From NCBI GenBank assembly GCA_029261965.1, contig JAJDAH010000118.1:1-64000 (forward strand): 64,000 nucleotides of DNA. The letters run 5' to 3'. The DNA is from Polyangiaceae bacterium. Its GTDB lineage: Bacteria; Myxococcota_A; Polyangia; Polyangiales; Polyangiaceae. Below the pieces are notes generated by a model. The model saw only the letters and a list, made by a program, of their open reading frames with translations. It made no database searches and was not told the DNA's origin. The position numbers and the translations under genes are program-made. Below, in pieces: positions 1 to 64,000 of the stretch. Numbering within the stretch: position 1 is the first letter of the stretch; each line of letters begins with the position of its first letter.

Positions 1-1
1 C

Positions 2-1024
2 TGTCTGGAGGGCGGCCAGATGGGCGGTCTCGGCAGCGCAGCGTGCCCCCAAATGAGGGCGAACGTCGACGCGCTCAACGCGTCGTTCACGGCAGATGTT
101 CGAGCAAATGCGAAGATCCGCACGTTCGTTCAGGCATCGAAAGACATCGAAGCGACCGCCCAGGCGATCGAGGCCACGGCCGCCGACGCGTGTCTTCGCA
201 TCGGCCGGGATATCGGGCTCACCCCCGAGCAAATGGCGCCTCGCCAAGGTGCGGGAGGACGCGCCGAGGGGGCATGCCTTGCCGTAGCTGGCGCGATCGA
301 CGCGATCTTTCGTCAGGGCGTCAGCATTCGCGCAAGCGCCACGATGCCCCAGTGTCAGGCAAACGTTCAGGCGGAGGCGCGGTGCCAAGGATCGTGTCAG
401 GTGGAGGTCGACCCGGGCCGCATCGTCGCCGAGTGCGAGCCGGCTCGACTGTCCGGGCAGTGTAGCGGCCGGTGCGTGGGTCGCTGCGAAGGGGCGTGCC
501 ACGGACAGTGCAAGGGCCAATGTTCCGCGTACGATGCCAACGGCCAGTGCGCCGGCCAATGCAACGGCGAGTGCAGTGGCGGGTGCACCGCGACCTGCCA
601 TGCCCGCTGCGAGGGCCAGTGGCAGGCGCCGCGTTGCGAGGGGCACGTCCAGCCGCCGAGCGCCGATGCGGAGTGCAACGCGAGTTGTCGTGCCCACGCG
701 AACGTCAAGGCCCACTGCACCCCAGCGCAAGTGACCGTGCAAGTGTCTCAGAACACGGAAATAGCCGCGCGACTCGCCGCGTCGCTGCAGGCGAACCTTC
801 CGGCGCTGTTGCACGCGCAAATCGCCCTCGGACAGCGGTTGACGGGCGATATCCAGGTCGTGGCGAAAGTCGGCGGCCAGCTGCCGAAGCTCATCGGGAA
901 CGCTGGCATGAACGCCGCGGCCTGCATTGCAGCGGGTGTTTCTGCGACCGCGAAGGCGTCCGCGAGCATCAACGTCAGCGTACGTGCGAGCGCGAGTGTG
1001 AGCGGGCAGGTCGGCGCGAGCTGA
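2..1024 (+). CDS. Cysteine-repeat protein, 5'-truncated
   Basis: The reading frame is open from the first bases of the window, so the protein is probably cut at its 5' end; an in-frame ATG lies at 20. Counted from that ATG, residues 10-100 are Ala-rich and look helical. Residues 148-197 hold two blocks of six cysteines spaced exactly four residues apart (148-168 and 177-197), with Gly-rich intervening residues. The C-terminal 100 residues are Ala/Val/Ser-rich and end in a pattern resembling 'VRASASVSG'. I associate this three-part architecture with unannotated myxobacterial proteins, from memory only. No enzymatic motif is visible. The regular cysteines could form a disulfide ladder or bind metal; function is unknown. 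Confidence 0.75.
   Translation, partial: CLEGGQMGGLGSAACPQMRANVDALNASFTADVRANAKIRTFVQASKDIEATAQAIEATAADACLRIGRDIGLTPEQMAPRQGAGGRAEGACLAVAGAIDAIFRQGVSIRASATMPQCQANVQAEARCQGSCQVEVDPGRIVAECEPARLSGQCSGRCVGRCEGACHGQCKGQCSAYDANGQCAGQCNGECSGGCTATCHARCEGQWQAPRCEGHVQPPSADAECNASCRAHANVKAHCTPAQVTVQVSQNTEIAARLAASLQANLPALLHAQIALGQRLTGDIQVVAKVGGQLPKLIGNAGMNAAACIAAGVSATAKASASINVSVRASASVSGQVGAS
461..610 (+). repeat. Two arrays of Cys codons every 12 nt
   Basis: Within the Cys-repeat gene, TGC/TGT codons recur every 12 nt in two runs of six, separated by one 27-nt step. Glycine codons usually fill the middle position of each unit. The units differ in their other codons, so this is a degenerate protein-level repeat rather than a fresh DNA tandem duplication. 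Confidence 0.8.
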
Positions 1025-1055
1025 TCCTCGACTCAGATCTGTGCCTTTGCCGTCA

Positions 1056-1120
1056 AGAGTCGGCGGCCTCGCCCCGGAGGGGCCGCCGAATTTTTGTGAG
1101 CAATCACAGATCCAGGGGAC
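1056..1120. terminator. Convergent terminator, copy 1 of a repeated element
   Basis: CGGCGGCC at 1061-1068 pairs with GGCCGCCG at 1081-1088 and is followed by AATTTTT, a good intrinsic terminator for the plus-strand Cys-repeat gene. It sits between that gene and the convergent end of gltD. The 5' block TCGGCGGCCTCGCCC (1060-1074) and 3' block CAGATCCAGGG (1107-1117) recur at 20255-20323 in the same kind of place. Confidence 0.7.
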
Positions 1121-2568
1121 TAGCGGAACGTACCAGGGTCGCCAGGAACGGCGAGTTCGCTTCGCCCCATCAAGTGCTCGTCGATGCCGCGTGCGGCCTT
1201 GCGGCCTTCGGCGATCGCCCACACCACGAGCGACTGGCCGCGTTGCATGTCCCCAGCGGCGAAGACTCCCGGAACAGACGACATGAAGTTGCGGTCGACC
1301 TTCACGTTGCCGCGGCCATCGAGCTCGACGCCGAGATTCTCCAGCAGTCCGCCGTGCTCGGGATGCACGAAGCCCATGGCGAGCAGCACGAGGTCGGCGC
1401 ACACCTCGAACTCGCTTCCCGAGACCTTTTCGAGCTTGCCGTTCACGAGCTCCACCTTGAAGCAATGCAGCTTTTCGACCTTACCGTTCGAGCCCGAGAA
1501 ACGATCCGTGGAGACACTGAAGTCGCGAGTGCCACCTTCTTCGTGCGAGCTCGAGGTTCGCATCATCAGGGGCCACAGCGGCCACGGCGTCGCGCCGGCC
1601 GGCTCGTTGGGCGGCCGCGGCATGATCTCGAAGTTGGTGACGCTTTTTGCGCCTTGGCGGTGCGAGGTGCCGATGCAGTCACTGCCAGTGTCGCCGCCGC
1701 CGATGACCACGACGTCCTTGTCGGTGGCGAGGATCGCGTCTTCTTCCGGTACGGTGTCGCCCGCGACCCGGCGATTTTGCTGAGTGAGGAAGTCCATGGC
1801 GAAATGGATGCCCTCGAGCTCTCGCCCAGGGGACGGCAAGTCCCGCGGTGCGCGCGCGCCGCCACACAAAGCTACGGCATCGAACTGCTGGCGAAGACGG
1901 TCTGCCTCGATGTCGACCCCGACGTTCACGCCCGCTTTGAACGCGACACCTTCGGCCTCCATTTGCGCCACTCGCCGATGCACGAGGTGCTTCTCCATCT
2001 TGAAGTCTGGGATCCCGTAGGTGAGAAGGCCGCCGATGCGGTCGTCCTTTTCGAAGACCGTCACGTCGTGCCCAGCTCGGGCGAGTTGTTGTGCGCACGC
2101 CAAGCCGGCCGGCCCGGAGCCGACGACGGCGACCGTCTTGCCGGTTCGGACTCGCGCGGGTTCAGGCTGGATGAGCCCATCCTCCCACGCACGGTCCACG
2201 ATGTTCTTCTCGATGAGCTTGATCGCGACCGCGTCGTCGTTGATGTTGAGCACGCAAGCCGCTTCGCAGGGCGCGGGGCAGATGCGGCCCGTCATCTCGG
2301 GGAAATTGTTCGTCGCGTGTAGCGATTCGATGGCCTCGACCGGTCGATCGCGGAAGACGTGGTCGTTCCAATCGGGGATGAGATTTCCGAGCGGGCACCC
2401 CGTGTTGCAGAACGGAATGCCGCAGTCCATGCACCGCGCGCCCTGGGCTTCGAGGTCGGCTTTCGCCATCGGCAGCGAAAATTCGCGGTAGTGCGAGATG
2501 CGATTTTCCGGCGCTTCGCTCGTCTCCGTACGGCGCGTGTACTCTAGGAATCCGGTGACCTTGCCCAT
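1120..2568 (-). CDS. gltD: Glutamate synthase small subunit
   Basis: This 482-residue protein passes electrons from NAD(P)H through FAD and Fe-S clusters to GltB for glutamate synthesis from glutamine and 2-oxoglutarate. The N-terminus has the cluster motif C46-x2-C49-x4-C54-x3-C58, followed by a second Cys group in 'CPAPCEAAC'. An FAD dinucleotide motif 'GSGPAGLA' and a second one, '[10 protein letters not shown]', for NAD(P)H come next. I start it at the ATG at 2568, because the protein then begins '[10 protein letters not shown]' as family members do; the open frame extends upstream into gltB. An AGGACG sequence precedes this ATG. It lies 16 bp downstream of gltB, so the two form an operon. 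Confidence 0.97.
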
Positions 2569-2584
2569 GCCGTCCTGCCGAAAA

Positions 2585-5500
2585 TCACTTGCCGGGGGCG
2601 ATGCTCTGCGGACCGCCCTCGGGGCCGGGTTCGCTGGAGACTTGTCCGCCCATCTTGTTCGCGTCGTCGGCACGCTTGCGTGACAGCTCGTCGAGCACAC
2701 GCCGGTACTCGATCGGTACGACTTTGATGAATCTCGTGATGGTTTCTTCCCAGCGCCCGAGGAGCGCGTCCGCCCGGCGGCTGTTCGTTCGCTTGCGATG
2801 TTCGTCGAGAAGTGACGCGACGTAGTGAGCATCCTCGGGGCTCAGAGGCTCGAGTTCGACCATGCTCGGGTTGACACGACTTTCAAACTTCCCCTCTTCG
2901 TCGAGCACGTAGGCGTAGCCGCCACTCATCCCGGCGCCGAAGTTTTTCCCGGTGGGGCCGATCACGACGACGCGGCCGCCGGTCATGTATTCGCAGCAGT
3001 GGTCCCCAGCGCCTTCGACGACGGCGGCGACGCCGCTGTTGCGAACGCAGAACCGCTCGCCGGCCATGCCGTTGAAGAACGCCTTTCCACCGGTGGCACC
3101 GTAGAGCACGACGTTGCCGACGATCATGTTCTTGTGGTGCTCGTAGGTGGCGGCGTCTGGGGTCTTGAGAACGAGCACGCCGCCGCTCATTCCTTTTCCG
3201 GCGTAGTCGTTGGCATCGCCGTCGAGGAGTATGCTCATTCCCCTGACCATGAAGGCGCCGAAGCTCTGGCCGGCGGAACCGGTGAACTCGAGTTCAATCG
3301 TCTCGTCGGGTAGGCCGACGTCGGCGTAGCGCTTGCTGATTTCGTGAGCCAGCATCGCCCCGATGGTTCGGTGCACGTTGCGTACGCCGAGCTGGATCTT
3401 CACTTTTTCGCCGCGTTCGAGCGCTGGCTGGGCCTTCTCGATGATCTGGTTGTCGAGGGCGCCATCGAGCCCGTGGTCTTGCTCGATCTGTTTGTATACG
3501 CCGACGCCGGGTCCAGCGTCGGCTGACATGAGCACATCCGAAAAGTCGAGTTTCGAAGCCTTCCAGTGCCCTTTCGAGTCTGCAGTCTTCAGTCGATCGG
3601 TCCTGCCGATCATTTCGTTGACCGTGCGGAACCCCATCTCAGCCATGAGAGCTCGGAGCTCTTCGGCGATGAAGAAGAAGTACCGAATCACGTGCTCCGG
3701 CGTCCCGGTGAACTTCTTGCGGAGCTCTGGGTTCTGCGTGGCGATGCCGACAGGGCACGTGTTTAGGTGGCATTTTCTCATCATGATACAGCCGCTCGCC
3801 ACGAGTGGAGCCGTGGAGAAGCCGAACTCTTCGGCGCCCAGCAGGGCGGCGATGGCGACATCGCGACCCGTGCGCAGTTGGCCGTCCGCTTGCACGACGA
3901 TGCGGCTGCGCAGGTCGTTTTTCACCAAGACTTGGTGGGTTTCTGCGAGCCCGAGCTCCCAAGGAACGCCCGCATGCTTGAGCGACGTCTGCGGGGATGC
4001 GCCAGTCCCGCCATCCCAGCCCGAAATGAGAACGACGTCGGCGTGCGCCTTCGAGACGCCAGCCGCAACGGTTCCGACACCGGCTTCGGCGACGAGCTTG
4101 ACGCTGATTCGCGCGGAGGGGTTGGCGTTCTTGAGATCGTGAATTAGTTGGGCGAGATCCTCGATCGAATAGATGTCGTGATGCGGCGGCGGCGAAATCA
4201 ACGACACGCCAGGAGTCGAGTGTCGAACCTTCGCGATGACGGCGTCGACTTTGTGCCCGGGCAGTTGCCCGCCTTCGCCGGGCTTGGCTCCTTGCGCGAC
4301 TTTGATTTGGAGCTCGTCGGCGTTCGTCAGGTAGTAGCTCGTGACGCCGAACCGACCCGACGCGACCTGTTTTATCGCACTGCGTTTGGAGTCGCCGTTC
4401 GCTAGGGGGACGAAACGTTCGTAGATCTCGCCGCCCTCACCGGTGTTGCTCTTGCCGCCGATGCGATTCATCGCCACGGCGAGGTTCTCGTGGGCTTCGC
4501 GGCTGATCGAGCCGAAGCTCATCGCTCCCGTCGCGAATCGCTTGACGATTTCCTCAGCGGGCTCCACTTGGTCGAGTGGCAAAGGCGTTTCCGCGGCGAC
4601 GGTGTCCCACATTCCTCGCAGAGTGATGAGCCCTCTTGTCTGCTCGTTGATGGCACGCGCGAACTCGTCGTAGCTGGCGGCGTCGTCGGACCTGACGGCG
4701 CGTTGCAGCGACGCGACGGTTTGAGGCGTCCAGAGATGGCGTTCACCCTGGGCGCGGTAGTGATAGACGCCGCCGATGTCGAGTTGGGTCGTCGCCTTCG
4801 ACCTCGTCGGGAACGCCGCTTCGTGGCGCATCCGGCATTCCTCGGCGAGCACCTCGAGGTCGATTCCGCTGATTCTGGATGTCGTCCCGGTGAAGTAGGG
4901 CTCGACGACCTCGGGTGAAAGGCCCAAGCATTCGAAGATCTGCGCGCCCTGGTAGCTCCGGAGCGTGCTGATCCCCATCTTGCTCATCACCTTGAGGATG
5001 CCCTTGTTGATCGCCTTGATGTACTTGTCCCGGGCGACCTGCTCGTCGCTGATCTCCGGAAAAAGTTTGTCGGCGACGAGCTCGTCGATGGTCTCGAGCG
5101 CGACGTAGGGATTGATCGCTCCGGCACCGTACCCAGTGAGCAAGCAGAAGTGGTGGACCTCACGAGCCTCGCCGGTTTCGACGATGAGCCCGACGCGCAT
5201 CCGTTGTCCGTTGCGTTCGAGGTGGTGGTGCACGGCTCCCGTCGCCAACAGGCTAGGTATCGGGGCCACGTGCTGGTTGGCGCCGCGGTCGCTCAAGATG
5301 ACGAGGCTATGGCCGTTGAGAACGGCCACCGAGGCGAGGCGACACATCTCGTCGAGGGCCTTTTTCAGCCCCGCGCCACCCTCGGCGACCGAATACAGGG
5401 CCGGGACCGTCATCGGCTTCCGGATGTGAGTCAGCCGCGAGTCGCGGATCTTGCTGAGCTCCTCGGTGGTGAGAACTGGGTGGGGTAGCTCGAGCATCTG

Positions 5501-7171
5501 CGCCTGGTCGGGCAGTTCGAGCAGCACGTTGCCTTCCCCGCCGACCGAAACCTTGAGGCTCATCACGAGCTCTTCGCGAATCGGATCGATCGCGGGGTTG
5601 GTGACCTGCGCGAAGTGCTGCTTGAAATAGTTGAATAGGAGCTGGGGCCGATCGCTCAAAACGGCGAGGGGTGAATCGGTCCCCATCGATCCGACCGGCT
5701 CCTGCCCATCTTCAGCCATCGGCGCCATGATGATGCGCAAGTCTTCCTGCGAGTAGCCGAAGAGTTTCTGGCGCGTGAGCAGGGGCGTCTCTTCTATCGT
5801 CGGCTCGGTGTCGATGGCCTCGATGTCGCCGATTCGAATCTTGTTCTGGTGCAGCCAGCGGCCATAGGGTTTTTGTCCGCACACCTCGTCTTTGATCTCT
5901 TCGTCCTCGACGATGCGACGCTTTTCGAGGTCCACCAGGAACATGCGCCCCGGCTGCAGGCGCCCCTTGCGCAGGATGCGCTCGGGCGGGAAGCCGAGCA
6001 CACCGGTTTCCGAGGCCACGACGGCGATGTCGTCTTTCGTGACCAGCCAGCGCGCGGGTCGAAGTCCATTGCGGTCGAGCACGGCGCCGATCTTGCGCCC
6101 GTCGGTGAAACACAGCGCAGCGGGGCCATCCCACGGTTCCATGAGGCAGGAGTGGTACTCGTAGAAGTCGCGCTTGTATCGCGACATCTGCTCGTCGTTT
6201 TCCCACGCCTCGGGCACGAGCATCATCATCACGTGAGGGAGCGGCCGACCGGCGTGCATGAGCAACTCCGCGACAGCGTCTAGTGTTGCCGAATCGCTGA
6301 GGCCCGGGGCGATAGTAGGAAGCAGGTGGCGCACGTCCTTGCCGAAGATGCCGCCATCGAATAGCTGCTCGCGCGCGTGCATCCAGTTCACGTTGCCGCT
6401 CAACGTGTTGATCTCGCCGTTGTGGCAGAGGGTCCGGAACGGTTGCGCGAGCTCCCACGTCGGGAAAGTGTTCGTGCTGAATCGCTGATGCACCATCGCC
6501 AAGGCGCTCACCACGGTCGGGTTGGCTAGGTCGCGATAGAAAGCTGCGAGCTGCTCGGCGAGCAGGAGGCCCTTGTAGATGATGGTGCGCGAGGACAGGC
6601 TCGGGACGTAGAACTTGCTCTTCTCTACGAGAGAACTCTCGCGGATCGATCGCTCCGCCCACTTTCGAACGACAAAGAGCTTGCGTTCGAAGACGTCGTT
6701 GTCCGGGGAGGTCGAGCCGATGATGGCTTGGCGAATGGTGGGGGCCGTCGACCGAGCCATCGGGCCGACGGATCCAGCGTCGACCGGCACCTTTCGCCAG
6801 CCGAGTAGTCGCTGGCCGGTGGCAAGGATCTTGTCCTCGAAGATCTGCTTGACCTGGCGACGCTCGGTCAGGTCGACCGGCAGGTGCACGTTGCCGATCG
6901 CGTACTGCCCCGGCTCGGGGAGCTCGATGCCGGCGGCGGCGCACTCGGCTTTGAAGAACTCGTGCGGCATCTGGATCAGGATCCCCGCTCCGTCGCCGGT
7001 CAGTGGATCGCAGCCGGTGGCTCCCCGATGAACCAGGTTCAACAAGATCGCGAGCCCCTGCTCGACGATCTCGTGGGAAGCGACACCCTTCACGTTCGCC
7101 ACGAAGCCAATTCCGCAGGCGTCGTGTTCGAAACGCGGGTCGTACAGACCCTGTCGCGGGGGCAGACTCAT
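2585..7171 (-). CDS. gltB: Glutamate synthase large subunit
   Basis: The 1528-residue length is normal for bacterial GltB. The sequence 'HDACGIGF' near the N-terminus contains the predicted catalytic cysteine C19; family members cleave the short propeptide before it, leaving an N-terminal nucleophile amidohydrolase that releases ammonia from glutamine. The central and FMN domains follow, with the 3Fe-4S motif around 'CHLNTCPVG', and the C-terminal right-handed beta-helix domain is Gly-rich. The ATG at 7171 is preceded by GGAAGGA about 9 nt upstream; the frame is open further upstream but lacks family similarity. It is the first gene of the gltBD operon. Confidence 0.97.
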
Positions 7172-7354
7172 CGGTCGTGTCCTTCCCGAAAAGGGAGGAA
7201 ACCGGCTTTGACACGCGATGACGCGCCGCACAAGGGCGTTCAGGCCGGGCGCGGCAGGTTATCGCAAAAGCCGCGAGGGGACTGTAGGGAAAACTGTGCG
7301 GAAAAAGGCGACATCCGCCAGGGTTGGCCGAGCGCCGAGCCGGATGTGCGTGAT
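7172..7354. promoter_or_regulatory. Divergent intergenic region upstream of gltB
   Basis: These 183 bp separate the divergent gltB and TPR-lipoprotein genes and must carry both promoters. I see A/T-richer patches around 7260-7310 but no convincing -35/-10 pair or operator palindrome. The only clear signal is the gltB Shine-Dalgarno, GGAAGGA on the minus strand. Confidence 0.4.
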
Positions 7355-8134
7355 ATGGCTTGGTTTGTGATCAACCTCCGAGGGCGCCTCCGCCGCGTCG
7401 CTGGGCCCCTGGGTCTGGCCTTCGCCGCCGGCTTCAGCCTCGGGGCGTGCAAGGAGGCGGCCCCCGCGGGCCCGGGCCTCGCACCGAGCGCGTCCGCGAA
7501 GGCGCCGGCCGTATGCGTGAAAGGGCGCAGCGTCGACCCGCCCCGGAGCGAGCTTCAGCGCGCGTTGGCGGACTACGATCAACGCCAATACGAAGCTGCG
7601 GCCCAGCAGCTCGGACGACTGCGCGACTCCTACCCCGAAAGTGCCACCGTGCGGATCTGGCGTGCGGAGGTCGCGCTGATTCGGCCCGACGGCGAATACA
7701 TGGAGCGCGCCAACCTCGCTGAACGTTATTACGCCGAGGCACAGAAGCTGGTCGAGCTGGGGTGTGCCCCGCCGGAGCCCGCCGCGTACGCGCTCGCGCT
7801 CGGGATCGCCTTGGTCCGTCTCCGGAAAAAGGATCCCGAAGGCGCGCTCGGCGTTCTCGAGAAAGCACTCGAGACTTGGCAGAACTCGGCGGAGCTTCAC
7901 TACAATTTGGCCAGGGTCACGTGCGCGCTCGGCAAGCTGGAAGCGTGCGCCGAGCATTTCTCGAAGACTCTGGCTCTCGCGAAGGCCCACGTCAGACCGA
8001 TCTTCATTCGCAACCACAATTCACTCGACGACTGGATTCGCCGTTCGAAGACACAGAGCGAGTTTCCCGCGCTCCGAGCCGACCCGCGCTACGAAGAGAT
8101 GGTGCAACGCGCTCAGGGCCGACGCGGCCGCTAG
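7355..8134 (+). CDS. TPR-type lipoprotein
   Basis: This 259-residue protein starts with a signal peptide ending in the lipobox 'LGAC' near residue 32, followed by an Ala/Pro linker. The rest is helical with TPR-like units (for example 'AALDYDQRQYEAAAQQL'-type and 'ELHYNLARVTCALGKLE' segments). It is probably an envelope-anchored scaffold. The ATG at 7355 places the signal peptide at the very N-terminus; a GTG nine bases upstream is an alternative. The DUF4202 gene starts 6 bp after its stop, suggesting cotranscription. No specific function can be assigned. Confidence 0.8.
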   Translation: MAWFVINLRGRLRRVAGPLGLAFAAGFSLGACKEAAPAGPGLAPSASAKAPAVCVKGRSVDPPRSELQRALADYDQRQYEAAAQQLGRLRDSYPESATVRIWRAEVALIRPDGEYMERANLAERYYAEAQKLVELGCAPPEPAAYALALGIALVRLRKKDPEGALGVLEKALETWQNSAELHYNLARVTCALGKLEACAEHFSKTLALAKAHVRPIFIRNHNSLDDWIRRSKTQSEFPALRADPRYEEMVQRAQGRRGR

Positions 8135-8140
8135 ATCCGC

Positions 8141-8746
8141 ATGGCCGACCCCCGAGAGGCGAGGTTCCGAGCGGCACTCGAGGAGTTCGAGCGCGCGAAC
8201 TCCGAGGATCCGAACATGGTCGTGATCGACGGCATCGAGCGGCCGAGGGAAGTGGTGCAAGCAGAGCGGTACGCGCGCTGGGTAGGGCGTCTGGATTCGG
8301 CGGCGTCCGAAGCGCTGCGGTTGGCGGCGCACTGCCAACACCTCCGACGCTGGGAGGTGCCGCGGACGTCGTACCCCGAAGGGCGGACCGGCTACCTACT
8401 TTGGCGTTCGGAGCTCGCGAAGTTTCATGCCGAGAAAGCCGCGGAGATCCTCCGTGCCGTGGGCTACGAACAGTCTGTCATCGGCGAGGTGACGCGCATC
8501 AACCTCAAGCGGGGTCTTCGAACGAATCCAGACACGCAGTCGATGGAAGACGCGCTGTGCCTTTCGTTCCTCGAGAACGAGATAGAGGACTTCGCCGCCA
8601 AGCACGATGACACGAAGCTCCTCGGCATCGTGCGCAAGACTTGGCGAAAAATGAGCGACAATGCCCACTCGATCGCTCGCGAGCTTCCTATGTCGAGCCG
8701 GGTCAGCGACTTGGTTGCGCGAGCGATTGCTGCCGAGGACGCGTGA
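8141..8746 (+). CDS. DUF4202 family protein
   Basis: The 201-residue cytosolic protein starts 'MADPREARFRAALE' and contains 'WEVPRTSYPEGRTGYLLWR' and 'DALCLSFLENEIEDF', the conserved segments I recognise as DUF4202. The His/Asp/Glu-rich helical character recalls HD-type folds, but I cannot confirm a metal site. It follows the TPR lipoprotein by 6 bp and converges on the SUMF1-like gene with a 9-bp gap. The biochemical role of the family is unknown to me. Confidence 0.85.
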   Translation: MADPREARFRAALEEFERANSEDPNMVVIDGIERPREVVQAERYARWVGRLDSAASEALRLAAHCQHLRRWEVPRTSYPEGRTGYLLWRSELAKFHAEKAAEILRAVGYEQSVIGEVTRINLKRGLRTNPDTQSMEDALCLSFLENEIEDFAAKHDDTKLLGIVRKTWRKMSDNAHSIARELPMSSRVSDLVARAIAAEDA

Positions 8747-8755
8747 AGTCGGCTT

Positions 8756-9694
8756 TCAGTCCGACGCGTCGTTGTTTGCCGCCGCGTCGTCAGCGTCAGC
8801 GTCCTTGCAGCATCGGAAACCGGCTTCGTAGCCCCAGTCCTCTTCCTTGTGGAATTTCACTGTCGGACGGCAACGGCAGCGCACCGGTCCCCACCAGCCG
8901 CCCTTGAGGCCGGATCGATTGGGGTACTTGGCGCCCGGTAGGTTGACCCACTCGTTGGCGTTGCCGTTCATGTCGTAAACGCCGAACGCGGAGATGCACT
9001 CGGGCCGAGAACCGATGGGTTCGCGTTGGTCGAGGTGGTCGAAATGCTCCTTGCACCGCGCGTCCTTCATGCACGCGTCGTAGCGTTTGAATGCGAGTTT
9101 GCGGCGGCGATACGGCCGGTCGATGAGGCATTTGTTTTCGTCGCGGGTGTAGCCGTAGCTGTAGGGCAGCGCTTCCTCCCCTTCACACGCGAACAGCCAT
9201 TCGTTCTCGTCGCACAGACGCTTGCCGATCGATTCGCAATGTTCTTTCGCCTCGGTCCACTGCACGAGCACCAGCGGCTTCTTGCCCTTCTCGTTGGGCC
9301 ACTCGTATCGATCGATGCAAAACCGCATGGGCTTTCGTTGCTTCGACACGCACTTCGAGGGCTCCTCGTACTTCATGCACCGTTCGCTGACTTTCTTGTC
9401 GGCGAGGTATTCCGGGTGATGCTCGAGGCAGCGTTGAATCGCCGCTGGACAAAAGTTGCCTTCGACCAAGATCATGTTTGCCGGGCAGGAAGACGAGCGA
9501 GCGCTACCCCTCCCGGCGTCGGCAGGAGCCGCGTCGGCAGGAGCCGCGCTCGCCGCGGCGCTCGATGGCACTGCCGGAGCGTCCGCGCTCGCGGAGGCCG
9601 GTGGCGTATCTTTCGGTCCGTCCCGGTCGCAGCTCGAAGTGATCCCGAGCGCGAGCACGCCGAGGATTCCGGCTCTGATGACGGAGGTGGACAC
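8756..9694 (-). CDS. SUMF1/FGE-domain lipoprotein
   Basis: A 312-residue protein with a short signal peptide and a cysteine in 'LGITSSC' suitable for lipidation, an Ala/Ser/Pro linker to about residue 80, then a SUMF1-type (formylglycine-generating enzyme fold) domain. Typical segments are 'CIDRYEWPNEKGKKP', 'RLCDENEWLFACEG', 'YDMNGNANEWV' and the terminal 'EAGFRCC'. Proteins like this are often non-catalytic; I cannot identify the copper-binding cysteine pair with confidence. I choose the GTG at 9694 because it puts the signal peptide first and leaves room for a divergent promoter. The open frame extends to 9817. Confidence 0.8.
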   Translation of the reverse strand: MSTSVIRAGILGVLALGITSSCDRDGPKDTPPASASADAPAVPSSAAASAAPADAAPADAGRGSARSSSCPANMILVEGNFCPAAIQRCLEHHPEYLADKKVSERCMKYEEPSKCVSKQRKPMRFCIDRYEWPNEKGKKPLVLVQWTEAKEHCESIGKRLCDENEWLFACEGEEALPYSYGYTRDENKCLIDRPYRRRKLAFKRYDACMKDARCKEHFDHLDQREPIGSRPECISAFGVYDMNGNANEWVNLPGAKYPNRSGLKGGWWGPVRCRCRPTVKFHKEEDWGYEAGFRCCKDADADDAAANNDASD

Positions 9695-9797
9695 CGGAGG
9701 CGCGCCTACCACGCCAGGGCCCGAGCTACCAACGCCTCGGCCACGGTAGCGTGTTCCTTGGCGAGGGACGGACTTCTTCGATAGCTTCGGCGCCGTC

Positions 9798-9887
9798 GTG
9801 AATGCTGTGCGAATCACCCGGTGGCTCCCGTGGTTGCTCGCGGCTCTCGCGGTGACCGAGGCAGTGCTCAGCGTGGTGCGGGGGTGA
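9798..9887 (+). CDS. Possible 29-residue hydrophobic leader ORF
   Basis: GTG at 9798 opens a 29-codon frame encoding a Trp/Leu/Ala-rich segment ('WLPWLLAALAVTEAVLSVV') that could span a membrane. Its TGA at 9885-9887 overlaps the GTG at 9884 of the next gene as GTGA, the same junction type seen at real gene pairs in this window. No good Shine-Dalgarno is seen, so it may be chance, or the fossil N-terminus of the following protein. Confidence 0.25.
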   Translation: MNAVRITRWLPWLLAALAVTEAVLSVVRG

Positions 9888-11461
9888 GAGGGCGCTGGGC
9901 CTGCGCCCTCTCGCTGGGCGTTTTCATCGCCGCGCTCGTGGTGCTGATTTTCTCGTCACGCCTCATTGGTCCGTCGTTTGCGGAGCTCGGTCGCCTCGGA
10001 GCGATCGAGTTGGCGCGCCCGCTCATCGCGAACGCGGCTGACGACGGGCTGGCCACGCTCGCCGGTGCTGAGGCGAAAGGGGTTCTTCGTCGCATCGATG
10101 CTCATGGCTCGCTCGGAGTTCTGCTTGGCGCGTGGTCGACACTCAGTATCGGGCGCGTCGGCTTGCTCGACTCGTTGACGAGCGCGCGATTACCCTGGCT
10201 CGTGCTCGCGGCCCTTTGTCCGGCATTGCTCTTCGCGCTCGTGCGGCCGAGTCGCGGCGTCGGGGTCGCGGCCACCGCCGCGGGCCTCTTGGTCCTGTTG
10301 GGGCGATGGATGCATGCCGCGACGATCACCGACACGTCGGTCACCGTAGCTGCGGTCTGGCTCGTCGTCCTATTTTGCCACATTCGTTCGATCGGCGGCG
10401 CGCACGTCGGTGACCGCTCGGGCCGACGCGCTCTTTGGGCGATCGGGGCGGGGTTAGCTCTGGGCATCGGGTTCGCGTTCGCCCGTGCCTCGGCGTGGGT
10501 CGTGTTGATCGTCGTCGTTCACTACGCGCTCGTACACGGGCGCGCGTCGGTGCGGCTGCTTCGCCGGGGCAGGATCCCCGTGCCGACGTCGCTGGTGGCC
10601 ATGAGCTCGGTAGGGCCGGTGGCTGCGTACGCCGCGACACCGGGCCTTTGGGGCGCGAGCCCGCTCGACATTGCGGGGTGGGGACTGTCCCCACTACGGC
10701 TCGATGTCACGGCATCCGAACACTCCGGCCGGCTCGTCACGGCGCCTCCTTTTCCGGGTGACTACACCGCGACTTGGCTCCTCTACACGACCCCTCTCGT
10801 GATCGTACTGCTCGCCGCCCTCGGTGTCGGGTTGACATTGCATGCCGCGCTCGGTCGGCGCTTCGCCGCCGGGAACCTTCGCCCGCGACTCGACCGTCAC
10901 GGGGTCGCTGCGCTCGGCGTCGTGGGAGCTCTCGGCGTCGTCGTCGGACCATCCCTCGTTCCCGCTGTCGCCACACCGTTTCCGCCCCGCGCCGCGGCGG
11001 CATTGGTGTTTGTCGCCGTGCTGGCGGCGATTGGTCTGCACGGGGTTTCTGGGTGGATTCCGCGGCCGCGCGCACGGCCGTTGTTCATCGCCGTGACCGT
11101 CGCCGCCGTGGGCGTTTCTGGCTGGTACGCGCCCGGCACGGGGGCCGCCAGGTTCAGCCCGCTCATCGCCGGTGCGGGGATCGCGCACGCCGAGATGCTT
11201 CTATCGACACGCGATGGGAGCGAGCTGAGCGCGATGGTGCCCGCCATCGACGAGCTGGGCCGTTCCGAAGTGAAGTTGAACGCTCCTGGTGTGCCCGCCG
11301 ATCTCTGGAACACGCTCGCCAGACACGGTCGGATGAAGAGCAAGATCGTGCCGAGTGAGTCGGCGCCTTGGACGTTGCGACGTGGCGTGGCCTCGGGCGG
11401 CGTGACATTGCACACCGTCGAGCGTGCAGATCTGAGCTTGTGGGTGCTCGAGAAACGTTGA
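9884..11461 (+). CDS. Polytopic membrane protein, GT-C-like
   Basis: About 525 residues with roughly eleven hydrophobic segments and a soluble C-terminal tail of about 110 residues. The segment 'SARLPWLVLAALCPALLFAL' followed about 35 residues later by 'GRWMHAATITDTSV' resembles the GT39/PMT family pattern in which 'ARLPS' precedes '(G)R...TDxP', so a divergent lipid-linked sugar transferase is possible. This is inference only. I start at the GTG at 9884, which overlaps the small ORF; GTG at 9821 is an alternative. It converges with the lipoprotein at 11462 with no spacer. Confidence 0.65.
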   Translation: MRGRWACALSLGVFIAALVVLIFSSRLIGPSFAELGRLGAIELARPLIANAADDGLATLAGAEAKGVLRRIDAHGSLGVLLGAWSTLSIGRVGLLDSLTSARLPWLVLAALCPALLFALVRPSRGVGVAATAAGLLVLLGRWMHAATITDTSVTVAAVWLVVLFCHIRSIGGAHVGDRSGRRALWAIGAGLALGIGFAFARASAWVVLIVVVHYALVHGRASVRLLRRGRIPVPTSLVAMSSVGPVAAYAATPGLWGASPLDIAGWGLSPLRLDVTASEHSGRLVTAPPFPGDYTATWLLYTTPLVIVLLAALGVGLTLHAALGRRFAAGNLRPRLDRHGVAALGVVGALGVVVGPSLVPAVATPFPPRAAAALVFVAVLAAIGLHGVSGWIPRPRARPLFIAVTVAAVGVSGWYAPGTGAARFSPLIAGAGIAHAEMLLSTRDGSELSAMVPAIDELGRSEVKLNAPGVPADLWNTLARHGRMKSKIVPSESAPWTLRRGVASGGVTLHTVERADLSLWVLEKR

Positions 11462-12013
11462 CTATTTGGCGCGCCACGCTTGCACGACCGCCAGGGCTGC
11501 GTGTTCCGCGCGTACTCGGATGAGTTGCTTGCCCTTCGCGTCGACACACACCGTTCCCGACGGATTGAGCAATGCAAATGGGGCCTGCAGATCGTCGCGA
11601 GCCGTCAGCTCTCCAGATGGGCTGAGGAGCTCGAGGTCGACGTCCTCATTCGAGTCGATCGCTGCCGCGACCCTGATGCACTTGGACGGGTCGTCGATTC
11701 CGAGCTCGAACTCTGCGAACGCCCCGGGCTCGAGCTTCGTTCGGGGGGCTCGTTCGAAAAGCGGCACCATTCCGTGGGCGCACGCGCGGCCCAGCGCCTC
11801 GATGGTTGCGTCTGGTTTTTCCGGTTCGACGCCGGCGTAACAACCGTCGCCAAGCGTCAGTGGCGCCGGCACCGGCACGGCGCTCGCCGACGCGGGTGCC
11901 GGGGCGCTCGTTGGCGGCAGCGCAGCGGACCCGGTGCTCGGCTCGTCGCAACCGGCCAGAGCCAAGACGGGAAACAGGACGGCGCTCGGGAGTGACGTCA
12001 GCGGCCGACTCAC
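11462..12013 (-). CDS. Lipoprotein coupled to bactofilin
   Basis: A 183-residue lipoprotein with a signal peptide ending 'ALAGC', a Pro/Ala/Ser linker, then a compact domain with segments such as 'FAEFELGIDDPSKCIRVAAAIDS' and 'EDVDLELLSPSG' that suggest a beta-sandwich of the pre-peptidase C-terminal type. Its GTG start overlaps the bactofilin TGA as GTGA, so translation is probably coupled. That pairing suggests a link between the envelope and the cytoskeletal polymer; the function itself is unrecognised. Confidence 0.75.
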   Translation of the reverse strand: MSRPLTSLPSAVLFPVLALAGCDEPSTGSAALPPTSAPAPASASAVPVPAPLTLGDGCYAGVEPEKPDATIEALGRACAHGMVPLFERAPRTKLEPGAFAEFELGIDDPSKCIRVAAAIDSNEDVDLELLSPSGELTARDDLQAPFALLNPSGTVCVDAKGKQLIRVRAEHAALAVVQAWRAK

Positions 12014-12354
12014 AAGGGCGCCATCGTGCACGTGCCAGAAAACTGAACCCCTTTGTCCATGAAGATTTCTGGAGAATGAAGCGAGCCGCTGACTTGGGCC
12101 GGCACGTACAGCTCGATGGACTGGGACGCGCGCACATTGGCGTCGACGCGACCTCCCTTGATGATCACAGTCGCAACGTCGATCTCGCCCGCGACGTCGG
12201 CTCCCTCGCCGATGACGAGAACGCTTTCGCTCCGGATTTCTCCTCGGAAGCTCCCGTCGATGCGGACTTGCCCCTCGAAATGGAGTTTTCCTTCGAAGTG
12301 CGTGCCCCGCCCCAGCAACGCGGTGATTTCGGTAGCCGGCAGTGCCGCGTCCAT
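12010..12354 (-). CDS. Bactofilin (polymer-forming cytoskeletal protein)
   Basis: The 114 residues are almost entirely the bactofilin beta-helix: short strands repeated with Gly and hydrophobic residues, as in 'FEGKLHFEGQVRIDGSFRGEI', 'GADVAGEIDVATVIIKGG' and 'LYVPAQVSGSLHSPEI'. Bactofilins polymerise without nucleotide and scaffold cell-shape or chromosome-segregation factors in myxobacteria. The N- and C-terminal tails are short, so partner-binding extensions are minimal. The downstream lipoprotein overlaps by 4 nt. Confidence 0.93.
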   Translation of the reverse strand: MDAALPATEITALLGRGTHFEGKLHFEGQVRIDGSFRGEIRSESVLVIGEGADVAGEIDVATVIIKGGRVDANVRASQSIELYVPAQVSGSLHSPEIFMDKGVQFSGTCTMAPL

Positions 12355-12612
12355 CGGCCGGAATCGTAGCAGGATGCCGTCCGACTCCGGTCGTCACCAT
12401 CCCGACGCAGCTCGGCAAAATGTCCGTAAAGCCGCTAACGGCCCCTGACGGTCACGGCGAAAAGTTCAAATATTCAAAGGGTTGGCGCGCGTGGGCAGAT
12501 CGGAACGGATCCTGCAGAGGCGCGGCGGGGACCCGTGCGGTGCCCCGGGCAGGCTCGTTTGTTTTTCACGCGAGCCGCTCGTTCGGTCGATCGCCTCTTG
12601 ATGGAGCTCTTG

Positions 12613-14025
12613 ATGAAAACCCGCCTACGCTTGGGAATTCGATTGGTTGCAGCTGCCGCGCTGACGGTGTCTGCCGTTTCGGCACAGGACGATCCTCCCG
12701 AGCCGGAACCGGCCCCCGAGCCTGCTCCCGAGCCCGAGCCGGAGCCGGCGGCCCCGGACCCGCCACCAGCGCCCGAGGAGCCGCCGCCCCCGGCGGAGCC
12801 GCCAGCACCCGTGCAGCCGGCGCCAGCCCCAGCCCCTGTCGGACCGACCCCTGCGGCAGCCGCTCCTGCAGCGGGTCCGGCAGCCCCAGCTCCAGCCGCC
12901 GCGCCTTTCGGTTTCCCGGGTTCCTCCGCTCCAGGTGCGGACACCGGAGCGAAGAAGCCGGCTCCGGCGGGCGACGACGAGGAGGAGGAGCCTCTCGCAT
13001 GGCGAGGGACCAGCCTGGGGTGGAACAACACCACCACCACGGACACCGTGGGGGTGGGCCAGGACCGCCAGAGCCGCAACCCGACCTATGACATGACGTT
13101 CACCCTCAACCCGAACTACTTCTTGTACTCGGACGACGACCAGGGGGTCTCGGCTCGGGCGAGCATCGGTACGTTCCGCGAGTTCACCAACAGTGATTCC
13201 GCCACTCGTCGGGGCGAATGGAGCGCCACTGATTTCAGCTTGACCGCCGCCTACAGTCGCACGCTCTACAAGGATGGTGACTTCGCCACGAAGCTCGGGG
13301 CGAATGCACCCAACTTTTCGTTTCCCACGTCGCGCGCGAGCCACAACAACGGAAAGATTCTCGGTCTGGGCGTTGGGCTCAGTCTCGGTCAATCTTTGCC
13401 GCTGCTGGGCAGTGAATCACCCGTCATTCAGACATTCACCGTGACCGGCAACGTCGGATACCGTCACACGCTCACCGATGCGACGACTCCAGTCGACGGC
13501 AACCTCAACCGTTTCCGCCAAGTGGGTACCGACGTCAACGTGGCGAGCGATCAATTGAGCTCGGCCGCGCTCGCTCGACACACGGTGCCCATCGGCGTCA
13601 CGGGGACGGTGGGTCTCGCTGACAAGGTGAGCTGGTCGACCACGTTCGGGTTCAACCAGGTTTTCAAGTACACCTTCAGCAACGACATCTCGCCGTGCGA
13701 GCTGCCGAACGTCAATCTCTGTCCTCCGGGTACCGAGATCGACCGCGTGGAAGATCCCCAGAACCACTCGGTCATCACCAGTTTCACTACCGCGGTGGCC
13801 GTCAACGTGCTGCCCCAGGCCACGGTGTCCCTCGGCTACACCAACGCTTCGCTCCAGCTCGAGCCCAACGGTCAACGTGGGGAGTTCTTCAGTGGCCCGT
13901 CGTCGGTGTTTTTCCTCAACGTCACGGCCTCTCTCGACAAGATTTACACCACGATTCGCGACGCCGGCGACTCGGAAACGGCGAAAAAGCCTGCATCGAA
14001 GAGCAAGGCCGTCGCGAAGCGCTGA
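12613..14025 (+). CDS. Pro-rich outer-membrane beta-barrel protein
   Basis: A 470-residue exported protein. Its signal peptide ends near 'VSAVSAQ', then about 100 residues are built from Pro, Ala and Glu (repeated 'EPAPEP'). From about residue 130 it shows alternating polar/hydrophobic strands with aromatic girdle residues ('YDMTFTLNPNYFLYS', 'VSLGYTNASLQ'), as in an outer-membrane barrel. The ATG at 12613 has GGAG 7 nt upstream and begins the signal peptide; the open frame starts earlier. The PA/E-rich linker may cross the periplasm or bind peptidoglycan. The LptD-like gene follows 49 bp later. Confidence 0.75.
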   Translation: MKTRLRLGIRLVAAAALTVSAVSAQDDPPEPEPAPEPAPEPEPEPAAPDPPPAPEEPPPPAEPPAPVQPAPAPAPVGPTPAAAAPAAGPAAPAPAAAPFGFPGSSAPGADTGAKKPAPAGDDEEEEPLAWRGTSLGWNNTTTTDTVGVGQDRQSRNPTYDMTFTLNPNYFLYSDDDQGVSARASIGTFREFTNSDSATRRGEWSATDFSLTAAYSRTLYKDGDFATKLGANAPNFSFPTSRASHNNGKILGLGVGLSLGQSLPLLGSESPVIQTFTVTGNVGYRHTLTDATTPVDGNLNRFRQVGTDVNVASDQLSSAALARHTVPIGVTGTVGLADKVSWSTTFGFNQVFKYTFSNDISPCELPNVNLCPPGTEIDRVEDPQNHSVITSFTTAVAVNVLPQATVSLGYTNASLQLEPNGQRGEFFSGPSSVFFLNVTASLDKIYTTIRDAGDSETAKKPASKSKAVAKR

Positions 14026-14074
14026 GTCTCCGAGCCCCCTTTTCGCCCAGCGCTAGCCGCGGCATCAGCCCGGG

Positions 14075-15895
14075 GTGCTTCGTGTCTCCTCATGGCTAGC
14101 GGCCGCCGCGTGTTTCGGGCTCGCTCCCGCGGCAGCTGCGCAATCGCTGGATGCGGACGCTGACGGCGACGACGAGGAGTACATCCTGGCCTTCGAGGCG
14201 GATCGCGTCGAAGTCGATGGAGACCTCCGCGAGCTCGAGCTCCGCGGCAATGTCGACGTGCAGGTCGGCCGCTACCGACTGACGAGCCAGTACCTCGAGG
14301 TCGAAAGGACCAAGCGGGGCGTGTTCGTCCGCGGTCGCGGCGAGGTTGCCGCGTGTCCGTGCCCGGAGTCGCCGGTGACGGTCGGTTTCACCTGGGCGCG
14401 GCTCGCGCCCCCCACCGATTATTTCGTACGCAACGCCACCCTTCGCGTGGGAGGGGTCCCGATCCTGTGGGTCCCGGTGCTCTGGCTTCGCTCGCCAGAT
14501 CGAGTAGCGCTCCTGCCGCCGAAAGTCGCTTGGCGTGGTCACGACGGCCTGCTTCTCGGCTCGGGCGTTCACGTGCCGCTCGGCAGCTCCAAACACACTC
14601 TTGATTTCACGGCCGCTGGGTACGTCGAAGGCGGCGTCGAACTCGAGGCGCGGCTCCTGACCCCCGAAACGACCACTCGCGTCACCTGGGACCGGCTTCG
14701 CACGGATCTGCTCGCGATGGAGGCTGTGGGGTTCGACGCTCCAGTCGAGAGTGCTGCGGTGAGCTGGCGGATCGACGCCGTTCGTGGCCCCGAACGCGGG
14801 CGCCGCGCGACAATCGATCTCGAGGAAGCCTCGAGGCGGTACGACCGCGCCGCCGTCGCGGCATATCGCACGTCGCCGCGTGCGAACCTCGCCCTCGGTG
14901 TCACCGCCGACGCCGCTCGCGGCGGACCACTCGACGAGTTGGGCACGGCCGGGCCGCGCGTCCACGTAGGTTTCGCCGAAGCCGTGGGCGACGTCGGAAG
15001 CGCGGATTTCGCTCTCGACGCGCGTTCCCTTCGCACTAGGGGCCAGGCCGAGCTGACGACGGTGGCCCAGCGCGGCGAGCTTCGTTTCGACGCGCGTCCG
15101 GGCCCACTCGCCGCGTCGCTCGAGCTCGACGAGCGCACATCCGCGACCGTGAGCGAAGTGCTGGATGGCACGACCGCCGCTGGCAGGGCTCGTGTGGAGC
15201 TGTCGCTCCCCCTGGTTCGTCAGTTCGGTCGGATTTCCCACTGGGTGCAGCCCTTCGGCGAGGGCACGTTGGGTGGCGTCGAGACGCGCGGGGCTCCGTT
15301 GGACGCGGGCTCACTTCTCCCTGGGCGCTTCATCGCCGGCCTCGGGGGCGTGAGGACGCGACTCGGAAATCACTACGCGCGCTCGGCCGGCAGCCTCGCG
15401 CTCCGAGCGGGTGTGGTCGAAACTCGACAGAACGTCGAATCCGTCGTGGCCTGGAGGGCGTCGACGGCATCACGGCGAATTGGCCTGAGTGCCGAGGGTG
15501 GCTGGACCCCAGAGCGCGACGCGGTCGTCAGCGTGGCACGGCTGCGAGTGGGCGCGAGTGACGACATCCATCTGGGCGTTTCTGCGGAGGGCAATAGTGG
15601 CGGTCCGCTCCGCCTCGTGCGCCTCGTTTCCGACGACGGCTGGCACACGCCGGTGTCGCCGTGGCTCGATGGCGACGGGTGGAGCACGGGTGCGTCGATG
15701 GGAATTCCCTGGACGAGCTGGCTTGCGACCCAGGCGGCCGTCGATTGGGATCTGACCGAAGGGCAGCTCTTGGCGGTGCGAGGTTCCATCGCCTATCGGC
15801 ACCCCTGCGGGTGTCTTGCGGCGCTTGCGTGGGCAGGCCACCGCATTGGGCGTGACGGCTTGGACGCGTGGGTCGCCTTGGATCTGATCCCGTAG
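14075..15895 (+). CDS. LptD/OstA-like LPS assembly protein
   Basis: A 606-residue secreted protein (signal peptide ending 'APAAAAQ') from a GTG start. Residues 30-100 form an OstA/LptA-like beta-jellyroll ('DRVEVDGDLRELELRGNVDV'). The LptD signature follows: 'DYFVRNATLRVGGVPILWVPVLW' and 'DRVALLPPKVAWRGHDGLLLG'. The remainder is beta-barrel-like and ends in 'VALDLIP'. LptD inserts lipopolysaccharide into the outer leaflet with LptE. The protein is shorter than typical LptD (about 780 residues), and no LptE gene is adjacent, so it may be a divergent paralogue. Confidence 0.75.
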   Translation: MLRVSSWLAAAACFGLAPAAAAQSLDADADGDDEEYILAFEADRVEVDGDLRELELRGNVDVQVGRYRLTSQYLEVERTKRGVFVRGRGEVAACPCPESPVTVGFTWARLAPPTDYFVRNATLRVGGVPILWVPVLWLRSPDRVALLPPKVAWRGHDGLLLGSGVHVPLGSSKHTLDFTAAGYVEGGVELEARLLTPETTTRVTWDRLRTDLLAMEAVGFDAPVESAAVSWRIDAVRGPERGRRATIDLEEASRRYDRAAVAAYRTSPRANLALGVTADAARGGPLDELGTAGPRVHVGFAEAVGDVGSADFALDARSLRTRGQAELTTVAQRGELRFDARPGPLAASLELDERTSATVSEVLDGTTAAGRARVELSLPLVRQFGRISHWVQPFGEGTLGGVETRGAPLDAGSLLPGRFIAGLGGVRTRLGNHYARSAGSLALRAGVVETRQNVESVVAWRASTASRRIGLSAEGGWTPERDAVVSVARLRVGASDDIHLGVSAEGNSGGPLRLVRLVSDDGWHTPVSPWLDGDGWSTGASMGIPWTSWLATQAAVDWDLTEGQLLAVRGSIAYRHPCGCLAALAWAGHRIGRDGLDAWVALDLIP

Positions 15896-16045
15896 AAAGA
15901 CCCAGTGAGAGCCAAAATGTGGCCGCTCGGGGATAGGCGCCGCGCGGCAATCTGGAACGTCGCGCTCGAGTGCCAAAGCTTTGACGCTTCCCTTCAGGGG
16001 CTCGGTCGGTCGCCGAATGCCGCCGCTTCGGTTACCCTCGGATCC

Positions 16046-17235
16046 GTGTCGGACGACGGACGCCCGGAGCGCAGTGAGCGCAGTAGCTCGTTGCCGCCGG
16101 CGTCTCGTCCGGTGACCGGCTCGAACGTTCTCGTAGCTGACGATGACCGGGTCACTCGTGACCTGCTCGCCGGGATCCTTCGGGGCCACGGCTACAACGT
16201 CGAGACCGTCGAGGACGGTCAGTACGCGGTCGATCGAGTGGGGAAGGGGGGCATCGATCTCGTCCTACTCGACATCATGATGCCGCGCCTGAGCGGCCTC
16301 GAAACTTGCCGGCTGCTCAAGGGCATGACCACCGCGAGCTTTCTCCCGGTAGTTCTGTGCACGGTGAAAACCGACACCGCGAGTCGCGTCGAGGGACTCA
16401 AGATCGGAGCCGATGACTACGTTTGCAAGCCGTTCGACGAACGTGAGCTTCTGGCGCGCGTCGAGGCGATGTTGCGCATCAAGCAGCTACATGACCATGT
16501 CGAAAAAGCTCGAGCCAAGCTCGAGCAGCTGAGCGTCCACGACGATTTGACGGGACTTTACAACTATCGCTACCTCAACAGCCGCTTGAACGAAGAGTTC
16601 AAGCGGGCCGAGAGATACCACGATCCTCTCGCTTGCATCGTCATCGACATCGACCGGTTGCAGGGACTCAACGACCTCGGCGGGCGAGCGTTTGGGGACA
16701 GCGTGATCAAGGCCGTTGCCGACGTGATCCGTCGCAGCGTGCGAGAAGTCGACGTCGTCGCCAGATACGGGGGTGAGGAATTTCTGCTCGTCCTGCCGAG
16801 CACGCACTTCGCCGGATCGGTGACGGTCGCCGAGCGAATTTGGCGTGAGGCGTCGGAACGGTCGTTCGTGGTCGATCTCGCGAAACCCACCAAGGTCACG
16901 GTGTCCATCGGTGTGGCGTTGTATCCGTCCCGCGACGTGCGCACGAAAGACGCGCTGCTCCGCGCAGCCGATGCCGCGCTCCACCAAGCCAAGCGAGATG
17001 GTGGCAACCGAATCTGCGTTTTTCAGCAGCAAGGATATCTGTACACCCCGGCGGTGGGTCCGCCAGCCCGAGATGCTCCCGCGGAAAAGGCCGACAAGCG
17101 GTCGAACAGGCCGCCTCGACGTTCGAGCCGCCCCCCTCCAGCCGACACGACTGGCTCGACGCGGCCCGATAGCGGTTCGCCGCCCTCCTCCCGGGCCCGC
17201 AAATCCGACGCTCCGCTCTCCCGCCGAGGCTCGAG

Positions 17236-17239
<4 letters not shown>
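16046..17239 (+). CDS. Response regulator with GGDEF domain
   Basis: This 397-residue protein has a receiver domain (residues 26-145; phosphoacceptor D76, conserved K128) and a diguanylate cyclase domain (165-330). The active-site loop GGEEF is at 242-246, and an RxxD inhibitory site lies exactly five residues upstream (R233-D236), so it should make cyclic di-GMP and be product-inhibited. A Ser/Arg/Pro-rich tail of about 60 residues follows. I use the GTG at 16046, which removes an unrelated N-terminal extension. The stop overlaps the TTG start of the NtrC-type gene. Confidence 0.9.
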
Positions 17240-18708
<1,469 letters not shown>

Positions 18709-18808
18709 TCATCCGGTTCATGAAGCGCGGCTCTCGAAGGCAAGCAATTCGGCTAGTGCGCCGCGAAGCGGCACTGTCACGCGTTTTGCACTAACCTCGC
18801 TCGTGCTG

Positions 18809-20227
18809 ATGCGTTCCGATGTCATCGCCATCCTGGCGGCTTGTGTCGCACTGCTTGGGTCCGGCCACGCGCGGTCCGAGCCAGCGCCGAGCGTGACTGG
18901 CGCCGGGGTCACGTTGCCGGGTTCGCGTCCGACGACCACGCCGGAATACACGCTCGACCGCTGCCTGAGCCTCGCCGAGCGCAACTACCCGAAGGTGCAC
19001 GAGGCGCGGAGCAAGCTCGACCGCATGCGCGCGCAGCTGCGCGAGGCGAAAACGGCTCCCTACAGCCAGTTCAACCTCGACGGTGGGATGATAGTAGCTC
19101 CGACCGTGCGGGGTACGAACATCTACAGCCCAAACACCGACGATGCACTCACCTCGAACATGTCGCTCGCCTGGCGAGTGGGAATCGAGGGGGTCGTGCC
19201 GTTGTGGACGTTCGGGAAGATCTCGAACTTGCGCGACGCCGCGGAAGCGCAGACGCGCGTCGGTCAACACGACATCAAGAAAGAGCAGAACGAGGTCAAA
19301 CTCTCGGTCCGCGAGGCGTTCTACGGCGCCCAATTGGCTCGCGATGCGCGCGCTCTCGTGCAGAGCGCCATCCGCCGCATCGACAAGCATCTCGGATCGC
19401 TCGAGAAGAAGGTCGACGAGGGTGACGGCGACGACATCGAGCTCTTGAAGTTGAAGATGTACCGCGCCGAGCTCGTCGCGCGACAGGTTCAAGCTGGGAC
19501 TCAGGAGCGTGTCGCGCTCGCTGCGCTGCGCTTTTTGGTCGGTGTGGATCGGAAGAAAGCGTTCGACATACCCGATGAGCCGTTGGAGCGCGTCTCGCAC
19601 ACCCTCGGTCCGCTGGCGCACTACCTGACGGCCGCGCGGCTCTATCGGCCGGAAGTCAACATGGCGCGCGCGGGTGTGGTGGCGCGCCGAGCGCAAATGC
19701 GACTCGAACGCTCGAAGTACTTCCCCGATCTCGGCCTTGCTCTGCGCGCCCAGTGGGCCCAGGCGCCAGAAATCACGGATCAGGTAAACCCCTTCGTTCG
19801 CGATCCTGCCAACTTCGTTCGATACGGGGCCGGTTTGGTCTTGCGATGGAAGCTCGATTTCCTCCCTCAGGCAGCTCGCGTGGCGCAGGCGCGGGCGAAT
19901 CTCGAACAGATGCGCGCCACCGAGCGCTTTGCGCTGGGTGGCGTCGCTGTCGAAGTCGAAAGAGCGTTTCATGAGGCCCGCGGCGCCAAACGGCGCCTGG
20001 AAGCGTTCACGGAGGCGACTCAGTACGCCAAGCGCTGGCTCATCAAGGTCCAGCAGGGCATCGACATCGGGACTTTCGACGACGAGGACATCGTGGATCC
20101 TGCCAAAGAGTACGCGCTCAAGAAGTTCGCGAGAATGTCGGCTGTATTCGACTACAACATGGCACTCGCGAAGCTCGCCTTGGCGACGGGTTGGGATTCG
20201 GTAGCGAGCGCTGCCCCTCGCGGCTAG
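18809..20227 (+). CDS. TolC-family outer-membrane efflux protein
   Basis: A 472-residue protein with a signal peptide ('AACVALLGSGHARSE') and the long helical repeats of TolC-like channels ('LDRCLSLAERNYPKVHEARSKL', 'EVKLSVREAFYGAQLARDARAL', 'RARANLEQMRATER'-type segments). It would form the outer-membrane duct of a tripartite exporter or type I secretion system. No inner-membrane or adaptor gene is nearby. The ATG at 18809 is chosen because it begins the signal peptide. It lies 100 bp after the NtrC-type gene. Confidence 0.9.
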   Translation: MRSDVIAILAACVALLGSGHARSEPAPSVTGAGVTLPGSRPTTTPEYTLDRCLSLAERNYPKVHEARSKLDRMRAQLREAKTAPYSQFNLDGGMIVAPTVRGTNIYSPNTDDALTSNMSLAWRVGIEGVVPLWTFGKISNLRDAAEAQTRVGQHDIKKEQNEVKLSVREAFYGAQLARDARALVQSAIRRIDKHLGSLEKKVDEGDGDDIELLKLKMYRAELVARQVQAGTQERVALAALRFLVGVDRKKAFDIPDEPLERVSHTLGPLAHYLTAARLYRPEVNMARAGVVARRAQMRLERSKYFPDLGLALRAQWAQAPEITDQVNPFVRDPANFVRYGAGLVLRWKLDFLPQAARVAQARANLEQMRATERFALGGVAVEVERAFHEARGAKRRLEAFTEATQYAKRWLIKVQQGIDIGTFDDEDIVDPAKEYALKKFARMSAVFDYNMALAKLALATGWDSVASAAPRG

Positions 20228-20254
20228 TGTGGTGGACCATCCACGCGATGGAAG

Positions 20255-20323
20255 AGACTCGGCGGCCTCGCCCTGTATGGGCCCCCGCCCAGTTTTTCTG
20301 CAAGTTGAGCAGATCCAGGGAAC
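20255..20323. terminator. Convergent terminator, copy 2 of a repeated element
   Basis: GGCGG (20261-20265) pairs with CCGCC (20285-20289), with inner GCCC/GGGC pairing, followed by AGTTTTT; this would end tolC-like transcription. The 15-nt 5' block at 20259-20273 and the 11-nt 3' block at 20310-20320 are identical to those of the element at 1056-1120. Both copies lie after a plus-strand gene and just before the end of a minus-strand gene. Confidence 0.7.
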
Positions 20324-20329
20324 GAGTGC

Positions 20330-22120
20330 TCAGAGGACGAAGGCGCGTGCGCGCGACTCTTCTTCGTCGAGCTTCTTTTCGATGCTCTGAAGGCCGTTGG
20401 TGATGGCGTCGGTCGCCATCTGGAAAATCGCCGGCAAGTTGCCTTTGAGTGCTTCGTAGTACCGTTGCCGTTCCGTCGAGTGAATGATCACGGGGGGGTA
20501 CTCGCTGCGAATCAGAATGATGTTCATGAACATCCGGCTGACTTTTCCGCTGTCTTGCGAGAACGGAAACGCTCGCAGGAGATCGTAGTGCGCCCGGGCG
20601 GCGATGCGGATGGGGTCCTTGATTTTCTTTGGCTCGGGACCGTTGAGCCAGTCGACGACCTGGCGCACCTTGTAGGCGATCTTGTCCGGCGTCGAGTACT
20701 CGTGAAAGTACAAGCGGTGCTGCGGAATGTCTTTCCTGTACTTGACGCTCTTGAGATCGCCTTCGTCGGGATGGAGCGTCAAGTAGAGGCGTTTGATGAC
20801 GTCGATGTTCAGCGGCACGCGTCGCTTCTCCGCCAGCTCCCGCACCAGGTCGAGAGCGCTCTTGTGTCGTCGGATCTCTTCGCAGACGGGCTGGAGGCTC
20901 GAATCTGGGACCACCGTGATATTGGGGTCGATGGCGGTCTTGAGTTCCTGGAACGTGTAGACGACACCCTCGAGGGCGCTGTCGTGATAAATCCACGACA
21001 TGTCTAGACTTTCTCGGTACTCGCGCTGAAATTCCTCGCCGGCTTTTGTCAGCCGACTCCTCACCGAAGCGTAGCGCTCGGTGATGCGCGCCGGCGGCGC
21101 TTTCGGTGGTGGGCGTGCCGTCGGCGGTCGATAGGCCGCCGTCATCGGCGAAGGATTGGGTGCCGGTACCGGTGCGCTCGTGCGCAGCCTCAGGTTGGCG
21201 AATTTGCTCTCCGGGAGGCTCGACTGACCCGCCAGGTGCTTGGTGGTCCCCGACTGATTCGGGATCATGTTCGGCGAATAGACTCGCTGAGTACTGCTAC
21301 GGCTCCCCGCACCGCGCTGAGCCCGTCCGCTCGCCCGAGCCACTCGACCTTCGAGGGCCCGCCGCTGAGCCTCCTTTTCGGCGCGAATGCGCGCTCGCTC
21401 GGTTTCCTTGGCTTTGCGATACGCCTCGCGCTCCGCTTCGCGACGCGCTCGCTCTTCCTCTTTCTTCTTGCGAGCTTCCTCGCGTAGGCGCTCGCGCTCG
21501 GCTTCCTTCTCGGCGCGGATCCGCGCTCTCTCGGCCTCCCGTTCCTTACGCTCTGCCTCTTTCTGAGCGGCCTTTTCCTTCTTGATCCGAGCGCGCTCTT
21601 TTTCGCGTTCCTTCTTGAGGCGCGCGTTGAGTTTTTCCTGTTCCCGGCGAGCGCGCTCTCGTTCGCGTTCCTTTTGCGCCTTGATGCGCTCGCGCTCTTT
21701 CTGCTTTTTCGCCTGCTCGCGCTTCTTCAGCAGCTGCGCGCGTTCTTTTTCGCGCGCCTTTTTCTCACGCGCCTTCTTGTCGCGTTCGCGCGACTTTTGC
21801 TTCTGCGCGAGTGCCTTCTTCTTTTTCGCGAGATCACGGGCGCGGCTGGCTTTTGATGCCTTTTTCGCCGGACGCTTCTTCGGAGCCTTGCTCGACTTCC
21901 TCGCGGGCTTCTTTTTCGCTGCCTTCTTTGCGGGCCGCTTGGGCGTCGGTTTGGCCCGCTTCTTCGGTGCGGCCTTCTTGCGAACCGGTTTCGAGACTTT
22001 CGTCCTGCGGGTCGACTTTTTGGCGCGCCGCGTCGAAGACTTCGCCGGTCGAGAGGCCGACCGGCGGGACGACGCGCGTTTCGCGCTCTTTTTTGTCTTC
22101 TTTTTTCGACTCTTAGCCAT
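20330..22120 (-). CDS. Basic coiled-coil protein with degenerate Fic domain
   Basis: A 596-residue protein in three parts. Residues 1-100 are Lys/Arg/Ala/Ser/Pro-rich, like a histone H1 tail. Residues 100-260 are almost only Lys, Arg and Glu with Ala, as in a single alpha-helix or coiled coil. After a Pro-rich linker, residues 345-596 follow the Fic fold: 'YHDSALEGV' resembles the inhibitory-helix region, and 'RAFPFSQDSGKVSRMFMN' aligns with HPFxxGNGRxxR. The catalytic His is Phe518 and the loop Asn is Ser524, while G525, K526 and R529 are kept. AMP transfer by the usual mechanism is therefore unlikely. The ATG at 22120 begins 'MAKSRKKK'. It lies 173 bp downstream of map. Confidence 0.8.
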   Translation of the reverse strand: MAKSRKKKTKKSAKRASSRRSASRPAKSSTRRAKKSTRRTKVSKPVRKKAAPKKRAKPTPKRPAKKAAKKKPARKSSKAPKKRPAKKASKASRARDLAKKKKALAQKQKSRERDKKAREKKAREKERAQLLKKREQAKKQKERERIKAQKERERERARREQEKLNARLKKEREKERARIKKEKAAQKEAERKEREAERARIRAEKEAERERLREEARKKKEEERARREAEREAYRKAKETERARIRAEKEAQRRALEGRVARASGRAQRGAGSRSSTQRVYSPNMIPNQSGTTKHLAGQSSLPESKFANLRLRTSAPVPAPNPSPMTAAYRPPTARPPPKAPPARITERYASVRSRLTKAGEEFQREYRESLDMSWIYHDSALEGVVYTFQELKTAIDPNITVVPDSSLQPVCEEIRRHKSALDLVRELAEKRRVPLNIDVIKRLYLTLHPDEGDLKSVKYRKDIPQHRLYFHEYSTPDKIAYKVRQVVDWLNGPEPKKIKDPIRIAARAHYDLLRAFPFSQDSGKVSRMFMNIILIRSEYPPVIIHSTERQRYYEALKGNLPAIFQMATDAITNGLQSIEKKLDEEESRARAFVL

Positions 22121-22293
22121 TTGCCGATGGTGGCGAAGGCCCGCGCGGCAAAGGCCAGTGCCCTGCGTTTCGCGGCCCGGCGGCTGGGACACCCATGGCC
22201 CCAAAAAGGCTGGGCGAACCTAGTCGTCTGGATGTCAATCCGTCAAGGGCTGCGCGAGGTTTTGGCGTCGATCCGGCCAGAGGCCTTCCAACC

Positions 22294-23097
22294 TCAGTAG
22301 TCGTCGAATATTTCGCTGTTTTTCAGCTTGCCTGGACGGGCAGTCAGGATTTCCGCCCCATCGCCGGTCACGAGCACGGTGTGCTCGAACTGCGCGGACA
22401 GCGTTCCGTCGAGCGTAACCGCCGTCCACTCGTCTTCGAGCACCTTAACTTCCCAATGCCCGACGTTGATCATCGGCTCGATGGTGAACGTCATGCCCTC
22501 TTTGAGTCTGAGGCCAGTGCCCGCCTTTCCGTAGTGCGAGACTTTGGGCTCGTCGTGGAACTTCCGGCCGATGCCGTGGCCGACGAAGTCCCGCACGACC
22601 GAGCAATTCTGCCCCTCAGCGAACTCTTGAATCGCGGCGCCTATGTCGCCGAGCCGCGCGCCCGGTGCCACCTGAGCAATGCCGAGCTCGAGTGACTTGC
22701 GAGACACCTCGGTCACCTTCCGCGCTTCGGCGCTCGGAGTACCGACGTAGAAAGTTGCCGAAGTATCCCCGTGGTAGCCCTTGTAAAGGTGCGTGACGTC
22801 CACGTTGATGATGTCGCCTGCGAGCAGCTTTTGAGGCCCGGGGATCCCGTGACACACGATTTCGTTGACTGAAGTGCAGACGCTCTTGGGGAAGCCCAGA
22901 TAGTTCAGCGGTGCCGGCTCGGCGCCTTTTCGTAGGGTGTCCGCATGCACGAACTCGTTGATTTCGTCGGTCGTGATGCCCGGTCGAATGATGTCGCCCA
23001 CTGCCGAGAGGGTCTCGCCGGCGAGCCGGCCCACCTCCCGCATGAGTTCGATTTCGCGTTGAGTTTTTATTTCGACTGAGCTGCGGCGAAAGTGCAT
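22294..23097 (-). CDS. map: Methionine aminopeptidase type I
   Basis: Removes the initiator methionine from nascent proteins. The 267 residues contain all five metal ligands: D100, D111, H174, E207 and E238, in 'NVDVTHLYKGYHGD', 'FVGHGIGRKFH', 'FTIEPM' and 'QFEHT'. Length is normal for type I without an N-terminal zinc extension. It starts 6 bp after the stop of an upstream lipoprotein gene, so the two are likely cotranscribed, away from the usual secY or rpsB context. Confidence 0.97.
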   Translation of the reverse strand: MHFRRSSVEIKTQREIELMREVGRLAGETLSAVGDIIRPGITTDEINEFVHADTLRKGAEPAPLNYLGFPKSVCTSVNEIVCHGIPGPQKLLAGDIINVDVTHLYKGYHGDTSATFYVGTPSAEARKVTEVSRKSLELGIAQVAPGARLGDIGAAIQEFAEGQNCSVVRDFVGHGIGRKFHDEPKVSHYGKAGTGLRLKEGMTFTIEPMINVGHWEVKVLEDEWTAVTLDGTLSAQFEHTVLVTGDGAEILTARPGKLKNSEIFDDY

Positions 23098-23103
23098 GAG
23101 TTG

Positions 23104-23664
23104 TCAGTAGCCAGAAACGTCACGCATTGCGCGTGCCCGTGCAACCTTTGCGCGGACTCGTGCCGTATCGGGTTCGGCTCTCCAGTGGGTGACTATCGTC
23201 CCTTGGTCGTTGAAGCGACGAAAGATCAAAATGAGCGATCGCCCGAGGAGCGATTCGCCGGCGTTTCTCACGAGGGGATAGATGCGGTTGGTGTTGGTGA
23301 CGAGAAGATCGATGGGGTCGGCGGCAGGGTCGCCCGCAAGCGCTTCCCCCATGGGCCGGAAAGTGAGGCTGATCGCGTCGTTTTCGCGGGTCACGGTGGC
23401 GATCTTGACGTGCAAAACCGAATCCGCCCTCCGAATCCGGCTTTCGAGCAGGCGATCCGACGAGTCAGCCTCAATCGCCAGCCCGAAGATTTCCACCGCC
23501 GCGCTGTCGTCGAAGAGAAGCGCATCCTCGGCGGCATAGGTTGGATAAGCTGCGGGATCGGCGGCAACTGGCCCCGAGACGTGAGGTCCGCATCCCGCGG
23601 GCCCGCTCAGCGCTCCGGTCGCGAGAAGCAGCCCAAGCAGCTCGAACGGTTGTCGTCGGTACAT
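23104..23664 (-). CDS. Putative lipoprotein upstream of map
   Basis: A 186-residue protein with a hydrophobic N-terminus ending 'SGPAGC', an imperfect lipobox because Pro occupies the -3 position. The mature part has no motif I recognise; it is mixed alpha/beta with segments 'DDSAAVEIFGLAIEA' and 'LVRNAGESLLGRSLILIF'. The ATG at 23664 is chosen as the start because it begins the signal peptide; the frame is open for 71 more codons upstream. It overlaps nothing and is 6 bp from map. Confidence 0.7.
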   Translation of the reverse strand: MYRRQPFELLGLLLATGALSGPAGCGPHVSGPVAADPAAYPTYAAEDALLFDDSAAVEIFGLAIEADSSDRLLESRIRRADSVLHVKIATVTRENDAISLTFRPMGEALAGDPAADPIDLLVTNTNRIYPLVRNAGESLLGRSLILIFRRFNDQGTIVTHWRAEPDTARVRAKVARARAMRDVSGY

Positions 23665-23844
23665 GAAGATCTTGGTCGATTGGATGCCGCGAGCGAGTAA
23701 ATCGTTCCTACCCCGAAGGTACGCGCCGGGGATTTTTGCGCCAGGGCGAGGCTCGGTCGCGCTGATTTTGCCGGCGGATCGACTTTTTCCGCCCAAAGAT
23801 CGATGATTTGGGGGTGCGTCTCCGTCTATCGATTGGACCCGCGC

Positions 23845-23874
23845 TTGAGGCGTCACTCGTCGCGATGCTAGGTT
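23845..23874 (+). promoter_or_regulatory. Putative sigma-70 promoter
   Basis: TTGAGG (23845-23850) and TAGGTT (23869-23874) are 18 bp apart. The predicted transcription start near 23881 leaves a short leader holding the Shine-Dalgarno GGGAGG before the ATG at 23905. This is pattern matching only. Confidence 0.4.
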
Positions 23875-23904
23875 CACGACACCTAAGGATTTCGGGAGGA
23901 TACG

Positions 23905-24822
23905 ATGAGGCTTAGAGCCGTTTTAGCGCTCGCCGGCACGCTGATGCTCGCGGGCTCAATCGCCGCTCCGTCCGTGAGCGCCTCTCCACAAGTCTTGCTC
24001 GGTCGCTTCTTCGACGACGACTCGAAGAAGAAAAAGAAGAAAAAGAAAAAGAGTAAGGCCAAGGCCAAGGGGAAGGGGAAGAAGGGCGAGGCTGTGGACA
24101 AGGGTCCCGGTCCTACCAAGATTTCCAAGAAAGTTCGTCTGCGGCCCAAGGGCCTTCAATGGGGACAGAGCGTCAAAGAGATCTCGAAGCTCTACGAGAA
24201 GGTCTTCGAGGACGAGTTCCGGCCCCTCTACAAGCGCGTTCAGCCTGGCGTGAAGATGCAGGCTCTCGACGAGGAGCTTCGCATCAAGAAGGGCCTCATC
24301 CGGCGCAGCCTAGTGAAGTTCGGCGCGACGCCAACCGGCGTCGACTACACGTCGCTCAAGGGCGAGTACACATACCGAAACAAGGAGAGCAAGACGCGCC
24401 TCGTGTTGCGGAGCGGTACCACCCGACATTTCTTCTTCTTCGACGACCGGCTCTGGAAGGTCTACGACGAATATCCGCTCAAGAAGGGCGGCCCGCTCGG
24501 AAAGACCTACAGCGGCGCCATCAAGAAGCTCACGAAGAAGTTCAAGGTCGCGCCACGAATGCGCGAGGGCGGCAGCGAAGGCGGCCCCCGGCTCACCGAA
24601 GGCGATTGGGCCGATGGAACCAACGTGATCCGCGCTGTTGATCGCGAGTACGAAAACATCATCGGTATCGTCTACGTCGAGCAACGAGTTTTCGAGAACC
24701 TCGACAGTCACCGTCCCAACAAGCCAGTCGACCCGCACGCCATCGACAAGGACGTCGAACGGGTGACCGCGCCCCCGAAAAAGGGCGAGTCCGGCAAGAA
24801 GAAGAAGGCCAAGAAAAAGTAA
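23905..24822 (+). CDS. Secreted Lys-rich protein of unknown function
   Basis: A 305-residue exported protein. A clear signal peptide ends near 'VSASPQ'; a run of nine lysines starts at residue 41 and Lys/Gly/Ala-rich sequence continues to about residue 60, then a globular domain of about 200 residues with many Lys, Tyr and Phe residues ('TRHFFFFDDRLWKVYDEYPL'). The C-terminus is again Lys-rich. GGGAGG precedes the ATG. The polybasic tract could bind LPS, nucleic acid or the cell wall. I do not recognise the domain. Confidence 0.75.
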   Translation: MRLRAVLALAGTLMLAGSIAAPSVSASPQVLLGRFFDDDSKKKKKKKKKSKAKAKGKGKKGEAVDKGPGPTKISKKVRLRPKGLQWGQSVKEISKLYEKVFEDEFRPLYKRVQPGVKMQALDEELRIKKGLIRRSLVKFGATPTGVDYTSLKGEYTYRNKESKTRLVLRSGTTRHFFFFDDRLWKVYDEYPLKKGGPLGKTYSGAIKKLTKKFKVAPRMREGGSEGGPRLTEGDWADGTNVIRAVDREYENIIGIVYVEQRVFENLDSHRPNKPVDPHAIDKDVERVTAPPKKGESGKKKKAKKK

Positions 24823-24830
24823 TCGTCGAC

Positions 24831-24852
24831 GAGTGACCCGAGCCGGTCACTC
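24831..24852. terminator. Bidirectional hairpin at convergent ends
   Basis: GAGTGACC (24831-24838), loop CGAGCC, GGTCACTC (24845-24852) form a perfect 8-bp stem between the Lys-rich protein gene and the convergent NifU-like gene, overlapping the latter's stop codon. The minus-strand read leads into a short T run. It could terminate both transcripts. Confidence 0.5.
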
Positions 24853-25140
24853 GTTCGTGATCGCTTTCGCCCCTTCCGGAACGATGGCGCCCGACGTCAC
24901 AGTGACACGGATGTCCGGGGCGACCGAGCGCAGTGCGGGCTCGATGATCCGACGCTGTGCGAGGGTGTTCCCGGGGCACCCCGAGTAGCGACCCGTCAGG
25001 TGGAGAGCCACGGATTGCGGAGCGACGTCCACCACGTACACCCGACCCCCGTCGGCCCGGACCAAGGGCTCGATGACATCCTGGACGACACGCAGGACTG
25101 CTTCGGGACTGGCCGCCATTGCCGCGGGTGAAGTTACCAT
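24847..25140 (-). CDS. NifU C-terminal-like protein lacking one Cys
   Basis: A 97-residue protein matching the NifU/NfuA scaffold domain: 'GRVYVVDVAPQSVALHLTGRYSGCPGNTL' followed by 'RRIIEPALRSVAP'. Family members bind a 4Fe-4S cluster through CxxC; here the first position is Tyr52 and only C55 remains. Cluster transfer by the usual homodimer arrangement is therefore doubtful. The ATG at 25140 gives the normal N-terminus. It is divergent from rpsP. Confidence 0.8.
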   Translation of the reverse strand: MVTSPAAMAASPEAVLRVVQDVIEPLVRADGGRVYVVDVAPQSVALHLTGRYSGCPGNTLAQRRIIEPALRSVAPDIRVTVTSGAIVPEGAKAITNE

Positions 25141-25145
25141 GTGGG

Positions 25146-25175
25146 TTGACCGACCCGCGAGGCTTCCCGTAGGGT
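25146..25175 (+). promoter_or_regulatory. Putative rpsP operon promoter
   Basis: TTGACC (25146-25151) and TAGGGT (25170-25175) lie 18 bp apart upstream of rpsP, with a leader of about 75 nt. The -35 matches the sigma-70 consensus well and the -10 resembles the one proposed at 23869. Confidence 0.5.
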
Positions 25176-25257
25176 CCCGCTCCCCCGACCCCGCTCCCGG
25201 GGCACTGGCGCCCGTGGACGGAAGTGCTAGTTTCGCGCCCGAGGGGCACCGAGGACC

Positions 25258-25509
25258 ATGGCTGTACACATCCGACTCGCTCGCTACGGCACCAAGAAGG
25301 GCCCATTCTACCGGATCGTCGTCACTGACCAGCGCAACGCGCGCGACGGGCGATTCATCGAGAACATCGGGACTTACGACCCGAGCGCCGACCCTGGCAA
25401 GCTGGACGTCGATCGAAGGCGCCTCGACTTTTGGCGTGGGCGCGGCGCTCAGGCATCGCACACCCTCCAACACCTGTTGCGCAACAATCCTCCGCCGGCG
25501 GCGGGATAG
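25258..25509 (+). CDS. rpsP: 30S ribosomal protein S16
   Basis: 83 residues starting 'MAVHIRLARYGTKKGPFYRIV' and containing 'RDGRFIENIGTYDP', diagnostic of bS16, a small-subunit assembly protein. It leads the standard rpsP-khpA-rimM-trmD operon. CGAGGA precedes the ATG. Confidence 0.98.
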   Translation: MAVHIRLARYGTKKGPFYRIVVTDQRNARDGRFIENIGTYDPSADPGKLDVDRRRLDFWRGRGAQASHTLQHLLRNNPPPAAG

Positions 25510-25522
25510 CCCCCGAGAGCGC

Positions 25523-25753
25523 GTGAAAGAGCTCATCTCCACCATCGCACGGGCGCTCGTCGACGAGCCGGACAGCGTCGAGGTGAAGGAAATCGAGAGC
25601 GACAACAATTCGCTCATCGAGCTGCGCGTCGCCAAGGACGACATCGGCAAGGTGATCGGCCGCGACGGGCGGACCGCGCAATCGATGAGGACGATTCTCA
25701 GCGCCGCGTCGACGAAGCTCGGCCGACGCACGCATCTCGACATCGTCGATTGA
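25523..25753 (+). CDS. khpA: KH-domain RNA-binding protein
   Basis: A 76-residue single KH domain with the signature 'DIGKVIGRDGRTAQSMRTIL', where GRDG is the RNA-binding GxxG loop. KhpA works with KhpB as an RNA chaperone linked to cell division and ribosome assembly in other bacteria. I use the GTG at 25523, 13 bp after the rpsP stop. Its TGA overlaps the TTG of rimM as TTGA. Confidence 0.93.
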   Translation: MKELISTIARALVDEPDSVEVKEIESDNNSLIELRVAKDDIGKVIGRDGRTAQSMRTILSAASTKLGRRTHLDIVD

Positions 25754-26253
25754 ACCTCGTCGAGCTCGGTCGCATCGGGCGTCCCCATGGGCTCAAGGGA
25801 GAGCTCAAAGTGCACCCGCACTGGGTCGGCGGAAGTGCGCTGGGCGAGGCGAGGGCGCTCTTCGTGGGCATCGAGGGCGAAGAGCCCCGATTGATGAAGG
25901 TCGAAGCCGCCCGCGCAGCGGGAAAAACCGTGCTGCTCAAGCTGGAGGGCGTCGATGATCGAGACGCGGCTGCCGAATACACCGGGGGTCGGGTCGCCGT
26001 CGAACGAGCGACTCTTCCCGAACCGGAGCCTGACGAATTCTATCTCGTCGACCTGCTGGGCTGCGAGGTGGTCGGCCCGGAGGGCACGATCGGCGAGGTG
26101 GTGGAGATCCGCACCCATCCGACCATCGACACGATGCTCATCCGGAGCGCCGAAGGGCAGGTGCACGAGCACCCGATCGGTGAGCAATGGCTCGAAGACG
26201 TCGACCTCGACCAAGCCCGCGTGACTCTCGTCAGCACCGACGGCCTGATCTAG
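25750..26253 (+). CDS. rimM: 16S rRNA processing protein
   Basis: 167 residues with the N-terminal RimM beta-barrel ('GRIGRPHGLKGELKVHP') and the C-terminal PRC-barrel ('FYLVDLLGCEVVGPEGTIGEV'). It binds ribosomal protein S19 and helps mature the 30S head. The start is TTG, coupled to khpA by a 4-nt overlap. Confidence 0.96.
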   Translation: MNLVELGRIGRPHGLKGELKVHPHWVGGSALGEARALFVGIEGEEPRLMKVEAARAAGKTVLLKLEGVDDRDAAAEYTGGRVAVERATLPEPEPDEFYLVDLLGCEVVGPEGTIGEVVEIRTHPTIDTMLIRSAEGQVHEHPIGEQWLEDVDLDQARVTLVSTDGLI

Positions 26254-26261
26254 AAACTGAC

Positions 26262-26960
26262 GTGCGCATCGCGGTCATTACGCTGTTCCCCGAGCTTTTT
26301 GAGCCATTCCTCGCGACCAGCTTCGTCGGAAAAGCCGTCGATTCGGGCGCGCTCGAGGTACATCTCGAGCAACTGCGAGATCACGGGCTCGGCAAGCACC
26401 AGAGCGTCGACGACACGCCGTATGGCGGGGGATCAGGGATGGTCATCCGTGTGGATTGTGTGATCGAGGCTGCCGAGCATGTCGACGAAGTCCTGGCCGA
26501 GAAAGCTCACCGTGTTCTGCTGACCCCCCAAGGCAAGCCGCTCACCCACGCACGCGCGCGGGCGTTGGCGGAGCTGCCGGCGGTGGCCCTGGTGTGTGGA
26601 CGCTACGAGGGGTTCGATGAGCGAGCTCGAGAGTTCGTCCACGAAGAGGTGTCCATGGGTGACTTCGTCCTGACCGGCGGCGAGGTTGCCGCGATGGCAG
26701 TCATCGAGTCCGTCGTGCGAATGGTCCCGGGTGTGCTGGGCAACGAGGACTCGGCGAAAGAAGAGTCGTTCAGCCCGTGTTGCGACGGTCGGCTCGAGTA
26801 CCCTCAATACACGCGCCCGGCGAGCTTTCGAGGCCTGGACGTACCCGCTGTCCTGACGAGTGGCGATCACAATAAGATCGCCGAGTGGCGCCAGCGGACA
26901 TCGGTGGCGCGCACCCGTGAGCGCCGCCCGGACATACTCCGCGAGGACGAGGGGGAGTAG
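26262..26960 (+). CDS. trmD: tRNA (guanine-N1-)-methyltransferase
   Basis: 232 residues beginning 'VRIAVITLFPELF'. The TrmD knot residues are present: 'DTPYGGGSGMV', 'VCGRYEGFDER' and 'GDFVLTGGE'. It methylates G37 of tRNAs using S-adenosylmethionine. GTG at 26262 is the natural start, 8 bp after rimM; the open frame begins earlier inside rimM. Confidence 0.97.
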   Translation: MRIAVITLFPELFEPFLATSFVGKAVDSGALEVHLEQLRDHGLGKHQSVDDTPYGGGSGMVIRVDCVIEAAEHVDEVLAEKAHRVLLTPQGKPLTHARARALAELPAVALVCGRYEGFDERAREFVHEEVSMGDFVLTGGEVAAMAVIESVVRMVPGVLGNEDSAKEESFSPCCDGRLEYPQYTRPASFRGLDVPAVLTSGDHNKIAEWRQRTSVARTRERRPDILREDEGE

Positions 26961-27508
26961 TGCGGCGTATCGCAGCCGCATTGCTTCACCATCCGGTCCT
27001 GGATCGCGGGGGCAGCATTGTGACGACAGCGGTTACGAATCTCGACATTCACGACATTTCCCGCAGCGCGCTGACCTACGGCGTGAGCGATTTTTTCGTC
27101 GCCCATCCTGTTTCGGCGCAACGCGAGCTCGTGACTCGCATCACGTCCCACTGGACGGACGGGGCTGGCGCTCGACGGATCCCGGATCGAAAGCCAGCCA
27201 TCGAAATCGTCCGAGTCGTCGAATCCCTAGAGGATTCGGTGGCGGCACTCGGCGGCGATGCCGAAGTCTGGGTCACCAGTGCCCGGCCCTCAGCGCAACC
27301 GATGCTCGACTACGCCGCTGCGCGTCGGCGGTTGATGGACGTTGGTCCTCCGGTTCTTCTCACCTTCGGTACCGGCTGGGGATTGGGCGGGCAGATAATG
27401 GCCGACGCGGCCGCTCAGCTGGCGCCCATCGAGAGCGATGGGTACAACCACCTGAGCGTCCGCGCGGCCGCCGCGATCACCTTCGACCGGCTCCTCGGCG
27501 CCCACTAG
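26960..27508 (+). CDS. SPOUT-type RNA methyltransferase
   Basis: A 182-residue protein resembling the SAM-dependent RNA methyltransferase family represented by Thermotoga Tm1570, which in some bacteria is fused to or adjacent to TrmD. Segments 'ALLHHPVLDRGG', 'NLDIHDISRSALTYGVSDFFVAHP' and 'LLTFGTGWGLGGQIM' fit a trefoil-knot fold, the last being the SAM loop. The GTG start overlaps the trmD TAG by one base. The RNA target is not known to me. Confidence 0.82.
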   Translation: MRRIAAALLHHPVLDRGGSIVTTAVTNLDIHDISRSALTYGVSDFFVAHPVSAQRELVTRITSHWTDGAGARRIPDRKPAIEIVRVVESLEDSVAALGGDAEVWVTSARPSAQPMLDYAAARRRLMDVGPPVLLTFGTGWGLGGQIMADAAAQLAPIESDGYNHLSVRAAAAITFDRLLGAH

Positions 27509-27532
27509 GGGAAACGGCGTTTGCGACTATGG

Positions 27533-28726
27533 CTACGGCAGCTGATAGGGCCGGATCCCGCGGAGCGACACGCTGGTCACAGAATCGGGGAAAACTCGCA
27601 CGTCCGCGTATCCCAGCGTGACGAGCTTGCTCGTGTCCCCGTCGGGGATGAGCCCGGTCGCCGACACTCGTACTGGTCCCGGGTTCACGTCGAGCGCGGT
27701 GTAAAGGGCCGTGCGTCCGGTGCCGATGGTGTCGCGGTTCAAGTCCGGTAGCGGGTCGTCTTCGTCGGCGTTGAAATAGACGAGCGCGACGCGCGACGTC
27801 GACACGTCGACCGTTGCGTTCTGAATTCGCACGTTGCCACAGTCGTGCACCTCGCCGCCGATCACGCCCCGGCCGGCGGTGATGGTGCGCCCGATGGCGA
27901 CCGTGGGGATCGTGGCAAAGTCGTCCTCGGCCAGCGCGTTGACGTCGCGGTCGTACTCGTCCCCGACCAGGTCCGGGTCGTCCTCGCCGATGTACACGTT
28001 GTATGTATAAAGTGGCCGCCAGAGATCCGACGCCGTTGCGCCACTGGTCAAGATGACCAGCTCGGTTTCGGTGGGCACGTCGGGGTAGGTGTACTCACGG
28101 TTTTTCCTGTCGTCGACGCAGGTCGATACGTCCTCGAGCGATTCGGGGAACGTGGAATCGGTGACGACCGGCGTTCCCACGAGCTCACCGAGCGTGCCGT
28201 CGGTGGCAGCGTCGCCGGTGCGTTGAACCTTGAATACTTCGAGGCGAACACCGACGAGGTCGCAGCCGTTTGCGAAGCTCTTGACGACGCCCTTCATCGT
28301 CACCATTCGGGACGTGCCGCGCGCCGGCGGATCGTCGAAGCAGGAGAGGTCGGGCGCGCCCGTTCCGGAAAATTCCTTCGTGTCCGTCGTGCGCATCAAG
28401 TGCGGCTCGGGCCCGCGTCCTGGCTCGCCGACGAGCACGCAGCAGCTCTCGACGGGTCGGCCCGAAGCGCGCGAGCAGTCAGGTTCGACGTTCGCGCATC
28501 CCTGGTCGGCGCATGCCATGTCGTTCGCCGGGCGCCCGGTGTTGTCGCACACTCCCGGCCCGTTGCTCGTGAGGTCCGCAAACGGATTCGTGCCGCCGTT
28601 CGACCCGCCAGTCCCGTTGGATCCCCCGGTTCCGCCGGCGCCGTCGGAGCCCCCACCGCCGCACCCGAGCAGCAGCGCTCCGAGCGCCACTACGGGAACA
28701 AGTCTCAAGCAAAGAATTGGTCGCAT
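27533..28726 (-). CDS. Gly-rich-linker lipoprotein
   Basis: A 397-residue lipoprotein: signal peptide with 'GALLLGC', then a Gly/Ser/Thr/Asn linker with GGSNGTGGSNGG-type repeats, then a Cys-containing region ('CDNTGRPANDMACADQGCANVEPDC') and a beta-rich domain. It has a carboxypeptidase-regulatory or transthyretin-like flavour ('GVVKSFANGCDLVGVRLEVF'). Such surface lipoproteins are common in myxobacteria. ATG at 28726 begins the signal peptide. It converges on the SPOUT gene and is divergent from the TPR gene at 28933. Confidence 0.75.
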   Translation of the reverse strand: MRPILCLRLVPVVALGALLLGCGGGGSDGAGGTGGSNGTGGSNGGTNPFADLTSNGPGVCDNTGRPANDMACADQGCANVEPDCSRASGRPVESCCVLVGEPGRGPEPHLMRTTDTKEFSGTGAPDLSCFDDPPARGTSRMVTMKGVVKSFANGCDLVGVRLEVFKVQRTGDAATDGTLGELVGTPVVTDSTFPESLEDVSTCVDDRKNREYTYPDVPTETELVILTSGATASDLWRPLYTYNVYIGEDDPDLVGDEYDRDVNALAEDDFATIPTVAIGRTITAGRGVIGGEVHDCGNVRIQNATVDVSTSRVALVYFNADEDDPLPDLNRDTIGTGRTALYTALDVNPGPVRVSATGLIPDGDTSKLVTLGYADVRVFPDSVTSVSLRGIRPYQLP

Positions 28727-28932
28727 TCTGTACCTCGCTGCCCTGATGGGCCGGAAATCGCGAAAAATGAATCTGGACCCTCGGCCTGCCGTCTGATGGA
28801 GCAGTCGATGGGACTCTCTGACCCTCCGGAACCTACCGAAAAAAACGCCTACTCGCACGCTTTTGCCGGGGTCGGCCTGGGCCGGCCTATCGGTTGGCGG
28901 CGAGCCGAGCCACTCGGTAAAGTGCGCTAACG
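28727..28932. promoter_or_regulatory. Divergent intergenic region
   Basis: These 206 bp separate the lipoprotein gene (minus) from the TPR gene (plus). I find no convincing promoter pair, palindrome or small gene. An A-rich patch occurs at 28840-28850 (ACCGAAAAAAACG). Confidence 0.35.
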
Positions 28933-30243
28933 GTGCCGGGCGTGATGCAAGAAGGATGGGCGCGAGCGACGCGACTTCGGGTGCGATGGAGCGTGCTGAC
29001 TGCCATCGGCTTGTCGTTGGCCTTTCCCGCGCAAGCTGACTCGCACAGCGATCTCCGGAAGGAGGCGCGTCGGACCCCCAAGGATCCAGAAACCGCGCTC
29101 GACCTCGGGCGGCGGCTTCGGCACGCGGGGCTTTTTCGAGAGAGCGCCCACCTGCTCCAGCGCGCCTACCTGAACCAACGCAAGGTGTCCGCGGTCGCCG
29201 CGCTGCGCTTCGAGCGGGCGCGGGCGTTGATTGGCGACCAGAAGCAGAAGCACGCGCTGCGCGAATGCCAGCTCCTCGTCAAGGTCGAGCCGATCAAGGG
29301 CCACGCGTGCGTTGCAGAGGCTCAGCTCGTGTTGCGTCGCGCGAGCCTGGCTATCCCCGCGGCCGAGAAAGCGCTGTCGCTTTCGCCGAACGACTACGAT
29401 GCAAAGGTCGCATTCGCTCGGGCACTGTTCATGAAAGGGCAGCCGGGCCCGGCGAAGGACCGGTTCGACGAAGCAATCGCCATCGACACCAGCCGTCCGG
29501 AGGCGCACCGGTATCTCGGTGAAATGCTCGCCGCGTCCGGCGATTCCTCCGCTGCATTGTCGTCGTTGAAGAAAGCTCACCAGGCCGACGCTGGTGACCC
29601 CGAAATCGCGTTTGCTTTGGCCGAGGCACTGGGTGCGGATGCTGAAGCGGAGCGTCTGCTCGTTCAGGCGACCAAGATTCGGCCGACGTTCGGGGAGGCG
29701 CACGCGGCTCTGGGCAAGAAGTTGCTCGAGCGAGGCGAGCATTCCGCCGCGGAAACATCGCTCCGCGCGGCGCTCAAGATCGACGACAAACAAGCCGGTT
29801 GGCACGCGTTGATGGGCCGCTTGTTGCTCGATCTTGGAAAGCCCGACGAGGCGTTGGCCGCGTCGAAGAAAGCGCTGTCGATCGTCGCGAACAACGCTGA
29901 TGCGAAGCTGGTGGAAGCCGACGCGCTCGCCGCGAAGGGGCGCATCGACTTGGCCATCGAGGCCTACAGCCTCGCGGCGAGCTGGGCGCGGGCCAATCCC
30001 GCTCCACTCGTTCACGCTGCGGTGGCGATGCTTGCCGGCGGACGGCCGACCACGGCCCGCGCGTTCGCTGACCGTGCGGTCGCCGAGTTCCCCAAGTGGG
30101 GTCCGGCCTGGGAGGCGGCGGGCGACGTTTTCGCCCACCAAAAAGACAAGGCGAACGCGAAGAAGGCGTACCGAAAGGCGCTTCGGGGGCAGGGGCCCGT
30201 CGACAAGGCCGCCGTGAAGAAAAAGCTCGAGAAGCTCCGGTAG
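28933..30243 (+). CDS. Secreted TPR-repeat protein
   Basis: About 436 residues with an N-terminal hydrophobic signal ('VLTAIGLSLAFPAQA') and around ten TPR units of about 34 residues, seen in repeated Leu/Ala/Gly/Asp spacing such as 'AHRYLGEMLAASGDSSAALSSLKKA' and 'GWHALMGRLLLDLGKPDEALAASKKAL'. It is probably a periplasmic protein-interaction scaffold. GTG at 28933 or ATG at 28945 could start it. It is followed after 12 bp by an acyltransferase operon. Confidence 0.82.
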   Translation: MPGVMQEGWARATRLRVRWSVLTAIGLSLAFPAQADSHSDLRKEARRTPKDPETALDLGRRLRHAGLFRESAHLLQRAYLNQRKVSAVAALRFERARALIGDQKQKHALRECQLLVKVEPIKGHACVAEAQLVLRRASLAIPAAEKALSLSPNDYDAKVAFARALFMKGQPGPAKDRFDEAIAIDTSRPEAHRYLGEMLAASGDSSAALSSLKKAHQADAGDPEIAFALAEALGADAEAERLLVQATKIRPTFGEAHAALGKKLLERGEHSAAETSLRAALKIDDKQAGWHALMGRLLLDLGKPDEALAASKKALSIVANNADAKLVEADALAAKGRIDLAIEAYSLAASWARANPAPLVHAAVAMLAGGRPTTARAFADRAVAEFPKWGPAWEAAGDVFAHQKDKANAKKAYRKALRGQGPVDKAAVKKKLEKLR

Positions 30244-30255
30244 GCACGAGCGACC

Positions 30256-31122
30256 TTGCGCCTGCTCGATCATCGCGGGCCGTTGCTCCGGCGGTTGGCA
30301 TATCTCGGGTCGAGATATGGGCCGACGCCATGGGTGCGGTATAGCCCGGCCGCTTTCGGTTGGCTCTTCGCGGCGCTGCTGCCCGAGCCACGAATGCGGG
30401 TCCTCGGCAACCTACGCCGCATCCTCGGTCCTCGCACGCCGTGGGAAGAGGGCATCGATGTCGCCAGAACGTTCGGCGTGTACGCCCACTGTCTGACCGA
30501 GTCGCTCGGTTCGGCGCGGCCGGATGCCAAGGCCGCCGAGCGGCGAATTCGTGGCCGCGAGCATCTCGAGGCCGCCCTGGCTCTCGAGCGCGGCCTGGTC
30601 ATCGTCACCGCGCACACCGGCGGCTGGGATTTTGCGGCCAGTCTTTTGGGGGTCGACTACGAGCTCGACGTCGTCGTTGGCATGGAAGGCGAGGCGAGCC
30701 CTGCGGCGATGCGCGTCCAGGACGACATTCGGCGCAGCGCGGGGGTCAGCGTCGCCAGAGTCGGCACGACGCCTTTCGACGGATTGTCGCTCCTGCGGCA
30801 CTTGCGGCGGCACGGCGCCGTCGCCGTGCAACTCGACCGCCCACCCGCGCTCGGCCGCACGACGACCGTGCGTCTCTTCGAGGAGGACTTTCCCGCACCG
30901 GCGGGGCCTTTCGTCCTGGGCGCAACGGCGGGCGCTCCGGTAGTGCCCATATTCGTCGCGCGAAGGGGCTACTTCGACTACGAAATCGAGATCGCCCCGA
31001 TGATTCGGTTGGAACGAAAACCCTCACGCCAGGCAATTCGAGGCGCTGCGCAGGTCGCGGTGAATGAGCTGGAGCGCTTCGTGCGCGCCCATCCGACCCA
31101 GTGGTTTCAGTTCGGCGGATGA
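30256..31122 (+). CDS. LpxL/HtrB-family acyltransferase
   Basis: A 288-residue member of the lipid A biosynthesis acyltransferase family, which adds secondary acyl chains to lipid A or related glycolipids. The catalytic HX4D motif is H120-x4-D125 in 'TAHTGGWDFA'; 'QLDRPPALGRTTTVRLFEEDFPAPAGPF' and 'GAPVVPIFV' are family segments. No clear N-terminal anchor helix is seen, so it may be peripheral. The start is TTG. Its stop overlaps the DUF72 ATG as ATGA. Confidence 0.85.
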   Translation: MRLLDHRGPLLRRLAYLGSRYGPTPWVRYSPAAFGWLFAALLPEPRMRVLGNLRRILGPRTPWEEGIDVARTFGVYAHCLTESLGSARPDAKAAERRIRGREHLEAALALERGLVIVTAHTGGWDFAASLLGVDYELDVVVGMEGEASPAAMRVQDDIRRSAGVSVARVGTTPFDGLSLLRHLRRHGAVAVQLDRPPALGRTTTVRLFEEDFPAPAGPFVLGATAGAPVVPIFVARRGYFDYEIEIAPMIRLERKPSRQAIRGAAQVAVNELERFVRAHPTQWFQFGG

Positions 31123-31793
31123 GCGCTGGCGGGGAGGCCCGCAGTTTGGCACAACCCTTCGCGGTGGCCCTTCACATCGGTTGCGCGTCCTTGCGCGGCA
31201 GCATCGCCCGATATGCGCAGCGGTTCGACATGCTCGAGCTGCGAGCGGAGCTCGGCGCCTTGCCGCGGCCGCCACGCCTGAGGGAATGGGCTCGGCAGGT
31301 TGGCGACGATCTGATCTTCAGTGTGCGTTTGCCGGTCGCGGTTGCCGGCTTCGAGCCCGACGCGGAGCGGTCGCTCAGCTACGCGCTCAAAGCCGTCGAT
31401 GCGCTTGGGGCTCGTTTCATCGTGTTGACGACGCCCCCGGCGATTACGCCGACCTCGCGCAACTGCGATCGCTTGAACGAGTTGTGTCGGCGAATGGCCG
31501 GGGGACCGACCATCGCGTGGGAGCCGGGCGGCGTTTGGGAGACGACTCGTGCAGCCGAAGTCGCCGCCCAGATGGGTGCCGTGCTCGTTCGAGACCTGTC
31601 GGTGGACGAGCCGCCCCCCGGGCCCTTGATTTACACGCGTCTTTCGCGCCTCGGTGGCGGCGGTCGGGTGCGTCTTGCAGTCGCCGAGCGCGTGGGGCAC
31701 GCGATCGGCAGCTGTGACGATGTATTCGTGGTCATCGAGGGACAAGGGGCGGGCAAGGCCGCCGACATCATTCGCGCCGAGGCAGGAGCATGA
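31119..31793 (+). CDS. DUF72 (YecE-like) protein
   Basis: 224 residues with a TIM-barrel-like plan: 'HIGCASLRGSIARYAQRFDMLEL' near the start and 'DALGARFIVLTTPP' in the middle. DUF72 has no established enzymatic role. The usual 'YSRFHGR'-like C-terminal segment appears here only as 'IYTRLSRLG', so this copy is divergent. Four-nt overlaps with both neighbours place it firmly in a three-gene operon. Confidence 0.7.
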   Translation: MSAGGEARSLAQPFAVALHIGCASLRGSIARYAQRFDMLELRAELGALPRPPRLREWARQVGDDLIFSVRLPVAVAGFEPDAERSLSYALKAVDALGARFIVLTTPPAITPTSRNCDRLNELCRRMAGGPTIAWEPGGVWETTRAAEVAAQMGAVLVRDLSVDEPPPGPLIYTRLSRLGGGGRVRLAVAERVGHAIGSCDDVFVVIEGQGAGKAADIIRAEAGA

Positions 31794-32722
31794 GTGAGCC
31801 ATATGCGAGCGGAGGCAACGATCCGGTGGCAGCCGAGGCCACCGCGGACTACTTGCTGGACGGCGGCACGGCGGTTGGCGCGGTCGCCGCCGGCTACTTC
31901 GCCGCGGCTGGCGCTCACGCCGGCGTGCTGCTCGGCCCCGCGTCGATTCTGGTCGCCGGCATCGGTCTCGGCGCACGGGCCTTCGACGGTCGCTCTTGCC
32001 AGCCCGGCTTGGGCACCAAGCGGCCTCGCGGCTTCCAGGAAGGCGAAGAGGCCCCGGACGCCGCGAGGATAGCGGTGCCGTGCGCTGTGGCCGCGGTACT
32101 GGTCGCGCACGCCTACGATTCGGGGGACAAACTCGGCAAGATCCTCAAGGTCGGCATCTCCCGTGCGAGGAGCGCTGGGGCGGACGCTCGAGCGGCATTG
32201 TTGCGACGCATTCGAGTCGTGGGCGCAGCCGCGCTCGGCGAGCCGTCATTCATGCGCCCCTTGCTCCACGTCGCGGGTCCGAGCGAAGGCGGGTTGCTCA
32301 CTCCCGCCGATTTCAGCCAAGTACCCGAAATCGACCACGCTGCAGAGCGGCGTGAGGTCGCCGGCAAATCGCTGCTCGTCACCCCCTGGTCCGACGCCGA
32401 GCCCGACGATCCCGAGCAGTCGGCCGGTGTGGGATGTGTCGTCAGCGCCGTGGATCGTCGGGGAGTGTTTGCTGCGATCGCTTATCGCCGGGTTCTCGAC
32501 GGTCTGTTGGTCGACGAGTTGGAGCTCGAAGCGCCGGCGCTCGCCGTGCCGGTGTCCCGTGGGAAAACTCGCGTCAAGCCTGGCGCCAGGCTGGCCACCC
32601 CAGTTCCGGTCGCTTTCGAGCTGGACGGGGATGCTCCGATGTCCGCCCTGGCGGCGCCTTCCGCAGCTGGTGTGCACGCCGAGTGGCTGAAGTCCCCGAA
32701 AATCGTGGTGCGCCGAGGCTGA
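31790..32722 (+). CDS. Gamma-glutamyltransferase-like, catalytic Thr absent
   Basis: 310 residues that follow the gamma-glutamyltranspeptidase order. Residues 14-60 ('AEATADYLLDGGTAVGAVAAGYF') match the N-terminal 'GGNAvDAAvA' region; 94-130 ('AVPCAVAAVLVAHAYDSGDKL') match 'vPGxvaGlxxah'. Residues 214-232 ('VGCVVSAVDRRGVFAAIAY') align with the small-subunit start 'TTHxSVVDxxGNAVxxT'; 263-290 match the 'PGxRpxSSMxP' region. The nucleophilic Thr is Val214/Gly215 by this alignment, and the protein is about 60 percent of normal length. It lacks a signal peptide. It is probably a non-catalytic relative; the assignment is inferred from short segments. Confidence 0.55.
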   Translation: MSEPYASGGNDPVAAEATADYLLDGGTAVGAVAAGYFAAAGAHAGVLLGPASILVAGIGLGARAFDGRSCQPGLGTKRPRGFQEGEEAPDAARIAVPCAVAAVLVAHAYDSGDKLGKILKVGISRARSAGADARAALLRRIRVVGAAALGEPSFMRPLLHVAGPSEGGLLTPADFSQVPEIDHAAERREVAGKSLLVTPWSDAEPDDPEQSAGVGCVVSAVDRRGVFAAIAYRRVLDGLLVDELELEAPALAVPVSRGKTRVKPGARLATPVPVAFELDGDAPMSALAAPSAAGVHAEWLKSPKIVVRRG

Positions 32723-32756
32723 ACCCGAAGCTCACCGGTGCGTTGAAAGAGACGCC

Positions 32757-32984
32757 TCAGGCGATTTTCGCGCCGTGCCGTTTCGCGTAAGCCATCACGC
32801 CGATCTTGTCGATCGTGCGGAGATCTCGCGTCGTCACCTTGAGCGTGACGAATCGGCCGAGCTCAGCCACCCACAGTCGCCGCTGCTGGACATTCACGTT
32901 CTGCCAGCGCGGCGTCTTGATGTTCGAGTGGGAGACGTTGCGCGCGCGCATTCGCCTTTTGCCTGTGATGTCGCTCTTAGCCAT
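32757..32984 (-). CDS. rpmB: 50S ribosomal protein L28
   Basis: 75 residues, 'MAKSDITGKRRMRARNVSHSN' then 'NVQQRRLWVAELGRFVTLKVTTRDLRTIDKIG', the bL28 signature. No zinc-binding CxxC pair is present, so it is the zinc-independent form. It lies downstream of a membrane protein gene on the same strand, 20 bp away. Confidence 0.97.
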   Translation of the reverse strand: MAKSDITGKRRMRARNVSHSNIKTPRWQNVNVQQRRLWVAELGRFVTLKVTTRDLRTIDKIGVMAYAKRHGAKIA

Positions 32985-33004
32985 GGTCTCGAAGGGGCGC
33001 GAAG

Positions 33005-33907
33005 CTAGCTCATGGCCGACGGCTGTTCAACCGAATGGCCCGATTTTCGCGCTTCTTGGGCAAAATAGGCGGCAAGCAGCTGGTAACAGCCGAGGGCGGC
33101 CAGCGTAGCCGTCGCCCCCAGGGCCACCGCAGTTGCCGGATATCCGAGGGGGCCCGATTCAGCTCCCGCCAGCGGCGTGAGCTCCCTGGAAGCGATTTCG
33201 AGCGAGAGCGTCCCAAGAACCAAGCCCGCGGAGAGCGAGCCGCCGCCGGTGGTGCGCTCGTCCATGAAGCCGAACAGGCCACAGGTGACCGCCAAGACGC
33301 TCAGAACATGGCTCGCGCGCGCAATCAGTGGGGACGCGGCGTCGAGCACGGGAATGACCTGCATGCCGACGAACGGCAGACACGCGAGCAGTGCGAGCAA
33401 CAGGACTCGTCGCGCAGTGCGAAACGCGCGGTAGCGGGCGCGAAAAATGAGAGCGGCGGGGAGCAGCGTCATCGCCACGAACCGGGCGACGTCCCGCGCA
33501 ACCGCTCCATCGATGGCCAGTCCGGCCAGCGGCCCGGCGCCCCGAACGCCCAGCACGAACAAAGCGAGGCCGACCACGAGCGCGGTCCCCGCGCGCAGCG
33601 CGTAGGGGAACGGCAGTAGTGCCAGCGCACAGAGGGCGCCCGCAGCGGAATACGCGATGTTTGGCGCGAGAACTCGTGCTTCCGGCGACCCCAGTCCTGC
33701 TTGGAACGCAAAACCCAAAAGAGCGAGGGTCAGGGCGATGGCACCGAGCCAGAACCTCGCGGCCGTTCGACCCGGCTCGATGGGGGCGAGTTCCTCTCGC
33801 AGAACTTCTGAGGCCAGCACCGGCTTCTCCGGCTCGTTGACCGCACGATGGATGCCCGAGCTCGGCGCCCGGTCGACCCGGGCAGCGGAGGACTCACGAA
33901 CCATCAT
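33005..33907 (-). CDS. Polytopic membrane protein
   Basis: A 300-residue protein with a cytosolic N-terminus of about 50 residues and roughly eight hydrophobic segments ('WLGAIALTLALLGFAF', 'GTALVVGLALFVLGV', 'LLALLACLPFVGMQVIPVL', 'ATLAALGCYQLLAAYFA'). I do not recognise a family. Upstream of rpmB on the same strand, it may be cotranscribed with it. Confidence 0.65.
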   Translation of the reverse strand: MMVRESSAARVDRAPSSGIHRAVNEPEKPVLASEVLREELAPIEPGRTAARFWLGAIALTLALLGFAFQAGLGSPEARVLAPNIAYSAAGALCALALLPFPYALRAGTALVVGLALFVLGVRGAGPLAGLAIDGAVARDVARFVAMTLLPAALIFRARYRAFRTARRVLLLALLACLPFVGMQVIPVLDAASPLIARASHVLSVLAVTCGLFGFMDERTTGGGSLSAGLVLGTLSLEIASRELTPLAGAESGPLGYPATAVALGATATLAALGCYQLLAAYFAQEARKSGHSVEQPSAMS

Positions 33908-33962
33908 GGGTGCTCGAGAGCATGAGTGCCCAAGGAGCGTAGCCGAATGACGGCGTGGGCGC

Positions 33963-34772
33963 TCAAACCAAGCGGAGACCGCCGAGCTCGCGGACGAGGA
34001 CCCGGCAGAAACGTCGCACGTTCTCGAAGTCGTTCGGCTTTTTCTGGAGGGTCCGTTCGTTCATGTACAGCCTTCGACTGATCTCGAGCTGCAATGCGTG
34101 CACGCCCTCGCGGGGTCTACCGTAGTAAGACGTGCTGAAGCCTCCTCGATAGGGGTCGTCATGAGCCACGCTCCAACCCCACCGCGATCCGAGCGTCTCC
34201 GGAAGCTCGATGACGCTCGCGGCCGCCGTGGTTCGGCCTCGGCTGCCCGGAACCAAATCGGCACGAGCGGGATCCTGGTGCTGCGCCCTGGCTCGGCTGG
34301 GCATCGAATGTCCGCACAGGAGCACGGCGAAACCGAACTTCCGCCGCTTCGCCTCGAGCAGCTCCGCGAGCTTGGCGTGATATGGCCGATAGATCGTCGA
34401 GAGGCGTCGTTCGAGCTCGATACGAGAAATCGGCTCCCGCAGTGCAGGCTGCTCGTCCGTCGTAGTGCGCCAAATCAAGCCGTGGGGCGCGGCTCGAGCA
34501 GAACCGCCTTCGGCGGCCTGGCTGTCGACGTCGGTTTCGCCGCGGTTGAGATCGCAGACGTAGCGGCTGACGTGGGCGCAGAGCAACGACGCACCCTCTG
34601 CGGGCGCGTCTTGATAGAGCTCATCGACGAAGAGGTCGGCGTCGCGACCGAGCGAACGCACCGGAGCGACGAGTCTCGCCGTCGCTTCGGCGTCGAGCGC
34701 CAAACCGGCGTGCGGCACTTCGACGACCACTGGCGACTCGTCCCTCTGGGGCTCGATCACCGAAAAGTACAC
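33963..34772 (-). CDS. N-formylglutamate amidohydrolase
   Basis: 269 residues of the FGase family. Diagnostic segments are 'VVVEVPHAGLALD' near the start, 'RDADLFVDELYQ', 'CDLNRGETDVDS', 'LLCGHSMPS' and 'HALQLEISRRLYMN'. It releases formate from N-formylglutamate, the last step of one histidine-degradation route, or acts on related N-acyl amino acids. No other hut genes are nearby. The xerD stop lies 51 bp upstream of its predicted start region. Confidence 0.9.
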   Translation of the reverse strand: MYFSVIEPQRDESPVVVEVPHAGLALDAEATARLVAPVRSLGRDADLFVDELYQDAPAEGASLLCAHVSRYVCDLNRGETDVDSQAAEGGSARAAPHGLIWRTTTDEQPALREPISRIELERRLSTIYRPYHAKLAELLEAKRRKFGFAVLLCGHSMPSRARAQHQDPARADLVPGSRGRTTAAASVIELPETLGSRWGWSVAHDDPYRGGFSTSYYGRPREGVHALQLEISRRLYMNERTLQKKPNDFENVRRFCRVLVRELGGLRLV

Positions 34773-34823
34773 GACCCGAGATGTAGCAGGGAATCGCGTG
34801 CGACCGTACCCTGCGGAGGTGTA

Positions 34824-35735
34824 TCACCCCCGAGGGTGCGAACGTCGATGGGCCGCGCGGATGCGGTCGCGGCTCACGTGAGTGTAAATCTCCGTCGTCG
34901 TGACGCTGGCATGGCCTAGTAGCGTCTGCACACTTCGCAAGTCTGCACCACCGCTCAGCATGTGAGTCGCGAAGGAATGGCGGAGCTGGTGTGGGTGGAC
35001 TGCGCCGGCCAGCCCTGCGCTCGCCGCGTGGCGGCGGACCATCTTCCAGAACGCCTGGCGACTCAGCGCGCGGCCACTGGGGGACGGAAAGACGAGCGGG
35101 GACCGCTTGCGGTTGCGCTTCGATTGGAGTCGCACATCGTGTAGCTCGCGGGCGCTCAAGTACTCGTCGAGGTGCGACAGCGCAACTTCACCGAGCGGTA
35201 CCAGCCGCCTTTTCTCTCCCTTGCCGGTCGCGCCGACGACGCCTCGAGCAACGTCGATGTCTCCGATCTTCAGGTTGACGAGCTCGCTCACGCGCAACCC
35301 CGCGGCATAGGTCAGTCCCAGCATGGCGCGATCCCTCAGACCGCGGAGCTTGGTGGGGTCGGGTACGCTCAGGAGTCGGCTCATGTCCGACGCCGACAAG
35401 GGTTTGGGCAGCTTGCGGCCGAGCTTCGGAGCGGTCACCAATTGGCTGGGATCGCCGTCGATGGCGCCCTCTCGCACGAGAAACTTCAAGAACCCGCGAG
35501 CCGCCGACAGGTGACGCGCAGCACTTCGTGCGCCAAGCCCCGCGTCAGCAAGCTCGCCCATCCATCGTGTCACGAGCGCGAGGTCGATTCTTGCGGCGTC
35601 GGTTACCCCTCGCTCCGTCGCGAATGCCACGAAGCGACAGAGATCTCGGCCGTAAGCTGCGACGGTGTTCGCAGCCAGGCAGCGTTCGGTCCGGAGATGA
35701 TTCAGGTAGGCGTCGACGTGGTGGTCGAGCGGCAC
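34824..35735 (-). CDS. xerD: Tyrosine recombinase XerD
   Basis: 303 residues with an N-terminal SAM-like core-binding domain and a C-terminal catalytic domain. All active residues are visible: R148, K172, H249, R252, H275 and the nucleophile Y284. The end 'YTHVSRDRIRAAHRRSHPRG' resembles XerD more than XerC. It resolves chromosome dimers at dif with XerC under FtsK control. No dif-like site or integrated element is seen next to it, so a housekeeping role fits. Confidence 0.92.
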   Translation of the reverse strand: MPLDHHVDAYLNHLRTERCLAANTVAAYGRDLCRFVAFATERGVTDAARIDLALVTRWMGELADAGLGARSAARHLSAARGFLKFLVREGAIDGDPSQLVTAPKLGRKLPKPLSASDMSRLLSVPDPTKLRGLRDRAMLGLTYAAGLRVSELVNLKIGDIDVARGVVGATGKGEKRRLVPLGEVALSHLDEYLSARELHDVRLQSKRNRKRSPLVFPSPSGRALSRQAFWKMVRRHAASAGLAGAVHPHQLRHSFATHMLSGGADLRSVQTLLGHASVTTTEIYTHVSRDRIRAAHRRSHPRG

Positions 35736-35744
35736 GGACGAAGA

Positions 35745-37007
35745 CTACGGCGCCGACGAGCTCCGGGCGAATTTGCCGGTGCGGCGACGCCGGGCCAACA
35801 CCGAAACCAAGCCGAGCAGCAGGCCGAGAACCGGCGTCGAGCCCCGTGGCGAGGCGACCGAGCAGCCGCCTGTCGCCCCTGGGTCGTACGGGGCGGCTGA
35901 CGGCGTGCTCGCCGCGCCGGAGCAGGCCGTCTCGCAGCTCGGCTGATTGCCGGTCATGCAGTAGCACTGGCTGAAGCAATCGCTGTACTGCTCGCAGCTC
36001 TGTCCGACGATGATGGGTGGTGTCGATGGCGCGGGCGGCTGACCCGGGCCTGGGCCTGGCGTGGGCGCTGGTGGCTCCGGCGTGGGACTTGGTGGCGCCG
36101 GAGGCGGCTCCGGTGGCGGAGGTGGCTCGGGCGGCGGGTCGGGGGCGAAGGACGGCCCACAGCTAGCGCTCATGGTCGACACATTGCCGGTCGCGCAGCC
36201 CGCGCCCCAGTCCCCACCTCCGAGCTGGGGGTCGAGGGGGAAAGCGCCGCAACCCGGTCCGGGCGTCCAGACCCCGTTGTCGTGGCACGGTGTCACGTCG
36301 ATGCCGGACGTCTGCTCGATCCAGTCGATGCCCACGTGCATCATCGAATAGAAGCCACCGCCGCCGCACTCCTGCGTGCCGTCGGAAGGTCCGTAGGACG
36401 TGATGCCGAAGACGCGCCAGCTTCCGTCGTTCAGTTGCGTGAACAGGGGGCCACCCGAGTCCCCGAAGCAGCTGTCCTTTCCGCCGCCGCCGACAAACGC
36501 TTCGTCGTTCGCGATGTAGTGAAAGGGCATCCTTACATCGCGTTTCGGCCCGTCGCCAAGGCCGTCGTTGGCCTGCCCGAACCCCACGGCAACCACTTCC
36601 AAGCCCGGCTGAAGCATGTCCGTTTCGCAGCCCATCAAGATGGGAATGATCGGAACGTCCGTCACGGGTTGCGACAAGGTGCAAAACGCGATGTCGCGCC
36701 CGCTGCCTTCGCCCCAGTAGCCGGGGTGTGTTTGACAGTTCGACGTGGGCACCGTCCGCACCGGAAGGTTCTGGTCGTCCGCGAATGTGACCGCGTTGAT
36801 GTGACCACAGTGCGCTGCGTATACGACCACTTCGGGGTGCACCAGGGTGCCTGTGCATGAGCGGTCGAGCGAAACGGTGCTCGGCCACGCACACGGAGGG
36901 ATGACGTTTCCACCGTAGATGGGTTGCGGGTTCTGAGCGTGCGCCACCGTGCTCGTCAGCCCAAGAAGTCCGAGTCCGACGACGGCGAAAGCGAATGAAC
37001 CTCTCAT
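35745..37007 (-). CDS. Trypsin-like protease with MYXO-CTERM tail
   Basis: A 420-residue exported S1-family protease. Signal peptide ends near 'VAHAQ'; the triad is H66 ('AAHC'), D105 ('GRDIAF') and S184 ('GDSGGP'). A Pro-rich linker (residues 290-333) is followed by a Cys-rich segment and a C-terminal sorting tail: 'GGCSVAS' at 380-386, a hydrophobic stretch (391-404), then RRRR. This is the MYXO-CTERM arrangement, which anchors and sorts proteins to the surface with lipid attachment at the Cys. Substrate is unknown. Confidence 0.92.
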   Translation of the reverse strand: MRGSFAFAVVGLGLLGLTSTVAHAQNPQPIYGGNVIPPCAWPSTVSLDRSCTGTLVHPEVVVYAAHCGHINAVTFADDQNLPVRTVPTSNCQTHPGYWGEGSGRDIAFCTLSQPVTDVPIIPILMGCETDMLQPGLEVVAVGFGQANDGLGDGPKRDVRMPFHYIANDEAFVGGGGKDSCFGDSGGPLFTQLNDGSWRVFGITSYGPSDGTQECGGGGFYSMMHVGIDWIEQTSGIDVTPCHDNGVWTPGPGCGAFPLDPQLGGGDWGAGCATGNVSTMSASCGPSFAPDPPPEPPPPPEPPPAPPSPTPEPPAPTPGPGPGQPPAPSTPPIIVGQSCEQYSDCFSQCYCMTGNQPSCETACSGAASTPSAAPYDPGATGGCSVASPRGSTPVLGLLLGLVSVLARRRRTGKFARSSSAP

Positions 37008-37295
37008 GATTGCCCTCTCGAAGCGCTGCGGCGCGGCCGCCCCGGGGTCCGTTTGCGGACTGGGGTGCGCCGACAGAGTTGTGGCGAGCGGCGCACACGC
37101 GCCGCCGCACTACCGGGATGGATTCAGTGCTCACCAGAGTGCGGTGCGAGCCGGACAACTCTGGTGTCGAAGTGATAGGTCTATTACTCCCGCGACCCGG
37201 GGCGGTGCCATCTCAAACGGACGCGAAAACGACCGTTTTCGCTCACAGCCGAACTTTTCGACTCGAGCCGTCGAGGGCTGCACCGAACAGTGTCG
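37008..37295. promoter_or_regulatory. Structured region upstream of protease
   Basis: This 288-bp gap lies between the protease start (minus) and the end of trpC (minus). It contains a perfect hairpin GCGGCGC-ACAC-GCGCCGC (37088-37105) inside a longer inverted repeat, CAGAGTTGT (37074-37082) and ACAACTCTG (37155-37163). A second hairpin at 37223-37242 is described separately. No ORF with coding character is seen. Confidence 0.45.
37223..37242 (-). terminator. Palindrome, probable trpC terminator
   Basis: GCGAAAAC (37223-37230), loop GACC, GTTTTCGC (37235-37242) form a perfect 8-bp stem 54 nt past the trpC stop. The 3' arm contains a T run on either strand. It is either a terminator or an operator palindrome for the protease gene. 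Confidence 0.4.
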
Positions 37296-38060
37296 CTATC
37301 GACCCGCGGCGTCGTTCATCTCGCGCAGCAACGCCGTGGGATCATCCAGGCGCATGAGGGCTTCGCCAACGAGGGCGGCGTCGGCGGGCCCCCGAGCGAC
37401 CTGCCTCACGTCGCGCGGCGTGCGCAGCCCCGAGAGATGAACTTTCGTGACCGATGTCGGCAGTGCTTCGAGGACTAGCGCGGCGCGCGATGGGTCCATC
37501 GCCAGCGTATCGAGGTTGCGCGCGTTTACCCCGATGAGGTCGGCTCCGGCGTCCAGCGCTGCGCGACTCTCGGTTTCGTCGACCACTTCGACGAGCGGTG
37601 TGAGCCCGTGCGCTTGGCTGGCTTCTATGAGCGAGGCCAACCGATTCGGTCCGATGCATCGAACGATGAGCAACGCCGCGTCGGCTCCGTGGGCCCGTGC
37701 GGTTTCGAGCTGAATCTCGTCGAGGATGAAGTCCTTGCACAAGAGCGGAAGAGCGCACGCCTGGCGAGCCTCCTGCAGATGCTCGTAGGACCCGTCGAAA
37801 AAACGAGCGTCGCACAACACACTGACCATCGAGGCGCCGGCAGCTTCGTACGCTCGAGCTCGCGGTCCTACTTGGAGCGCGGTGGATAGCAGCCCCGCCG
37901 ACGGAGACCGACGCTTGATCTCCGCGATCAAGCCGAGCCGCTGCCCTGTCGAGCGACGCAGCTCGACGGGGCGTGTCGGCGGAGGGTTGGGGAGTGCACG
38001 AGCGCGCAGAGCTTCGATTTCCTCGGCCTTGTGGGCGAGAATTTCGTCGAGCACACCCAT
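37296..38060 (-). CDS. trpC: Indole-3-glycerol phosphate synthase
   Basis: A 254-residue TIM-barrel enzyme of tryptophan synthesis that decarboxylates and closes CdRP. Signature 'IAEIKRRSPSAGLL' carries the catalytic Lys; 'LLCKDFILDEIQL', 'PLVEVVDE', 'GVNARNLDTL' and 'SGLRTPRDV' follow. The ATG at 38060 shares one base with the trpD stop (TGATG). It ends the trpGDC operon. Confidence 0.96.
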   Translation of the reverse strand: MGVLDEILAHKAEEIEALRARALPNPPPTRPVELRRSTGQRLGLIAEIKRRSPSAGLLSTALQVGPRARAYEAAGASMVSVLCDARFFDGSYEHLQEARQACALPLLCKDFILDEIQLETARAHGADAALLIVRCIGPNRLASLIEASQAHGLTPLVEVVDETESRAALDAGADLIGVNARNLDTLAMDPSRAALVLEALPTSVTKVHLSGLRTPRDVRQVARGPADAALVGEALMRLDDPTALLREMNDAAGR

Positions 38061-39094
38061 CAGCCGGCGCGCGCCTTCATGGCACGCCGGCGCCAAGTCT
38101 CGAGTGTCGCTCGAGCTTTGCCCGACTCGATGGTTTCGCGCGCCTTTTGGGCCGCCTCCTTGGGCTCCAGCTCGTCAGTCACGACGAGCGCAGCCGCGGC
38201 GTTCAAAACAATCGCGTCGGTGCCGGGGTGCAATTCCCCTCGAACGATCGCCTCGAGGGCCACGGCGTTTTCGGCCGCACTTCCACCGCGGAGGGCGTTC
38301 GGCGGGCTCTCATCGAGACCAAAGTCGCCTGGAGTGACCTCGAGCTCCGTGAGCTCGCCATCCCGCAGCTGGGTGACTCGCGTGGGCCCGAACGGGCTGA
38401 CCTCGTCGAGGCCATCGACGCTCCGGACCACCCAAGCGGCTCGGGTCCCGAGCGCGTCCAGCGTCGTGGCCAGAACCCGCCGCAGGCTGTCGTCGAACGC
38501 TCCGAGCAACTGATGGGTGGCCCCCGCCGGGTTGGCGAGGGGACCCAGGCAGTTGAAAATCGTTCGCATCCCGAGCTCGCGACGAGCTTGAACGGCGTGT
38601 CGCATCGCGGGGTGATGCGCCGGTGCCATGAGAAACGCGATGTTGCACTCTTCGAGAATCGGCGCGGCCGCGTTCGTCGGCAGGTCGATGGGGATCCCGA
38701 GGCTCTCGAGCACGTCGGCACTTCCCGCGCGGCTCGAAACTGCCCGATTTCCGTGTTTCGCGACTGGAACTCCCGCCGCCGCGCACACGATCGCCGCGCC
38801 CGTGGACACGTTGAGCGTGCCCATGCCGTCGCCCCCCGTGCCGCAGGTATCGAGAACGCGAGGCAAGCCGTGTTGGACGGGCACCATGGCTTGGCGCATG
38901 GATTTCGCCGCCGCTGCGATCACCGGCGCTGATTCGCCGCTGAGCCGAAGCGCGCTCAGAAACCCGGCCACCTGAATGGGCGTCCAATCGCCCCGAAGGA
39001 TGGTGTCGAAAACCCTTTGGGCGGTGGCGGTGCGAAGACCGTCGCTGCTGGCGATCTCGTCGAACACATCGGCGAAGCGCAGCTGATCGCTCAT
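38060..39094 (-). CDS. trpD: Anthranilate phosphoribosyltransferase
   Basis: 344 residues, normal length. 'DTCGTGGDGMGTLNVST' is the PRPP-binding GTGGDG loop; 'KHGNRAVSSRAGSADVLE' and 'NCLGPLANPAG' bind anthranilate and metal. The ATG at 39094 overlaps the trpG stop as ATGA; the open frame extends into trpG but without homology. Confidence 0.96.
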   Translation of the reverse strand: MSDQLRFADVFDEIASSDGLRTATAQRVFDTILRGDWTPIQVAGFLSALRLSGESAPVIAAAAKSMRQAMVPVQHGLPRVLDTCGTGGDGMGTLNVSTGAAIVCAAAGVPVAKHGNRAVSSRAGSADVLESLGIPIDLPTNAAAPILEECNIAFLMAPAHHPAMRHAVQARRELGMRTIFNCLGPLANPAGATHQLLGAFDDSLRRVLATTLDALGTRAAWVVRSVDGLDEVSPFGPTRVTQLRDGELTELEVTPGDFGLDESPPNALRGGSAAENAVALEAIVRGELHPGTDAIVLNAAAALVVTDELEPKEAAQKARETIESGKARATLETWRRRAMKARAG

Positions 39095-39666
39095 AGCGCC
39101 GCCAGCCAGTTCTCGACGAGGGCCATGCCCTGCTCGGTCAGGATCGACTCGGGGTGAAACTGGACCCCCTCGATGGCGAGGTCGTGGTGGCGGATGGCCA
39201 TGATTTCTCCGTCCGGTGTTCTGGCGCTGATGGTGAAGCATTCGGGCAAGGACGCTTCCTCGACGATGAGCGAGTGGTACCGGGTAGCTTCGAACGGCGA
39301 AGGCAGACCACTGAATATCGTCTTGCCGTCGTGTTCGATGCGAGACGTCTTGCCGTGCATGAGCTTCGGTGCCCGGACGACGTTCCCCCCATGGCACTGG
39401 GCGATCGACTGGTGACCCAGGCACACGCCGAGGATCGGCACGTGCGGTCCGAGCTCTCGAACGACGTCTAACGTGACTCCAGCGTCGTCGGGCGTGCCGG
39501 GACCCGGTGACAAGAGCACTCCATCGGGCTTCGATTCGAGGACCTCGTTCGGCGTCGTGCGGTCGTTGAGCCGGACGTCGCAGGTGGCGCCGAGCGTCTC
39601 CACGTACTGCACGATGTTGTACGTGAACGAGTCGTAGTTATCGATGACGACGATTCTTCGGCCCAC
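39091..39666 (-). CDS. trpG: Anthranilate synthase glutamine amidotransferase
   Basis: 191 residues from GTG at 39666 beginning 'VGRRIVVIDNYDSFTYN'. The class I amidotransferase triad appears as 'GVCLGHQ' (Cys) and 'QFHPES' (His-Glu). It supplies ammonia for anthranilate synthase, and this type often also serves aminodeoxychorismate synthase. A TTG at 39702 would add 12 residues. TrpE is not in the window. Confidence 0.93.
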   Translation of the reverse strand: MGRRIVVIDNYDSFTYNIVQYVETLGATCDVRLNDRTTPNEVLESKPDGVLLSPGPGTPDDAGVTLDVVRELGPHVPILGVCLGHQSIAQCHGGNVVRAPKLMHGKTSRIEHDGKTIFSGLPSPFEATRYHSLIVEEASLPECFTISARTPDGEIMAIRHHDLAIEGVQFHPESILTEQGMALVENWLAAL

Positions 39667-40010
39667 GCGAGCAAGCGTCGCTCGTTGTCCGAGGCGGGTC
39701 AAAGCTCCGAACAGCGCCTGGGCCGGAAGTGGGCTGCGCTCGCTTCCAGGGGCGCTCTGTGCAAGCGCAGGACCGGATGCCGCGGGGGGGGGGCCCGGAC
39801 GTGGTCCGCCGGCCGAGATGCCGCTCGGGGGCGGTTTCTAGCCGAGATACGAGCAAAGGTTGGCTGGCCGGGCAGGTCGAATCGAAGCTGGGCGGGACCC
39901 TGGACGGCCTGGCGCAATCAATCTTGCCCGCCGGACACACGGCCGGTACTGTGGCGCCCGATTTTCGCTCGTTCGGAGCTGTATCAGCTCGGCACGTTGG
40001 CGAGGAATAA
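39667..40010. promoter_or_regulatory. Divergent region between trpG and an anchored protein
   Basis: 344 bp without a supported gene. It holds a run of ten G residues at about 39784-39793 in GC-rich sequence. I looked for a tryptophan-rich leader peptide and paired terminator/antiterminator on the minus strand and saw none. GAGGAA precedes the plus-strand ATG at 40011. Confidence 0.4.
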
Positions 40011-41159
40011 ATGGCCGACGAAAAGAAGCCCAAGATCGATCTCAAAGCACGTCTCGGAAAGAAGACGGTGGCAGCGCCAGGCGGTACGCCGGGCGCGGTT
40101 CCGCCGCCGGTTGGAATTCCGAAGCCCATCGGGATCCCGAAGCCGGTCATGCCCGGACTCGGGTCAGCGCCCGAGCGGTCCGCGCCGAAGTTGGACGCCT
40201 CGGATCCCTACGCCGCGATCGAGGCGGATCAGGCCCCGGCGAAGGCCGAGCCTCAAGCCATCAAGATCGAGATGAGCGAAGAGGTCGTGGCCGCCCAGAA
40301 GAAGGGGCGCGCGAAGGTGGTGATCCTCGCCGCCGCCGCCGCGGTCGTGGGCGGCGTGCTCGGCTACACGATTGGTACGGGGAGTCAGAAGGCCACGGTC
40401 GCCGACGTCGCTCTCGAGGGCGCAAAATCGCTCGTGACCGAAGTCGATACGGCCAACGCCGAGGTCGAGGAGCTCAGCGAGGTGCTCAAAGCCGCAGGGC
40501 TGAAGCTGAGCGACAACAAGTTCCCCGCTGACGAAGTGTCGAAGCTCGGCGCGATCCGCATCGGATTCGACGGCAGCAATCTCGTCGGTAAGGGAATGGG
40601 CCGCTTCAACGCCAAGACGGCCGGTCTCTTGCTGAAGTATGCGAGTGCCGTGCAAGCGGCGAACGATCAGAAGGAGAGCCTGGCGTCGATCTTGTCGCTC
40701 AGCAAGAAGGGCATCGAGGACTACCTCGAGCAACAGTCGAAGCCGAAGGTGCGCTGGTCGGTTTTCGTTTCACGACATGGCAACGGTCCGTGGGCCGTCA
40801 TGCAGCCGCTTCCGAAACCATTCCTCATCGAAGAGAAGGAAAAGGAAGTCGACGGCAAAAAGGTCAAGTACGCGTGGCCCAAGGAATTCGAGATCGTCGA
40901 CGGCGGCAAGAAGCACAAGCTCAAGCGGTACACTGGCGGTGACGCCACCCGAGACAACAAGATCATCCCCGTCGACCCGTCGACGCACGGGGCGGTCTGC
41001 CCTTCGTCCGTACTGGTTTCATTGAAGCGCGAGCTCCGCACGATGCAGGAAGTCCTTCGAGGCAAGAAGGGCGATCCCGGCAAGGAAGACCAACCGGGTC
41101 TCGTCCAGCTAGGGGCGGACGTGCTCGAGGCGCTGAAAGAGATCGGCCAGCCCAGCTGA
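40011..41159 (+). CDS. Single-pass anchored protein, unrecognised
   Basis: 382 residues. The basic N-terminus 'KIDLKARLGKK' is followed by Pro/Gly/Ala-rich sequence with 'GIPKPIGIPKP', then a transmembrane helix at about 103-123. The C-terminal part, probably periplasmic, starts with a helical stretch ('LVTEVDTANAEVEELSEVLKAAG') and continues into a globular domain with Trp residues. I know no domain for it. Strong Shine-Dalgarno GAGGAA. It may be part of an envelope or trafficking apparatus, by topology only. Confidence 0.7.
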   Translation: MADEKKPKIDLKARLGKKTVAAPGGTPGAVPPPVGIPKPIGIPKPVMPGLGSAPERSAPKLDASDPYAAIEADQAPAKAEPQAIKIEMSEEVVAAQKKGRAKVVILAAAAAVVGGVLGYTIGTGSQKATVADVALEGAKSLVTEVDTANAEVEELSEVLKAAGLKLSDNKFPADEVSKLGAIRIGFDGSNLVGKGMGRFNAKTAGLLLKYASAVQAANDQKESLASILSLSKKGIEDYLEQQSKPKVRWSVFVSRHGNGPWAVMQPLPKPFLIEEKEKEVDGKKVKYAWPKEFEIVDGGKKHKLKRYTGGDATRDNKIIPVDPSTHGAVCPSSVLVSLKRELRTMQEVLRGKKGDPGKEDQPGLVQLGADVLEALKEIGQPS

Positions 41160-41161
41160 TT

Positions 41162-41177
41162 CGCTCCCGCGCGAGCG
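41162..41177. terminator. Short hairpin at convergent ends
   Basis: CGCTC, loop CCGCGC, GAGCG lies in the 32-bp gap between convergent genes and is followed on the plus strand by the T-rich ATACTCTTTCGTT. A 5-bp stem is weak. Confidence 0.3.
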
Positions 41178-41191
41178 GATACTCTTTCGTT

Positions 41192-41506
41192 CTAGCTGCG
41201 AGGAGCTCGGCCGTAGGCGGCCCCGCTCGAATCTGCGCACACCAGCTCGTATCCGGCGGCCAAGAGGGCGGTGCAACGTTCGGCCAAGCGCTCGTTGCCA
41301 TCGCTCGCTCCGCGGCGCAGCAAGCGTGACAGAAATCCCTTCGGCGAATCGGGCTGAATCACGACGCATAGCCACTGCTCCGCGCCGAGCGCCGACGGCG
41401 ACGGGAGAGCAGCGACCGCCGCAGAAACGCTCAGGCAAGACGATGGCGACAACTCGACGGTCGCTCGCAGTTCGTCCTCCGGTCGCAATGGAGGTGTGCC
41501 GCTCAC
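41192..41506 (-). CDS. Small protein coupled to CNNM/CBS gene
   Basis: A 104-residue soluble protein without recognisable motifs. Its GTG start overlaps the stop of the upstream CNNM/CBS gene as GTGA, which supports real translation. Segments such as 'QWLCVVIQPDSPKGFLSRLLRRG' and 'ERCTALLAAGYELVCADS' suggest a small alpha/beta fold. Two to four Cys are present but not in a metal-site pattern. Confidence 0.6.
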   Translation of the reverse strand: MSGTPPLRPEDELRATVELSPSSCLSVSAAVAALPSPSALGAEQWLCVVIQPDSPKGFLSRLLRRGASDGNERLAERCTALLAAGYELVCADSSGAAYGRAPRS

Positions 41507-42843
41507 GCGGCGCTGATCCGGTTGCGGGAACTCGAGCCCGGGGCGACCGAATCCGGTGCAGGGGGCGTGCGCACGATTTCGACCTTCGAGACGTGTCTGT
41601 CATCGGCCTCACGCACCACGAATTCGAGATCTCCCACCGTGACCGAGGCGCCTTCGGGCGGGACTCGACCCACGCGAGCGACGATGAATCCGCCGAGCGA
41701 GTTGTAGTCACCTTCCTCGGGGAGCTCGGCGCCCAAGTACCTGCTGAGGTCGGCAATCGACACGCTCGCGTCGACCATGAGTCGTCCGTCGCCCAGGTCG
41801 ACTATGGGCGCTTCCTCCCGGTCGTGCTCGTCGCGGATGTCACCAACGATCTCTTCGATGAGGTCTTCGAGGGTCACGACACCGCTCATTCCACCGAATT
41901 CGTCGAGCACGACGCCCATGTGCTGACGACGGCTCCGCATGTCCTTGAGGACACTCGATGCCGATTGTCCCGCGGGGATGAAGAGCGCGGGCTTGCGTGT
42001 GATGTCGTCGAGGCTGATGTCGGCAGCCTTGCTCTTGCCCAGCACGTGGGTGAGGTCCTTGACGTGAAGAATGCCGACCACGTTGTCGGTACTGCCGTCG
42101 TAGACCGGGAAGCGCGAATGACCCTTCTCTTCCGCGACCGTCAGCACGTGCTCGATCGGCGTCTCGATTTCGATCGTCGTGACCTGAGTGCGGGGGATCA
42201 TGACGTTGCCAGCCGTGAGGTCGCCGAATTCGAGAACGTTGCGGATCATTTCGCCCTGGTCGTGTGCCAAGGACCCGTTCATTTCGCTTTCGTGCACGAT
42301 CAGCTCGACCTCTTGCTCGGTGACCTTGGCCGAGGTGCGAGGGACGCTTCGTGAAACGGCGGCGCCTATCCACGCTATGGGTATCGCCAACGGGGCTGCG
42401 ATGAGCTCGAAAGGCCGCAGCACCCGAAGGAGGAACACCGCGCTCGACTCCGAGCGTCGTGCGGCCACGAGGATGCCGATTTCTGCGGGCACGCCATACG
42501 CGAGCAGTGCGGCCAGAGCCGCAACTCCCGGTTTGAACACCGTCGCCTCGGGGACGATTCGCGCCAGCAGTATGGCGCTGAGTGCGATGCCCAAAACCCG
42601 GAGGGTGAGCCAGCGGGACTCGATCGCCTGGCCGTTCTCGATGTAACGGTCGATGGCCTCGCGCGACCTGTCTTCTAGGGAATCGCGGAGGGCCACCTGC
42701 CTGGCGGTGGGGATGTGACTCAGGGCCGCGTTCGCGGTGGCGAACACCGCCGCAAATAGTGCTGGCAGGACGGCGATCGCCAGATATCCAGCGAGTTGTG
42801 GCGGCGAAAGTGGTGGATCCAACTTGGGTACCCGGAGGGTCAC
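41503..42843 (-). CDS. CNNM/CorC-type CBS-domain membrane protein
   Basis: 446 residues: an N-terminal CNNM membrane domain of about four helices (to about residue 170), a pair of CBS domains ('VMIPRTQVTTIEIETP', 'HSRFPVYDGSTDNVVGILHVKDL', 'VVLDEFGGMSGVVTLEDLIEEIVGDI') and a C-terminal CorC_HlyC domain ('SLGGFIVARVGRVPPEG'). The family is annotated hemolysin but mostly acts in magnesium or cobalt transport and envelope homeostasis. It begins at GTG 42843. The N-terminal domain is less conserved than usual. Confidence 0.9.
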   Translation of the reverse strand: MTLRVPKLDPPLSPPQLAGYLAIAVLPALFAAVFATANAALSHIPTARQVALRDSLEDRSREAIDRYIENGQAIESRWLTLRVLGIALSAILLARIVPEATVFKPGVAALAALLAYGVPAEIGILVAARRSESSAVFLLRVLRPFELIAAPLAIPIAWIGAAVSRSVPRTSAKVTEQEVELIVHESEMNGSLAHDQGEMIRNVLEFGDLTAGNVMIPRTQVTTIEIETPIEHVLTVAEEKGHSRFPVYDGSTDNVVGILHVKDLTHVLGKSKAADISLDDITRKPALFIPAGQSASSVLKDMRSRRQHMGVVLDEFGGMSGVVTLEDLIEEIVGDIRDEHDREEAPIVDLGDGRLMVDASVSIADLSRYLGAELPEEGDYNSLGGFIVARVGRVPPEGASVTVGDLEFVVREADDRHVSKVEIVRTPPAPDSVAPGSSSRNRISAA

Positions 42844-42898
42844 GTCGCCGTGTCCCCGTGGTCAAAAATCTACTGGTGCCGAAGAAACCACGCAACCC

Positions 42899-43606
42899 AT
42901 GCCGGCGCGTGTCCGATTCGGTGGCGTGGATGCAGAGAAGCTCATAACGAAGCGTCGGGTCTCGGTGGCGCCGGCGCGCGCCTCGGTGAAGGGCAAAAAG
43001 GACGGGCTTTTTCGCCAGTTCCTCCGGAAATCCGGGCGTTTTCCTACCGAGACCCGTTCGAGTGGCGCAAAAATCCTCGACACTGCCACGGGTCGTTCGC
43101 GCCTGTCAGATCTCACCCGCCCGCCGGGTGGCACCGCGACACCCGATCGCACCAGCCCACCAGCCCGCGCGGCGTTTGCGCTCGAAGATGGCCACGGCGA
43201 CGGTCGTCGAGGGGGGGCAGAGCGCCCGGAGCCCGATGAATCGGCGCTTGATGCCGAGCCGAGGCTCGACGTCACGGATCCCTTGGTGCGCGTTTTTTCG
43301 TCAGCGCGACCAGCGGGCCGGCTGGATGCTCTCGAGCCGCAAACGCTGCTTCTCGGTCCGAACGAAGACCTTGCTCGCCTCGTTCGTCGATTCGCGTGGG
43401 GAGGCAACGGAAAGAGGGGTACGGCGCGCGTCGAGATTGGCGCCGGCGAGCTCGAAGGGGCGACGCTTCTCATCGAAGCCGAAGGAGATGACATCGATGT
43501 CGACGCGGAGCTGCCGCCCGGCGTGGACGCTGTCGACCTGGAAAAGCGGCTGCGCCAGCGGCTCACCCGTCGCGGTTTGGTGCTGAGGACCTTTCAGGCT
43601 CACTGA
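42899..43606 (+). CDS. Hypothetical protein, weak FliK/HpaP-like tail
   Basis: 235 residues from ATG at 42899. The N-terminal 130 residues are Arg/Ser/Pro/Gly-rich and probably disordered. The last 70 ('ARVEIGAGELEGATLLIEAEG', then 'RLRQRLTRRGL') have the layout of the C-terminal domain of FliK or type III substrate-switch proteins, but similarity is slight. Its stop overlaps the convergent truB stop by 7 bp. No flagellar or secretion genes are adjacent. Confidence 0.5.
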   Translation: MPARVRFGGVDAEKLITKRRVSVAPARASVKGKKDGLFRQFLRKSGRFPTETRSSGAKILDTATGRSRLSDLTRPPGGTATPDRTSPPARAAFALEDGHGDGRRGGAERPEPDESALDAEPRLDVTDPLVRVFSSARPAGRLDALEPQTLLLGPNEDLARLVRRFAWGGNGKRGTARVEIGAGELEGATLLIEAEGDDIDVDAELPPGVDAVDLEKRLRQRLTRRGLVLRTFQAH

Positions 43607-44517
43607 CGAAAGCCACGAACGACGTGAAAGGTGTCTTGTCGAATCTCGCCGAGCGCGACGGCGTTGTCGCCCGAATCGAGCCACGCGACGACGCCCGCGT
43701 CGTGGATTCGTGCCAGCTCGGCCGGACGTTCTTCGAAGTGAGAGCTGCCGAGGACCTGCCCGTGTCGCGCCCTCTGCTCTCCCTCCGTCGACAGGTGGGC
43801 GACCGGCAGGCATCGTTCAATCGCCCGCGTGAGGGGCAGCAGCGCCGGCACCTGCGGGAGCGGCCAACCCGCGGCATCCTCGAGGGTGAATGTGCCGCTC
43901 GCGAGTCTACGGAGAGCCGACAAGTGAGCGGGGGCTCCGAGCCTTTCGCCGAGATCCCGTGCGAATGCCCGTACGTAGAATCCTTTGGAAACCTTCAGCT
44001 CGACGTCGACCGACGTTTCGCCGACGCTCAAGAGTGCGAGCGAATGCATCGTCACCGGGCGAGCGGGTAACTCGAAGCTCTCTCCTCGACGAGCTCGACG
44101 ATGAGCGCGCTCGCCATCGGTGCTGATCGCGCTCACGGTAGGCGGAGTTTGAGACGTGCGTCCCCGCTCTGCCTCGAGCGCTAGCTCGAGTGCGGCCACA
44201 TCCAGCCAACCGGGTTCGAGTTCTCGGGTTTCTGTGACGCGGCCATCGGCGTCGAGCGTCTCGGTCGTCACACCGAAAACGACGGTCGCGCGGTAGAGTT
44301 TTGTCTCCGCCGTGACGTACGGACTCAGCTTCGTCGCCTCTCCGACCAAGAGAACCAATACACCGGTCGCCATCGGATCGAGGGTGCCGGCGTGTCCGAC
44401 GGCTCGTGTGTCCAGCGCGCGGCGAGCGCGGGCGACGACATCATGACTGGTGAGGCCGGCGGGTTTGTCGACCACGAGAACGCCGGGATTTGGCGGCTCC
44501 GCTTTCAGCCGAACCAC
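43600..44517 (-). CDS. truB: tRNA pseudouridine-55 synthase
   Basis: 305 residues from GTG at 44517, beginning just before 'GVLVVDKPAGLTSHDVV'. The catalytic Asp is in 'GHAGTLDPMATGVLVLLVG'; 'LYRATVVFG', 'AHRRARRGESFELPARPV' and 'GFYVRAFARDLGE' are family segments. It makes pseudouridine 55 in the tRNA T-loop. It overlaps the upstream acyltransferase by 13 bp and is normally found next to rbfA and rpsO; here that context is absent. Confidence 0.94.
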   Translation of the reverse strand: MVRLKAEPPNPGVLVVDKPAGLTSHDVVARARRALDTRAVGHAGTLDPMATGVLVLLVGEATKLSPYVTAETKLYRATVVFGVTTETLDADGRVTETRELEPGWLDVAALELALEAERGRTSQTPPTVSAISTDGERAHRRARRGESFELPARPVTMHSLALLSVGETSVDVELKVSKGFYVRAFARDLGERLGAPAHLSALRRLASGTFTLEDAAGWPLPQVPALLPLTRAIERCLPVAHLSTEGEQRARHGQVLGSSHFEERPAELARIHDAGVVAWLDSGDNAVALGEIRQDTFHVVRGFRQ

Positions 44518-46253
44518 ACGCTCTTGCGCCGGCGAGTCGTCTCGTCGAGCACTTCCTGGATGCTCGCGCGGACACGGTCGGCGAGCCTCCCGACCAAGAC
44601 ATCGTCCTCCGCGGCATCGGGTCCGTACTCTGCGAAATCGAGCTTTTCCCCGAACCTGATTTTCCACTTGGTCGGTGCAGGCAACAAGCCGGCAGGACCA
44701 AGCCACGGAAACGTGGCAGTGATCGGGATGTAAGGAAGACCGAACGCCTTGGCGACCGACTCGACGCGATAGAACATCGGGTTAGCTTCTTCCGCGCCGA
44801 CGATGGCGCAGGGCAAAAGCGGCGTGCCCGTTCTGAGGCAAAGGCGAATGAACCCCCCCCGGCCGAAGCGCTGCAGCCGGTATCGTTCTCGATAGAGCTT
44901 GCCGATACCCTTCACTCCTTCGGGGAACACGGCCACGAGCGCCTCTTTCCGAGTCAGCAGGCGCTCGGCGTTTTCCTGGCAGGCGCGCACCGCGCCGATG
45001 CGGTTCATGAACGCGCCGACGAAGGGCAAGTAGTAGATGAAGTCTTCAGCGAGCCACCGCAGCTCGCGTTCGGCGCGGTGTTCGAGCCGAAGGGCGGTTC
45101 GCAGCATCATTCCGTCCAGGGGCAGCGTTCCCGAGTGGTTCGAGACGATGACTGCCCGACCGGTGTCGGGCACGTTGTCGATTCCCTGGGTTTCGGTGCG
45201 AAAGTACTGCTTGTAGAGGAAGTCCTGAAACGGACGGATCCGCTGCTCGTAGGTCGGATCGAGACCGAAATCGTCCACCTCTTCCGAACGGTGTCGCATA
45301 CCAAGTCGGCCCCACTGACGCAGGTAATAGTCGCTCGATATCAGCTCTCGGGCGGCGTCGACGACGCTGCCGTCGTCCGACCCAGGGCGCTCGAGTGGCG
45401 GCAGACGGTCGACGACCTCTCGGGCGACGGTGCCGAGGTTCTCGCCGATCGACGGCGGGACATCGCTCGGCTCGCGCGTGTTGCGACGAATCATCGTGTC
45501 GAGGCGCGCTTCGAGCTCGCGGATTTGATCGTCGACCGCGCCTTTTGGGCTCGGGCCGACCGGCAAGGATGCCGAGCTGGGCGCGAACTCTGGTGGCGGG
45601 CTCCGAGGGATCTGGAGCGCGTTCCAAGTCACGGATCTCTTGGGGATCGCTCTCTTGGTCTTCTTGGTGGCGCTCCTTTTCCCCGCGGCGCTCCTTGTCC
45701 CAGTGGCGCTGTTGTTTGTGGCCTTTTTGGCCGGCGCCTTCCTGCCTGTGGGCTTCTTGCTCGTGGGCGCCTTGCTCGTGGGCGTCTTGCTTGTGAGCCT
45801 CTTGCCCGTGGGCGTGTTGCCTGTGGGCCTCTTGCCCCTGGGCTTTTTGCTTGTGGGCTTCTTGCCCCTGGGCTTTTTGCTCGTGGGCGCTTTGCTCGTG
45901 GGCTTCTTGCCTGTGGGCTTCTTGCCCCTGGGCTTCTTGCCTGGGGCCTTCATGACAGGCGCTTTTTTTCTCGTCGCCTTGGTGGTCGTGGGCCGCTTGT
46001 GCGTCTTCTGCTTCCTGCCAATCCCACCGGTGTTGGCCTCGCGGTCGACGGTGTCCGCCGACTTTTTGGTTCCAGTTCGGGTCGTTTCCGGTTCCGGGGC
46101 TTTGGCCGTTTGGTCGGTGGGTCGCTTCATGAGGCGACGAGTCGTCTTCATCGACGCGCTGGGGGGCCGCTTGCGTGGGCTAGTCGACTTCGGCCCTGGG
46201 CGCTCACCGCTTTGCTTCAGCGCCGAATCACTCTTGCGACGATTGCGCCTCAT
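44505..46253 (-). CDS. PlsC-type acyltransferase with Lys-Pro repeat extension
   Basis: 582 residues. The first 205 are Lys/Thr/Pro/Arg/Ser-rich; residues 106-170 are 13 tandem pentapeptides of K-[KAT]-P-[TR]-[GS] type. Residues 240-300 include an acidic helical segment. From 340 on is a phospholipid acyltransferase domain with 'SNHSGTLPLDG' (H373, D380) and 'FPEGVKGIGK'. The H-x6-D spacing belongs to the relatives written NHxGxLPxD rather than classic NHX4D. It probably acylates a lysolipid or diacylglycerol. The ATG overlaps the SDR stop as ATGA; truB follows. Confidence 0.85.
   Translation of the reverse strand: MRRNRRKSDSALKQSGERPGPKSTSPRKRPPSASMKTTRRLMKRPTDQTAKAPEPETTRTGTKKSADTVDREANTGGIGRKQKTHKRPTTTKATRKKAPVMKAPGKKPRGKKPTGKKPTSKAPTSKKPRGKKPTSKKPRGKRPTGNTPTGKRLTSKTPTSKAPTSKKPTGRKAPAKKATNNSATGTRSAAGKRSATKKTKRAIPKRSVTWNALQIPRSPPPEFAPSSASLPVGPSPKGAVDDQIRELEARLDTMIRRNTREPSDVPPSIGENLGTVAREVVDRLPPLERPGSDDGSVVDAARELISSDYYLRQWGRLGMRHRSEEVDDFGLDPTYEQRIRPFQDFLYKQYFRTETQGIDNVPDTGRAVIVSNHSGTLPLDGMMLRTALRLEHRAERELRWLAEDFIYYLPFVGAFMNRIGAVRACQENAERLLTRKEALVAVFPEGVKGIGKLYRERYRLQRFGRGGFIRLCLRTGTPLLPCAIVGAEEANPMFYRVESVAKAFGLPYIPITATFPWLGPAGLLPAPTKWKIRFGEKLDFAEYGPDAAEDDVLVGRLADRVRASIQEVLDETTRRRKSVWFG
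45744..45938 (-). repeat. 15-nt tandem repeat, 13 copies
   Basis: Thirteen consecutive 15-nt units encode the pentapeptides KKPRG, KKPTG, KKPTS, KAPTS and variants within the acyltransferase gene. Units remain similar at the DNA level (CCC/CCG, ACG/AGG, GGC/AGC), so the array looks expandable by slippage. Confidence 0.85.
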
Positions 46254-47368
46254 GGTGGGTTCTCCGACAGCAGGCGCGCGTCGCGCAAATGTTGGGCGCT
46301 GGCGTAGTCGATCAGCGCTTCGCGCGTCGTGTACACCGGCGTGAATCCCATGTCCTCGCGTGCTGCGTCGCCGTCAGCGACGCACAAGTACTGCAGGTAG
46401 TCGAGAAACGACGCCGGCGCTTCCGACAGCTGCGCCACCCACGCAGCACTGGCGACCATCTGCAAGAGTGGTCTCGGTAGAGGTAGAGCAACTCGTCCGG
46501 CGAGCATGACCACCGTGCTCAGCGGCAAGACGCCATCCCCGACGATGTTGAAGATGCCGGGCGTGTCGCGGTCGACGGCGAGCTTGAACGCAGCAACGGC
46601 GTCGGCTTCGTGCACGAATTGGCAAAGTGGATCGAACCCGAGGATCGTCGGCGTGAACCGGTGGCTGAGGTACCGCGTCACGTAGTTGCGAATCGTCGGC
46701 CCCAGAATGGGTGCGGTTCGTAAAATTGTGACGATGCGGTCCTTGTCCGGTTTCGCGTAGCGCAGCACGTCCGCCTCGGCCTCCATCTTGTCAGCGAAAA
46801 AGGGTTCTTTCCGTGACGCTCGGAGCGGGTGTTTCTCTGTGAGGTAGTTTGGGTTGGTCGGATGGGCCCCGTAGAGCAGGACCTGACTGCGCATCACGAC
46901 TTTTCTGACCTGCGTGCGGCGGGAGGCATTCAACAGATGCATCGTGCCGACGCTCTCGAATTCGTGAGCCCACGCCGTCGTGTACGTGGGGGACGCCAGG
47001 AAGCCGAGGTGCACGAGCGTGTCCACCCCTTCGGCGGCGAAGATTTCCGCAACTCGTTCTTCGGCGGTTGGCTGCGTCAGATCGACGTCGTAGATGCGGC
47101 TCTTCTGGCCGGCGGTCGTCGGGCTCTCGACATCGATCGAGACGATCCGCCGGACGCGATCGTCTTCTTCGAGTAGGCCAATGAGGTTCCGGCCGAGAAA
47201 CGCGGCAGCGCCGGTGACCGCGACGACCTGCGAGCCCGCGGCACGTGGGACGACGTCGTCGGTGCCGGCTTCGGCGATCGGCCGGTCGGTTGACCGGTGC
47301 TCGGGGGGCCGCGGGCGATCGTCGCGTGTTGTCCGGTCGCTCGGCGGTTTTTGCGTACTTTTTGCCAT
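46250..47368 (-). CDS. SDR-type NAD-dependent epimerase/dehydratase-like protein
   Basis: 372 residues: a 45-residue disordered N-terminus, then an extended SDR Rossmann fold with 'VTGAAAFLGRNL' for NAD(P), 'DTLVHLGF' and 'ILRTAPILGPTIRNYV'. The usual YxxxK is 'FFADK' with Phe190 at the Tyr position and Lys194 kept, so ordinary epimerase chemistry is doubtful. The C-terminal half ('FNIVGDGVLPLSTVVMLAG') is typical of the group. It leads an operon with the acyltransferase and truB. Confidence 0.85.
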   Translation of the reverse strand: MAKSTQKPPSDRTTRDDRPRPPEHRSTDRPIAEAGTDDVVPRAAGSQVVAVTGAAAFLGRNLIGLLEEDDRVRRIVSIDVESPTTAGQKSRIYDVDLTQPTAEERVAEIFAAEGVDTLVHLGFLASPTYTTAWAHEFESVGTMHLLNASRRTQVRKVVMRSQVLLYGAHPTNPNYLTEKHPLRASRKEPFFADKMEAEADVLRYAKPDKDRIVTILRTAPILGPTIRNYVTRYLSHRFTPTILGFDPLCQFVHEADAVAAFKLAVDRDTPGIFNIVGDGVLPLSTVVMLAGRVALPLPRPLLQMVASAAWVAQLSEAPASFLDYLQYLCVADGDAAREDMGFTPVYTTREALIDYASAQHLRDARLLSENPP

Positions 47369-47610
47369 GAGCTTGGGGAGCCGCTCGAAAGCGATCGCGG
47401 CGTCCGTGCGGAGGGAGAACCTACTCGACCGTCCGAGACCGGTTCAACAGCGGCCGCGCAATCGGCTGGCGATGGTCCCCATGCGGGATGTGCGCACGTG
47501 ACCACACACGTCACTACCTTCACCCACCAATCGGCAGAAAACACCACAGAAAGTCTCCTTGTGATCGAAATTTTGGCCGACCCGTGATGTAGAATTTGAC
47601 TCTAGGAGAC
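47369..47610. promoter_or_regulatory. Divergent region upstream of a kinase
   Basis: These 242 bp separate the SDR (minus) and the Ser/Thr kinase (plus) genes. A near-consensus TAGAAT at 47590-47595 lies just before the kinase leader, but no -35 is correctly spaced. Otherwise I see only the strong Shine-Dalgarno AGGAG before the ATG at 47611. Confidence 0.35.
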
Positions 47611-49668
47611 ATGCGCGCATACGCCACCGTCAGGCTCGGTCCCTACGAGCTAATCGAGCGCATCGGCGCTGGGGGCATGGCCGAGGTGTTCGTGGCGCGC
47701 CGGGTCGGGGCCCGCGGGTTCAGCAAGCGCTTCGCCGTCAAGCGCATCCTTCCGCAGCTAGCGAGGGACCCGCGTTTCGTCGACATGTTCATCGACGAAG
47801 CCCACATCTGCAGCGCCCTCGAGCACCCGAACATCGTGGACGTGCTCGACTTCGGCGAGCACGACGGCGAGTTGTTCATGGCGATGGAATTCGTGGACGG
47901 GCTTTCGGCCGCGAAGCTACTCAGGTCCGTGGCAGCGAGAGGGGAACGTTTCCCTCTCGGTGTCGCGCTGACCATCGTTCACGACGTCCTGCGCGCCTTG
48001 GGTCATGCACATGCCGCTTGCGACGAGCACGGCCGACATCTCGGAATCGTTCATCGCGACGTGTCGCCGGGTAACATTCTGTTGAGCCGTCTCGGAGACG
48101 TGAAGCTCTCGGACTTCGGTATCGTTCGCAGCGTCTCCGTCGAGCGTCGGACGAGCCCGGGGGAGCTGAAGGGCAAGCTCGGCTACATGTCTCCGGAACA
48201 GACCGTCGGCGGAGAGGTCGACCGGCGCTCTGATCTGTTCATGGTCGGAATCGTGCTGGCGGAGATGTTGCTCGCCCGACCGCTGTTTCCCGGTCAAAAC
48301 GAGCTGGAGATCCTCACCAAGATCTATGAAAGCGATCTGCGCGTGCTCGACCGTTTCGGCGGCGAGTTGCCCAAGTCCGTGCAGGTGTTGCTTCGTCGAG
48401 CTTTGGCTCGCGATCCCGAAGGGCGCTTCCAAGACTCGGACGAGTTCTCAGACGCCGTCCGATCAGTCGCTGAAGAGCAGATGTTGCCGCTCGACGACAC
48501 GGAGCTGACTCCGTGGCTGTCCTCGCTGGGCGTGTTGCCAGCGACCAGCGGAACCCACGAAGTCGTGGTGCATCGTCGTGCAGAGGTCGACGTGGCGCCC
48601 GTTGCCTCACCACCGCTCCCGAGGACTCCGCTCCGGTCCGCCGAGCGCCGTTCGCCCCGGACGCCGGCAGTCCGGGCGGTGCCACGTCCATCGGTAAGCC
48701 TCGGAACTACCTATCGCGTCACGACTTCCGCAGGACGTCACTTCGGTCCGCTGACCTTGCCGCAAGCCCTCGAGCTACTCGGGACGGGTCGAATAGATCG
48801 GAACTCGCGAGTCTCGCTCGACGGGAACGAGCAGCGGCCACTCAGAACGGTTCCCGAGCTTGCCGGTCTCGCGCGTCGACCCGCCATGCGATTTACCGAC
48901 GAACTGGAAGCCAGGGCGGCCAGTGTGCGGAGGATCTACCGGCCATCGATGCCTGCCATCTTGTTCGACCTGGTCGCACGCCAGGAAACCGGACTGCTCA
49001 TCTCCAAGAGCGGCAATCGCCGCAAGCGCGTGTATTTTTCCGATGGCGCGCCGGTATTCGTCACGTCGACCGACCGCGAGGAGCTGCTGGGGCGACGCCT
49101 CGTCGCTGCTGGCTTGGTTTCCGAAGCCGATGTCGAGCGCGCCCTGGGACCCGGTCATCCCCCCGATTCCCGGTTGGGGGATCGATTGGTGCGGGCCCGA
49201 GCCATCCGCCCGCCATTGGTTCTGCGGGCCGTGGTCGCTCAGCTGGAGGCTCGGTTCGTGGAACTCGGAAGATGGACTGCGGGGGAGATGCTTTTCATCA
49301 GGGGAGAGCTGTCTGGCGAGCCCGAGCTGCCGTCGCCAGTTCCAGCGGCCGAGTTGATCGTTCAGGCGGTCGGCGAGGGCTACGACGACGCGGAAATCGC
49401 CAACATCGTCGGCCCTCTGCGCAACAACCCGCTGACTCGGGTCCCCGGCGTGGAGATCGCCTCACTCGGTCTGCCCGACCGTCAAGCGATCGCGCTCGGT
49501 CGCGCCGCGGGTGCGGCATCGCTCGAAGATCTCGCCGTCGAGCTCGTGTCCGGTGGCATCGCCGATCCGGACGAGACGCTGCGAGCAGTTTTCATCGGTC
49601 TGTCCGCCGGCATCTTGGCGGCGCCGGGTTGGCCGCCGAGTTCGGGCACGCGGCCGATCGCCATCTGA
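47611..49668 (+). CDS. Ser/Thr protein kinase with GYF-like and DUF4388 domains
   Basis: 685 residues. Kinase domain at about 10-285 with Gly loop 'GAGGMAEV', K44, catalytic D150 ('VHRDVSPGNIL') and D168 ('SDFG'), so it should be active. After a Ser/Pro/Arg linker comes a GYF_2-like segment ('GRHFGPLTLPQALELLGTGRI', about residue 370-410) and then a DUF4388-like domain ('LLISKSGNRRKRVYFSDGAPVFV', 'ELLGRRLVAAGLVSEADVERAL'). No transmembrane helix is evident, so the protein is cytosolic. The ATG at 47611 has TAGGAG just upstream. Confidence 0.9.
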   Translation: MRAYATVRLGPYELIERIGAGGMAEVFVARRVGARGFSKRFAVKRILPQLARDPRFVDMFIDEAHICSALEHPNIVDVLDFGEHDGELFMAMEFVDGLSAAKLLRSVAARGERFPLGVALTIVHDVLRALGHAHAACDEHGRHLGIVHRDVSPGNILLSRLGDVKLSDFGIVRSVSVERRTSPGELKGKLGYMSPEQTVGGEVDRRSDLFMVGIVLAEMLLARPLFPGQNELEILTKIYESDLRVLDRFGGELPKSVQVLLRRALARDPEGRFQDSDEFSDAVRSVAEEQMLPLDDTELTPWLSSLGVLPATSGTHEVVVHRRAEVDVAPVASPPLPRTPLRSAERRSPRTPAVRAVPRPSVSLGTTYRVTTSAGRHFGPLTLPQALELLGTGRIDRNSRVSLDGNEQRPLRTVPELAGLARRPAMRFTDELEARAASVRRIYRPSMPAILFDLVARQETGLLISKSGNRRKRVYFSDGAPVFVTSTDREELLGRRLVAAGLVSEADVERALGPGHPPDSRLGDRLVRARAIRPPLVLRAVVAQLEARFVELGRWTAGEMLFIRGELSGEPELPSPVPAAELIVQAVGEGYDDAEIANIVGPLRNNPLTRVPGVEIASLGLPDRQAIALGRAAGAASLEDLAVELVSGGIADPDETLRAVFIGLSAGILAAPGWPPSSGTRPIAI

Positions 49669-49682
49669 GTCGTCGCCGACCA

Positions 49683-50915
49683 CTATTCGGATGGCCCCGC
49701 GTCTCGCGGTGCCGGCGCGCAATCCGCTTGCATCCATGTGAGTGCCGATTCCGTACGTAGCCAAAGATCTAACCGAGTGCCCCGGGTTGCCATCGCAAAT
49801 CCCTCGGCGAAGGCCACCGCCATGACGGACGAAGAGGGTCGCCCTCGTTCGTCGAGCAGCAAGGCGTGCACGAGCGAGCGCGAACGAGTGCGGCAAGATT
49901 CCGGAGACACCCAAGCCACGATCGCTCCCCCGTCGAGGGGTCGGGCGAGGGCGGCGTCCGGATTGGCTTGGCCGTGACTGACGAACTTTTCGTTTTCGAG
50001 CGTGCGGACTTCGATTGGAAAGTCGTTGCTGGTGCACTCGTCGAGCGGCCGCCCGGGCAGGATCACGACGGGGCCCCTGGGTGAAGCCACGATGTCGAGC
50101 ACGCCGTGCGGCGTATCTAGCTCTTTGACGAGCTTTGCGGCATCGCCGACTTTCCACAGTGAGAGCTTGGATTCTGACGAGAGCGCTACCCAGACGCTGT
50201 CGTCGATGGACACGACTTCGATCGGCCGCCACGGTTCGTCGGGATCCGCCTCGATGTCGACTCGTTTCCAGTCGGAGAGGGCAGCGCCCGGAGCGCCAAT
50301 CAGCAAGGTGGCCCCCGGCGCGATCGTTGGGCGAGCGTAGGTCGTCAAAAGCGCGCACTTCTCGTCACACTGAAGATCGGCGACCGAGAGCTGGTCGCCC
50401 ACCAGTGCCACACGAGTCCCGTGGCCGCTAGTCCACACCTCGGCGGTACGTTGGTTTTTTCGGGCAACGTCCCAGGCGGCGACCCAGCCGCTCGCAGCTC
50501 GGTCGGCCGCGGGCGGCGTTTCGATTTTTTTCCACGGGAAGTCGACGACCTGGCGAGTCTCGAGGTTTACGATTCCGCTTTTCTCCACCCGCGAGCCGTC
50601 CACGGTGGTTGCCATGACGAGCTCGTCAGCGCCGTGGGTTGCCGCGAAAAATCGCACGCCCGGGCCGGGCAAGGCGGAGTGCCGCACCGGGAGCTCGAGC
50701 CGACACCCCTTGGGTAGTCCGAGTCCGCGAGCGTGGTTTTCACTCGACCAGATCGGCGCACCCAGCAAGTTAGGCATGGGCTCGGGCGGTACGCTGCCTT
50801 CGGTTCGAGCGTCTGCGGAGGGATTGACTGCGCTGTCGGCGTCGCATGCCCGGCATCCGCCGAGGAGCGAGACGAGAAGGGCCGTACCACAAGCCGAGAA
50901 TCTGCCGCGGTTCAC
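49683..50915 (-). CDS. Lipoprotein cotranslated with hybrid kinase
   Basis: 410 residues with signal peptide and lipobox 'LLGGC', then a long beta-rich region having regularly spaced Trp and Asp/Gly turns ('SGWVAAWDVARKNQRTAEVW', 'DDSVWVALSSESKLSLWKVG', 'GTRLDLWLRTESALTWMQA'), suggesting a beta-propeller. The GTG start overlaps the hybrid histidine kinase stop as GTGA, so it may be a sensor partner or output of that kinase. Confidence 0.7.
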   Translation of the reverse strand: MNRGRFSACGTALLVSLLGGCRACDADSAVNPSADARTEGSVPPEPMPNLLGAPIWSSENHARGLGLPKGCRLELPVRHSALPGPGVRFFAATHGADELVMATTVDGSRVEKSGIVNLETRQVVDFPWKKIETPPAADRAASGWVAAWDVARKNQRTAEVWTSGHGTRVALVGDQLSVADLQCDEKCALLTTYARPTIAPGATLLIGAPGAALSDWKRVDIEADPDEPWRPIEVVSIDDSVWVALSSESKLSLWKVGDAAKLVKELDTPHGVLDIVASPRGPVVILPGRPLDECTSNDFPIEVRTLENEKFVSHGQANPDAALARPLDGGAIVAWVSPESCRTRSRSLVHALLLDERGRPSSSVMAVAFAEGFAMATRGTRLDLWLRTESALTWMQADCAPAPRDAGPSE

Positions 50916-52654
50916 TGTTTGTCGCCTGGTGGAGGCGTGCGCTGGGCTGGTGGAGGCGTGCGGTGGCCGGGCAGAGAGGACCGACCGAGAGTGCGGATGC
51001 TCGGAGGCGAGGAGTCAGGCGGAGCCTCGCCGCAGTGTGCCAACACGCTGGCTCGGTCCAGCGGTTTGAACAGCGTTGGGCGTCCAGATTCGCGGAGATA
51101 GTCGGCTTCGGATTTTCCGAGAGCTCCACCGGTGATGAAAAGGAATCGATCGGCGACTTCGGGGCGCCGAGCGCGAATGCGTTGGTGCAGCACGTCACCA
51201 TTGACCCCCGGCAGAAAAATGTCGCAGAGCACGAGATCGGGATCGTAGGTAGGGTCGAGCAGAGCGATTTCCGCCTCGGAAGCGGTGGCCGCGAGTCGCG
51301 CCACGTGCGGCTTCAGGACGCGTCTCAGGCTGCGGGAGAAGAGCTCGTCGTCGTCTACGATGAAAATCTGACGAGTCGTATCCGATGGCTTTGAAGCGGT
51401 TGGAACCGAGACCGGGTGCACACCGCTGTCGTCGATCATCCTCGGCAGTACCACCCGAAAGATGGCGCCGCGGTTGCGACGGTTCTGCACTTCGATGTGC
51501 CCACCGTGATGCGCGACGACGTCGCGGCAAACTCGCAGCCCGAGTCCCGCGGGTCGATCGGTGTTGCTGGTCTTGAAGAACGGTTCGAAAATCGACCGAA
51601 TCGAGTCTTGGGGGATCCCTGCGCCGGTGTCACCCACGGTGAGCACGACGTTGTCGCCCTCGGTGGCGAGCTCGACGTCGATTTCTCGGGAGCCGGTGTC
51701 CGCAGCCTCGCACGCCTCCGCGGCATTCATGACCAGGTTCAAAACGACCTGACCGAGGTTGTCGCGTCGACCCATCGTCAGACAGCCCGGCGAAAGTGTC
51801 TCTCGCAATCGTATGCCTCGGCGCTCGAGCTCGGCTCTCGTCACCCAGAGGGTGTCGCGAATGACGCCGCACAGATCGAGGTTTTCATGATCCGACTCGC
51901 GCTCAGCCAACATCGAGAGCCGGCTGAGGGTCTCACCGATTCGTCGCGCCGCCGACTCGATGTCACCAGTGAGCTCGCGCAACTCGTCGAGAACGGCGCC
52001 CGCCGACGGATCGTGGGGTGGCGCGAGTTTTTCGAGCTCCACGATGAGCCGTCCTTGCTCGCGGGCATGTCCGTCGAGCGCGCTGACGGGGCCTCGTAGC
52101 TCGTGGGCGACGCTCGCGGTCAGCATCGCCACGGTCGCCAGCCGCGCTGCGGCCGATCCTGGCTCCGTGGCGACGTCGGCTCCGCGTTCGATGGCGAGGC
52201 CCATGGCGACGGCGCTCGCGACGGCGTCGGTGACGAGCTCGGTTTCGCGGTCGGTCGGCTCAGCGTCCTCGAAGAGCAAGATGAGTACCCCAACCGCAGT
52301 GCGCCGATGTTCGACCGGCACGGCCAGGGCGACTGCCAGGTTCGCGTCGTGAAGACCCGCAGTCTCCGGTTCGCGATCGAACTCGTAGCGAACGAGGCGT
52401 CGCGCGTCGATCGTCCGTTCGGCGATCCACCTGAGGGAGTCGCGTCGGGATGGTGGAGGCCGGCCCCGAAACCCTCTCTCGGCGACCGGGTCGAGCGAGT
52501 CGGCGGTCGAGAACGCCGCACCGGCCTGCGCAGCCGTGCAATCCAAGAGGACATCGAGCGCCTCTTCGAGGATCCCGCCGGCGCTGTCGTCCGCTAAGCG
52601 CTTGAGCAGCCGGTGCAACGACTCGATGGTGTCCGGTCGGGCGCTGTTCGGCAT
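50912..52654 (-). CDS. GAF-histidine kinase-receiver hybrid
   Basis: 580 residues, cytosolic. GAF-like sensor (about 25-160), HisKA with H184 in 'SVAHELRGP', HATPase_c with N310 and 'GDTGAGIP', and a receiver domain at 428-540 with phosphoacceptor D478 and K530. A Pro-rich tail ends the protein. The catalytic residues are complete, so both autophosphorylation and transfer to its own receiver are possible. The downstream target is not adjacent. Confidence 0.92.
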   Translation of the reverse strand: MPNSARPDTIESLHRLLKRLADDSAGGILEEALDVLLDCTAAQAGAAFSTADSLDPVAERGFRGRPPPSRRDSLRWIAERTIDARRLVRYEFDREPETAGLHDANLAVALAVPVEHRRTAVGVLILLFEDAEPTDRETELVTDAVASAVAMGLAIERGADVATEPGSAAARLATVAMLTASVAHELRGPVSALDGHAREQGRLIVELEKLAPPHDPSAGAVLDELRELTGDIESAARRIGETLSRLSMLAERESDHENLDLCGVIRDTLWVTRAELERRGIRLRETLSPGCLTMGRRDNLGQVVLNLVMNAAEACEAADTGSREIDVELATEGDNVVLTVGDTGAGIPQDSIRSIFEPFFKTSNTDRPAGLGLRVCRDVVAHHGGHIEVQNRRNRGAIFRVVLPRMIDDSGVHPVSVPTASKPSDTTRQIFIVDDDELFSRSLRRVLKPHVARLAATASEAEIALLDPTYDPDLVLCDIFLPGVNGDVLHQRIRARRPEVADRFLFITGGALGKSEADYLRESGRPTLFKPLDRASVLAHCGEAPPDSSPPSIRTLGRSSLPGHRTPPPAQRTPPPGDKQ

Positions 52655-52676
52655 GGGGGCAGTGAAGCCTAACGCT

Positions 52677-53267
52677 TCACAAGTGCTTGCGCAGCACAGG
52701 ATAGGGCCGAAAATCGTGCACCGTTTCGAAACCGGCCCGCTCGAAAATACTCGTCGGGCCGGTCCAGAGTTGCTCAGCGGGCACGTCGCCGTTTCTTGGA
52801 AACGCTTCGATGCTCCGCGCTCCCCACACGCGCGCCGCCTCGATACCGCCGGTCAGCAATGCTTCCGCGACTCCTCTTCGGCGAAAGTCCTCGTCGACCA
52901 AGAAACAACCGACGACAAAAACACCGGTGCGATCGCCATCGAAGCACTCCAAGTTTCGGTAGAGCCTCTGCCCGTAGAGTTTTTTCACGGTCGACGCGGG
53001 GCTGAGCTTCATCCACCCGACCACGACTCCTTTGGAAAGCGCGACCATGCCGCGGGCTTCGTCGGATCGACTGGCCACCGCTCGACGCAGCTCCCGCTCG
53101 TTCGTGGAGCGCGCTTGTGAACAGCGCTCGAGCCAGTCGTTGCTTCCACCTTCGAAGTGCCAGTACCGACAGTGACATGGGCTCCCGGTGCGTTCGTACA
53201 GCCCGGTCAATCCGCTCTCGTGCTCCGGTGAAGCAGGTGCGACGTGCACGTCGCCTGGCGAGCTCAT
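52677..53267 (-). CDS. GNAT-family acetyltransferase
   Basis: 196 residues with the GNAT acetyl-CoA loop 'VDEDFRRRGVAEALL' and strand 'VFVVGCFLV'. The N-terminal 'CHCRYWHFEGGSNDWLERC' resembles a subgroup with a conserved Cys cluster. Its ATG overlaps the gatA stop as ATGA, an unusual position. Substrate is unknown. Confidence 0.82.
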   Translation of the reverse strand: MSSPGDVHVAPASPEHESGLTGLYERTGSPCHCRYWHFEGGSNDWLERCSQARSTNERELRRAVASRSDEARGMVALSKGVVVGWMKLSPASTVKKLYGQRLYRNLECFDGDRTGVFVVGCFLVDEDFRRRGVAEALLTGGIEAARVWGARSIEAFPRNGDVPAEQLWTGPTSIFERAGFETVHDFRPYPVLRKHL

Positions 53268-54775
53268 CGACCGCCGGCCGGCGGCGGCCGGTTTCCTCTC
53301 GCGGGGGACGCCGCTTCCCACGTCGAGGCCAGCGTGAAGAGCCGCTCTTCGCCGAAGGACGGCGCGAGGAGCTGGAGGCCCACGGGAAGCTCCCCGCGGC
53401 CTTCTCTGTTCTTGGCGGGACGACAGGGAATCGACAGCGCGCAAATCCCGGCCAGGCTCGCGGGCAAGGTGTAGACGTCGCCGAGGTACATGGCGAGGGG
53501 ATCTGCGGACTTTTCTCCGATGGCGAACGCCGGCGTCGGCGTCGTAGGCGTGGCGATGACGTCCACGCGCCCGAAGGCCGTTTCGAAGTCTCGTCGGATG
53601 AGGGTTCGAACCTGCTGAGCTTTCTTGTAGTACGCGTCGTAGTAGCCCGCGCTCAGAACGTAGGTGCCGAGCATGATGCGACGTTTCACCTCCGGCCCGA
53701 ATCCAGCGTCGCGTGTCGCGCCGTAGAGCGCTTGCAGATCCCCGTGCGCCGGCTCGACGCGCAACCCGAAGCGCACACCGTCGAAGCGCGCGAGATTGCT
53801 CGACGCTTCCGCGGTGGCGATGATGTAGTAGGTCGCGATGCCGTAGTGCGTGTGTGGAAGCTCGATGGGCACGATCTCGCAGCCCGCTTCTTCGAGCGTG
53901 CTGATGGCTTCGCGCACGCTGGTTTCGACCTCTGGGTCGACGCCATCGCCGAAGTAGCTTTCTGGCACGCCGAGACGGAGGCGATCGAGTGGCCGGTCGC
54001 AAGCTTCTTCGTATCGGCCGACTGGGACTCGGGCTGCCGTCGAATCGCGTGGGTCGGCCCCCGCAATGACTTCGAGCACCCGCGCCGAGCTTCGCACATC
54101 GCGAGTAATCGGCCCGACTTGGTCCAAGCTCGAAGCGAATGCCACGAGACCGTGGCGCGAGACGCGCCCGTAGGTTGGCTTCACGCCCACGACTCCCGAT
54201 AACGCCGAGGGTTGTCGGATCGAGCCGCCGGTGTCGCTGCCGAGAGAAACGGGGACGAGTCCCGCAGCAACGGCAGCCGCGCTGCCGCCGCTCGAGCCTC
54301 CGGTGATGCGGGTGGGATCCCACGGGTTCTTGACGGGCCCGAACGCGCTGTTTTCGTTGGAGGAGCCCATGGCGAACTCGTCCATGTTGGTCTTGCCGAC
54401 CAAAACAGCGTCGGCGTTCCGCAGCCGCGAGGTCACGGTGGCGTCGTAGGGCGAGCGCCATCCGGTCTTCTGGCTCACCCCGTCGCGCGTGAGAATCTTG
54501 GACGCGCACGTCGTAGGCGAGTCGATGGTGCAAAGTGCGTCTTTGAGGGCGACAGGAACGCCCGCCATGGCACCGAGCCGCTCTCCTCTTGCCCGGCGCT
54601 GGTCGATCTCGCGAGCGGTTTCGAGGGCCACGTCGTCGGCAACGTGGAGGAAAGCGTTGAGATCCTCCCGACCTCGAATCGCCTCGAGGCTGGCTCGGGT
54701 GACCGCCTCCGCGGACCATTCCCCGTCACGTACGTGGTCGGCGATTTCGGAGGCGGGTACGCCGAGATCGATCAT
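53264..54775 (-). CDS. gatA: Asp/Glu-tRNA amidotransferase subunit A
   Basis: 503 residues of the amidase-signature family. The Ser-cisSer-Lys triad is K78 ('VALKDA'), S161 ('GGSSGGS') and S185 ('DTGGSIRQPS'). GatA hydrolyses glutamine and channels ammonia to GatB, which converts Glu-tRNA(Gln) or Asp-tRNA(Asn). The ATG overlaps the gatC stop as ATGA. gatB is not in the window. Confidence 0.96.
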   Translation of the reverse strand: MIDLGVPASEIADHVRDGEWSAEAVTRASLEAIRGREDLNAFLHVADDVALETAREIDQRRARGERLGAMAGVPVALKDALCTIDSPTTCASKILTRDGVSQKTGWRSPYDATVTSRLRNADAVLVGKTNMDEFAMGSSNENSAFGPVKNPWDPTRITGGSSGGSAAAVAAGLVPVSLGSDTGGSIRQPSALSGVVGVKPTYGRVSRHGLVAFASSLDQVGPITRDVRSSARVLEVIAGADPRDSTAARVPVGRYEEACDRPLDRLRLGVPESYFGDGVDPEVETSVREAISTLEEAGCEIVPIELPHTHYGIATYYIIATAEASSNLARFDGVRFGLRVEPAHGDLQALYGATRDAGFGPEVKRRIMLGTYVLSAGYYDAYYKKAQQVRTLIRRDFETAFGRVDVIATPTTPTPAFAIGEKSADPLAMYLGDVYTLPASLAGICALSIPCRPAKNREGRGELPVGLQLLAPSFGEERLFTLASTWEAASPARGNRPPPAGGR

Positions 54776-55065
54776 CCTTCGTCCACAAACGAGGGGACCG
54801 CGAACCCGCCCTCGTTCTCGCGCGGTGCCTCGGCGAACACCGTGTCGTGGTCGAGTCCGATGGAGACCTCGTCGTCCCGCGTCGGCAGTTGCTCGACGGT
54901 GATGTGTGCGGTCGGCGGAACGCCTTCCGTCGGTACGGTCGACAACTCGTCGATGTACTCGATGATTTCGGTGAGATCGCGGGCCAAAGACACGACTTCG
55001 GCGTCGTCGAGCTCGAGCCGAGCGAGCTTCGCCACGTGCAAGACGGCCGCGGTCGTTATCTTCAT
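54772..55065 (-). CDS. gatC: Asp/Glu-tRNA amidotransferase subunit C
   Basis: 97 residues, 'VLHVAKLARLELDDAEVV' and 'IIEYIDELSTVPTEGVPPTAH', the typical GatC small subunit that wraps GatA and GatB. It leads the gatC-gatA-GNAT operon and has the normal length. Confidence 0.95.
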   Translation of the reverse strand: MKITTAAVLHVAKLARLELDDAEVVSLARDLTEIIEYIDELSTVPTEGVPPTAHITVEQLPTRDDEVSIGLDHDTVFAEAPRENEGGFAVPSFVDEG

Positions 55066-55152
55066 GGTCGAGCGCGCGCTAATCTACCCGTTTACCGCTG
55101 CGATTCACGGTGAAATGCCCGCGATTGCTCGGGCGTCTGGTAGAAGACCGGA

Positions 55153-55626
55153 ATGTTCCGGGACGCGGGCGTGCCCCTGCGGTTGAACCAGGGCCAATGG
55201 GGGCCACCCCCCGGCGGTCCACCTGGCGCGCCCTACGGCGGAGGAGCTGGCGGATTTGCGCCCGCCCCGCCTCCGCCACCGCCTCCAGGTGGCGCGCCGC
55301 CGCCGCCGAAGCCCGTCACGGGAAGCCCGCAGACCATGGCGATGTACGCTGCCACTCTCGATCCGAGCACCGGACTGCCGCAGGGAGAGAGACCGCCGGC
55401 GAGCACTGCAGCCATGATCGCCCTCGTTTGTGGGATTTTGCTCTGCTTGGGCCCACTCACTGGAACGCCGGCGGTGATTGCCGGCTATCTCGGAATGGCG
55501 GCGGCGAAGAAGAATCCGGGCGACGTAGGGGGCGGAACCCTGGCGATGATCGGGCTCGGGCTCGGGGTTCTGAATCTGCTGGGCTCGTTGCTCGTCCTGA
55601 TCATTCTCGCCTTCTCGGCGCTTTGA
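55153..55626 (+). CDS. Pro/Gly-rich DUF4190 membrane protein
   Basis: 157 residues: a Pro/Gly-rich, disordered N-terminus with a run of seven Pro, then a two-helix DUF4190-type membrane domain ('STAAMIALVCGILLCLGPLTGTPAVIAGYLG', then 'GTLAMIGLGLGVLNLLGSLLVLIIL'; shown as short pieces). The N-terminus could bind SH3-like or WW-like domains or simply be a spacer. Divergent from gatC by 87 bp. Confidence 0.8.
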   Translation: MFRDAGVPLRLNQGQWGPPPGGPPGAPYGGGAGGFAPAPPPPPPPGGAPPPPKPVTGSPQTMAMYAATLDPSTGLPQGERPPASTAAMIALVCGILLCLGPLTGTPAVIAGYLGMAAAKKNPGDVGGGTLAMIGLGLGVLNLLGSLLVLIILAFSAL

Positions 55627-55739
55627 GCTTTTTGCGCAACCGGCGGGTGCCAGCGACCGAATAGCGGGCTCAAACCACGTTCTCGACGTGGTCGGCCGTG
55701 CCGGATACCCTGGGCATCCGCGCCGCGGATGGAGACGTG

Positions 55740-57632
55740 ATGAGCGAGTCGCAGCGCGAGTTTCATGACGGCGAGCTGATAGGCGGGACCCGCTATCAGG
55801 TCGTCAGCATGATCGGTGCTGGTGGCATGGGGTGCGTCTACCTCGTCGAGCACACCGAGCTCGGCAAGCACTTCGTCCTGAAGTCGCTCCTTCGCGAGCT
55901 CGCCGGCCGTAAGGATCTCGTCGCGCGCCTGCGCAACGAGTGGCGCGCGCTGGCCAAGCTCGAGCACCCGAACATCGTCAACGTGACTGACGCGGGAACC
56001 AGCGATGGCGGCGTCCCGTTCTACGTGATGGAGCGTCTGGACGGATGCACTCTCGGTCAAAAGCTTCGCGCCGCTGGGAGACTTCTGGTTCCCGACGCCA
56101 TCGATGTGGCCGTTGGCGTGCTCGACGGGCTGAGTGCGGCTCACGACATTGGGATCGTGCACCGAGACGTCAAACCCCCGAACATCTTCGTCATGGCGAA
56201 CGGCAGCGTGAAGTTGCTCGATTTCGGCATCGCCAAGGTGCTGGACCGTGACGCGGCGAAGATTACCGGTCGCGGGCTCGCTGTTGGCACGCCGCGCTAT
56301 ATGTCCCCCGAACAGGCGCGCGGGGAGAGGGTGGACGGTCGCGTCGATCTTTATGCGACTGGTCTCATCCTGTTCGAGATGATCGCCGGTCGGGGGCCTT
56401 TCGACGGCACCCGCGACGCCAACGAGTTGCTGCTGGCGCAAATCGGCACGCCGGCGCCGGCGCTCTCGTCTGTGGCGCCGGGCGTGGCCCGCGAGCTCGA
56501 CGGACTCTTGCATCGACTCCTCTCGAAAGATCCGCGCGATCGGCCGCAAACCGCCCGCTCCGTCGCCAACGAGCTTCTGGCCCTGCGCGCACGGTATCGA
56601 CGACAACCGGCAGCGACCGACGCTCCTACTCCACGGGTGGACTTCGACGCACGAACTGAAGGCGCCGAATTTCCCCCGGCGGCGCGAGTGAGTGGCTCGC
56701 CGACAGCCACCACTGCCGTCGACGGCCGGGGCTCGTCACCGGATGCTCTTTCGGGTCCTACGCCCTCGACGGCCCCACACACGCCCTCGGCGAGCTTCCA
56801 CGACGCGACTGACACTTTCGCCGACACACCAAGCACGGCTCACGATCTAGCCGACGGTGCTGCTGGTTCCACAGCCACGGCGATCGAGGGGCGCGCGGAA
56901 CGTTCGCCGCCGAAGGCTGCCGCCCTCGCGGGATCGTCGTCGGATGGGGCTGCCTCGACTTTTCCGACCGAAGACGTCCGCTCCACGGTTTCTGAGCGCG
57001 GTCCGACCAGCAGCGGCCCCGGGCTGCACGACCGAACCCTTCGCCTCGACGAGCTGACCCGAAACGAAACCGCGCCGACGCACACCGCCATTTCCAACAC
57101 CCCGACCGGTGAAACACCGCCTCCGGTCGCACCGTTCGAGACACCGATGCCGAAGCCCGGCCGGTCGGCGTCAGGAGCGAAGAAGCTCGTCGTCGCGGCC
57201 GGAGCGGCCGCGGTCTTCGTTTTTCTCGGCGGGATCACTTGGGCTTTCTGGCCCGATCACGAGCGGGCTGAGGCCAGTGCGCAGGCGGCGGCGCCCGCCG
57301 CCGGGACCGCATCCTTGCCGGCTAGCTCACTGCCGGCCCCGCCGAGCGCTGCCCCGATCGCCGCGCGCTCCGCAGCCGCCCAGCTGCCATCGGCGCCCTC
57401 CGAGCCGCCCTCAGCTAGCTCCGAAGCGGCCTCCGCGGCCTCCGCTCCGCCCCGGGATTTGTCCACGGATACCCGGGCACCTCCGAAAAAAGCCGTAATT
57501 TCAGGCACAAAGCCGAGTTCGACTAAAACCACCTCGGCGACCCCGCGGGTGCCGCGGGCCGCGCCGCCCCCGCCGGCGGCAAAAAAGCCCCAAAAGCCTT
57601 CCCCGACGCTTCTGCCCGGGTCGGGACTCTGA
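55740..57632 (+). CDS. Membrane-anchored Ser/Thr protein kinase
   Basis: 630 residues: kinase domain 15-290 with loop 'GAGGMG', K48, catalytic D143 in '[11 protein letters not shown]' and D161 in DFG. A Ser/Thr/Pro-rich juxtamembrane segment (about 295-470) is followed by one transmembrane helix near 485-505 ('[19 protein letters not shown]') and a Pro/Ala/Ser periplasmic tail with no sensor domain. GGAG precedes the ATG at 55740. It may phosphorylate cytosolic targets; no partner is encoded next to it apart from rpsB downstream. Confidence 0.92.
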
Positions 57633-57814
57633 CTTTACTGGACGAAGGTCATCCCGTAGATTCCCGGCCCTTCAAACAATCGTCGGGTCTTCGAGCTTCG
57701 GAGGCGCGGCAATACAACACACGCCCCGCGCGCGAACGTCGTGTCCGGTGCTTCGGAAAATCCGAAGTTGGTACGACGGCGGGGCGGCGGAATAACCGAA
57801 AGGAGCAGCGCAAC
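57633..57814 (+). promoter_or_regulatory. rpsB: rpsB leader and putative promoter
   Basis: TTTACT (57634-57639) and TAGATT (57657-57662), 17 bp apart, could form the rpsB promoter just behind the kinase stop. The leader of about 145 nt contains a strong hairpin CTTCGGA-AAA-TCCGAAG (57751-57767). Since rpsB leaders are autoregulatory in other bacteria, this hairpin is a candidate S2-binding element. AAAGGAG lies before the ATG. Confidence 0.4.
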
Positions 57815-58732
57815 ATGACCGATACTTCAACCCCCGTCGAAGGGGAGGTGACGCCTGTGGAGGCGCCTCAGCCTCCTGCGGCCGAAGCGGTTCCCGCCGA
57901 GCCCGCCGTGCCGGCTGTGCCGGCTGAAGAGCCCGAGCCTCCGCCGCGCCCGCCGCGCGATCCTGCGGCCCCCGTCACGGTTCGCGAGCTATTCGAGGCT
58001 GGCGTGCACTTTGGTCATCAGACCAAGCGGTGGAATCCGAAGATGCGCCCGTACCTCTACGGCTCGCGCAACGGTATCCACATCATCGACCTCGACCAAA
58101 CCGTGCAATTGTTCAAGAAGGCGTTTTCGTTCGTGCACGAGACTGCCAGTCGCGGCGGGCACGTATTGTTCGTTGGTACCAAGCGACAGGCACAGGACAT
58201 CGTGCGCGCCGAAGCGAAGCGCTCGGGAATGTACTTCGTGACCAATCGTTGGCTCGGCGGCACGCTCACGAACTTCCGAACGATCAAACAAGGGCTCGAC
58301 CGATTGCGCACTCTGGAGCGCATTCGTGAAGATGGAACCTACGACCAGCTTCCGAAAAAGGAAGTCAGCTCGCTCGAGAAGGAGAGGGACCGCCTAGAAC
58401 GCTACATCGGTGGTCTCAAGGGGATGGGCTCCTTGCCGCAGGCAGTGTTCATCATCGATCCCGCTCAGGAACTGATCGCCGTGAACGAAGCACGCAAGCT
58501 CGCGGTTCCGATCGTTGCGATAACGGATTCGAACTGCAATCCCGACGTGATCGACTACGTGATCCCCGGCAATGACGACGCCATCAGGTCGATCCGCTTG
58601 ATCACCGAGGTGGTCTCGGACGCCTGTGCGCAGGGCGCTGCGCGTCGCAAGGACCAACTTCAAGGTCGCGAACGTGAGCAAGGTGGTCGTGGTGGGCCCG
58701 GTGGCCCCGAAACGATCGTCTATCGCCGATAG
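57815..58732 (+). CDS. rpsB: 30S ribosomal protein S2 with N-terminal extension
   Basis: 305 residues. S2 homology begins at about residue 54 ('[24 protein letters not shown]') and runs to about 280; the signature '[14 protein letters not shown]'-type region is present. The first 53 residues are Pro/Ala/Glu/Val-rich and not part of usual S2. The upstream in-frame ATG at 57815 with AAAGGAG supports this start. It pairs with tsf as in most bacteria. Confidence 0.95.
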
Positions 58733-58806
58733 TCCAACGCAAAAACAGAGACTGACTAGGCGCGCGGTGGCTACCGGCGGCGCGTCGTTAGATTCCGAGG
58801 AAGCCA

Positions 58807-59736
58807 ATGGCAAAAGTGACGATGCAACAAGTCAAGGAACTGCGTGAGCGCACGCAGGCAGGCTTGAACGACTGCAAGGGAGCCCTCGACGAAGCCGAGG
58901 GGGACATGGAGAAAGCCGTCGAGGTCATCCTGAAGAAGGGCCTCGCCAAGAGCGCGAAGCGGGCCGGCGCGATCGCCGCCGAAGGCGAGGTCGCTACGCG
59001 AGTTGCGTCGGACGGAACCAGCGCTGTCATCGCCGAAGTGAACATCCAGACCGACTTCGCCGCGCGCAACGAGGATTTCAAGAAGTTCGTCCAAGACGTG
59101 CTCGAGGTGGCATCAGGTGCGAGCGCAGGCGAGGACCTCGGCCCCCGAGCGTTTCCCGGGGGCGGGACGCTCGAAGAAGCTCGCCAGAAGCTCGTAGCGA
59201 GACTCGGCGAGAACATCACGGTCCGTCGCTGGGCGAAGGTCGAGCTCGCGGGCGAAGGCAAAATTCACGACTACGTCCACATGGGCGGAAAGATGGGAGC
59301 GCTCATCGTGGCCAAAGTGGGCTCTGGCGCGGCGCTATCGAAATCCGCGTTCGGAAAGTTCGTCGAAGAAACCGCGATGCAGGTCGTAGCAACGGCGCCG
59401 CTCTATATCGACGAATCAGACGTCCCGGACTCCGCCAAGGCCAAGCAGCGCGAGATCTTCGCCGCCCAGCTCAAAGAGGAGGGCAAAGTGCCCGAGGAGC
59501 GCTGGCCGAAGGTTCTCGATGGCAAGGTCGGAAAGTGGATGAAAGAGGTCTGCCTTCTCGACCAGCCCTCGGTCATCGAGAGCAACAAGAGCGTGGACGC
59601 GGTCCGCGCTGATGCGAGCAAAGCTCTGGAGACCGAGGTCACCGTCAGCGAATTCGTTCGCTATGAGCGCGGTGAGGGTATCGAGAAGCCGAAGGACGAT
59701 TTCGCGGCAGAAGCCGCCAAAATGAGCCAGACCTGA
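58807..59736 (+). CDS. tsf: Elongation factor Ts
   Basis: 309 residues; 'VKELRERTQAGLNDCKGALDEA' and the EF-Tu contact 'NIQTDFAARNEDF' are present. It exchanges GDP on EF-Tu. The 74-bp gap to rpsB contains no clear terminator, so the genes are cotranscribed. Confidence 0.97.
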   Translation: MAKVTMQQVKELRERTQAGLNDCKGALDEAEGDMEKAVEVILKKGLAKSAKRAGAIAAEGEVATRVASDGTSAVIAEVNIQTDFAARNEDFKKFVQDVLEVASGASAGEDLGPRAFPGGGTLEEARQKLVARLGENITVRRWAKVELAGEGKIHDYVHMGGKMGALIVAKVGSGAALSKSAFGKFVEETAMQVVATAPLYIDESDVPDSAKAKQREIFAAQLKEEGKVPEERWPKVLDGKVGKWMKEVCLLDQPSVIESNKSVDAVRADASKALETEVTVSEFVRYERGEGIEKPKDDFAAEAAKMSQT

Positions 59737-59766
59737 GCCGGGAGCTCGGCCCCGGTTGGGCGGAGC

Positions 59767-61107
59767 TTGAAGACGGCGAGCTCGCGGCGCAACGAACGGG
59801 TGCAAGTGGGGTCACTAGAAGCCAAAATCGCCTCGAAGGAGGCCCGCGTGGTCGTGATGGGGATCGGCTACGTCGGGCTACCGCTCGTCGTCGAGTTCGC
59901 GCGCGCCGGGTTCCGAGTCACCGGCTACGATCGGGACCCGGAGAAGGTGCGACTCCTGAACGCTGGCCAGTCGTACATCGGGGATGTCGAGCAGAGCGAC
60001 ATCTCTCCCCACGTCTCCTGCGGGCGGCTCGACGCCAGCGACGACCCCACTGTGCTGGCGGAGGCCGACGCCGTCGTGGTTTGCGTGCCGACACCGCTCA
60101 ACAAGACGAAGGACCCGGACATCCGCTTCATCGTCGACGCCACGGACACCATCTCGCGCCACCAACATCCCGGCATGGTCGTCGTCCTGGAATCGACGAC
60201 CTATCCCGGCACGACGAACGAAGTGCTCGTTCCGAAGTTGACCGAAAACGGAATGACCTTGGGTCAAGACGTGTTCGTCGCGTTCTCTCCCGAGCGCGTC
60301 GACCCGGGCAACGAAAAATACAAGACCCACAACACGCCCAAAGTGCTTGGTGGTGCCACCCCGAGATGCCTCGAAGTTGCCACGGCGTTGTACTCGCACA
60401 TCATCCAGAACCTGGTCCCCGTGTCGTCGCCGGAGGCCGCGGAGATGGTGAAGCTGCTCGAGAACACGTTTCGCGCCGTGAACATCGGCCTCGTCAACGA
60501 GATCGCGATGATGAGCCGGCGGCTCGGCATCGATCCGTTCGAAGTGATTCGGGCCGCTGCCACGAAACCTTTCGGGTTCATGCCGTTCTATCCCGGTCCG
60601 GGTCTCGGCGGCCATTGCATCCCCATCGACCCACTCTATCTCTCGTGGAAGCTTCGGAGCTTGAAGTATCAGGCCCGGTTCATCGACCTCGCGGATGCGA
60701 TCAACAGCAGCATGCCGGGCTACGTCGTCGAACGAATTGCCGATGCGCTCAACAGCGACGGAAGAGCCGTCAAGGGCTCCGAGCTGCTCATCGCTGGCGT
60801 CGCCTACAAACGCGACGTGAGCGACGTCCGGGAATCGCCGGCGCTCGACATCATCTCGAGGCTGCTCGAGCGGGGGGCACTGATTTCCTACGTGGATCCG
60901 CACGTGCCGGACGTGAACGAGCACGGGATCGAGCTCGCGAGCGTTCCGCTCGACGTCGACTTCGGCAGCTACGACGCTGTGGTCGTGATCACCGACCACA
61001 GCGCCTTCGACCGAGAGAGAATGCTCCGGCAGGCGAAGATCATCGTTGATACACGCGACATTTTTCGTGGCGTCGAGGGGGACCGTTCGAAGCTCCACGG
61101 TCTCTGA
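59767..61107 (+). CDS. UDP-N-acetylhexosamine 6-dehydrogenase-like
   Basis: 446 residues of the nucleotide-sugar dehydrogenase family (WbpA/WbpO/TviB type). N-terminal Rossmann 'MGIGYVGLPL', catalytic Cys in 'GLGGHCIPIDP', conserved 'LENTFRAVNIGLVNE' and C-terminal 'GVAYKRDVSDVRESPAL'. It oxidises C6 of UDP-GlcNAc or related sugars for O-antigen or capsule units. TTG at 59767 or GTG at 59803 starts it. It is 30 bp after tsf and may reflect a new operon. Confidence 0.92.
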   Translation: MKTASSRRNERVQVGSLEAKIASKEARVVVMGIGYVGLPLVVEFARAGFRVTGYDRDPEKVRLLNAGQSYIGDVEQSDISPHVSCGRLDASDDPTVLAEADAVVVCVPTPLNKTKDPDIRFIVDATDTISRHQHPGMVVVLESTTYPGTTNEVLVPKLTENGMTLGQDVFVAFSPERVDPGNEKYKTHNTPKVLGGATPRCLEVATALYSHIIQNLVPVSSPEAAEMVKLLENTFRAVNIGLVNEIAMMSRRLGIDPFEVIRAAATKPFGFMPFYPGPGLGGHCIPIDPLYLSWKLRSLKYQARFIDLADAINSSMPGYVVERIADALNSDGRAVKGSELLIAGVAYKRDVSDVRESPALDIISRLLERGALISYVDPHVPDVNEHGIELASVPLDVDFGSYDAVVVITDHSAFDRERMLRQAKIIVDTRDIFRGVEGDRSKLHGL

Positions 61108-61120
61108 CGTCCACCGAGGA

Positions 61121-62086
61121 TCATCGAGAAAAGTGCGGTGCTATCGCCTCGAGAACTCGCTCATGGCACCGCCCGTGGCTGGCTACGACGCCTCGGTTCG
61201 AGCGCAGCGTTTTGCCGAGCGAGAAGTCCAGCGGGCGCCCGTCGATGTCAGTCACACGTCCACCGGCTTCTCCGACGATGAGCGCTCCTGCGGCGTGGTC
61301 CCAAATTTTTTCTTCGTAGCCCGGTCTCGTCGGCAAACGCCAGTAGACGTCGGCGTTGCCCCGCGCGACTGCCGCGTACTTGGCCTGGCTGTCGATCCGA
61401 ACCGCCGTGGCGCGTATTTCGAGCGACTCGCGCAGCTCCCGGGACACGTCGTGTCGCGAGTGTCCGGACTCGACGGATTCGCAAATTCGGAGGTCCGAGG
61501 TCGTTTCGGTTTTCGACACGCCGACGGGCGTCCCAGTCGAAACGTCCAGAGCCGATTGAAAAACTCCGCCAGCGCGTCGGGCCCAGAGCACGGCACCGCT
61601 GCCCGGCGCCGCGGCGTCGAGCGAGAGGCTCGGGCACCCGAGCACGCCGATCACCGGCACACCGCCTTCGATTTTCGCCAACGCCACCGCGTATTGCTCA
61701 CCGCGCAGAAATCCCTTGGTCCCGTCGATCGGATCGAGAACCCAGAACGATTCGGCCGGACTGCCAGTGCCGATGTCGATGAGCTCGAGCGTCGCCTCGG
61801 TGGTTTCCCCAATCGCGTCGGCGATCCTGTCGAGGATTGCAGCATTGGACTCGACGCGGAGCTCGGCCGATCCCTCTTCCGCGACCAGGGCGAGTCGTTT
61901 CATGTGGCACGAAAGCGACCGGGCCACGACCGCCTGCGAAGCGAAGTCGGCGATGGTGACGGGGCTCTTGTCCGACTTGTCGAGCTTGCCCAGATCCGAG
62001 GACCGGGCCACGGCCAGGCATACCTTCGACGCGTCGCGGACGGCTTCGATCGCCCATTCGAGGTCGTCGCTTCCAGAGGGGTTCAT
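61121..62086 (-). CDS. 3'(2'),5'-bisphosphate nucleotidase (HAL2-like)
   Basis: 321 residues of the inositol-monophosphatase superfamily. Metal motif 'DPIDGTKGF' and 'AEEGSAELR' upstream, with 'IWDHAAGALIVGEAGGRVTD' near the end. It probably converts PAP to AMP, or acts on inositol phosphate. It is divergent from the O-antigen ligase gene. Confidence 0.9.
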   Translation of the reverse strand: MNPSGSDDLEWAIEAVRDASKVCLAVARSSDLGKLDKSDKSPVTIADFASQAVVARSLSCHMKRLALVAEEGSAELRVESNAAILDRIADAIGETTEATLELIDIGTGSPAESFWVLDPIDGTKGFLRGEQYAVALAKIEGGVPVIGVLGCPSLSLDAAAPGSGAVLWARRAGGVFQSALDVSTGTPVGVSKTETTSDLRICESVESGHSRHDVSRELRESLEIRATAVRIDSQAKYAAVARGNADVYWRLPTRPGYEEKIWDHAAGALIVGEAGGRVTDIDGRPLDFSLGKTLRSNRGVVASHGRCHERVLEAIAPHFSR

Positions 62087-62183
62087 CAGTTTTGTGGTGC
62101 TCGACAGCCGGCGTTCGTCCAGTGGGCGGCGACTCGCTTAGCACGGTTCGGCTCGCCGAAGGTAAGCTCTCGGGGAGATCGCG
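62087..62183. promoter_or_regulatory. Divergent intergenic region
   Basis: 97 bp between the HAL2-like gene (minus) and the O-antigen ligase gene (plus). A GGGGAG Shine-Dalgarno lies just before the GTG at 62184. No reliable promoter is visible. Confidence 0.35.
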
Positions 62184-64000
62184 GTGGAAAATAGCGGAAG
62201 CGAGGCGGCTTCGGAACCCCGCCCGCGGGGTGAGCGTCGCCGCCGCCGACGACGGCGAGAGCGAGGTCGAAACTTAGGGAGGCGGACCCAGCTGGGACGG
62301 CTGGTCGACGAACACGGTCAGACGTACTTGCTGGTCGCCACCGCGTTGCTCGTGAGCCTTTCGGTGTTGGCCATCGGTTCGGTGCACGTGACCACGCTCT
62401 TGGTGGTTTCTATTCTGGGGGCTGGCGTACTCGCGATCGCGCTTCGCATCGCTCCCGGCGCCGTCAAGGCGCCTCTGCCTGCGGTCGTCATGGTGGGGCT
62501 CGCCTTCTATTGCTTCTTGCAGAGCATCCCTCTGCCCGCCGCGGTGCTCGGCGCCATAGCCCCGGAGAACGCTGAAATTTGGCGAGGATCGACGCGGGTA
62601 CTTGGAGAGGCCTCGCCGTCGTGGATGAGCATTTCGCTCGACCCCGGCGCGTCTACTGTCGAAGGGCTGAAGTGGTTTTTGTACGCCGCTGTCTTCGTTT
62701 CCGCGGCGACCCTCGGCGTGTACAAGGGTCCGCGATCGGTGGCCATGATCGTTTACGTGTCGGCGCTCTTGGCCGCCGCCGTGACGATGATGCACGGGGC
62801 CGCCGGTGCCGAGAAGGTGTTTGGTGTCTATTCGCCGCGGTACGAATCGGCGCGCTGGAGCCTCGGACCGCTCATCAATCCGAACAACCTCGCGGGCTAC
62901 TTGAACCTGGGGGCGATGTGCGGGCTCGGGTTGATGCACTCGATGGGGCGCTCCGCCACTCGCTACCTGGTGCTGCTCGGGTCGGCATCCTTGATGGCAG
63001 TGGCGTTCATCAGCGCCTCGCGGGGTGGAGTGCTCGCACTCGTCGTCGGGATCTTGATTCTTGTCGTTCTGACCTATGCGCAGCGCCGCCTTCGCCGTGT
63101 GTCGGCCCGCGTCGCCCGCGATGCCACGTGGCTTCTCGCGGCCACGGTTCTCGTCGGGGCAACGTTCGTCTATCTCGGCTTGAACGACGCGTTGGTGAAG
63201 GAGTTGTGGGACGAGCGAATTGACAAGCTCCTACTCTTCGATTGGTCAAAGCCGATGGTCGCGGACTTCTGGACCTTTGGTGTTGGCCGCGGGGCGTTTC
63301 AGACGGTTTTTTCGTTCTATCGGCAGGGCGGGGGGTACATCATCTACTCACACCCAGAGAACTTCGTCGTCGCCTGGGCTGCCGAGTGGGGCGTGGTGAT
63401 TGCGGCTTGTGCACTGTCCGCGCTGGTGTGGTCGCTCCGACCTCGCAAGCTCGGGGCCTACGATTCGTTGACTTCGGCGGGCATCGTTGCGGGTCTGGGG
63501 GCCTTGTTGTTGCAGAACCTCTTCGACCTGTCGCTCGAGGTCCCCGGCGTGGTCATCGCACTGCTCGTCGCCGTCGGGGGAGCATGGGGAGCGAAAAAAG
63601 CATCTATTGGGCGGTCGAACGATCCGCCGCCGCCCGAGCCGTCATCACGGTTCACGAGTCTCGCCATAGCTGGCTTGGTCTTTGCGGCGGTTTTGGCGGG
63701 TGTGCGTGGCGGACATCCCGTCGATGCCGAGCGAGAAGAAATGCATGCGGCGTTGAGTGCGATCCGACCGGATCGACCGGGCTCGGACGTCTATTTTCGG
63801 AAGCGGCTCCGTGAAGCGATCCATCGTCATCCGGCGGATGCGTACTTTCCCTTTCTCGGGGCGCTCGCGGCGTTCCAATCGCCGGGGCAGGACGCCATGC
63901 CGTTTCTCCAGCGGGCCCTCGAACGAGACCCGTTGAACGGAAAGGTTCATTTGGCGGTAGCGGTCGCGTTGGTTCGGCGCGGAGCTCGGCTTCAGGCGAT
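62184..64000 (+). CDS. O-antigen ligase-family protein, 3'-truncated
   Basis: An open frame of 605 codons runs off the window from GTG 62184. The N-terminus is Arg-rich, then about 12 membrane segments follow. 'NPNNLAGYLNLG' and 'SRGGVLALVVG' with a later 'YSHPENFVVAWAAEWG' match the Wzy_C O-antigen ligase family, which joins O-antigen or polysaccharide to a lipid. After the last helix a TPR-like tail begins ('LGALAAFQSP', 'FLQRALERDPLNGKVHLAVA'). It suggests an exopolysaccharide locus continuing to the right. Confidence 0.85.
   Translation, partial: MENSGSEAASEPRPRGERRRRRRRRERGRNLGRRTQLGRLVDEHGQTYLLVATALLVSLSVLAIGSVHVTTLLVVSILGAGVLAIALRIAPGAVKAPLPAVVMVGLAFYCFLQSIPLPAAVLGAIAPENAEIWRGSTRVLGEASPSWMSISLDPGASTVEGLKWFLYAAVFVSAATLGVYKGPRSVAMIVYVSALLAAAVTMMHGAAGAEKVFGVYSPRYESARWSLGPLINPNNLAGYLNLGAMCGLGLMHSMGRSATRYLVLLGSASLMAVAFISASRGGVLALVVGILILVVLTYAQRRLRRVSARVARDATWLLAATVLVGATFVYLGLNDALVKELWDERIDKLLLFDWSKPMVADFWTFGVGRGAFQTVFSFYRQGGGYIIYSHPENFVVAWAAEWGVVIAACALSALVWSLRPRKLGAYDSLTSAGIVAGLGALLLQNLFDLSLEVPGVVIALLVAVGGAWGAKKASIGRSNDPPPPEPSSRFTSLAIAGLVFAAVLAGVRGGHPVDAEREEMHAALSAIRPDRPGSDVYFRKRLREAIHRHPADAYFPFLGALAAFQSPGQDAMPFLQRALERDPLNGKVHLAVAVALVRRGARLQA

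Follow-up and report, generated by a model that had tools for sequence, protein, structure and literature searches.

In the window, by which we mean the whole stretch of 64,000 nucleotides that was analysed, a minus-strand gene encodes a protein whose C-terminal part is a Fic domain of the FICD type with a degenerate catalytic loop. We refer to it as pseudo-Fic; its parts and its immediate neighbours are listed in Table 1. The Pfam Fic family (PF02661) matched residues 437-536 with 36.6 bits (cut-off 24). No NCBIfam family was matched by the protein and no Rfam family within the window.

Table 1. Coordinates in the window of the pseudo-Fic gene, its parts and the adjoining genes
Feature	Position	Strand	Basis
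Whole pseudo-Fic gene	20330..22120	(-)	ORF of 596 aa plus stop; 12 relatives with homologous full-length proteins and the same arm/core boundary
FICD-type Fic core, residues 345-596	20333..21088	(-)	Pfam Fic; AlphaFold; match to FICD 6i7g; class-wide presence
Alpha-inh motif HDSALEG, residues 379-385, with conserved Glu384	20966..20986	(-)	Family table
Flap region VKYRKDIPQHRLYFHE, residues 459-474	20699..20746	(-)	Family table
Degenerate Fic loop FPFSQDSGKVSR, residues 518-529	20534..20569	(-)	Alignment with FICD; family table; changes on the tree
H1-like Lys/Arg/Ala/Pro/Ser tail, residues 1-95	21836..22120	(-)	Composition; disorder predicted by AlphaFold
Uninterrupted charged helix (predicted), residues 93-260	21341..21844	(-)	AlphaFold; composition
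Pro-rich disordered linker, residues 261-344, with conserved RVYxPxxIPNQSGT	21089..21340	(-)	Alignment of 13 full-length proteins
Methionine aminopeptidase-like gene (presumed), directly upstream of the pseudo-Fic gene	22294-23097	(-)	Reading of the sequence
Outer-membrane efflux gene, facing the pseudo-Fic gene	18791-20227	(+)	

Gene calls in the neighbourhood were mechanical. The upstream gene, which we take from its sequence to encode a methionine aminopeptidase, has a counterpart beside the pseudo-Fic gene in 23 loci, a pairing that recurs among close relatives; other lineages have different housekeeping genes in its place. Two ORFs further on, 23104-23877 (-) and 23905-24822 (+), are also conserved beside the gene in relatives and have no Pfam match. 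A 455-aa ORF at 24847-26214 (-) carries a NifU-like domain (PF01106) at its C-terminal end only (residues 375-435), its first 370 residues matching no Pfam family. No constant gene partner emerged from the comparison of loci: ribA, nth, hisF, ilvE, tlpA, rsmH and map, names that we presume from reading the sequences rather than from a family search, are neighbours in some lineages only. At about 15 distant myxobacterial loci (L183, L187, L190, L192, L194-L198, L202-L204, L206, L210, L211), a ribA-like gene for GTP cyclohydrolase II lies directly downstream on the same strand, which may reflect common descent or offer a hint.

Fold, loop, clamp and flap

The core was modelled with AlphaFold2 from 40 relatives (mean pLDDT 94.7, pTM 0.91). 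Foldseek returned FICD structures as the best PDB matches of this model, and a second structural alignment superposed it on FICD 6i7g with Z 26.2 and 2.6 A over 239 residues. The match spans FICD residues 197-442 and thereby takes in alpha-inh, core and C-terminal helix; the Fic fold claimed in the earlier note is borne out by both the Pfam score and the model. FICD/HYPE, a metazoan class II AMPylase-deAMPylase, and BT_2513 (3cuc) share this fold throughout the core, alpha-inh included, and they are the best PDB sequence match of pseudo-Fic (E 3e-29). Unlike FICD, pseudo-Fic has no TPR domain that we could find, and it is bacterial and near-universal in one class. The full-length model places a disordered segment (1-90), a single helix (93-260) and a disordered linker in front of the Fic core.

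Our alignment sets the loop FPFSQDSGKVSR against HPFIDGNGRTSR of human FICD. Five positions differ (His to Phe, Asp to Gln, Gly to Asp, Asn to Ser, first Arg to Lys), while Pro, Phe, the second Gly and the second Arg are unchanged. The catalytic His and the loop Asn are thus Phe and Ser, as the earlier note had read them, and the metal-binding Asp/Glu and the first Arg of active Fic proteins are replaced by Gln and Lys. A search for an intact HPFxxGNGR elsewhere in the protein found none. Beyond what that note had noticed, two further elements are kept: the last Arg of the loop and the motif HDSALEG, the counterpart of the FICD helix that bears the inhibitory Glu234.

Class II Fic proteins carry the motif [S/T]xxxE[G/N], with a Ser or Thr four residues before the inhibitory Glu. 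Pseudo-Fic shares with them an alpha-inh that lies N-terminal to the core and carries the inhibitory Glu, HDSALEG being aligned with alpha-inh of FICD, but no family member has Ser or Thr at the position four residues upstream (Asp in 119/125, Glu in 6/125).

These counts, and those that follow, come from a family table of 125 members less than 90% identical to each other, 103 from the class that holds Sorangium and Polyangium and 22 from outside it. The position of the catalytic His (FICD His363) is occupied by an aromatic residue in 122 of the 125 (F 80, Y 36, W 6, H 1, S 1, L 1), so the Phe of the window's protein has its like across the homologues. The loop Asn (Asn369) is Ser, Thr or Pro in 123 (S 106, T 10, P 7, N 1, A 1), and it is drifting or replaced family-wide together with the metal-binding acid (Asp367) and the first Arg (Arg371). 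By contrast with these mostly replaced positions, the equivalents of FICD Glu234 and Arg374 are kept: the second Arg is Arg in 125/125, and the alpha-inh residue is Glu in 123 and Asp in two, followed by Gly in all 125. The flap reads YRKDxPxHRxYFHE in the class, where its R, P, H, Y and H are invariant in 103/103 members. Outside the class only the Arg (22/22) and the Tyr (21/22) remain, and the first flap Arg is found in 125/125 overall.

The same pattern appears on a tree of 69 members. At least 14 changes fall on the His position, nearly all of them between aromatics, and 20-23 on each of the metal, G368 and R371 positions; the second Arg has none and the Glu two, both E to D. The catalytic and phosphate-holding positions therefore drift while the clamp pair is frozen, which is not what decay of the whole protein would give. 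In agreement with this, dN/dS lies between 0 and 0.11 in 10 close pairs (L103/L105 and L084/L087, mis-registered by indels, were left out). The pseudo-Fic gene is under strong purifying selection. A decaying gene or an alignment artefact, suggested by a loop unlike that of any active Fic, is refuted by these dN/dS values, by 98% presence in the class, by the high-confidence fold and by the near-invariant Pro and Gly and invariant Arg that anchor the loop alignment.

The sole member found with a His at the catalytic position (IHPFARHSGKLAR; L049, 7345-8082, minus strand) stands among Tyr-bearing rows. Nested as it is within the family, this His reads as a reversal.

Distribution and descent

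A match was found in 55 of 59 relatives, 53 of these at E 1e-65 or better. Across the class, counting genomes at least 90% complete and matches at E 1e-30 or better, 188 of 192 genomes and 115 of 116 genera carry pseudo-Fic; among the named members are Sorangium, Polyangium, Minicystis, Labilithrix and Sandaracinaceae. A single match was found in all of the 188 except G127, G275, G402 and G348, which have two each. In G127 and G275 one match takes up the part of the profile that the other leaves, so that the gene is split or frame-shifted there. Further Myxococcota families outside the class gave matches at E 1e-28 to 1e-55, with a degenerate loop in all those read, and many others gave ordinary-Fic-level matches only, or none. 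A scan of named genomes with patterns taken from the window's protein returned 84 relatives; the 80 that were kept are, by their titles, myxobacteria or unresolved 'delta proteobacteria'.

We placed 69 members on a quick tree with 20 canonical Fic rows from the same phylum (loop H..x.GN.R; two of the 20 rows are the same gene). The members form one side of a single branch (support 97, one change), and although branches are long among the canonical rows, the family itself is unmixed with them. Its inner order broadly tracks the taxonomic groups, as vertical descent predicts. The best reading of these data is that pseudo-Fic is an ancient, vertically inherited family that pre-dates the split of several myxobacterial classes. 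A mobile origin was rejected: the plasmid matches listed are about 27% identical and look like ordinary Fic family proteins, and no close copy occurred on viral contigs. A Fic toxin-antitoxin module was likewise rejected, on account of the 98% presence, the vertical descent, and the lack of a constant neighbour and of a close plasmid or viral copy.

Work on Fic proteins has usually dealt with enzymes that are mobile and patchily distributed, such as toxins and effectors. The Fic domain of pseudo-Fic lacks the catalytic residues, and its gene belongs to the core of a bacterial class, near-universal and in single copy. Pseudo-Fic is often the cell's only Fic: in 11 of 30 genomes, including the two single-contig genomes G065 and G193, it is the sole Fic domain, so an active Fic partner is not required. 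Five more Fic domains are found in the window's genome. We searched the open-licence literature on Fic pseudoenzymes, inactive Fido domains and myxobacterial or Sorangium Fic, and found no description of the family.

Function of the core and of the N-terminal arm

The catalytic motif is lost class-wide, and a pseudo-enzyme, one of the two roles that the earlier note had raised, is the best reading of pseudo-Fic. On balance, we think it probable that it is a Fic pseudoenzyme with a closed clamp that acts by binding a conserved partner. In this view, AMPylation and deAMPylation chemistry would have disappeared from an FICD-type domain (class II, N-terminal alpha-inh) before the sampled myxobacterial classes diverged, and the domain would have been inherited vertically ever since. 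The Glu-Arg clamp would stay closed, an aromatic side chain would take up the space of the missing His, and binding of the conserved partner would most likely run via the flap. The window's family would have gained a long helix with an H1-like tail, an arm that probably tethers the domain to DNA or RNA.

Several results from known Fic proteins bear on this reading. DeAMPylation by EfFIC requires both the His and the acidic residue (PMC6408439), and FICD requires its His in both directions (PMC8373988); FICD chemistry is therefore very unlikely in pseudo-Fic, which has neither residue. In FICD, productive ATP binding is prevented by the pairing of the alpha-inh Glu with the second Arg (PMC6826200), and it is this very pair that is frozen in the pseudo-Fic family. 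The flap has been described as the main target-docking site of Fic enzymes (PMC5651007) and is the most conserved new feature within the class, where it is near-invariant, which favours a closed, non-catalytic domain that binds one partner via the flap side. Against this reading, the gene neighbourhood differs between lineages and points to no partner, so that the binding role is an inference.

A precedent for a Fic domain that serves as a recruiter is BepC of Bartonella, which also has a non-canonical Fic motif, binds GEF-H1 and has no detected activity (PMC8401265). Unlike pseudo-Fic, a chromosomal core gene product without the His, BepC belongs to the class I (FicTA) lineage, is secreted as a host-directed effector, still has the catalytic His146 and was found with bound AMPPNP (4WGJ). 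Doc clade D2 (Khater and Mohanty 2015) resembles pseudo-Fic in having another residue, Gln, instead of the catalytic His across the whole clade (PMC4454073). It differs in being Doc-type and in keeping the loop D/E and NKR, and core-gene status is not described there.

The main rival is new chemistry on the same fold, in which the Fido pocket would have been re-purposed for a reaction that does not need the His, as exemplified by AvrB. AvrB has a Fido fold without a Fic motif (PMC2686095) and matches the core model with Z 11.9, and its entries 8two and 8txf, by their titles, contain UDP and rhamnosylated RIN4. AvrB is, however, an effector with an inserted domain, far more distant from pseudo-Fic in sequence and structure than FICD is. 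Within the class, flap His124, Tyr127 and His129 and the second Arg are invariant, in favour of this rival, and as a counter-point to the pseudoenzyme, the invariant flap Arg118, Arg207 and Tyr210 of the core, which lie outside the loop, would also fit an altered enzyme. However, the flap His residues are gone in most members of other classes and the phosphate-holding loop positions drift freely, which leaves few family-wide pocket residues beyond the Glu, the flap Arg and the second Arg. We regard a re-purposed enzyme as unlikely.

Two further alternatives are less likely still. Pseudo-Fic could be a trap or reader that binds AMP-modified clients and leaves the AMP on, as FICD H363A does when it holds AMPylated BiP in a long-lived complex (PMC8373988). 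The retained Glu and second Arg would suit this role, but the metal-binding acid, the Gly and the first Arg of the phosphate nest drift, and the 11 of 30 genomes mentioned above have no other Fic domain to write the AMP, a count restricted to Fic domains; we hold it to be improbable. Pseudo-Fic could also regulate an active Fic within its cell or serve it as an antitoxin-like partner. Fic-Fic neutralisation in Campylobacter fetus (PMC5651007) and the five other Fic domains of the window's genome could speak for such a role, but we hold it to be highly improbable, and as a general role it is rejected by the genomes with pseudo-Fic as sole Fic domain.

Returning to the binding pseudoenzyme, our results suggest a former enzyme that now has another job, probably resting on binding, and a natural case of an autoinhibited enzyme turned into a permanent binding protein. 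A database label such as 'Fic family protein' would be misleading here, as it implies an AMPylase. More tentatively, pseudo-Fic could be a universal core protein of the class holding Sorangium and Polyangium, one that descends from an FICD-like AMPylase and arose before several myxobacterial classes diverged. What was once an autoinhibition clamp would then serve as the fixed scaffold of a hub that binds a conserved partner in the cell, and in one family this hub would later have been linked to the nucleoid. Questions of partner and essentiality can be addressed in culturable Sorangium and Polyangium.

The possible nucleoid link concerns the N-terminal arm, which the earlier note had described as histone-like, resembling an H1 tail plus a single helix. 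The H1-like composition stood up and the long helix is predicted by the model; the arm is nevertheless no family feature and belongs to only part of the window's family. The H1-like character, a Lys/Ala/Pro-rich disordered basic tail by composition and predicted disorder, is confined to residues 1-95, with 49% K/R, zero D/E and a net charge of +46. Residues 96-253 have 44% K/R, 23% E and no Pro or Gly, with 27 E(i)-K/R(i+3) pairs in the charged helix against 16 expected. AlphaFold gives helix 93-260 a pLDDT of about 80 over most of its length; as this confidence is moderate and long charged helices are easily predicted, we consider the helix likely rather than established.

Among 72 non-redundant members (the window's family and named records), 29 have at least 100 Lys/Arg-rich residues before the core, lengths that depend on mechanical start choices. 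The sole long arm in the other sets is that of L215 (genome G149), from the same family as the window, and several further members of that family have short basic tails. Close relatives have homologous arms, aligned over a common RALEGRVAR...RVYxPxxIPNQSGT. By its distribution, the arm is a late addition specific to this lineage and confined to part of the window's own family. Its composition makes nucleic acid binding plausible. A Fic protein linked to DNA binding is known in CbFic2 of Coxiella (8cil, Z 20.5; PMC10628234), which would be a parallel to this putative link, although CbFic2 is an active enzyme. In three arm-bearing members (L080, L084, L086) the C-terminus is extended by an acidic tail rich in Asp and Ser, whose charge is the opposite of that of the basic arm at the N-terminus.
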